This document shows positions 1 to 64,000 of a stretch of DNA of 64,000 bases, in pieces. The position numbers and the translations under genes are program-made. Each line of letters begins with the position of its first letter. Position 1 is the stretch's first letter. The notes under the pieces were generated by a model, which saw only the letters and a program-made list of their open reading frames with translations, did no database searches and was not told the origin of the DNA. Origin of the DNA: a virus; IMG/VR virus record IMGVR_UViG_3300027902_000008, positions 1 through 64,000 of that record; one strand, 5' to 3'.

Positions 1-8420: not shown

Positions 8421-10447
8421 TGGCTTCTAACCTTATCTTAAGAGTTGCTTCTGAATTTGACCCAAAGGGTTTTAATCAATTAAAGCAAAATCTTGAGGAT
8501 GTAAAGCAAAAAACCCAACAGACTGCTACTGCTTCTGCAAGTATGGGTGAAAGCTTTAGGGCATTAACTCAGATTATAGGTGGTGCTGTTTTAACACTGC
8601 CTTTAACTGGCTTTATTAAAGAAGCCATTACAAGCGAAGAAGTAACTTCAAGATTTAGAATGCAGGTAGAGTCTCTTGGCAAAAGTTTTACAGGGATAAA
8701 CCTTGAGGCTATCATAAAACAAACAAGAGATTTAGCAGGGATAACATCTACAGAGCTTGTAAAAGCTTTGAGTTCTGGCTTAGTATATTTCAAAGATACA
8801 GATAAAGAACTCCAATACCTTAATACTGCGATAGGTATGACTAAAGTTAGGGGAGTTGACCTTGCTACTGCGTTTCAACAACTTGGTTATATTATGCTTG
8901 GTTCAACTCGTGTTGCTCGCCTTTATGGTATCTCTATACATAGTGAAATTCACGACCCTTCCCAAAGAGCTGCTGTCATATTAGATGAAATGAGAAAAAA
9001 GATGGAACCTTTAGCCAAGCAGACTGGCACTACTGCTGAAGCCTTAAAGATAATGGGTGCTAATATCAAGGATATAGGAGAAAAAATAGGCGGTGCTTTG
9101 ATTGCTCCTATAGGTGAAGTGGCAAAGGCTTTTAATGGATTAAGCGATACTATGAAAGAATTTATAGTTGTTTCTGGTTTATCTATAACTACTATTAGCG
9201 GATTAGTAACGGCTGGTGTAGGAATATTAAGCTTGATAACAAAGCTTAAGGCTTCTGGTGGCTTGGTTGCTGCTTTAGGATTTATTGGCGGTGGTGCTGG
9301 GGCACTTATGTCTGCTGGTCTTTTAGCTGCTATAAGTCTTTTTATTGTATCTCTTATGAAGTTGAAAGAGGCACAGGACGCAGTTAGCAGGGGGGCTAAA
9401 GAATATTCTGATTTTGCATCAAGGGCTATGGTTGCAAGGGCAACCGATGCTAATACTTCAATTACTATGGAAGAGAAGTTTGCTGATAAACTTAAAGATA
9501 CAGCTGAAATAAGACAACAACTTGCTTTTCAAGAAGCTAAATATCATCAGCTTGGTAATACTGCCTTGGAAGAAAGAGCTAAGAAAGAAAAAGACCAAGT
9601 TCAACAGATTTATAATGGAATGAAAAAAGAGGTTGATGAAAGAACTAAGATGAATATAACAACCTTGGCTCAGGAAGAAAAATTCCAATTGAAAATGAGA
9701 GAAATTGCCAATGCTTCTATGAAGGAAGGTCTTGATAAAGATTTGGAAGCCTTAAGAACAAAGGCTTATCAAGAACGTGAAGCAATGATTAAGACCTATG
9801 CAGATACCCTTGAAATAAGAAAAGCCTTAACTGCTAAAGAAGCTGCGGAAGAGGCACAGATAAGGCAAAAATATATTGAAAAAGAATTAGAATATGCCCT
9901 TATGTCAGGCGAAGAACAGAAGAAATTTGATGAAGATTATAAGGCTGCTCAAAGAGATTTATCTAATAAGAACCTTGATACCATAAAAAATATATCTGAT
10001 GAAGAGAAGAAGTTTTTGCAAGATTCAAAAGGTGCTCAAAAAGCCCTGAAGGAATGGACTGAAGACCAAGCTAAAGTTCAAGCAAAGGCATCTCAAGATA
10101 GTCGTGAAGCACAAATCTTAATGAAGACCTACGCTATTCAAAGAGAAATTGATAGAGCAAAAGAAGTTCTTGGTAATGAGAATGTAGTAGCTTCATTAGA
10201 AGAGAAGTTAAAATTAGCCAAGCAAGTTGCAGAACAAGAACAGGTAGGGATTAAAGGTCTTACAAGTTTTACTGAAACTGCTAAGGTAGAGGAAAAAAAG
10301 GTTGCACAGATAAATCTTAACAGTCAAGTTAATGTTTCTATAACTCCTTCCTTATCAGAGTTATCTGGCGTTGTTGGTAAGAAAGTTCAAGATGAAGTTA
10401 GCAAACAATTAGAAGATAATAAAAGAAAATGGTTGCCAACTTACTAA
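8420..10447 (+). CDS. Tape measure protein
   Basis: 675 residues, the longest helical protein here. Residues 1-240 hold amphipathic helices with ITSTELVKALSSG and GVDLATAFQQLGYI, typical of the conserved N-terminal part of tape measures. Residues about 245-315 contain hydrophobic segments (ISGLVTAGVGILSLI, AAISLFIVSLMKL), and residues 330-640 are charged coiled coil. The last residues are beta-like. The start overlaps the frameshift extension stop. Tape measures set tail length and exit with DNA; this length predicts a siphovirus-sized tail of roughly 100 nm. Confidence 0.88.
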   Translation: MASNLILRVASEFDPKGFNQLKQNLEDVKQKTQQTATASASMGESFRALTQIIGGAVLTLPLTGFIKEAITSEEVTSRFRMQVESLGKSFTGINLEAIIKQTRDLAGITSTELVKALSSGLVYFKDTDKELQYLNTAIGMTKVRGVDLATAFQQLGYIMLGSTRVARLYGISIHSEIHDPSQRAAVILDEMRKKMEPLAKQTGTTAEALKIMGANIKDIGEKIGGALIAPIGEVAKAFNGLSDTMKEFIVVSGLSITTISGLVTAGVGILSLITKLKASGGLVAALGFIGGGAGALMSAGLLAAISLFIVSLMKLKEAQDAVSRGAKEYSDFASRAMVARATDANTSITMEEKFADKLKDTAEIRQQLAFQEAKYHQLGNTALEERAKKEKDQVQQIYNGMKKEVDERTKMNITTLAQEEKFQLKMREIANASMKEGLDKDLEALRTKAYQEREAMIKTYADTLEIRKALTAKEAAEEAQIRQKYIEKELEYALMSGEEQKKFDEDYKAAQRDLSNKNLDTIKNISDEEKKFLQDSKGAQKALKEWTEDQAKVQAKASQDSREAQILMKTYAIQREIDRAKEVLGNENVVASLEEKLKLAKQVAEQEQVGIKGLTSFTETAKVEEKKVAQINLNSQVNVSITPSLSELSGVVGKKVQDEVSKQLEDNKRKWLPTY

Positions 10448-10456
10448 AGGTGTAAA

Positions 10457-10918
10457 ATGAGAACAAAGGTAATATGGGCTCAAGGGTCAGGTGGAACAGG
10501 AACTCAATATACATTTAGCCCAAAACCTGGCATTATAAGAAGTATGCCAGCACAGAGAAATGCTGTTTTTGAAATTCCAAATCTTAATGGTGCCGTAGTC
10601 CAGACTTTAGGATTGGCAACCAGAAGAATAGAAATAAGCGGTATTATCTATGTTTATCCTCCTAATTTTGATAATTTGGTAGATGCCAAGACAAATCTTG
10701 AAAATGGCATAGGCACAGGAGAAGGTGAATTACATATTATATCTGATTTTGGGAATACTAATTCAAGACATATTTATTACAAAGGCATTTTAGATGGCGA
10801 GATAAAATGGGCTGAACAGAAAAATATGTCTTTTCTTGAATATTCATTCACTATACTTTGTGCAGACCCTAATGAATATGGTTATTCAGGATATTCTGGT
10901 TATAGCGGTATAACTTAA
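10457..10918 (+). CDS. Distal tail (Dit-like) protein with SGX tail
   Basis: 153 residues behind AAAGGTG. The pattern of a short N-terminal strand pair, ATRRIEISGIIYVYP, and a late strand segment SFLEYSFTILCADPNEYG fits small distal-tail or baseplate-ring proteins, and the gene follows the tape measure as Dit genes do. It ends in a YSGYSGYSG run, so the collagen-like motif is placed at the extreme C-terminus. Confidence 0.6.
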   Translation: MRTKVIWAQGSGGTGTQYTFSPKPGIIRSMPAQRNAVFEIPNLNGAVVQTLGLATRRIEISGIIYVYPPNFDNLVDAKTNLENGIGTGEGELHIISDFGNTNSRHIYYKGILDGEIKWAEQKNMSFLEYSFTILCADPNEYGYSGYSGYSGIT

Positions 10919-10927
10919 GGAGATTAG

Positions 10928-11878
10928 ATGGCACTCGCAGAATTAAAGTTATATAAAGTAAGCACGGAATATGGAACAATAGGCAACCCTATAGTATTTA
11001 GCGGTGCTGTAGCAGGAGTTATAACGAATTACTCTTTAAATCCACTTTATCTGTGGAATGATAAGGGAGGAGGATTAGGAAGCGTCCCAGCAAAGACTAT
11101 TGTTATACAAGTTCTTGATATGTGGATTCAGAATGAGGCTTTAGGAACGAGTAGTGGAGCACCTAACCAAACTTTCAATACTGACGTTACTCCGATAGTA
11201 GACACAGGTCTTGCTGAGGAGATTTTGGTAATGGTAGCAGGCGTAGTTTGGGATAGGGTAGGTAGTTTTACAGGAGAAGCACCCTCAGCAGAAGTTTATA
11301 CCATTGATTCTACAGGTTTGGTTACTTTTGGAAATAGCGTTAATGGTAAAATCCCCCCTATAAGCAGTGCTATTACTATAACATATATGCCAGATTTGGT
11401 TGCTTATGGAAAATATTTGACATCTGCTGATTGGCTTGAAGTAAAATCATTAGGTTGCACAACAAACCCTGTAACAGTTATAGATGAACAGAAATCCTCT
11501 TTTGATACAACCCACGTCTACGCTTCCAATATCCAACTACTGACAGTTTCAGGAGTATGGCTTCAATCAGACCCTACTCATATTGGAACTAACTATTACA
11601 CAGGTGGTTCTTTCATACCCTTAACTGGCGAAATAGTGTTAGGAACTCCTTTGGCTGGTGCGGTTACTCCTGTTTTGATAAGTTATACCCACACTATGAT
11701 AGATGACGCTGAATCAGATTATACGCCTATAGGAGACGCTACTTCTCATACTTTTACAAATCCTATATGCCAGAATAATGCTAAGTTACTTTACTTTAGG
11801 CTTAATATTCCTGCTGCTACCCTTCCAACTGGTGGCAGTAATATTAACTTTCGTGTTAGATTGAGTTATAAACAATAG
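10928..11878 (+). CDS. Tail-tip structural protein
   Basis: 316 residues, almost wholly beta-rich, low in charge, with many Gly, Thr and Val. Repeated strand patterns of the form AITITYMPDLVAYG suggest tandem beta-sandwich domains. Start follows AAGGAGATTAG. No named family recognised. Its place between Dit-like and hub-like genes makes a tail-tip or minor tail role likely. Confidence 0.65.
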   Translation: MALAELKLYKVSTEYGTIGNPIVFSGAVAGVITNYSLNPLYLWNDKGGGLGSVPAKTIVIQVLDMWIQNEALGTSSGAPNQTFNTDVTPIVDTGLAEEILVMVAGVVWDRVGSFTGEAPSAEVYTIDSTGLVTFGNSVNGKIPPISSAITITYMPDLVAYGKYLTSADWLEVKSLGCTTNPVTVIDEQKSSFDTTHVYASNIQLLTVSGVWLQSDPTHIGTNYYTGGSFIPLTGEIVLGTPLAGAVTPVLISYTHTMIDDAESDYTPIGDATSHTFTNPICQNNAKLLYFRLNIPAATLPTGGSNINFRVRLSYKQ

Positions 11879-11892
11879 AAGGAGGCTTAAAT

Positions 11893-12537
11893 ATGACTAA
11901 TCTTGTGTGTAGAATAAACCAGACAGATGCTACGCAAAGATATTCAGGGTATTCTGGATTTTCAGGATATCCAGCAGATTATATTACCATTGACCTTGCT
12001 GCTGATAGGTTGATTTGGACAGCAGGTTCGGCTGAGGTCTACAATCATTGTGGGTATAGTCCTTCAGCTGCCCAATTGAATATAGCTGCTACTTTGATTC
12101 AACTGACAGATGTGGAAGTAGCGTATTGTTTTCTTGACGATGTTTCAAGTGCAGAAAAATTGCATCAAGTAATAGGGGCAGATAGCGGTGATGACCAATT
12201 TGTATTCTGTTTCAGTTTTGATGCTGCCACAGCTACAGAACCTACTCTTGAAGCTTGGGATACAAATGCTCACGCTACTACAGCTTTACAAGTTCTTGGT
12301 GCTGGGACACCTGCAAATAGTATGATACACGCTGTATGCACAACAGCAGCAAGCCCAGGAGCAAGCTGGGCAGGAACCAATCTTGCAGGAGCAAATACAG
12401 TTCTTTTGAATGACGGAACTGGTGCTATCGTAGGGGCAGCGGATTTGTATGCTAATATCTATGTGAAGGTTCCAGCATCTTATCCTACACCTGAGATAGC
12501 CACTCCAGTCCTTACAATTCGCTACACATATTCTTAA
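11893..12537 (+). CDS. Minor tail protein with SGX insert
   Basis: 214 residues, beta-rich, start set by AAGGAGG. An SGYSGFSGYP run lies near residues 17-26, just after the N-terminus, so the motif may join a short assembly anchor to the main domain. The rest is Ala/Thr rich with DAATATEPTLEAWDTNAHA and similar loops. Function not recognised beyond tail structure. Confidence 0.65.
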   Translation: MTNLVCRINQTDATQRYSGYSGFSGYPADYITIDLAADRLIWTAGSAEVYNHCGYSPSAAQLNIAATLIQLTDVEVAYCFLDDVSSAEKLHQVIGADSGDDQFVFCFSFDAATATEPTLEAWDTNAHATTALQVLGAGTPANSMIHAVCTTAASPGASWAGTNLAGANTVLLNDGTGAIVGAADLYANIYVKVPASYPTPEIATPVLTIRYTYS

Positions 12538-12566
12538 AGATTTAGATAGAGAATAGGAGGCAAAAG

Positions 12567-12953
12567 ATGCAAATTCCACTCTACGAATTAATTTTAGACG
12601 ATTATACAAGATATTATGGTGGCGGTATAGCCCAGCCACTATGGAGAGAAGCCCCAGATAAAGCAATCTTACATTTTAAATTAAGACTGCCTAATGGGGA
12701 TTTTCTTTTATTGGCAGGATATGAAGAATATAACTTCTTTATTGAAGTAATGGCAGATATATATGGTAAGAAAATTGAACAAAAACTTACATATATGTTT
12801 CTGTTGGGTTGTAAAGATGGAGAAGTAACTTCTTACAGGTTTGCTATTAATGATTATGGTCAGTATAAATTAGCGGATATGACAATAAGAAAGTTTCCAA
12901 AGGGTAAAGAATATAACGGCAGACCAACTTTTGGTTGGCATAGAGGTGAATAA
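12567..12953 (+). CDS. Hypothetical tail-region protein
   Basis: 128 residues behind AGGAGG. Aromatic and charged, with no repeats or membrane segment. It lies between minor tail protein genes and just ahead of the very large hub-like gene, whose ATG begins at the base after its stop. Possibly a tail-tip accessory or chaperone. Confidence 0.65.
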   Translation: MQIPLYELILDDYTRYYGGGIAQPLWREAPDKAILHFKLRLPNGDFLLLAGYEEYNFFIEVMADIYGKKIEQKLTYMFLLGCKDGEVTSYRFAINDYGQYKLADMTIRKFPKGKEYNGRPTFGWHRGE

Positions 12954-15900
12954 ATGGCAAAAGTCTTAGTAGCACAATCTACTTCTATTTGGTTAGCACT
13001 CCCTGATTACGCTGCTGAACGTGCATTATTAAAAACAACAGGAGGAAAGTTAGTTTGTTTCTATCATCAAGGAGCTACAGACCATATTGTTTATAATACT
13101 TCTGATGATGATGGTGCTACTTGGTTAGGAGAAAATACTGTAATATTAAGGACAGATATTGGAACTCAAGATATAGATGGTTTTAGCGTTTATAAAGATA
13201 CAAATGATGATATTTTATTTGTTTGTAATGGAGCAAGCAATGGAAGGATTTATTTTAGGAAATTAACTTATGGTGCAGGAACTTGGACTTTAGGTTCTGT
13301 TGTATTGATAGCCTCAGCGTATAATTATCATTGCCCTGTCATTTGCAGAAGGTCAAATACAGATATTTGGGTAGCAGCTTATGTAGCATATACAGCAAAG
13401 ATTCCTGCTTTTTACTCTACAAATGAAGGTGCTAACTGGACTGACAAAACCATTACTCCCTCTGGTGCAGATAAAACAAATTATGCTGGTGATGTAGATA
13501 TAATGGCTAAAGGGACTTATATCTGGCTATTTGTTTATTGTAGATGGCTGTCTTCTGTTCAGAGAATAAGGGTTTATCAATATGATTCTGCTTTTGATAC
13601 AGGAACGGATATAAATACAAGCACGGGAGTGTCTTCAAGTATTTCAAGCCTATGTGCCTTAAAGATAACTGATACCAATATTTGGGTTGCTGGGAGAACA
13701 AGGGCAGGTATAAAGATATACAATTATAATGGTTCAGTATGGGATGGCGGAACTGCACTTACAGGCAATGGTTCTTCAGATGGATTTCCTACAATAAGCA
13801 GTGTTAATAGTTTACCTTGGATGGCTTGGATAGATAATTACTTTTATGTAAAATATAGAAAGTTTGATGGAGCAACGTGGCAAGCAGCAGTTCAATTAGA
13901 TTATACAGGAGACCAATTAGAGCCAGCTATCGCCTTGCCATCTGATACTGCTAATTTTTATGTTTCTTGGGGTGATTATTCTACTCCTAAAAATCTTTGG
14001 ATTGAGAAAATAGCAGGAGTAGTTCCTCCAACTGAAGTTTTAGCAGATATTAATATTGATACAAGATTTTTACAATCTGTTATAAGCGACATAAATAATG
14101 ATATAAGATTTTCTCTTTACATAGAACTTTTTGGAGATATCTCAACTGATATAAGAATTTCAAGTTCTATTACGCAGGATATTCATACTGATATAAGATT
14201 CACTAATGGAAGAGATATAAATGTTGATATTAGGACTCGCCTTGAGCATATAGAAGATATTAACTTTGACTTTAGATATTTCTTCGGAAATATAGAAGAT
14301 ATATCTACAGACATCAGAACAAGAAGACAGGTTATTGGGGACATTAAAGAAGATGTCCGTTTTCTTAAAAGAGTTATAAGCGACATAAGCACTGATATTA
14401 GATTTGACAAGATTTACTATAAAACTTTTTATGGAAATGCAACTATTGAAGTTGATTCAGAGCAGAATTTCTATGGTAATGCAGAGATATTACAGCCTAC
14501 TCCCATACGTCCTGCAGGTCTCACAGCAACCGATATGCTAAAGGGAGACCTGATAAAACTTCGTTGGAATGTTGATGCCAATTATGGATACAATATCTAT
14601 ACCACTAATCCAGGAGGTAGGATTAAGAGAAATGCTTATGTAATTTTAGGTTATTCTGGTTATTCAGGGTATAGCGGTGGAGAATTTTTAGTTGGTAATC
14701 TTACTCACGATGTAGCATATACTTTTGTAGTGGTTGGTGTAAATGGAGAAGGAGATGTAAGTGTAGATAGCACCTCTGTTATTGCAACTCCTACTTTTCC
14801 TAACTTTTCTGATGGAGTAGCGAGTAGGTTTACCACATATACTGCTCAGGTAAAGATAAATGGGTCATTAAGAGCTGATATAAATCTTCAAAATATATCT
14901 TTGGGATTTGGAACATCCCCAGCCACAGCAAGTTTTACTATTCCAATAGACCCTTCAACTGGTGGTCTTCCAGCACTTGATGATACAGTTGAGTGTATTG
15001 TTAATGGAAGAAGTATTTTTAAAGGGATAATCAAAAACAAAAAGAAAAACATATCTTCAGGTGGTAAATCAGTAAGTTATATTGCCTATAGTAATGCCAT
15101 AAACTATAATCTTTCTTCTGTTGATTGGGATTATATTCTTGAGATAAAGAACCTGTATAATTTGGACGTTACAGACCAAACTTGGCTACAGGCTTATGAA
15201 ACGGTGGCTAATTTCCAAGGGAATTACAGGCTGTATTACAATATGCAAACAGATACAATAGAATGGTATCAGCTTGGCACGGGATATTGGAATAGGACTA
15301 TTGAATTAGGGAAAAATATCCTTGAATATGACATTACGGAAGACATAGTTAATAAGGTAATTAAGGTTACTCTAAGAGGTGCCAGAAAGAAATATGTAAA
15401 AGATTGGCAACCTTTAGATTTCATTAGAACCGCTGTATCTACTTATGAATCTAATACTGCCTTAGCATATGAATATACTGCAATTCTTGAAGGATTTAAT
15501 ATAGGAGATATTCAAGTAGAGGCATATGAAAGTCTTGGTCAGCCTGAATATACTCTTGATGCTAATAAGTCTGTGGTTCCTTCCGATGTTTATATTGCTG
15601 GTTCAAGCGGTCCAAAAAGGACGCAGTGGGGAGATGCAACTAAAGACCCGAAACAAGTTGTGACTAATTGGAAAAATCCTAAAACAGAATGGAGACCTGC
15701 AAGCGTTAAGATAGATTATGTATATGAAACTGTAGGAGCAGTTCCTGTTCCTTCAGACCAGAACATAGGCAATCGTCAAGTGCCTATGGTGGCAAAGTTA
15801 ACCTTAACTTCAGAGCCTAAGATTTATGGTGCAATGATAGGTTTTGGTAATGCTAAAAGAGATGGTAGGATTCCTGCTGAAGATATTAACTTTGGTTTCA

Positions 15901-16472
15901 TTCATTGGGCTGAACCTCCTTCTCAAAGAATGTCTCCTTTCAGGGTATCATATTCCTATGAAGAAGAATTACCAACTACTCTTGATGCAGGAAGCGGTAG
16001 TCCCTCAAGAACTGTAACTGATACACAATATCAGATTGTAGTTGATGATTTACACGGATTTTATAATCAAACTTATGTAGTAGACCAAATGACTCAAAGG
16101 GTTGGCGGAGAGCTTGCCAAGGTTAACCTTCCTAATATAAGCGGTAGGATTAAGATACTTGGCGATGAAACATTAGATTTAAAAACTCTTGTTGAAGTTG
16201 ATGGTCAGTTGCTTGATGTTATTAGGGTAACTCACGATTTTACAAATGGCTTTACAACTGATATAGAACTTACTAATGAGAAGTTTAGGGTAAATGTTCC
16301 GCCTTATCAAGAGAGAATGAATACAGTTGAATATTGGACAAAGATTACCAGAACCCAATATAACTTAGACCAATTGGCAAGGCAGACACAACAGCAACTT
16401 TCAACCCTTTATAATGTTCAACATCCAGTTATGCCTATTCCAAAAACACCTTATGCCATTTATGGAGACTAA
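12954..16472 (+). CDS. Large multidomain tail hub / tip protein
   Basis: 1172 residues. Residues 1-350 look like a sialidase-type beta-propeller with Asp-box-like SDDDGATW and STNEGANW motifs. Residues 361-487 hold eight degenerate DI..DIR repeats of about 16 residues. Residues 515-625 resemble a fibronectin III domain with a YSGYSGYSGG insert. From residue 630 (YTAQVKINGSLRADINLQNIS then FTIPIDPSTGG) the pattern matches baseplate-hub or tail-associated proteins. Probably the central tail-tip protein that binds or probes the cell surface. Domain calls come from motifs, not searches. Confidence 0.7.
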   Translation: MAKVLVAQSTSIWLALPDYAAERALLKTTGGKLVCFYHQGATDHIVYNTSDDDGATWLGENTVILRTDIGTQDIDGFSVYKDTNDDILFVCNGASNGRIYFRKLTYGAGTWTLGSVVLIASAYNYHCPVICRRSNTDIWVAAYVAYTAKIPAFYSTNEGANWTDKTITPSGADKTNYAGDVDIMAKGTYIWLFVYCRWLSSVQRIRVYQYDSAFDTGTDINTSTGVSSSISSLCALKITDTNIWVAGRTRAGIKIYNYNGSVWDGGTALTGNGSSDGFPTISSVNSLPWMAWIDNYFYVKYRKFDGATWQAAVQLDYTGDQLEPAIALPSDTANFYVSWGDYSTPKNLWIEKIAGVVPPTEVLADINIDTRFLQSVISDINNDIRFSLYIELFGDISTDIRISSSITQDIHTDIRFTNGRDINVDIRTRLEHIEDINFDFRYFFGNIEDISTDIRTRRQVIGDIKEDVRFLKRVISDISTDIRFDKIYYKTFYGNATIEVDSEQNFYGNAEILQPTPIRPAGLTATDMLKGDLIKLRWNVDANYGYNIYTTNPGGRIKRNAYVILGYSGYSGYSGGEFLVGNLTHDVAYTFVVVGVNGEGDVSVDSTSVIATPTFPNFSDGVASRFTTYTAQVKINGSLRADINLQNISLGFGTSPATASFTIPIDPSTGGLPALDDTVECIVNGRSIFKGIIKNKKKNISSGGKSVSYIAYSNAINYNLSSVDWDYILEIKNLYNLDVTDQTWLQAYETVANFQGNYRLYYNMQTDTIEWYQLGTGYWNRTIELGKNILEYDITEDIVNKVIKVTLRGARKKYVKDWQPLDFIRTAVSTYESNTALAYEYTAILEGFNIGDIQVEAYESLGQPEYTLDANKSVVPSDVYIAGSSGPKRTQWGDATKDPKQVVTNWKNPKTEWRPASVKIDYVYETVGAVPVPSDQNIGNRQVPMVAKLTLTSEPKIYGAMIGFGNAKRDGRIPAEDINFGFIHWAEPPSQRMSPFRVSYSYEEELPTTLDAGSGSPSRTVTDTQYQIVVDDLHGFYNQTYVVDQMTQRVGGELAKVNLPNISGRIKILGDETLDLKTLVEVDGQLLDVIRVTHDFTNGFTTDIELTNEKFRVNVPPYQERMNTVEYWTKITRTQYNLDQLARQTQQQLSTLYNVQHPVMPIPKTPYAIYGD
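14034..14415 (+). repeat. DI..DIR coding repeats in hub protein
   Basis: Eight units with the core Asp-Ile-x-x-Asp-Ile-Arg-Phe/Thr (for example DISTDIRIS, DIHTDIRF, DINVDIRT, DISTDIRF), spaced about 15-17 residues apart. They link the propeller and fibronectin-like parts and may form a beta-solenoid or extended spacer. Confidence 0.75.
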
Positions 16473-18133
16473 TGGTTGATAAATGTCCTATATGTTATAA
16501 TGATATCACTAACTATGGTGAATCTGGTTATTCTGGTTTTACAGATGACCCTTTAAAGACACCTACGCATTTTATTACTTCTTTAAGAGGTGCTGTTATG
16601 ATAAGGGCTCCTCATATAACGGAATTAAGAGATAAGATTAACTATTATGAATCTCAATTAGGTGCTGTAAGTGGTTATTCTGGTCTTTCTGGGTATGCTC
16701 TTACCACTTGGACAGATATACAGGCTGATAAGTTTGAAGCAAGACCTCAGTATATTAACGAATTAAGGATTGCTATAGAAGGGGTATTAAATACCTTGGG
16801 TGTTCTTTTGGCAGATTGGTTAAGTTATGATGAAAATGGAGTTCCTACTCTTGGTATAAGCGGTTGGCTTGATGGAAACAGATTAACCAAAAATCAGATA
16901 GTAAGAGGTATGCACATAGAAGAATTAAGAAAAGCAATACCTACTGATGTAATTATTTTTGTTTTTGAGTCTTATAATGGTTATTGGTTTTACGAATGGT
17001 ATGCCTTTTTAGCACCCTATAAAGAAGGAGACACCGATTTAATTGTTACGAGGTTAGAAAATTCAAATTTTTTACTTCCTAAGCCAATATGGGGAGGCGG
17101 AACATATTCTTCACTATGCACTGATGGTGCTTATATTTATGGCGTTGCTCCCGTTATCATTTCTCCCACTCCTCCCGAAACATATAATTATATTTTATGC
17201 AAATGGAGTTTAAATGGTGCATTGATTAACAGTAGAATTATTTATACTGGTCTTGAAATGCTTCCTTATCCAAGAACAATAGTTGGAGATACTTCTTTAT
17301 ATCTACTTATATCTATGGGTTACTATGGTCTCAATTATATACTTAAAATAAACAAGGATACTTTGGTTGAGGAAGCAAGCGAGGCAACAACTATAACTTG
17401 GCACGGAGTAACGAGTGATTTTGCTTTGGATGATTTAAAAATAGATAAGACTTATTTATATACTTTTTCTTTGGGACCAGAAAATTATGCTGGTGGTGCA
17501 CACGCAAGCCCTTGGTTTGATAGTGGTTATCCAATAGTAACCTTTGTTTATATGTGGATGAATAGCACTATGGTTGAGATAAGGGATAAGAATACCCTTG
17601 TGTTATCAGATACTTTTTATTCAAATAATGCAGAAGAAATCATCTATCCTGGTGCAAGTGGTTCTTTCACATTTTATAAACCGTTAATTAGTCCAAATGA
17701 TGTTATGCGTAATGGTAATATGGGTATAGATTCTTTAGGGAATTTTTATTATTGGGAACGTCAGATGAGGGTAGATTATTATTGGACTGGAGTTCCTCCA
17801 CACGTTTGGGAAGATTTTCATTATTCTGTAACCAATATCCAAGATAATTATATGAAACATACTTGGAAGAATACCAGAACTATTCTTAGGACTCGTTCAA
17901 TACCAAGCCCTGATTATTATGAAGATACAGCTATAACTCTTGGGAATACTTATGCTTATTCAAATCAATTTAACGGTAATTCTGGTTACAGCGGAGAGTT
18001 AATAGTGAGGAAGATAGATGACCAAGTATTGAAATTAGACCTAACGCAACTTACTTTTAATTCTACAGTATATATTATAAATCAGATTGGTAAGATATTC
18101 TCAAGTTATGAATGCAGGTTTTCAAAACCATAA
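16472..18133 (+). CDS. Tail protein, putative receptor-binding, SGX inserts
   Basis: 553 residues starting at an ATG that overlaps the hub stop. It opens with CPICYND and then carries three short SGX insertions (ESGYSGF, VSGYSGLSGY, NSGYSGEL). Between the first two is the helix HITELRDKINYYESQLG, echoed by QYINELRIAIEGVL and HIEELRKAI, a threefold internal repeat. The C-terminal 350 residues are aromatic-rich and beta-like, suitable for a receptor-binding or propeller-like domain. Last large gene of the tail block. Confidence 0.65.
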   Translation: MVDKCPICYNDITNYGESGYSGFTDDPLKTPTHFITSLRGAVMIRAPHITELRDKINYYESQLGAVSGYSGLSGYALTTWTDIQADKFEARPQYINELRIAIEGVLNTLGVLLADWLSYDENGVPTLGISGWLDGNRLTKNQIVRGMHIEELRKAIPTDVIIFVFESYNGYWFYEWYAFLAPYKEGDTDLIVTRLENSNFLLPKPIWGGGTYSSLCTDGAYIYGVAPVIISPTPPETYNYILCKWSLNGALINSRIIYTGLEMLPYPRTIVGDTSLYLLISMGYYGLNYILKINKDTLVEEASEATTITWHGVTSDFALDDLKIDKTYLYTFSLGPENYAGGAHASPWFDSGYPIVTFVYMWMNSTMVEIRDKNTLVLSDTFYSNNAEEIIYPGASGSFTFYKPLISPNDVMRNGNMGIDSLGNFYYWERQMRVDYYWTGVPPHVWEDFHYSVTNIQDNYMKHTWKNTRTILRTRSIPSPDYYEDTAITLGNTYAYSNQFNGNSGYSGELIVRKIDDQVLKLDLTQLTFNSTVYIINQIGKIFSSYECRFSKP

Positions 18134-18333
18134 TGAAAACAGCAACTAATATAGCACATAAGAAACCTAATACAAATGAATGGTGTGAATTTAAACTTTG
18201 TAAAGAACCTTGGGGAATGTGTAGTTATGAGATGGAATGGCACCTGACTTGTATGGTCTGTGGATTCACAAAAATGGTTAGTAATGATACATTTCTCAAG
18301 TGGCAGTATTGCGACAAGGTGCTTTATGAATGA
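18133..18333 (+). CDS. Small Cys-rich protein
   Basis: 66 residues from the ATG overlapping the previous stop (TAATG). Cys residues are spaced C-x4-C, then C, then C-x2-C and a final C, with a His in HLTCMVCGF, as in a small zinc-binding domain. An in-frame start at 18112 would overlap the tail gene and is less likely. Function unknown. Confidence 0.6.
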   Translation: MKTATNIAHKKPNTNEWCEFKLCKEPWGMCSYEMEWHLTCMVCGFTKMVSNDTFLKWQYCDKVLYE

Positions 18334-18397
18334 GAAGGAGGTAAAAAAGCACTTAGAGCAATTTCATAAAGTAACAAATCTGGAGGGAGGTGACACA

Positions 18398-18565
18398 ATG
18401 AAACTCAGTCAAATACTCAAGATTGCGGGTTCCATCGTAGGAGGATTAGCATTATTGGCTTTGGTCGTTGAGACGATTAGAAACCATCGTATCTTGGTAG
18501 GGATAATAATAATTGGTGGATTAGCATATTTCGCAGGAGTGTGGTTTAAGAAGAAAGGAAAGTAA
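18398..18565 (+). CDS. Small two-helix membrane protein (holin-like)
   Basis: 55 residues behind GGGAGGTGACACA. Two hydrophobic segments (IAGSIVGGLALLALVV and ILVGIIIIGGLAYFAGVW) and a Lys-rich end give the size and topology of class II holins. An in-frame ATG at 18326 would add 24 residues and is a possible dual start. It is followed by two more membrane proteins, so a lysis cassette is plausible but no endolysin is beside it. Confidence 0.6.
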   Translation: MKLSQILKIAGSIVGGLALLALVVETIRNHRILVGIIIIGGLAYFAGVWFKKKGK

Positions 18566-18733
18566 ATGGACATTATTGTTAACACAATAAAGTCAATTGT
18601 AGAGATGATGGTTGCCCATACCCAGTTCTTTTTGGGATTATTGGTAGGATTGCTGGTTTCGTCTGGAGAAGCAATTTATCTCTATAGTGTTAATGGAAGT
18701 AACTTAAAGTGGAAGAAACCCAAGGAAAGTTAG
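18566..18733 (+). CDS. Small membrane protein
   Basis: 55 residues beginning at the base after the previous stop. One strong hydrophobic segment (FFLGLLVGLLVSSGEAIYLY) and a basic C-terminus. Tight spacing to the holin-like gene suggests co-translation and a shared membrane or lysis job. No family recognised. Confidence 0.6.
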   Translation: MDIIVNTIKSIVEMMVAHTQFFLGLLVGLLVSSGEAIYLYSVNGSNLKWKKPKES

Positions 18734-18745
18734 AGGGGGTGTGTT

Positions 18746-19282
18746 ATGCGTTTAAATAAGAAAGCAGAGGTATTCACTCTTACGGTTTTAATTGCCGTAG
18801 GGATTGCTATGTTTTTATTGGGGACTACAAATAATCCAATAAAGACAATCTTTGGTTTGGGTAATGCTGGACAAAAAACCAAACAATCAGTTATTACCAA
18901 AACTGAAAGTTACCCTGTATTTGTTAAGGATGTAAATACAGGTAAGTTGTATGTTTTGCAGACAACCAAATCAGAGACTTCCACCCTGAATACCAATGAA
19001 GAGCCAAAAATGACCATCTGGCAAAAGTTGTTAGCACTTCCGAGATTATGGCTTATATTGATGATTTTAGGGATATTCTTCCCGCCAGTAGCAGCTATTA
19101 TGGGAGTGATAAACAAGACGCTTTGGAATAAGGCAAAGCAGATAGTGGGGGGAGTGGAAGAGTCCTTGAAAAACCTTGAAACCACTCAGCCAGATGCCAA
19201 GCAGAAGGTTTTAGACACATTATCTAAAAAATATGATTCCAGCACGAAGTTGTTTGTATCTAAGATTAAGAGCAAGTTATAG
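18746..19282 (+). CDS. Two-pass membrane protein
   Basis: 178 residues behind AGGGGGTG. Hydrophobic segments at residues about 9-26 and 96-124 flank a polar loop of about 65 residues; the C-terminal 50 residues are a charged helix. It is the last gene before the strong terminator and closes the late operon. It might be a lysis or virion-membrane accessory protein; not recognised. Confidence 0.65.
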   Translation: MRLNKKAEVFTLTVLIAVGIAMFLLGTTNNPIKTIFGLGNAGQKTKQSVITKTESYPVFVKDVNTGKLYVLQTTKSETSTLNTNEEPKMTIWQKLLALPRLWLILMILGIFFPPVAAIMGVINKTLWNKAKQIVGGVEESLKNLETTQPDAKQKVLDTLSKKYDSSTKLFVSKIKSKL

Positions 19283-19288
19283 AAGAAT

Positions 19289-19337
19289 ACGCCCATAGGT
19301 TCCGAGGTAGTTTGACCGCTTATGGGCGTTTCTTTTT
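19289..19337 (+). terminator. Intrinsic terminator of the late operon
   Basis: Nine perfect base pairs (19289-19297 with 19321-19329), a 23-nt loop with a possible inner GGT/ACC pair, then TTTCTTTTT. It marks the end of the virion transcript. Confidence 0.85.
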
Positions 19338-19580
19338 GGCACCGCCCTGTTTTAAGCCCTTCTTTGCCTCCTATTTGCCCCGCAGAGCCAAAATTCTCTA
19401 AAAATCAAAGCCCTCTATGACCTTTTTGAAAACGCCTGTAAACGCAAATTAGAGCCGAATTTCCCCTTTTTAACCCTTGCCAAAGGGGTAAGAAGAGAAA
19501 TCAGGCAAAACCGAACCTGACAGCGTCGGGAAATGACCTATTTGCCAAAACTGTCTTAATGTTGGAATATGATAAAATTA
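19338..19580. other. Intergenic region without genes
   Basis: No open frame with a ribosome site on either strand. It holds two hairpins, CCCCTTT/AAAGGGG (19463-19469 and 19482-19488) and TCAGG/CCTGA (19501-19505 and 19516-19520), and C-rich stretches unlike the neighbouring genes. It separates the late terminator from the promoter at 19581. Confidence 0.5.
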
Positions 19581-19609
19581 TTGACAATAATATAATGAAA
19601 TGGTATATT
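19581..19609 (+). promoter_or_regulatory. Consensus sigma70 promoter
   Basis: TTGACA at 19581-19586, exactly 17 bp, then TATATT at 19604-19609. Transcription should start near 19616. No protein gene starts within 630 bases downstream, so its main product appears to be the structured RNA. Confidence 0.8.
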
Positions 19610-19616
19610 TATTATA

Positions 19617-20236
19617 GAAATATAAAGATGATATATCCGCCCTGTGTGGAGGTTCTTTGAAAAAGAAAGGTTAGGAGTAAGTAAGGGGAAAAGCCCCTGA
19701 AGCGAGGCAGGTAAAACATCGCCCTGTGTGAGAGTCCCTGCTGAGTAGCAAAGGAGTTCCTGAGTGCTGGCATAGAACCAGAGGAAGGACAGAACGGATG
19801 AGTAGGAGAGAAACCGAAAGATTACTTTGCGAAATACCCTTGAAAGCCGATAACCATAAGACCAATTCCGATGACAAGGATAGGGGCGGTTAAAACCTGC
19901 CGAATGGTTCAAAACAATAAAGTCCTTTAGACTTGCTACGAAAGCAGACTTCTAAGCGGTAGCACGAGTAGGCTGGTATTCCAATCTTAATTGCCTGTAA
20001 ATATAGCCAATTATGGCTTTGAGCCTTAGAGCTCTCAAAAACAGGCTTATATTAAGGAAGCGAATACTGTAAATGCAGAAATGCGAAACTCTGTAATCCA
20101 AAAGAGGTATGCATTATAGTTGAAGTGGCACCGAAACAACATAGATTTGTGGAAAGCCACCAATGACACAAATGAACTTACCCATATTACAGAGTTAGCA
20201 GGAACTGGCTATTCCTGCTCTGATGAGCGAGCCAAA
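19617..20236 (+). ncRNA. Large structured noncoding RNA candidate
   Basis: About 620 nt with no supported gene, directly behind a consensus promoter and richer in GC than its neighbours. Complementary segments include CCGCCC 19637-19642 with 19884-19889; AGGGG/CCCCT 19684-19698; TGCTAC/GTAGCA 19934-19964; CTTAAT + GCCTGT (19986-19998) with ACAGGC + ATTAAG (20041-20056), enclosing two hairpins (AGCCA-ATTA-TGGCT, GAGC/GCTC); an 11-bp helix 20087-20097 with 20186-20196 enclosing GTGGC/GCCAC; and AGCAGGAA/TTCCTGCT 20197-20219 stacked right after it. Size and phage setting recall GOLLD or ROOL RNAs, but I could not match either. No terminator is seen at the 3' end, so it may be processed or continue into the next operon. 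Confidence 0.7.
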
Positions 20237-20250
20237 AAAATGAGGTGAAA

Positions 20251-20373
20251 ATGAGAAAATATAGACCTGATTTAAACTTTTGGCAGTTGTTAAAGCTTGC
20301 AGATAAAGGCGACAAAAGAGCACAGAGAGAAATTAAGAGAATAGAGAAATCAAAAGGAAAGGAGGCGGTATGA
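20251..20373 (+). CDS. Small basic protein
   Basis: 40 residues behind TGAGGTGAAA, opening MRKYRPDLNFWQLLKLADKG and ending in a Lys/Arg-rich helix. Its stop overlaps the next start (GTATGA). First protein gene after the structured RNA. Function unknown. Confidence 0.5.
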   Translation: MRKYRPDLNFWQLLKLADKGDKRAQREIKRIEKSKGKEAV

Positions 20374-20531
20374 CAGTATCTAAGGCAATATCTCAACTGG
20401 AAAAAGACCTTAAAATTTGTATGAAGAGAGGTTGGATTCCAGAGTATACAGACGAGAAGTTGCACGGCATTGCAAAAAGTATAATTTACAGCGAAAAAAG
20501 GTATATGAGAAAGGGGGCGAGAAAGAAATGA
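20370..20531 (+). CDS. Small hypothetical protein
   Basis: 53 residues behind AAAGGAGGCGGT, a strong ribosome site that lies inside the previous gene. Charged and helical, with one Cys, ending in a basic run. The next gene starts within its last codons (ATGA). Translationally coupled trio with its neighbours; function unknown. Confidence 0.55.
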   Translation: MTVSKAISQLEKDLKICMKRGWIPEYTDEKLHGIAKSIIYSEKRYMRKGARKK

Positions 20532-20863
20532 CACTTAAGCAGATAACAGGATTGAAAAACAGGAACGCAGGACACAAAATGGAGATAAAAGTCTGGAATA
20601 AGATGAATCACGGTTGCTGTCTTGCCAGAGTTATTTCAAGTGGAAGTAAAGGAATGTTTGACATCTGGTCTCTGCAATGGGATAAGTTAAGAGTAGCAGT
20701 TTGCAGGACAAATGGGTATCTCACTAAGACGGAAAAACAGAAGTTGGCAGAGTTTATGATAAACAAACCTTCTTGGGTTCAGGTGGAAGTTTGGTGGTAT
20801 CGCAGTAAAAAGAAAATGACTAAGACAATCCTGAAGAATGCTGAACAGGTCGTTGCTTGGTAG
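20528..20863 (+). CDS. PD-(D/E)XK-like nuclease fold protein
   Basis: 111 residues from the ATG overlapping the previous stop; a longer frame start at 20417 lacks support. The segment VISSGSKGMFDIWSLQWDKL then RVAVCRTNGYLTKTEKQKL has the strand-Asp-strand-(E/Q)xK layout of small VRR-NUC-like or Holliday-resolvase-like nucleases. The usual second acidic residue and Lys are replaced (VCR), so activity is uncertain. Confidence 0.5.
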   Translation: MTLKQITGLKNRNAGHKMEIKVWNKMNHGCCLARVISSGSKGMFDIWSLQWDKLRVAVCRTNGYLTKTEKQKLAEFMINKPSWVQVEVWWYRSKKKMTKTILKNAEQVVAW

Positions 20864-20926
20864 TTTAGTTCGTCAAGGAGTTAGGCGGAGAAAAAGGAGC
20901 AAACTGGCAAAAATTGAGGTGAAAAT

Positions 20927-21175
20927 ATGAAAATCAAGGTTGCAAGGCTTTACAAATTAAGCGGTGATAAACCGCTTAAAGCATTAGTGGACATCTCTCT
21001 TGATGATAAGTTTATTGTTAAGGGATTGAGAGTTATTGAAGGAAAGAAAGGGTTATTTGTATCTATGCCAAAAGAAAAAGGTGTAGATAAAAGGTGGTAT
21101 GACACGGTTACGATTACGGACATAACCACAAAGAAAGAGATTGAAAAAGCAATATTGGAAGTTTACGCAAAATAA
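20927..21175 (+). CDS. spoVG: SpoVG-family DNA-binding protein
   Basis: 82 residues. The pattern KALVDISLDDKFIVKGLRVI followed by GKKGLFVSMPKEK matches the SpoVG family, which binds DNA and RNA in Firmicutes, spirochaetes and others, and is common on phages. It has the full family length, with TTGAGGTGAAAAT upstream. Likely an early regulator or nucleic-acid chaperone in this operon. Confidence 0.85.
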   Translation: MKIKVARLYKLSGDKPLKALVDISLDDKFIVKGLRVIEGKKGLFVSMPKEKGVDKRWYDTVTITDITTKKEIEKAILEVYAK

Positions 21176-21187
21176 AGGAGGAGTAAG

Positions 21188-21502
21188 ATGGCAAAGAAAA
21201 AAGGTTTTGGAGTTATGGTATGTTTCAAAGGCGACATAATGACATTAGAGCAATTATTTGGTGCAAAACCAATAATGTCAACGCAAATGTCCAAACTGAT
21301 ATGGAACCATATCAGAGCAAAGCAGATTGAAGCACAAAAGGGCTGGGAGCCCAAAGTTAATGATGTGGTGAAGTATTACTGGAAGAAAGATGACAGGTGG
21401 TATACAGGAACCTTAATTAAAATCCAAGGTAATGTATATCACGTTCAAGATGCAAATGGAACTTACAAATTTGCAAGAAAAGAGATAATGAAAAAGGTGT
21501 AA
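21188..21502 (+). CDS. Hypothetical protein with SH3/Tudor-like end
   Basis: 104 residues behind AAAGGAGGAG. The C-terminal half (VNDVVKYYWKKDDRWYTGTL then IQGNVYHVQDANG) has the short-strand spacing of SH3 or Tudor-like nucleic-acid or peptide-binding barrels. The N-terminal half is helical. Function not assigned. Confidence 0.6.
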   Translation: MAKKKGFGVMVCFKGDIMTLEQLFGAKPIMSTQMSKLIWNHIRAKQIEAQKGWEPKVNDVVKYYWKKDDRWYTGTLIKIQGNVYHVQDANGTYKFARKEIMKKV

Positions 21503-21503
21503 A

Positions 21504-21818
21504 ATGGGAAAAAACCTGTGCAACAAGGAACGAAAAGTAAATGACCCTTACGAAATCTGGATTGGCGTAGGAAAGTTTGAAGGGTGGGAATGGAGAGTTC
21601 TTAAAAAGTGGCAAACTCCTGAAAATGAAGTTAAGAATCCCTATGCCAGATGGTTTTGTGCGGTTAAATCTCCCTTTACTTTTGATAGCTGGGAGTATGG
21701 AGATACTTATATATCCGATATAGTTCCATACGCAAAAATGATTAAAGGTAAACCTGATTTGCGAAAGGTAATGCGAGAGGGAATGGGGTTAGGGGATATA
21801 TTTAAGGAGGAAAAATGA
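21504..21818 (+). CDS. Hypothetical protein
   Basis: 104 residues starting two bases after the previous stop. Aromatic-rich (many Trp and Tyr), no membrane segment, no motif recognised. The stop overlaps the next start (ATGA). Confidence 0.6.
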   Translation: MGKNLCNKERKVNDPYEIWIGVGKFEGWEWRVLKKWQTPENEVKNPYARWFCAVKSPFTFDSWEYGDTYISDIVPYAKMIKGKPDLRKVMREGMGLGDIFKEEK

Positions 21819-21928
21819 AAGAATTTGTAGATGGTTTAAAATGGGGACTTGGTGTAGGAGTTGCGTTATTGATAACTTTTGGAGTTTGGTTTTTGGGTAT
21901 GTGTATTTGGTTAAATATGGCAGGATAA
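21815..21928 (+). CDS. Single-pass membrane micropeptide
   Basis: 37 residues behind AAGGAGG. After KEFVDGLKW it is one hydrophobic helix (LGVGVALLITFGVWFLGMCI) to the end. Size and strong ribosome site support a real small membrane protein; role unknown. Confidence 0.6.
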   Translation: MKEFVDGLKWGLGVGVALLITFGVWFLGMCIWLNMAG

Positions 21929-21942
21929 GGGAGGTGATAAGA

Positions 21943-22173
21943 ATGAGAACTATACATTTGATTAAGGCTAAACATCCGAGAAATGGCATAGTTGAATATG
22001 CCAAAGTTCCTTCCAGAACCAATCCTTTTGTTGCTTATTTTGTGTTGAAGCATTCAACTGGAAAGGTAAGTTGTAACTGTGGAGATTACATATTCAACAG
22101 ACCAAAGCAAGGATGTGCTCATATAAAGTTGGTGCTTGGAAGGATAACCAAAGAGCAATATCTGGAAAAATAA
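21943..22173 (+). CDS. SWIM-type zinc-finger protein
   Basis: 76 residues from an ATG behind GGGAGGTGA; an upstream in-frame start at 21841 overlaps the micropeptide. Contains CNCGDYIFNRPKQGCAHI, a CxC...CxH SWIM zinc motif, at residues about 47-64. SWIM domains bind DNA or proteins in recombination and chromatin factors. It precedes the ligase gene. Confidence 0.75.
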   Translation: MRTIHLIKAKHPRNGIVEYAKVPSRTNPFVAYFVLKHSTGKVSCNCGDYIFNRPKQGCAHIKLVLGRITKEQYLEK

Positions 22174-22187
22174 TTGGCGGAGGCAAA

Positions 22188-23096
22188 ATGAGAAAAGTGT
22201 ATCCTATGATGGCGGATTATATTGATAGTAGCGAACTTGATGTTTACCTCAATAGCCCTGCCTATGTAGCAGAAGAGAAGTTTGATGGCTCTCGCTATGT
22301 AATGCAGATAACCGATAAGGGAGTTATTCTGCACTCAAGGAGAGAAAGTGTAAAGGGTGGGATGTGCGATAAAACAAATAATGTTCCGCATATTACACAA
22401 CTGCCTATCTTGAAAAAGTATGTAGGAACTATCTTTGATGGAGAGATAGTTTCTCCTGATTCAAAGTTCTTGAGTGTGATGTCGGTTATGGGAAGTTCTC
22501 CAGAAAGGGCTATAGAGACTCAAAAAGAAAATGGCTTGGTTAGTTATATGGTATTTGACATCCTTGAATATGAAGGCAAAAATGTTAGGCTTATGGCATT
22601 TCTTCACAGGAGAAATCTTCTTGAAGCCATATTCAAGTCTGGTGATTGGGGCAGTATCAAACTTACTAAGCAGGTTAGGAACAATAAGGGAGAGTATTAT
22701 AAGAAAATCCTTAAGGAAGGTGGCGAAGGGATAATCCTGAAGAACTGGAACTGTCCGTATATTGATGGAGAAAGACCTAAGAGAAATTGGATTAAGATAA
22801 AAAGATTGGAAACCTATGACGGAATAGTTATAGGAGGTCAGGAAGGAAACGGAAAGTATCAGAAAAACCTTGGTGCATTGCTTATTGGGCAGTATATTCA
22901 GGGAGAACTCAAAGAAGTAGCCAAGATAAGCGGAATGACGGATGAGCAGAGAAAGAAGTTTTGGGCAAAAATTAAAAGAGGTGAGAAGTGGGTAGTTGAA
23001 TTTGAGGCACAATCTAAAACTCCCTACTTTCGCTATAGACATCCCAGATATGTGAGAGATAGAAACGATAAAAATTTTAAAGATTGCGTTTTTTAA
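22188..23096 (+). CDS. ATP-dependent DNA ligase
   Basis: 302 residues. Nucleotidyltransferase motifs are all visible: motif I EEKFDGSR with the adenylated Lys at about residue 31, motif III FDGEIV near 83, IIIa YMVFDIL, IV EGGEGIILK near 176-183, and V WIKIKR near 201. An OB-fold follows (residues 210-300). It seals nicks using ATP during replication and repair. Start chosen after GGCGGAGG; a frame start at 22113 overlaps the SWIM gene. Confidence 0.92.
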   Translation: MRKVYPMMADYIDSSELDVYLNSPAYVAEEKFDGSRYVMQITDKGVILHSRRESVKGGMCDKTNNVPHITQLPILKKYVGTIFDGEIVSPDSKFLSVMSVMGSSPERAIETQKENGLVSYMVFDILEYEGKNVRLMAFLHRRNLLEAIFKSGDWGSIKLTKQVRNNKGEYYKKILKEGGEGIILKNWNCPYIDGERPKRNWIKIKRLETYDGIVIGGQEGNGKYQKNLGALLIGQYIQGELKEVAKISGMTDEQRKKFWAKIKRGEKWVVEFEAQSKTPYFRYRHPRYVRDRNDKNFKDCVF

Positions 23097-23109
23097 AAAG
23101 GAGGCGGTT

Positions 23110-23304
23110 GTGGAAAACGGCACTAAAGAGATTTTAAAACAGGCTGGTTTTGGTAAAGCAGTGGATTTAGTTGAAAAAGGTTTATGTCCAATCTGTGAAA
23201 AGCCAGTTAATGAAAAAGATTTCAAAGATGAATTAAGTAGAAAAGAGTTTGATATTTCTGGTCTTTGTCAGCCGTGTCAGAATAAGATATTCGTTGAGAG
23301 GTAA
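23110..23304 (+). CDS. Small zinc-ribbon protein
   Basis: 64 residues from GTG behind AAGGAGGCGGTT. CPIC at residues about 26-29 and CQPC at 53-56 make a CxxC...CxxC zinc ribbon, flanked by short helices. Just downstream of ligase and upstream of another zinc protein. Confidence 0.7.
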   Translation: MENGTKEILKQAGFGKAVDLVEKGLCPICEKPVNEKDFKDELSRKEFDISGLCQPCQNKIFVER

Positions 23305-23305
23305 T

Positions 23306-23734
23306 ATGCCTAAATATAAAGAAAGCATTTGTATAATTTGTGGACAGAAAGTCTTTAGAGAGCCAGATAGCCAAGGTTTATTTTGTGGTAAGTTTGATTG
23401 TCTGAATAAGTTTGCTGATGAAATAGAGTGTCCAAAGTGCGGAACTCCTATTGCTGAATTTAGCAAAAATGGTATTGGTATGGGTATGGTTACTCAATGG
23501 ATGTTAGCCTGCCCTAAACATCAGGAAGTAAGATTCAAGAGATTTTCTTTCTGTCCAGATGTAGAAATATGTCCAAAATGTAAAGGTGAAGTAATAGGTG
23601 AAATAGATTTAGAATTTCTGAAAGATACTGGTTATTGTTTGCGTTGTGATAGTATTTTGGGTGATATGTTAGCGGAATCAAAGGAAATTATGGATAAGGA
23701 AGGCAGTGAGGAGGTGGAAGATGGAGGAGTTTAG
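23306..23734 (+). CDS. Multi-zinc-ribbon protein
   Basis: 142 residues. Cys pairs CIIC, C...C, CPKC, CPKC and CLRC give two to three zinc ribbons. The ATG at 23306 follows AGAGGTAAT; an earlier frame start at 23249 overlaps the upstream gene. Possibly a nucleic-acid-binding adaptor; no family recognised. Confidence 0.7.
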   Translation: MPKYKESICIICGQKVFREPDSQGLFCGKFDCLNKFADEIECPKCGTPIAEFSKNGIGMGMVTQWMLACPKHQEVRFKRFSFCPDVEICPKCKGEVIGEIDLEFLKDTGYCLRCDSILGDMLAESKEIMDKEGSEEVEDGGV

Positions 23735-23990
23735 AAGGAGACCTGAGAAAGAAATACACATTATCAATGACAACAATCCGCCAAAAAAAGTAATTGAATT
23801 ATCTGGCTGGATAGCAGCAGAAGTCCATAAAACTCTTATTAAAGAAGGTTTTGATGTAGGGGATTATGCTGTGTGTGTTATGAATTGGACAAGGGGAATT
23901 AAAGATAAACAAATCAGAAAAGCAGAGATTATGATTAACTTTTGTTATGGTAAAAAGCCTAAAGATATATTAGGAGGTGATATTAAATGA
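23721..23990 (+). CDS. Hypothetical protein
   Basis: 89 residues; the ATG at 23721 sits behind GAGGAGGTGGAAG, better than the earlier in-frame start at 23706. Mixed alpha/beta with a Gly-Lys-Lys C-terminal region; no recognised motif. The stop overlaps the HTH gene (ATGA). Confidence 0.6.
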   Translation: MEEFRRRPEKEIHIINDNNPPKKVIELSGWIAAEVHKTLIKEGFDVGDYAVCVMNWTRGIKDKQIRKAEIMINFCYGKKPKDILGGDIK

Positions 23991-24181
23991 ATGAAACTCT
24001 TCTTGATGTTAAAGAGGTAGCGAAAATGCTTAAACTTGATGAGCAAACTATCTATAGGATGGTTGAGAAAGATAAAGATAAATTAAACGGAAATAAACTA
24101 CCTGCTATGAGAATCGGTGGTGTAATAAGGTTTAAAAGAGAAGATATAGAAGAATGGCTCAAAAACAAGAAAGGCAAATAA
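23987..24181 (+). CDS. Excisionase-like HTH DNA-binding protein
   Basis: 64 residues, a full MerR/Xis-type winged HTH: LLDVKEVAKMLKLDEQTIYR, then a wing ending MRIGGVIRFKREDIEEWL. Such proteins act as excisionases or small regulators. Behind AGGAGGTGAT. A paralogue lies at 57486. No integrase is seen in the window, so a regulator role is as likely as excision. Confidence 0.85.
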   Translation: MNETLLDVKEVAKMLKLDEQTIYRMVEKDKDKLNGNKLPAMRIGGVIRFKREDIEEWLKNKKGK

Positions 24182-25243
24182 ATGAATATCATAGATTCGG
24201 TTAATAGCCATATAGAACATAGTTGGGAAGGATTGGATTTTCTTATCAGGGATAAGTCTAATTTTCACGCCAGAGATGTAAGTGTTGTATTTAAAAGTAA
24301 GTTTGCTAAAGATGAAACAGACCTTCGTAAATTGCATAATCTTGCCACAGAAAAGGTAGAGGGAAAATGTCTAAGAGCCTTATTTTATGACTTTCAAAAA
24401 CAGGTGGTAACTAATCCTACGGAATCTTCAGGGATTAGAACTATGGATATAGGAAACGCCTGTGAAGATATGGAAAGAGATTATTATAAGAGCTTGGGCA
24501 TATTCCAATCTGCTCATATCAGAATGTTCAATAAGGATTACCTCATATCAGGAGAAGTTGATAATCTTATTTGGGAATATGAGGATATCCTCCTTCCAGA
24601 CGGACACTTAAGCGGTAGAGTAAAAATCTGTGAACCAAGAAGATTGATAGGCGTAGAAGTAAAGTCTTTCTGGGGTTATTACGCAGAGAAAGAAATATTG
24701 GTTAATGGTATTCCTAAGTGGAATCACGTCCTTCAGGCACTAATCTACTTAGACCACTACAAACCAAACATACCATATTGGCTGTTAGTATATCTTAGCA
24801 GGGGTGGCGGAGTAGATACCCCTAATGGCAGAATGTTTGGCAGGCAATTCAAGTTGCAAATAAGCAAGTTAACAGGAGAGATATTTATAGATGGTATGAT
24901 TGTCAAGGAGTTTAAAATAGAAGACGTGTATGGCAGGTTTAAGAAAGCCCAATTCTTAATTGAGAATAATAAGTTGCCAGATAGGGATTATGTGTATAAC
25001 TACCCTAAAGATTTGGTTGAACTTAAATACAAGAAAGGAGAAATAGGCAAAAGTGCTTACGGAGATTGGCAGAATGGGAACAAGTATATCAGCGATTGGC
25101 AATGCTCGTATTGTGGGTATCTGTATCAATGTTGGAAGGATGTATTTGGAAATACAGTAAGAGGAGCACCTAAAGAGGTTTTAGGTGTAGAAACTAAAAT
25201 GGAGGCAACGGATTCCACAGATAGTGGAGTTCCGAAAGGATAG
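24182..25243 (+). CDS. Cas4/RecB-like Fe-S exonuclease
   Basis: 353 residues. PD-(D/E)XK motifs are visible: GEVDNLI (Asp near 126), GVEVKSF (E-x-K near 159), and QALIYL (motif QxxxY-like). One Cys near residue 63 (GKCLRA) plus a late cluster CSYCGYLYQC (residues 308-317) form the four-Cys iron-sulfur site of Cas4 and AddB-type nucleases. Likely processes DNA ends in recombination alongside RecA. Starts directly after the HTH gene. Confidence 0.82.
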   Translation: MNIIDSVNSHIEHSWEGLDFLIRDKSNFHARDVSVVFKSKFAKDETDLRKLHNLATEKVEGKCLRALFYDFQKQVVTNPTESSGIRTMDIGNACEDMERDYYKSLGIFQSAHIRMFNKDYLISGEVDNLIWEYEDILLPDGHLSGRVKICEPRRLIGVEVKSFWGYYAEKEILVNGIPKWNHVLQALIYLDHYKPNIPYWLLVYLSRGGGVDTPNGRMFGRQFKLQISKLTGEIFIDGMIVKEFKIEDVYGRFKKAQFLIENNKLPDRDYVYNYPKDLVELKYKKGEIGKSAYGDWQNGNKYISDWQCSYCGYLYQCWKDVFGNTVRGAPKEVLGVETKMEATDSTDSGVPKG

Positions 25244-25253
25244 GAGGAAGAAG

Positions 25254-25640
25254 ATGGAAGTTAAGAAAAAGAAAGCCGATTTAATTAGGGAAAATATTCA
25301 AGAGATAAAGGAATTAAGAACTAAGGGTATGGGTTATAGAAGTTTATCCCATCATTTAAGCAATAAATTAGGCATTAAAATATCAATGGGGCAATTACAT
25401 TCAATAATGAGAAAGGAGGAAGGAGCAATAGCACATAGCAATGCAATAAAGATTCATTTAAGTCCAGAGCAGGTTAATGCTTTAAGTGAGGATGGTGTTA
25501 TATCTGTTTCTCAGGCAGGAGTTCATTATGTAATAGAATCAAGGAAATGGTGCTGTAAAAAGTTAAGGAGATATGCCAGATATAGAGGCAAGATAGTGGC
25601 TAAGTTTAAAGTCTGTCCTTTCTGTTCTACGAAAAGGTAG
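25254..25640 (+). CDS. HTH-like protein with C-terminal zinc site
   Basis: 128 residues behind AGGAGGAAG; an upstream in-frame GTG at 25224 overlaps the nuclease gene. Residues 8-50 (IQEIKELRTKGMGYRSLSHH, then QLHSIMRK) look like a helix-turn-helix; the end has WCCKK and CPFC pairs, a probable zinc ribbon. Likely DNA binding; function unknown. Confidence 0.65.
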   Translation: MEVKKKKADLIRENIQEIKELRTKGMGYRSLSHHLSNKLGIKISMGQLHSIMRKEEGAIAHSNAIKIHLSPEQVNALSEDGVISVSQAGVHYVIESRKWCCKKLRRYARYRGKIVAKFKVCPFCSTKR

Positions 25641-25648
25641 GTGAAGAT

Positions 25649-25816
25649 ATGTCTATAAATGGACATTTTAGTTGGAAATGGAGCAAGAAAAGTAAGAAAA
25701 AAGTAACTGGCAGAAAAATGAGTAAAGATATGAAGATAAAGATTGGCAAGGCTCTCAAGGGTAAAAAGTATTACAAGGAAGAAGTTATTAAGAAACCAAT
25801 GCCAATTTTAATTTAG
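25649..25816 (+). CDS. Small Lys-rich protein
   Basis: 55 residues behind TAGGTGAAG, with about one third Lys or Arg and little hydrophobic content. May bind nucleic acid. Lies between an HTH-like protein and the AAA+ gene. No family recognised. Confidence 0.55.
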   Translation: MSINGHFSWKWSKKSKKKVTGRKMSKDMKIKIGKALKGKKYYKEEVIKKPMPILI

Positions 25817-25824
25817 GGGGTGAT

Positions 25825-27165
25825 ATGATGAAGGTTTCAATAATTGGAGTCAAGGCAGATAAAGTCAATAGAAGACTACGAAGGAGGGTTAGAATGGCTG
25901 AAGTTAAGGAAGAAAATATCAATGTGAGTATCAACGGAAATGTTTTACCACAGGAGTTTAATGTATTTGATATTGTGAGCAGGTTTAAAAAGCATTTTGA
26001 CGAAGTGGAAAAGCACTTTGTTGAGAGGAAAAATGAATTAGAGCAGATTAAGTATGCAATGCTTATCAAAGAACACGTTTTACTTAAAGGAAAGACAGGA
26101 ACGGCAAAGAGCAAACTTGGTAAATATTGCTTTAACTTTATCAAGGGAGCAAAAACATTTGCTATTCAATTAAGCAAGTTTATGTCAGAGGAGTATCTTT
26201 TTGGTGCTATTGATATTACCAAAATGAGAAACGAAGGTAAGGTTGAGCACATAACTACCGATAGCATAATAGATTGCGAGTTTGCCTTTATTGATGAAGT
26301 GTTTGATGGGAATGACGCTTTATTGCGTTCTCTTTTGGAAGTGCTTAATGAAAGGAAGTTCACAAGGCATACCCAAAGATTAGACGCAAAGTTGCATACT
26401 GCGATACTTACCTCTAATTATGTCAGGGAAGATGAAGCGACTGAAGCCTTTCTTGACAGGATTATGTTTAAATCAGATGTAAAGCCAGTAACAAGCAATA
26501 AAAACAGAATGAATATGTATCATACCTTTGTTAAGCACGGAGATAAGGGACATATTCAATTAGGAAAGATTCTTGATGGTAAAGCAGTAACATATGAAGA
26601 GTTAGTTAGCCTTGCTAACTTTATATTGAGTGATGCTGTTGAGTTGCCTGAGCCAGTTCTCAAGCTTTATGATTTGATTTTGAGGGAGTATTCAAAGCAA
26701 CTTAGTTGTTATATCTCTGACAGGAAAGCAAATAAGATGCTCAATATGTTGAAGGCTTCTGCTGTTATGAATGGAAGGAAGAGGGCTAACTTTGATGATA
26801 TTGAGTCTGTTAAGTTTGCTTTAGTAACCTTGAATAATGACCAACAGGAAGAAGTATTTAGGGCAGTATTTACAAAGCTGATGTCTGATAATGTAAAGTA
26901 TGAAGGAGTAGTAAATGAGATGGGAGAACTTGAAAAGATATTTAATGTTCTTCTTAAGAGTTCAGACCAAAAGTTAAATCCTAAATCAAAGGAAATCCTT
27001 GAGTTAAATGAGGAAGCCCAACTTTTTGAACAGAAAATACTTCAACATAACTTCTGTAATGGAACTGGGTTTAAAGATACTGATGTGAAATTTAGTGAAA
27101 TAAGGCAGGGAACTGATAGGATAATCAGGGAGATTGCCAAAACCTTAAAACTACAAAATAAGTAG
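25825..27165 (+). CDS. MoxR-type AAA+ ATPase
   Basis: 446 residues. Walker A GKTGTAKSK near residue 90, Walker B with FAFIDEVF near 153, and the sensor-1-like AILTSNY near 196 give a MoxR/RavA-class AAA+ module. The gene is followed by a VWA-domain protein, the standard partner; together such pairs act as chaperones that insert metals or remodel protein complexes. A second start at 25894 also has a good ribosome site (GGAGGG), so the 23 basic N-terminal residues may be absent. Confidence 0.85.
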   Translation: MMKVSIIGVKADKVNRRLRRRVRMAEVKEENINVSINGNVLPQEFNVFDIVSRFKKHFDEVEKHFVERKNELEQIKYAMLIKEHVLLKGKTGTAKSKLGKYCFNFIKGAKTFAIQLSKFMSEEYLFGAIDITKMRNEGKVEHITTDSIIDCEFAFIDEVFDGNDALLRSLLEVLNERKFTRHTQRLDAKLHTAILTSNYVREDEATEAFLDRIMFKSDVKPVTSNKNRMNMYHTFVKHGDKGHIQLGKILDGKAVTYEELVSLANFILSDAVELPEPVLKLYDLILREYSKQLSCYISDRKANKMLNMLKASAVMNGRKRANFDDIESVKFALVTLNNDQQEEVFRAVFTKLMSDNVKYEGVVNEMGELEKIFNVLLKSSDQKLNPKSKEILELNEEAQLFEQKILQHNFCNGTGFKDTDVKFSEIRQGTDRIIREIAKTLKLQNK

Positions 27166-27173
27166 GAGGCGAA

Positions 27174-28523
27174 ATGAGGACAATTGTAACTCCTCTTTCA
27201 AAAGAAGAGAAAAAAGCAATCAAGGAAATGGCTGCAAACTCTAAGCTTTCTGATAGGGTAGATATTGTAGAGGATATCTACGGCTTTATGAAACAACCAG
27301 AAATGATAGAGGAAGCTGACATTACAGAAGAGTTAATAGATGAGTTTGTAAATGGTAAGTTTGAATATTATATTCCTATGAAACAAAAGGTAAAGGGCAG
27401 GATAGACTTCTTTAATAGGATAATGAATCATTCTTATTATGGAAAGTTTAGAGACCTTAATCCAGATGAGGGTGCTTGTATTCTATTGGATATGTTGAAT
27501 GCCTTTTATAAAGAGAAGAAAGAGCAGGAGAAAGACGGAGGGGGGAAGGGTTCTCACGATGAAGCAATGAGGGAATTTGAGGACATAATCCGCTATGGCA
27601 GGGAACTCTTTGATTTGCTTGATGACCCTTGGTTCAGAAAACTTATGGAACAACCTGAATCTGGATGCGGTAGTGGTCAAGATAAGAAACCAGACCAACT
27701 TCCTCAAATGGTTAAAAATATGGTTGCAGGTATGGGTAATGTTATCCATATGTATGAGTTATCAAAGAGATTGGAATTTACCATAAGGGCAAGCAAAAAG
27801 GGAAAATGGAATGAAGTTCCTTTCCCAGATAACGGTATGGATATCAGCCGTATGAAAAAGATAAGGGACATTACTCAATTACTTCCTTCTCAATTAGCTC
27901 TTGATGATGATGTCTTCCTTAAGAAGTTGCTGAGCAAAGAACTACTCAAAAAGAAGTATATGCAAAGACAGGAAAAACGGCAGATACTTTATATGATTGT
28001 AGATAGCAGTGGCAGTATGTCTGATAACGTATTAAAGAATATGATGAAAATAGATGTATGCAAGTCTGTAACTATAGCATTGATGAAAAAGATGATAGAG
28101 AATGAAGATTTCTTCTATTTTAGATGGTTTACAACAGGAGTAAGTCCTTTGCATAAGATTAAAACTAAAGAAGAGGCAATGGACTTTTTGCCAAAATTAG
28201 TTTATGGGCAGAATGCAGATGGAGGAACTAATATACAAAATGCAATAAGGGTTGCTACTGAAGATTTGAAAAGTAAGCAACTTGAACATTGGGATTTGGC
28301 TGATATTCTCTTGGTAAGCGATGGAATTGCTGTTGTTAATGTAGAGGAATGTAATAAGATGCTTGAAGGAATAGATATGCACACTATTATGATTACACAC
28401 GAAAAGCTGGATAAGAACAATGAATTTCATAGTAATATGATTCAGATGTCAAAAAACTTTATGATGACTAACTGTTATGATGAAACAGACGTTGTGGAGA
28501 TAGCAAATATTTTTACTAAATAG
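27174..28523 (+). CDS. VWA-domain partner of the AAA+ ATPase
   Basis: 449 residues behind AGGAGGCG. The C-terminal third is a von Willebrand A domain with a complete MIDAS: DSSGS near residue 277, Thr in GGTNIQ near 350, and Asp in LVSDG near 381. The N-terminal part is helical and charged with an internal Lys-rich loop. MoxR-VWA pairs are known chaperone modules in bacteria and phages; the client here is unknown. Confidence 0.85.
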   Translation: MRTIVTPLSKEEKKAIKEMAANSKLSDRVDIVEDIYGFMKQPEMIEEADITEELIDEFVNGKFEYYIPMKQKVKGRIDFFNRIMNHSYYGKFRDLNPDEGACILLDMLNAFYKEKKEQEKDGGGKGSHDEAMREFEDIIRYGRELFDLLDDPWFRKLMEQPESGCGSGQDKKPDQLPQMVKNMVAGMGNVIHMYELSKRLEFTIRASKKGKWNEVPFPDNGMDISRMKKIRDITQLLPSQLALDDDVFLKKLLSKELLKKKYMQRQEKRQILYMIVDSSGSMSDNVLKNMMKIDVCKSVTIALMKKMIENEDFFYFRWFTTGVSPLHKIKTKEEAMDFLPKLVYGQNADGGTNIQNAIRVATEDLKSKQLEHWDLADILLVSDGIAVVNVEECNKMLEGIDMHTIMITHEKLDKNNEFHSNMIQMSKNFMMTNCYDETDVVEIANIFTK

Positions 28524-28532
28524 GAGAAGATA

Positions 28533-29120
28533 ATGAACGAAAACGTTAAAAACTTTGCTGATAATCTTAACAATCTTATAGCAAACTCTAAATCAAGGGA
28601 AGAGGCAATGGGTAAGCCTTATCTTGAATTGTATGAAAGTGATAGAATGTATAAAAACATCTTTGTTATTTCAAGACAATGGAAGGATACCGAAATAAGT
28701 ATTGAAAAAGAAAGCGGAAATTATGAGAAAAAAACTATTAAAGCAAGATGGGGATTTAAGGTATTATCTAAAGAAGATAAGAATAAGATGATTACTTTTG
28801 CTTTCTATTTTGGTGATGTAGATAATAATGATGACTGGTGGAATAAAAGAAAAGGAGGCACAATAAAGATACCAGTTTCAAAGGAAAAGTTTGAAGAACT
28901 TGTTAAGGTAATGGAGTCTTTTGCAAACGCAGCACCAGATGAATTAACTTACTGCCTTCAAGATTATACTAAGTTTTTTGATAAAAAAACGCAACTTCAT
29001 TATGGTCAGGCAACAAAGCAGATGGAGGTTAAGACTGTCAAATTGAATAAAAAATCAATGAAAAAACTTAAAGAATGGGAGGATAAAAATGGAAACTCAA
29101 AGAGAAAAGATAATGGATGA
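28533..29120 (+). CDS. Hypothetical protein
   Basis: 195 residues. Mixed fold with two Trp-rich stretches and a Lys-rich C-terminus. It follows the AAA+/VWA pair by nine bases and may belong to the same function. No family recognised. The next gene starts 32 bases before its end behind GGGAGG. Confidence 0.65.
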   Translation: MNENVKNFADNLNNLIANSKSREEAMGKPYLELYESDRMYKNIFVISRQWKDTEISIEKESGNYEKKTIKARWGFKVLSKEDKNKMITFAFYFGDVDNNDDWWNKRKGGTIKIPVSKEKFEELVKVMESFANAAPDELTYCLQDYTKFFDKKTQLHYGQATKQMEVKTVKLNKKSMKKLKEWEDKNGNSKRKDNG

Positions 29121-29496
29121 GATAGAGTTTGGGGATTTTGTTTTAAAGTATGAAGAAGAGATAAATAAGATTCAAGATATGATTAGGCAGCCATTTGAAA
29201 ATGAAGTTAATGCCATTGAAAAACAAATTGGTAATTTAAGTGCTAAGATGGAATTTATATCTTGGTGTTTGGCACGAGCTAAAGAACTTCTTATAAATGC
29301 ACAACACAGGGCATTAATACCAAAGAGAAAAGATATTACTGATACTGATAGGCGTTTGGCTCTTGATTTTAGCACTTCCAAGGAAACATTGCTTGTTAAC
29401 TGGCTTGAAGGTGTAGATGAGAAAATAGGCAAATATCTTGATAAATTGCAAAGTGTTCTATCAACAGAAAGAGCCATATATGAGAAGGCAGGATAA
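29089..29496 (+). CDS. Coiled-coil hypothetical protein
   Basis: 135 residues, nearly all helical, with heptad-like spacing in EVNAIEKQIGNLSAKMEFI. Start set by GGGAGGATAAAA inside the previous gene. Possibly the third member of the AAA+/VWA cluster. Function unknown. Confidence 0.65.
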   Translation: METQREKIMDEIEFGDFVLKYEEEINKIQDMIRQPFENEVNAIEKQIGNLSAKMEFISWCLARAKELLINAQHRALIPKRKDITDTDRRLALDFSTSKETLLVNWLEGVDEKIGKYLDKLQSVLSTERAIYEKAG

Positions 29497-29643
29497 ATGA
29501 AAAAGCATAGAATATTGTATCAGTTAAAGAAGACAAGGTTTCTTAATCCAAAAGTTAGGAGGGGTGGTAATGTTAAAAATAGACGAGATGTGGAAGGAGG
29601 GGTATGCCAAGCGGAGTCTACATTAGGACTGCATATCACATAG
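29497..29643 (+). CDS. Doubtful small basic ORF before HNH gene
   Basis: 48 residues from an ATG adjacent to the previous stop, basic in the first half. The second half runs through two ribosome-site-like purine tracts and into the HNH gene, so the true gene may be shorter or a remnant left by HNH insertion. An 18-residue frame at 29570-29626 also has a ribosome site. Confidence 0.3.
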   Translation: MKKHRILYQLKKTRFLNPKVRRGGNVKNRRDVEGGVCQAESTLGLHIT

Positions 29644-30011
29644 AGATAAACAGGGAAAGCCATAAAGGGATAACTTCGGCAAATAAAGGTAAGTTTGGCG
29701 ATAAAAGCTCAAAATGGAAAGGGAAATTTATAAATCATAATGGTTATACTATGGTTTATTGCCCAAACCACCCATATGCTATATCATCAAGAGTGTATCA
29801 ACATCGTTTAAAAATTGAGAAGTGCATTGGAAGATATTTATTACCTGAAGAAGACACGCACCACTTGAATGGAATAAAAACTGATAACAAGCTTAGAAAT
29901 CTTATGGCATTTTCTAACCACTCTGCTCATATAAGATTTCATAAAAATCCTAATAATGTTAAAGCAAGAGAAATTATTTTTAATGGGAGGAAGTATGCTA
30001 AAAATAACTGA
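29604..30011 (+). CDS. HNH homing endonuclease
   Basis: 135 residues behind GGAGGGGT. It opens MPSGVYIRT, a NUMOD-like start common in phage HNH enzymes, and carries the HNH core VYQHRLKIEK then EEDTHHLNGIKTDNKLRNL and a final SAHIRFH. Free-standing HNH enzymes nick or cut related phage genomes to spread. Related to the gene at 33208 at both ends (IIFNGR versus IIFDGR). Confidence 0.85.
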   Translation: MPSGVYIRTAYHIEINRESHKGITSANKGKFGDKSSKWKGKFINHNGYTMVYCPNHPYAISSRVYQHRLKIEKCIGRYLLPEEDTHHLNGIKTDNKLRNLMAFSNHSAHIRFHKNPNNVKAREIIFNGRKYAKNN

Positions 30012-30243
30012 AATGTTCGCATTCATAGCGGAAAATAAAGAAGGAGAAGGAGTTATGGGTGTAGGTAGTCCAATGGGTCTTGTGCCTTTGGTTGGTGCTG
30101 ATATGACAAGGATTAAGAGCCTTTATCCCATAGCCTTAGATGTTAGCAAGATAACAGGAATACCTTTCAGGGTGGTTAAGTTTACCAATAGACAAGATAT
30201 TACTGAAGAGGTTAAAAATGCGTATAGTAATGAAAAAAGGTGA
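29995..30243 (+). CDS. Hypothetical protein
   Basis: 82 residues; start at 29995 follows GGGAGGAAGT, while an earlier in-frame start at 29956 lies deeper in the HNH gene. It has the look of a small host-takeover protein: GVMGVGSPMGLVPLVG then a PFRVVKFTNR strand. Not recognised. Confidence 0.6.
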   Translation: MLKITEMFAFIAENKEGEGVMGVGSPMGLVPLVGADMTRIKSLYPIALDVSKITGIPFRVVKFTNRQDITEEVKNAYSNEKR

Positions 30244-30661
30244 TTTTAGATTTGGTAAATCACAAAACGGAGTAGTGATAGTATTCAGGAAATCTATACT
30301 TGATATAGAAAGGTCTGGATTAAAGTATGAAGACCAAGACGTATCTACGCAGTGGTCTTGTGAAATTTTGAATGGAAAGATAGGTATGGTTCATTTGGAG
30401 GTTTGCTGGGATAAGTTTAATGAAGCTGTTATCATTCCTTTTGATGTCAAGGAGCCTGAGATAAGAGTTATATGTAGGCAGGTGGCTACTGATAAAAGGA
30501 TTAACTTCGCAAATGTAGATTTTCTTGAAGAAGCAGTTGGGGGGATTAGTAAGGGATTATATGCTGAAGTTAATAGAAATCAAGTATTAGATTGGCTTGA
30601 TGCTGAAGATTCTGGTGCATTTATGAATATCTGGTTTAGGAATAATCCTCAAAGCACTTAG
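30218..30661 (+). CDS. Hypothetical protein
   Basis: 147 residues behind GAAGAGGTT, overlapping the previous gene by 26 bases. Mixed alpha/beta with no membrane segment. No family recognised; the run of hypothetical genes here is uniform in spacing and codon use. Confidence 0.6.
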   Translation: MRIVMKKGDFRFGKSQNGVVIVFRKSILDIERSGLKYEDQDVSTQWSCEILNGKIGMVHLEVCWDKFNEAVIIPFDVKEPEIRVICRQVATDKRINFANVDFLEEAVGGISKGLYAEVNRNQVLDWLDAEDSGAFMNIWFRNNPQST

Positions 30662-30670
30662 GAGATTAAT

Positions 30671-31078
30671 ATGGAATTTACTGTTGATGATTATATTTTA
30701 GGTATGTGGTTTGCTGAGGCTCCTAATGGAGACAACTGGCAAATGACAATAATCAAGAGAGATGGTAAGTGGTTAGGAGAATATAGATTCAGATATAAGA
30801 AAGATGATAAGGTATGGCATTCAAACGATAGGAAAAGTTTCTATAACTTTAAAATACCAGAAGAAGAAACTGAAGAGGAAGTATTAAAGAAAATGGAAGT
30901 ATTTTTTGATGTTATCAAAATACAATATCCAAGGGGTGAGTTTATATCAATAAAAGGAGACTTTAATAAGTTTATCTTTAGAATGGCACAAGAGCCTTGG
31001 TTTAATATAAAGAAAATATCTCAGGAAGATTTTGAAAAGGAATATGGCAAGGAAGGAGGGCAAGATGGTGAAATATAA
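30671..31078 (+). CDS. Hypothetical protein
   Basis: 135 residues behind AGGAGATTA. Trp-rich N-terminus (WFAEAPNGDNWQMTIIKRDG) that looks beta-stranded, then an acidic helix. Overlaps the following membrane gene by 14 bases. Function unknown. Confidence 0.62.
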   Translation: MEFTVDDYILGMWFAEAPNGDNWQMTIIKRDGKWLGEYRFRYKKDDKVWHSNDRKSFYNFKIPEEETEEEVLKKMEVFFDVIKIQYPRGEFISIKGDFNKFIFRMAQEPWFNIKKISQEDFEKEYGKEGGQDGEI

Positions 31079-31340
31079 ATATGTTCCATTAAAGTCTTTA
31101 TTTAAATCCTATTCTAAAACTCTAATATGGATTTTAAATACTTTGCTTCAATCATTACTTTATTCAATAGCACAAAAACAGGTAACTCTATTTTTTATGG
31201 CTTTTGGATTAGGAATGATGTTATCTGATTATATGTGCGAAAGATTGCATAGTAATGAATGGATAAGAAGGCATATTGATGATGAGTTTAATAAGGCTCT
31301 GCTTCTAATTGAGGCAGAAAAGATAAAGAATGGAGACTAA
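31065..31340 (+). CDS. Membrane protein
   Basis: 91 residues from an ATG behind GGAAGGAGGG; an earlier start at 31032 lies inside the upstream gene without a ribosome site. Two hydrophobic helices (residues about 18-38 and 43-58), charged C-terminus. Role unknown. Confidence 0.62.
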   Translation: MVKYKYVPLKSLFKSYSKTLIWILNTLLQSLLYSIAQKQVTLFFMAFGLGMMLSDYMCERLHSNEWIRRHIDDEFNKALLLIEAEKIKNGD

Positions 31341-31341
31341 T

Positions 31342-31578
31342 ATGGAAACATTTCATAGTGAACACGCCTTTGAAATTAAGAAAACCAAAGAACAATTTGG
31401 CTTAACGTTTTCTAAGGGTGCTTGGGAAATGATGATGAGTGCTATAGTTCATTGGTTAGGAAAACAAGTATTTGACCACTGGGCTACAAAACATTTGAAA
31501 ATAAAGATAGTTATTGATGGAGAATACAATCCAGAAGAAAAGCCCAAAAAAGGAGGGGACAATGGTAAAGAAAATTGA
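31342..31578 (+). CDS. Hypothetical protein
   Basis: 78 residues; ATG 31342 is preceded by GGAG at a good distance, better than the in-frame ATG at 31330. Helical with a Lys/Pro/Gly-rich end. The purine-rich end also serves as ribosome site for the next gene. Unknown function. Confidence 0.58.
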   Translation: METFHSEHAFEIKKTKEQFGLTFSKGAWEMMMSAIVHWLGKQVFDHWATKHLKIKIVIDGEYNPEEKPKKGGDNGKEN

Positions 31579-31819
31579 TTTTAAAAATTACATTGGAGAA
31601 GGTGCTGTTAAGATGGAGGAAGCAGATGGCACAAGGAGATGTAGATGTGGTAATAAGATTCTCAAAGGTGAAAAACATACGGTTATTTATTCTCCAAATG
31701 GAAGATTTCAACCAAAAAGATATAACTTCTGTAGACAATGTTCTGTAGGCTTGCTTATTGCTGAGAGCCAGAGGTTATTTGATATAGAAACTAAGATGTT
31801 TGGACAAGGAGGGGCTTGA
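31562..31819 (+). CDS. Small zinc-finger protein
   Basis: 85 residues behind AAGGAGGGGAC. CRC near residue 28 and CRQC near 58 form a likely CxC...CxxC zinc site around a beta hairpin. Its stop overlaps the next start (TGATG). Not assigned to a family. Confidence 0.65.
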   Translation: MVKKIDFKNYIGEGAVKMEEADGTRRCRCGNKILKGEKHTVIYSPNGRFQPKRYNFCRQCSVGLLIAESQRLFDIETKMFGQGGA

Positions 31820-32022
31820 TGTCAAGAATTAAAGCCAAAAATAGAGGAAAGTGTCCTTATTGTGGAAGTATTGGATTCTGGATGTCTAAGTCAAAACTTG
31901 CTTGTGCAATACTCAAAATGATAGGATTCGGCAGTAAGAAGTCTATTTATAGTGATGGAAACTTCTCTAAAGAAGAGATGTTTGCCATCTATGAATACTT
32001 AAGAACCATACATTCTTCATAG
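31819..32022 (+). CDS. Small Cys-motif protein
   Basis: 67 residues behind AAGGAGGGG. Begins with RGKCPYCGS, half of a zinc ribbon, with one more Cys later; ends in a helix. Translationally coupled to the zinc-finger gene before it. Confidence 0.6.
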   Translation: MSRIKAKNRGKCPYCGSIGFWMSKSKLACAILKMIGFGSKKSIYSDGNFSKEEMFAIYEYLRTIHSS

Positions 32023-32029
32023 GAGAAAA

Positions 32030-32890
32030 ATGAAGACTTTTTTGTTTGAGCCTATACTTAATATACCAGAGCAGAAGATTGGTAAATGGGAAATAAAGCA
32101 TAAATTAATTAAAGCAGGGGAAGAGATAACGATTGTATCTGTTCGTGATGCTATATTTAGTGGTAAGAAATCTCAAAAAGCTATTGTTGATAATCCAATT
32201 ATTGTCCATCAACTTTATGGAGACGGCGGTTTATGGATGTCAGATAGCCCACAAGAAAATGAAGGGCAAAGAGATATAGTAGAGAAATGCAAAGGTAATG
32301 TTTTAATCGGTGGCTTAGGATTAGGTTATATAGCCTCTATGCTTGATAGAAAGAAAAATGTTAAATCTATAACAGTAGTTGAGTTAGAGAAAGATGTTAT
32401 AAGCCTTGTATGGAAACATTTAAATTTAAAGAAATCTGAAATTATTCATATGGATTTATTTGATTATCTTAAAAGCACCAAAAAGAAGTTTAACTGGGTT
32501 TATTATGATATTTGGACTCCAACAGGAGAAGATATACTTTATACTCATATTAGACCTCTGAAGACATTATCTAAGGGCAAGGTTCCATTTAAGCATATTC
32601 TTTGTTGGTCTGAAGCCACTATGTTAGGTCAGATGATGTTAAACTTACATACTACTATACAAATAGGATATGATAAACAACTGGGTATTGTAAGATTATC
32701 TGAAAAGGAGTTTCAAGATTACTACCATCTTAGTAGGACTACTTGGGCTTATTATAATTGGTTCAGGCAAATGAAACCAGATAATGACTTTGCAGTAATA
32801 ATGGCTAAACATTATGTTTCTACCTATACGGATTATGATGAGTGGATTAAGATTTGGGGTAAATGGGATAAGAAGGAGGTGAAATTATAA
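32030..32890 (+). CDS. Class I SAM methyltransferase-fold protein
   Basis: 286 residues behind TAGGAG. The Rossmann core is visible: VLIGGLGLGYIASML (SAM glycine loop) then SITVVELEKDVI (acidic end of strand 2) and FNWVYYDIW. The layout is closest to spermidine-synthase-like or related small-molecule enzymes; there is no DPPY-type DNA methyltransferase motif. Substrate unknown. Could contribute to nucleotide or sugar modification, but it stands alone here. Confidence 0.65.
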   Translation: MKTFLFEPILNIPEQKIGKWEIKHKLIKAGEEITIVSVRDAIFSGKKSQKAIVDNPIIVHQLYGDGGLWMSDSPQENEGQRDIVEKCKGNVLIGGLGLGYIASMLDRKKNVKSITVVELEKDVISLVWKHLNLKKSEIIHMDLFDYLKSTKKKFNWVYYDIWTPTGEDILYTHIRPLKTLSKGKVPFKHILCWSEATMLGQMMLNLHTTIQIGYDKQLGIVRLSEKEFQDYYHLSRTTWAYYNWFRQMKPDNDFAVIMAKHYVSTYTDYDEWIKIWGKWDKKEVKL

Positions 32891-32893
32891 TTT

Positions 32894-32977
32894 AATTAGC
32901 ACTCTATTTCAGAGAAGGGCAGGAAACTTTAAGAACTACATCATAATGAAAGCCACGGATTCCTGCCCTTACTAATT
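32894..32977 (+). other. Long intergenic hairpin
   Basis: An 11-bp perfect stem (32915-32925 with 32960-32970) encloses a 34-nt loop; AATTAG 32894-32899 pairs with CTAATT 32972-32977 outside it. No T-run follows, so a processing or attenuation signal is more likely than a standard terminator. It ends just before the ribosome site of the next gene. Confidence 0.55.
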
Positions 32978-32990
32978 TTAGGAGGTTAAT

Positions 32991-33227
32991 ATGGTGAAGC
33001 CAAATGAGAAATTCCATTCCTGTGATTGTGATATGAGATATATCAGAGAAGGAGATAGCACTGAAACCATCAAGGCATTCTTTCAGGCACATCCTTTTAT
33101 GCTTGGTTTTTTAACTGGATTTATTTTTAAGAAAGGAACGGATACTTTTGCAAAGATTCTCCAAGAAGTTGCAGAAGAAAATTATAGAAAGAAAGGAGGC
33201 TGGGGTAATGCCAATAGGAGTGTATAA
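32991..33227 (+). CDS. Hypothetical protein
   Basis: 78 residues behind AGGAGG. Starts with a small Cys/His patch (HSCDCD) and has a hydrophobic stretch, PFMLGFLTGFIF, that could be a membrane helix. Overlaps the HNH start by 20 bases. Function unknown. Confidence 0.58.
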   Translation: MVKPNEKFHSCDCDMRYIREGDSTETIKAFFQAHPFMLGFLTGFIFKKGTDTFAKILQEVAEENYRKKGGWGNANRSV

Positions 33228-33690
33228 GAGAACCAAAAAGCATTTAGCGAGATTAAAGAAGCAAATATTGAAATATAGTTTTTCAAAAAGTGGTAGAAAA
33301 CTATCTTTTACTTCTCGCAAGAAACAAGCTAAAACTATGTTGGGACATACAGTTTCAATAGCCACCCGTAATAAAATCAGAAGAAAGCTTCTTTTGAAAG
33401 ATGGAACAAGAAGAATCTATAATGGTTATGTTAATGTGTATGACTCTAAGCATCCAAGAAGGAGAAGGGTGTTTGAACATCATCTTATCATAGAGAAATA
33501 TATTAGAAGATTAATAAGGAAAGGTGAGGAAGGGCATCATATAAATGGCATTAAAACAGATAACCGTCCTCAAAATTTGATGTTATTTCGCAATAAAAGT
33601 GCACATACAAGGTTTGAAAATAAATTATTATTAAAGAAATCACCGATTAAGAAGTCAGATATTATATTTGATGGAAGGCTATTGCCTTAA
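33208..33690 (+). CDS. HNH homing endonuclease
   Basis: 160 residues behind AAAGGAGGCTGGGGT; a frame start at 33148 lies in the previous gene. Opens MPIGVYKRTKKH, has a NUMOD-like GHTVSIATRNKIRRK helix, and the HNH core EHHLIIEKYI, EGHHINGIKTDNRPQNL and SAHTRFE. Second copy of the family seen at 29604, with a longer basic linker. It borders the GTTNN repeat arrays. Confidence 0.85.
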   Translation: MPIGVYKRTKKHLARLKKQILKYSFSKSGRKLSFTSRKKQAKTMLGHTVSIATRNKIRRKLLLKDGTRRIYNGYVNVYDSKHPRRRRVFEHHLIIEKYIRRLIRKGEEGHHINGIKTDNRPQNLMLFRNKSAHTRFENKLLLKKSPIKKSDIIFDGRLLP

Positions 33691-33744
33691 AAAGTATCCA
33701 ATGAGAATTATGGTAATCCCAAAGGATGGGGAAGGAGATAGTAG

Positions 33745-33879
33745 GTTAGATTCTGTTCAGTTAGATTATGTTTTGGTAGATTAAATTGAGTTACTTTTAA
33801 TTTCTTTGTGTTGAATTCTGTTATTTTGTTTTGTGTTGAGTTTAGTTAAGTTGCGTTACGTTGTATTAAATAAAGTTGG
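33745..33879 (+). repeat. GTTNN pentamer array 1a
   Basis: Twenty-seven 5-nt units in constant phase; nearly all read [G/A/T]TTNN (mostly GTT), the two spacer bases vary. G+T-rich, C-poor on the + strand. Only the units at 33775 (GGT) and 33870 (ATA) break the pattern. Noncoding: a period of five cannot keep a reading frame, and stops are frequent. A 27-codon frame at 33702-33785 runs into it and is not supported. Confidence 0.85.
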
Positions 33880-33910
33880 AGAAAGGGCAGGTGATAGATT
33901 ATGTAAATAT

Positions 33911-34045
33911 GTTGAGTTAATTTAAGTTGGTTTCGGTTGGATTAGGTTAAGTTAATTTCGGTCAAGTTAATTTCAGTTCAGCTTTGTTGTGTTAGCTTAA
34001 TTTCTTTTTGGTTCTGTTAAGCTAATTTTGGTTGGGTTGTGTTAT
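33911..34045 (+). repeat. GTTNN pentamer array 1b
   Basis: Twenty-seven further pentamers in one constant phase, separated from array 1a by 31 bases that include GGGCAGG. Triplets are GTT or TTT in most units, with single GTC, GCT, CTT and ATT variants. It ends 19 bases before the start of the gene at 34065, so it would lie in that gene's mRNA leader. Confidence 0.9.
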
Positions 34046-34064
34046 ATCTAAAGGGAGGATACAA

Positions 34065-57125: not shown

Positions 57126-57447
57126 ACAACATTGGGCAGTATTCGCTAAAGAACAGGAAGTTTTTGATATTCTTGTTCATAAGGAATATAGGGAAAATTG
57201 TGGCAAGCTTACTTTCAAGGGGAAGCAAGTTAAAATAATTTATACCCTGTATTTTCCAGATAAGAAACGCAGAGACTATTCCAACTATTCCCAAAAGATG
57301 CTTGATGATAGTTTAGTCAAGGAAGGGATTATAGACGATGATAACAGCGAAGTAATAGTTGAGGAAACTGTTAGGATAAGATACGATAAAAGCAATCCAA
57401 GAACTGAGATAGCAATAAAGGAGGTAGAATTCAATACAAATACTTGA
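57061..57447 (+). CDS. RusA-like Holliday junction resolvase
   Basis: About 128 residues from TTG 57061; the true start may be later since the first 20 residues overlap the previous gene. The core YTLYFPDKKRRDYSNYSQKM then LDDSLVKEGIIDDDNSEVI has the RusA signature: Asp in RRDxxN, the DDxxxxxGIIDDD pair, and a C-terminal RTEIAI strand. RusA cuts four-way junctions during recombination and packaging. Confidence 0.8.
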   Translation: MKSLIMLLIIKRLQKSLNILLRQHWAVFAKEQEVFDILVHKEYRENCGKLTFKGKQVKIIYTLYFPDKKRRDYSNYSQKMLDDSLVKEGIIDDDNSEVIVEETVRIRYDKSNPRTEIAIKEVEFNTNT

Positions 57448-57472
57448 CAATAAACTAAAAATATGTTATGTA
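57444..57472 (+). promoter_or_regulatory. Possible extended -10 promoter
   Basis: TTGACA 57444-57449, 17-bp spacer, TATGTA 57467-57472 with an extended TG at 57464-57465. The expected start near 57479 would leave a leader of only about 7 nt for the gene at 57486 and cut off its ribosome site, so it may serve genes further down the operon or be chance. Confidence 0.4.
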
Positions 57473-57485
57473 GGAGGTGATGAAT

Positions 57486-57671
57486 ATGTTGCTGACCGTA
57501 ACCGAAGTGGCTAAGTTATTAAGGCTTGATAGACAAACTATCTACAGGAAGGTTAAGGATGGCTTGATACCACATACCAGAATTGGTAGTAGTATTAGGT
57601 TTGATAGCGAGGCTATTGACAGATGGATGCTTAATCAATCTATGGCTTTTAATAAAAAAGGAGTGATTTGA
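57486..57671 (+). CDS. Excisionase-like HTH protein
   Basis: 61 residues from the ATG behind AGGAGGTGATGAA. LTVTEVAKLLRLDRQTIYRK, a wing with IPHTRIGSSIRF and a final DRWM match the MerR/Xis-type fold. Paralogue of the protein at 23987. First gene of the glycosylation operon, so a local regulator is plausible. Confidence 0.82.
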   Translation: MLLTVTEVAKLLRLDRQTIYRKVKDGLIPHTRIGSSIRFDSEAIDRWMLNQSMAFNKKGVI

Positions 57672-58357
57672 TGGAGATAAAGCAATTTGAAACCATAGAG
57701 CTTGACATCAAGGATATTAAGAGACCATTAAAGAATCCTAATAAGATGTCAGACTTTATGTTTATGTCTTTGGTGGAAGGTATCAAAAAAGATGGGTTTA
57801 TCTATCCTTTGATACTTCGCAAGGAAGACAGCAGGATAATTGATGGAGACCATAGGTATTTGGCTGCTATTGAAGCAGGATTAAGCAAGGTTAAATGTAT
57901 CTTGCTTGATGTAACCGAAGAAGAATCCATAAAGATAGGTATAGGTCTTAACCAAAAGAAAGGATATTTTGATTACGTTGAATTAAGAGACATCCTTACT
58001 GAAATGGAAGATAAAGACTTACCTGCTCTTTCATTGGATACAGGTTTTACTGAAATAGAACTTCAAAGGTTGCTTGAACAAAGCACCTTTGATAATGATA
58101 AACTAATAAAACAAAAACTTGCAGAGATAGGGATACCTACGGATAAGATAGATGCTATGGCTGATGTTTATAAGACTGGAAACTTCCAAGAACTGCCAAA
58201 ATCAGACCTAAAGGGCAATCAGGAAGGAATAAGGTATCCTTTAATCTTTTTTGTTGACTCTGAAGAATCTTATAACTTTCTAAAAGACTTTTTCAAGAAA
58301 GAAGGAAGCAAAGAACCAGATACCAATAAATTGATGGAAATGGTAAAAAATGCCTGA
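57671..58357 (+). CDS. ParB-like nuclease-domain protein
   Basis: 228 residues from the ATG overlapping the HTH stop. Residues 8-90 show the ParB/Srx core: IKKDGFIYPLILRKEDSRIIDGDHRYLAAIEAG can be traced in pieces (GFIYPLILR, IIDGDHRYLAA), the ATP/CTP-binding GDHR box. The rest is helical. Single-domain phage ParB-like proteins act as nucleases, transferases or regulators; its place beside a radical SAM enzyme and glycosyltransferases hints at a role in DNA modification (inference). Confidence 0.8.
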   Translation: MEIKQFETIELDIKDIKRPLKNPNKMSDFMFMSLVEGIKKDGFIYPLILRKEDSRIIDGDHRYLAAIEAGLSKVKCILLDVTEEESIKIGIGLNQKKGYFDYVELRDILTEMEDKDLPALSLDTGFTEIELQRLLEQSTFDNDKLIKQKLAEIGIPTDKIDAMADVYKTGNFQELPKSDLKGNQEGIRYPLIFFVDSEESYNFLKDFFKKEGSKEPDTNKLMEMVKNA

Positions 58358-59651
58358 ACTTGAAGCAAAGAATTACCAATCTCCAAGGGCATCTTATGAG
58401 TATATGGACTGTGCTTTGCCATTGACCTTTGACCAATACTCCATCTGCTCATATAATTGTCTTTACTGCTTTGCCTTTTATCAGAGGGCTATGAATGCTC
58501 AAAGTGCAGAAGACTTCTGGAAAAGGAAAGTTTATGCCGTAGATGTTGAGTGGTTAAAGTCAATTTTCAAAGGTGAAGAAACAGATAAGGGATATCCCAA
58601 AAAGATAAAGGCAATGATAGACCAAGGCATTCCTCTTCATTGGGGTGGCTTATCAGACCCAGCTGATGAATATGAAAAGAAATTTAAAGTAGGCTATGAG
58701 TTAATAAAATTCCTCAAAGAAATAAATTATCCCACCTTATTCTCCATAAAAGGAGATGCTTTCCTGCTACCTGAATACCAAGAGATTTTTAAGGGTAGCA
58801 AAAACTTCAAATTCCAATTAAGCATCATTTCAGCAGATGACAAGTTAGCACCCAAGATAGAACAGGGCGTTCCTATACCTACCAGAAGGCTGGAAGTGAT
58901 GAAGTCCTTGAATGATTTGGGATGCGAGGTGATACTACGCCTGAGACCTTTCATTATAGGCTTCTCTGATAAGACAGTAGAAGAGTTAATGGTAAAGTCA
59001 AAAGAAGCAGGTGCTTCCGCAGTAAGCCTTGAGTTCTTCTGTTTGGAAAGTCGTGCTGCTGGATACTTAAAAAAGCGTTATGAACAGATGAATGAAGTCT
59101 TGGGATTTAACGTATATGACTATTACAAGTATCTAAGCAGGGGTAGTATGGGAGGATATAGAAGGCTTAACCCATATACCAAAGCAACCCACGTTGAGAA
59201 AGTGTATAAGTTAGCAAGAAAGTTAGGTATGAGGTTTGCCTGTAGCGATGCCCACTTTAAAGAACTTAATGATACGGGTTGTTGTTGTGGACTTGATAAC
59301 TCTTGGAACTGGACAAGAGGTCAATTTACCAATGCCCTGATAATAGCGAGGAAGTGCGGTCAGGTCTGTTGGAAGGATATAGAGAAAGATACTGAATGGG
59401 AAAGGTTATGGAGATTCTCTGAGGTAAGGAACTGCGGAGACTGGAAAAGATACAGAAGGCATAAGTTATGGGATTGCCGAATAGCCAAGAAGAATATCTG
59501 GAATGACCCTAATGATATAAACTCTCCCTATAGATATTTTGAAGGCAGGATGTTGCCTGATAAGTTAGATGAGGATGGAAATGTAATATACAAATATTCA
59601 AAGTTTAGTTTAGAAGACCAAATAACCGATGAAAATAGCATTACCAAGTAG
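58350..59651 (+). CDS. Radical SAM enzyme
   Basis: 433 residues overlapping the ParB-like gene by eight bases. CSYNCLYCF (CxxxCxxC, residues 33-41) for the 4Fe-4S cluster; later HWGGLSDPADEYE, TLFSIKGD and QLSIISADD follow the partial TIM-barrel order of spore-photoproduct-lyase-like enzymes. A C-terminal Cys cluster (TGCCCGL, KCGQVCW) may bind a second cluster. Could modify a base or sugar in the pathway below; substrate unknown. Confidence 0.82.
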   Translation: MPELEAKNYQSPRASYEYMDCALPLTFDQYSICSYNCLYCFAFYQRAMNAQSAEDFWKRKVYAVDVEWLKSIFKGEETDKGYPKKIKAMIDQGIPLHWGGLSDPADEYEKKFKVGYELIKFLKEINYPTLFSIKGDAFLLPEYQEIFKGSKNFKFQLSIISADDKLAPKIEQGVPIPTRRLEVMKSLNDLGCEVILRLRPFIIGFSDKTVEELMVKSKEAGASAVSLEFFCLESRAAGYLKKRYEQMNEVLGFNVYDYYKYLSRGSMGGYRRLNPYTKATHVEKVYKLARKLGMRFACSDAHFKELNDTGCCCGLDNSWNWTRGQFTNALIIARKCGQVCWKDIEKDTEWERLWRFSEVRNCGDWKRYRRHKLWDCRIAKKNIWNDPNDINSPYRYFEGRMLPDKLDEDGNVIYKYSKFSLEDQITDENSITK

Positions 59652-60462
59652 AGGTAGAGTTAATTTTCCTGCTACATCATTTCTGCAAAGCGTAGCACAA
59701 GATGTCTATGTCTTTGTAGACCCGCCAGATACCCTCGCATATTCCCAAGCTAAGTTAAGTTTCAACATAGTAGATGTCCACGAAGTGAAAGGTCTTTATT
59801 ATGTGATGAACTACATCCTCAATTTTATGCAATACACTTGTGATAAAGTTATGATTATAGATGATGATGTTCAGGGTATATACGTAAGACAAGGATTAAC
59901 TAAAGGAGGATATCCAAAACTTGTAAAATTAAACGACCTTCAACCAATGTTTTGCGATGTGGAAAAGATAATGAATGATTTTGATTTGGCTATCTTACAC
60001 CTACATCAAAACCATTATAACTGGATGAACTTAGAGCTTGAGTTAGGTAAGGTAGGAGGATACCACGTAACCTTTGTTGATAATAAGAAAATAGCCAAAA
60101 TAAGATATGATGAAAGTCTCAAACTAAGAAGTGATACAGACTTCTATATCCAGATGTGTAAGGCTGGATTAAGAATGGCTACTTATTATAAATATGCCTA
60201 TGTGTCTGATTCTCTTAAAGTAGATAAGCAAGGTGGATGTTTGGCTGATAAAGATACCATAGAGAAGACTAAAGATTATTCCCAAGCAGTAGTTGACAAA
60301 TGGAAAAACCCTTATATTAGAATAAAGCAGGATAAGCATACAGGAAGATGGGGAGTAATTGTAAATTGGAGAAAGCTGTATCCTGAACCTTTTTGGGAAA
60401 GGTATGGAGAATATGCGTGTAGTAATACCAAGCAAAGCAAGACCAAAATTTCCTTCATCTAA
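59629..60462 (+). CDS. TET-associated-type glycosyltransferase 1
   Basis: 277 residues, start within the previous gene. IALPSRGRVNFPATSF at the N-terminus, a YVMNYIL helix, then MIIDDDVQGIY with the DDD metal site near residue 79, and RSDTDFYIQM later: the GT-A pattern of the family described beside TET/JBP DNA oxygenases in phages, which puts sugars on modified bases. From motif memory; a protein target is also possible. Confidence 0.72.
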   Translation: MKIALPSRGRVNFPATSFLQSVAQDVYVFVDPPDTLAYSQAKLSFNIVDVHEVKGLYYVMNYILNFMQYTCDKVMIIDDDVQGIYVRQGLTKGGYPKLVKLNDLQPMFCDVEKIMNDFDLAILHLHQNHYNWMNLELELGKVGGYHVTFVDNKKIAKIRYDESLKLRSDTDFYIQMCKAGLRMATYYKYAYVSDSLKVDKQGGCLADKDTIEKTKDYSQAVVDKWKNPYIRIKQDKHTGRWGVIVNWRKLYPEPFWERYGEYACSNTKQSKTKISFI

Positions 60463-61123
60463 AGTATTTCACAAGCCTATTGTGTTTGTTGAACCGCAGG
60501 ATTGGAAAATATATGCGGAAAATAACAATGGTATTAATATTGTTCAAATGAATGCTGATGATAAAGGAATATCATTCGCAAGAAATTATATACTTGACTT
60601 TATGAAAGACGAAATATTTTGTATGGCTGATGATGATATTACTGCTATCTATAAAAAGGAAGGTAGTAAATTTATTAAGTTATTAGATTTATTAGATACT
60701 GAAGAATTTCTTAATGATATGGAAGGGATAATGATAAATTCCAAAATAGCAATGCTTGGATTACCTACCAAAGCATATAGCTGGTGTAAAGATAAGGTAA
60801 TGGACTTTAATACTAAATTAATGAATCTGATATTTATAAACGGAAAGTTATTATATCCGTTAAGATATGATGAAAACATTAAGCACGGAGAAGACGTGGA
60901 TATGTTTATTCAGATAGTAAGAAGCGGAAGGACTAACGCAATGTATAACTTATTTACTTATACAAATGCAAAGTCAGGCAAGTTGACAGGAGGTTGTCAG
61001 TTAATAAGAACAGACGGAGATATGATAAGAAGTCTGAGTTATATGAACCTTAAATGGGGAGAAGGGACTGTTAAGGGCAAGATGAAAAATGGTATCTTGT
61101 GCCATACAGTAAAAATAAAATGA
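60413..61123 (+). CDS. TET-associated-type glycosyltransferase 2
   Basis: 236 residues from the ATG behind ATGGAGAAT; the in-frame ATG at 60404 is possible. Same layout as the preceding protein: RVVIPSKARPKFPSSKVF, SFARNYILDFM, MADDDITAIY near residue 70, and HGEDVDMFIQIVRSG. A paralogue that may add a second sugar or use a second site. Overlaps its neighbour by 50 bases. Confidence 0.72.
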   Translation: MRVVIPSKARPKFPSSKVFHKPIVFVEPQDWKIYAENNNGINIVQMNADDKGISFARNYILDFMKDEIFCMADDDITAIYKKEGSKFIKLLDLLDTEEFLNDMEGIMINSKIAMLGLPTKAYSWCKDKVMDFNTKLMNLIFINGKLLYPLRYDENIKHGEDVDMFIQIVRSGRTNAMYNLFTYTNAKSGKLTGGCQLIRTDGDMIRSLSYMNLKWGEGTVKGKMKNGILCHTVKIK

Positions 61124-62160
61124 AAATAGGAATATTGACATTCCCAATAGGAAAAGTAGGCGGTATCATTACCAATGTGGTTAATTTTGAGAAAGGTTTG
61201 GTAAGGTTAGGACATCAAGTTGAGAAGTATTTTATTACGACTAATCTTAGAAAGAAACCAGATAAAAATGATTTTGGTTGGGAGTGTCTTGGATATGAAA
61301 ATGAGGCTTGGCATAAAGAATATCTTGAGAAAGTCAATATCCTTGATTTAATCATTTGGGCGGTATGTTGTCCACATTTAACAAAATCTTATATCAAAGA
61401 TACTTGGAAGAAATGTTATAACATAAAACCGAAACAGATGGCTTATATTCACGATAACTATTATGAAAAATATTATCCTTGGTTTATAGACATACCATTA
61501 AAATATCAGGTTAATTTGATATGTCCTTATCAATATATGTATGATGGTATAAAGAACCTTACTGCAATGAAGGCAATCATAGATAATCCATTAGAACTTA
61601 ATGAAGTAGGCTTATATACTGAGAATAAAAAAGACACAATTGTTGACCATAATAACTGGAAAAGTATTAAGCATAAAGAGATAGTTGTTAAATATGCTGA
61701 TAAAATAAACGGCAGGATAATAATGTATGGAGACCACGCTACCAGAGAATACAGGGAAGCCGTAGCAATGCCCAACTTCAAACTAATAGAAGATAAAGGA
61801 TGGGCTACCAGAGAAGCAATATATGAAGACCTTAAAAGAGCAAAGATTGTTACAGATATGTGCAAGCGTGGTAATGTTGACAGTATCTATGACTATACCA
61901 TAACAGAAGCAATAGCATATGGTTGCATACCAGTTTTACAGACCAAAATATGCCCAAGGCATAAAGGTTTATTTGTAGTATATGGCGAAGGAGAAAAGTT
62001 ACCCAGCGTGATAAATAACTTAATGAAGAGTTTTAATCTCTTTGATGATTTAAGGGCTAATAACCTAAAGTTTCTTGATACAATAAAGCCAGAAAAAATA
62101 GCGAAAAAGATTTTAGATTATAGCCAAATGATATATAAGATAGGAGAAGTATATGTCTAA
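61120..62160 (+). CDS. GT4-like glycosyltransferase
   Basis: 346 residues from the ATG overlapping the previous stop (ATGA). N-terminal [21 protein letters not shown] is the GT-B opening; the C-terminal half has [20 protein letters not shown], the E-x7-E-like donor-binding region of GT4 enzymes. Likely transfers a nucleotide sugar, probably the product of the downstream genes, onto an acceptor already primed by the GT-A enzymes (inference). Confidence 0.75.
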
Positions 62161-63157
62161 AGTTGCTTTAATAACAGGTATCACTGGACAGGATGGCTCA
62201 TATTTGGCTGAATTGTTGATGGAAAAAGGCTATGATATTCACGGAGTAATTAGAAGGGCAAGCACATTTAACACTAAGAGAATAGAACACATTATAGATT
62301 CAGAAGATAAAAGATACTTGCATTATGGAGATTTGGCGGACGGCTTTGATTCTTTGCTTTATGAACTACAGCCTGATGAAGTGTATAACATAGCCAGTAT
62401 GAGCCACGTAAGGATATCCTTTGATATACCTGTTTATACAGGAGAAATAACTGGGATAGGAGTAACCAGAATCTTAGAAGGTATTAAAAGGGTAGGTTTA
62501 ATTAAGAAGACCAAGTTTTATCAGGCATCCTCAAGTGAGATGTTTGGTATATCTCCGCCTCCTCAAAATGAGAATACACCATTTCAACCTGTAAGTCCTT
62601 ATGGTTGTGCCAAGCTATATGGCTATTGGATAACTAAAGTATATCGGACAGGGTATGGTATGTTTGCTTCCAATGGTATCTTGTTTAATCACGAAAGCCC
62701 ACGCAGAGGAGAGAACTTTGTAACCAGAAAGATAACCAGAGCAGCTGTAAGAATTAAATTAGGGGTTCAAGACAAAATCTATCTTGGCAACCTTGATGCT
62801 TTGAGAGACTGGGGATATGCCAAAGACTATATGGAAGCTATCTGGATGATTCTGCAACAGGAAAAGCCAGATGACTTTGTAATTTCAACAGGAGAGAACC
62901 ATACAGTCAAAGAGTTTGTTGAGGAAGTGTTTGGTTATCTGCACTTAGACCCTTGGAAGTATATAGAAATAAAGGACAGGTTTAGAAGACCTAATGAAGT
63001 TCCTGCCCTATGCGGAGACTCTGCTAAAGCAAGGAAGATATTAGGGTGGGAACCGAAGGTGAAGTTTAAGGAGTTGGTAAAGATGATGGTTGACGCTGAT
63101 TATAAAGAAGCCATCACAGAACTATGGGGGAGTAAAACTCAAAATGAAACTAACTAA
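62153..63157 (+). CDS. gmd: GDP-mannose 4,6-dehydratase
   Basis: 334 residues. NAD(P)-binding [12 protein letters not shown] at residues 8-19, then [16 protein letters not shown], the catalytic SSSEMFG and YGCAK (YxxxK near 150), and [17 protein letters not shown] are hallmarks of Gmd. Converts GDP-mannose to GDP-4-keto-6-deoxymannose. Full length. With the aminotransferase downstream this leads to GDP-perosamine; with a reductase it would give fucose or rhamnose, but none is seen. Confidence 0.93.
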
Positions 63158-63524
63158 AGTCCACGAAGATTCAAGAGGAGTAACCTATTCATTAGAAGGC
63201 GATTTGGAAGCCATAATGAATTATCCAGAAGTTGCCATATTCAAAACAAGAGCAGGAAAAGCAAGAGGCGGTTGTATTCATCATATTAATAGAGAGTTTG
63301 TCTGCGTATTGGAAGGTGAGATTGGATATGTCTTTGGAGAAGACAAGACAAGGAAGTTAATGTCTGCGGGTGATTCTTTTTGCATACCTAAATCAACGCC
63401 TCACTACTTTTATTCTATTACAGACTCTATTGTAATGGAATGGGGTGCTACTCTTGCTGAGAAAAAGGTTAAGCATCCTGCGTTTAGGCAGGTAGTTGAC
63501 AAGATAAACGAAGGAGAGTTATGA
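63144..63524 (+). CDS. Cupin-fold sugar enzyme
   Basis: 126 residues; start at 63144 inside the end of gmd. [20 protein letters not shown] then [14 protein letters not shown] are the two cupin motifs with metal-type His and Glu residues. In sugar operons such proteins are isomerases or epimerases, but some only bind ligands. Role here not settled. Confidence 0.72.
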
Positions 63525-64000
63525 TAAAGCAATATGAGCCTTACTTTGGCAAGGAAGAAGCAGATGCTTTGACAGAGTATATGAAGTCAGGCGGTTGGAT
63601 TACAGAGTTTAAGAAAACCGCTGATTTTGAAAATAAGATAAAAGACTTCTTAAAGGTAAAATATTGTTCGGTAGTTAATAACGGAACTATCAGTTTGACA
63701 TTGGCACTTTTGGCAGTAGGCGTTAAGGCTGGCAATGAGGTGATAGTTCCCAATCTGACTATGATAGCCACTCCAAACGCAGTAAGGTTGATGGGTGCAA
63801 AGCCCATATTTGTAGATGTTTGCAAAGAAAATCTCTGTATGGATTTAGAACAAGCTATCACAAAGTTCAACAAAAAGACAAAGGCAGTTATATATGTGTC
63901 TCTAAACGGCAGGTCTCACGAAGCAGAATTAGATGTCTTTAAGAAGAAGTGTGCTGATTACAAGATAGCCTTTATAGAAGATTCTGCACAATCATTTGCC
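63521..64000 (+). CDS. DegT/DnrJ/EryC1 aminotransferase (3' partial)
   Basis: 160 residues visible from the ATG overlapping the cupin stop; the gene runs off the right edge. SGGWITEFKKTADFE, the NNGTISLTLALLAVGV loop, EVIVPNLTMIATPNAV, PIFVDVC and IEDSAQSFA are the family's conserved blocks for PLP and substrate binding; the catalytic Lys lies beyond the window. Next to gmd it is probably GDP-perosamine synthase (4-aminotransfer to GDP-4-keto-6-deoxymannose). Confidence 0.85.
   Translation, partial: MIKQYEPYFGKEEADALTEYMKSGGWITEFKKTADFENKIKDFLKVKYCSVVNNGTISLTLALLAVGVKAGNEVIVPNLTMIATPNAVRLMGAKPIFVDVCKENLCMDLEQAITKFNKKTKAVIYVSLNGRSHEAELDVFKKKCADYKIAFIEDSAQSFA

What the first reader, a model, noticed from the sequence alone, without database searches (positions are those of the whole stretch)
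19581..20250. Promoter-driven ~600-nt ornate noncoding RNA
A TTGACA-17-TATATT promoter is followed by about 620 nt without a supported gene but with many helices, including an 11-bp long-range pair (20087-20097 with 20186-20196) stacked on an 8-bp hairpin, and a multi-hairpin domain closed at 19986/20056. Composition differs from neighbouring genes. Size, phage origin and complexity recall GOLLD and ROOL, RNAs that assemble into cage-like multimers, yet I could not match either.
Basis: partly seen in the sequence, partly recalled or inferred. Interest (0 to 1): 0.9.

Follow-up and report, generated by a model that had tools for sequence, protein, structure and literature searches.

The report
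Self-cleaving ribozyme in phage leader RNA
The 'ornate' stretch is the long untranslated front end of a phage's early-gene transcript, and its striking long-range helix plus hairpin are the arms of a hammerhead ribozyme, an RNA that cuts itself just before the first gene, here with an unusually large insert and a long leader of unknown purpose.

Summary
The promoter, the lack of a coding gene and the 11-bp/8-bp helices are really there. The helices are not part of a GOLLD/ROOL-like cage, though. They are stems III and I of a type II hammerhead ribozyme (20082-20234). It has the full catalytic core (GAA, CUGAUGA, a U16.1-H17 cleavage site), a 10-bp stem III, an 8-bp stem I, a short stem II, and the 5-bp loop I/3'-tail pseudoknot typical of type II hammerheads. 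It lies 24 nt before an SD-preceded start codon; the median among 92 such phage type II hammerheads tallied here is 25. Predicted cut: U20196|A20197. It would split an early-operon transcript into a ~580-nt untranslated 5' RNA and an mRNA that starts with the stem I hairpin. Two features are unusual. Stem III carries an 88-nt insert with a possible 5+7-bp pseudoknot (161 comparison hammerheads, found mostly with a short-stem-III pattern, have at most 29 nt). About 470 nt of noncoding leader precede it; only a 71-nt multi-hairpin domain of that leader folds better than chance. I found no homologues, so covariation could not be tested, and Rfam has no match for the leader. The leader's function stays open. 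Verdict: a new variant of a known kind.

The parts
19288..19335 (+). terminator hairpin closing the upstream (tail-gene) operon
   Evidence: sequence 19285-19340 folds at -22.0 kcal/mol, z -4.0, followed by TTTCTTTTT
19581..19609 (+). sigma-70-type promoter TTGACA-17-TATATT with extended -10 (TGG); start of transcription expected near 19616
   Evidence: start position inferred
19613..20081 (+). noncoding leader, about 470 nt, of unknown function
   Evidence: no + strand ORF >=38 aa, no Rfam or Pfam match, raised GC
19986..20056 (+). multi-hairpin domain (CUUAAU/AUUAAG, GCCUGU/ACAGGC, AGCC/GGCU, UUGAG/CUCAA)
   Evidence: fold z -2.5, 1.7% of shuffles as stable; MFE structure
20082..20084 (+). 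hammerhead stem II, 5' strand (UGC)
   Evidence: pairs with 20227-20229 GCG, one of the three a G-U pair
20085..20088 (+). hammerhead core G12 A13 A14 and A15.1
20088..20097 (+). hammerhead stem III, 5' strand (ACUCUGUAAU)
   Evidence: perfect complement of 20186-20195
20098..20185 (+). 88-nt insert closing stem III, with a possible H-type pseudoknot GUGGC 20125-20129/GCCAC 20156-20160 and AUUUGUG 20145-20151/CACAAAU 20167-20173
   Evidence: 39 of 1000 shuffles have such a pseudoknot, so suggestive only
20186..20195 (+). hammerhead stem III, 3' strand (AUUACAGAGU)
20196..20197 (+). predicted self-cleavage site, U20196 (H17) | A20197
   Evidence: position between stems III and I in the canonical core; cleavage not tested
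20197..20219 (+). hammerhead stem I hairpin AGCAGGAA-CUGGCUA-UUCCUGCU
   Evidence: 8 perfect pairs
20220..20226 (+). hammerhead core CUGAUGA
20227..20229 (+). hammerhead stem II, 3' strand (GCG)
20230..20234 (+). 3' tail AGCCA, forming the 5-bp pseudoknot with loop I UGGCU (20206-20210)
   Evidence: the type II hallmark described in PMC3088659
20243..20373 (+). ribosome-binding site (GAGGTG) and first gene of the early operon (ATG 20251, 40 aa)

Best explanation
The stretch is the long 5' leader of the phage's early operon and ends in a type II hammerhead ribozyme. Transcription starts near 19616, downstream of the terminator of the tail-gene operon. As the polymerase passes about 20234 the hammerhead folds and cuts its own transcript between U20196 and A20197. 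This yields a ~580-nt untranslated 5' RNA ending in a 2',3'-cyclic phosphate on stem III, and an early mRNA with a 5'-hydroxyl and the stem I hairpin shortly ahead of the first ribosome-binding site. The likely purpose is to give the early mRNAs a defined, hairpin-capped 5' end and to detach the structured leader. Shown here: the sequence and pairing anatomy and the genomic position. Inferred from the family: self-cleavage and its products. Guesswork: the benefit to the phage, and any role of the released leader or of the stem III insert.
For: Every core position of the hammerhead is present, with stems of 8 (I), 3 (II) and 10 (III) bp. Counting stems alone (21 pairs), 1 of 3000 dinucleotide shuffles of the whole 64-kb window reaches the value; the usual best is 9-12. 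In addition there is a 5-bp loop I/3'-tail pseudoknot (UGGCU/AGCCA), the published hallmark of type II hammerheads (PMC3088659). The hammerhead region folds better than shuffles (z -3.05). The same scan returned 161 short-insert type II hammerheads, mostly from viral contigs, with the same stem lengths (mode 8 for stem I, 2-4 for stem II, mostly 6-11 for stem III) and pseudoknot (mode 4-5 bp). Of 155 unique sites, 92 (59%) have an SD, a start codon and an open frame just downstream, against 11% at random positions; the median distance is 25 nt and here it is 24. Rfam itself sees a weak Hammerhead_II (20.2 bits), though with a nearer GAAAC that leaves a poor stem III. Precedent: the HHphage ribozyme of haloviruses HF1/HF2 lies 13 nt before the first gene of an early polycistronic transcript, and the mapped 5' end is within 3 nt of its cleavage site (PMC3088659).
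Against: No homologue of the locus was found, so conservation is untested. The cleavage triplet is GUU, seen in only 4 of 161 comparison sites against 156 GUC, so cleavage may be slow. Stem II is only 3 bp, one of them G-U. The best Rfam score is below the gathering threshold (20.2 against 37). A relative (G010), matched by the upstream membrane-protein gene and a terminator-like hairpin after it, has a short leader without a hammerhead, so the element is not essential to this phage group. PMC3088659 found 4 of 18 consensus-fitting hammerheads inactive in vitro.
Confidence: 0.82

Rival explanations
1. The ~580-nt 5' piece is a noncoding RNA with its own function (a new large phage RNA class), and the hammerhead serves to make its exact 3' end. 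This is compatible with the best explanation but puts the purpose on the other product.
For: Own strong promoter, 837 nt without a + strand ORF, GC well above the genome, a significant multi-hairpin domain. Phages are known to use self-cleaving RNAs to finish small RNAs: theta ribozymes next to phage tRNAs (PMC10879173) and hammerhead-interspersed vrRNA arrays (PMC13142463).
Against: 19613-19985 folds no better than shuffles. No homologue in phages, plasmids or IMG/VR with the searches made. No Rfam match. The hammerhead sits where phage mRNA-leader hammerheads usually sit.
Confidence: 0.25
2. The 88-nt insert in stem III is a sensor (for a metabolite, or for a protein such as the SpoVG-like product encoded 0.7 kb downstream), making this a natural regulated hammerhead that tunes early-gene expression.
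For: The insert can form a 5+7-bp pseudoknot and is far larger than in the 161 comparison hammerheads (<=29 nt). A SpoVG domain protein (PF04026, E 3.5e-20) is encoded at 20927-21175. PMC3088659 discusses regulated hammerheads and a mouse hammerhead with a very large loop.
Against: The pseudoknot arises in 39 of 1000 shuffles. Stem III is 10 bp and takes no part in the stem I/II tertiary contact, so a large loop there could simply be neutral. No riboswitch family matches.
Confidence: 0.18
3. The hammerhead is a chance or decayed look-alike in a degenerate, formerly coding stretch.
For: Open antisense frames of up to 118 aa; no homologues found.
Against: About 3e-4 chance from stems alone over the whole window, plus the family-typical pseudoknot and the typical distance to the start codon. 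The antisense frames have no Pfam match above noise.
Confidence: 0.06

Closest known systems
Type II hammerhead ribozyme (Rfam RF02276; PMC3088659)
   Same: Circular permutation (open stem II), full core, stem lengths, loop I/3'-tail pseudoknot, phage genome, position just before a ribosome-binding site
   Different: 88-nt insert with a possible pseudoknot in stem III (comparison sites at most 29 nt), GUU instead of GUC, a ~470-nt leader in front, Rfam score below threshold
HHphage of haloviruses HF1/HF2 (PMC3088659)
   Same: Hammerhead a few nucleotides before the first gene of an early polycistronic transcript
   Different: HHphage has a variant core and an archaeal host; this one has a consensus core and a long leader
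Tandem phage hammerheads flanking genes (A. tumefaciens, C. scindens in PMC3088659; L307, L276, L316 here)
   Same: Hammerhead directly before a gene; in L307 type II before SD and start codon
   Different: Only one hammerhead found in this window, at the head of the operon, none between genes
GOLLD and ROOL RNAs
   Same: Phage-encoded noncoding RNA of several hundred nt
   Different: No Rfam match, no tRNA island, contains a hammerhead, 5' part not detectably structured

Membership tests
Type II hammerhead ribozyme | Invariant core C3 U4 G5 A6 N7 G8 A9 and G12 A13 A14 | tested here: met
   CUGAUGA 20220-20226, GAA 20085-20087
Type II hammerhead ribozyme | A15.1-U16.1 pair and H17 at the cleavage site | tested here: met
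   A20088-U20195, H17 = U20196
Type II hammerhead ribozyme | Stems I and III closed, stem II open | tested here: met
   stems I, III, II of 8, 10 and 3 bp; stem III closed by 88 nt instead of a short loop
Type II hammerhead ribozyme | Loop I/3'-tail pseudoknot (most members) | tested here: met
   UGGCU 20206-20210 with AGCCA 20230-20234
Type II hammerhead ribozyme | Rfam RF02276 gathering score | tested here: not met
   20.2 bits against 37, aligned to a nearer GAAAC. This is a detection threshold, not a structural feature; the long stem III insert is the likely cause.
Type II hammerhead ribozyme | Self-cleavage activity | not testable with these tools
   needs in vitro transcription
GOLLD / ROOL | Match to the family covariance model | tested here: not met
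   no match at gathering in the window or at E<=10 over 19281-20260
GOLLD / ROOL | Homo-oligomeric cage | not testable with these tools
   needs cryo-EM or native gels
Group I / group II intron, RNase P, HEARO | Match to the family models | tested here: not met
   none at E<=10
VIPR vrRNA array with hammerheads | GGY-NN tandem repeats | tested here: not met
   no run of 6 or more GGYNN in the window; best 5-nt GG periodicity in the RNA is 3

The most novel reading that the evidence does not exclude
A phage noncoding RNA of about 580 nt with its own function, whose 3' end is cut by a hammerhead that is itself regulated through a pseudoknotted stem III insert, so that one self-cleaving event both finishes the RNA and switches on the early mRNA.
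Probability: 0.12. Interest if true: 0.8.

Novelty: new variant of a known kind. Interest (0 to 1): 0.42.

Why it matters
Natural hammerheads in phages are common, but why phages keep them is unsettled. This one falls below the Rfam threshold, probably because of its large stem III insert, so similar ones may be undercounted. A single ribozyme at the head of an early operon, with a possibly structured insert and a long leader, is a clean case for testing whether phage hammerheads shape mRNA ends, release noncoding RNAs, or respond to signals.

Tried and rejected
GOLLD, ROOL, introns, RNase P, HEARO: no Rfam match even at E<=10. Decayed coding region: antisense ORFs without Pfam matches. VIPR vrRNA array: no GGYNN repeats. 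The weak blastn hit in phage D6E lies in an unannotated open frame; that in Mycobacterium phage Rey (E 0.7) was taken as chance. Rfam found no RNA family in either locus at E<=0.5. Capsid-protein relatives were fetched: no credible hammerhead in the six records read; the hits in L121 and L128 were taken as chance.

Full report
Setting. The window is the first 64 kb of a 92,940-base phage record. Virtually all genes run rightwards. Tail and other structural genes fill 1-19.3 kb; replication and other early-type genes (ATP-dependent ligase, Cas4-like nuclease, primase-helicase) follow from 20.25 kb (the tail/structural label rests partly on position and protein character). The finding lies between the two blocks. 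A terminator hairpin closes the upstream block at about 19288-19335 (z -4.0). A near-consensus promoter with an extended -10 follows at 19581-19609. The first start codon of the next block with a good ribosome-binding site is at 20251.

Observation. The 837 nt from 19283 to 20119 hold no + strand frame of 38 aa or more and are the largest such gap of the window. As a whole the RNA does not fold better than dinucleotide shuffles (19613-20196: z -1.2), and its first 373 nt are indistinguishable from them (z -0.25). The multi-hairpin domain 19986-20056 (z -2.5) and the region 20082-20234 (z -3.05) do fold better.

Identity of the 3' part. A permissive Rfam search returned Hammerhead_II at 20.2 bits, below threshold, with a GAAAC at about 20132 that leaves almost no stem III. 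By eye, the GAAA at 20085-20088 is the right one. H17 is U20196. A scan for core plus stems gives 21 paired positions here; only 1 of 3000 shuffled windows reaches that. A further feature, not used in that score, also fits: loop I UGGCU pairs with AGCCA just after stem II, the pseudoknot found in most type II hammerheads (PMC3088659).

Comparison set. Their stems and pseudoknot match this one in size. Their stem III loops are at most 29 nt; here it is 88 nt. The pattern and the cut-off of 30 nt used themselves limited the loop, but a separate scan of IMG/VR for GUU sites with 85-115 nt gaps found no further convincing case, nor did a truncated scan of genome contigs. Long inserts with a GUC site, or with gaps of 43-84 nt, were not scanned in IMG/VR. 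In 92 of 155 unique sites the hammerhead stands directly before an SD and start codon (median 25 nt; 24 nt here; random positions 11%). Contig L307 shows the pattern repeatedly, for example CUGAUGAGCAGCCGAUGAGGUGAACAGAUG, much like the window's CUGAUGAGCGAGCCAAAAAAAUGAGGUGAAAAUG.

Mechanism. From this anatomy the most likely event is co-transcriptional self-cleavage at U20196|A20197, which frees a ~580-nt leader and gives the early mRNA a 5'-hydroxyl end capped by the stem I hairpin just before the ribosome-binding site. Cleavage is inferred from the family, not shown. The nearest published parallel is HHphage of haloviruses HF1/HF2, 13 nt before the first gene of an early transcript, where the mapped 5' end coincides with the cleavage site to within 3 nt (PMC3088659).

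What stays open. The 88-nt insert can form a 5+7-bp pseudoknot, which 39 of 1000 shuffles also can, so a sensor role is only a possibility. In a relative (G010), aligned by the upstream membrane-protein gene and a terminator-like hairpin after it, the leader is short and lacks the hammerhead, so the element is variable among related phages.

Verdict. The GOLLD/ROOL reading is not supported. The core of the finding is a type II hammerhead in a typical phage position, with an atypical stem III insert and a long leader of unknown role.

Noticed in passing
L307 (- strand), L276, L316, L267, L335: Viral contigs with 6-9 type II hammerheads within a few kb; in L307 the spacers printed open with an SD and start codon, as if every gene were cut out as its own mRNA.
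   Followed up: partly
window 20927-21175: SpoVG-domain protein (PF04026, E 3.5e-20), a family known (own knowledge) to bind nucleic acids, encoded 0.7 kb after the ribozyme.
   Followed up: no
window 29604-30011 and 33148-33690: By eye, NUMOD/HNH-like homing-endonuclease relatives; no intron was found in the window by Rfam at gathering.
   Followed up: no
window 52986-53059: Single tRNA-Ile with anticodon TAT as read by ARAGORN.
   Followed up: no
window 11893-18133 and L092 8594-9583: Repeated GYSGYSG- or GWSG-type glycine-rich stretches in proteins of the structural block.
   Followed up: no
L360 (- strand) 8554: 18 perfect copies of GGTCA in tandem in a viral contig that also holds a type II hammerhead.
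   Followed up: no
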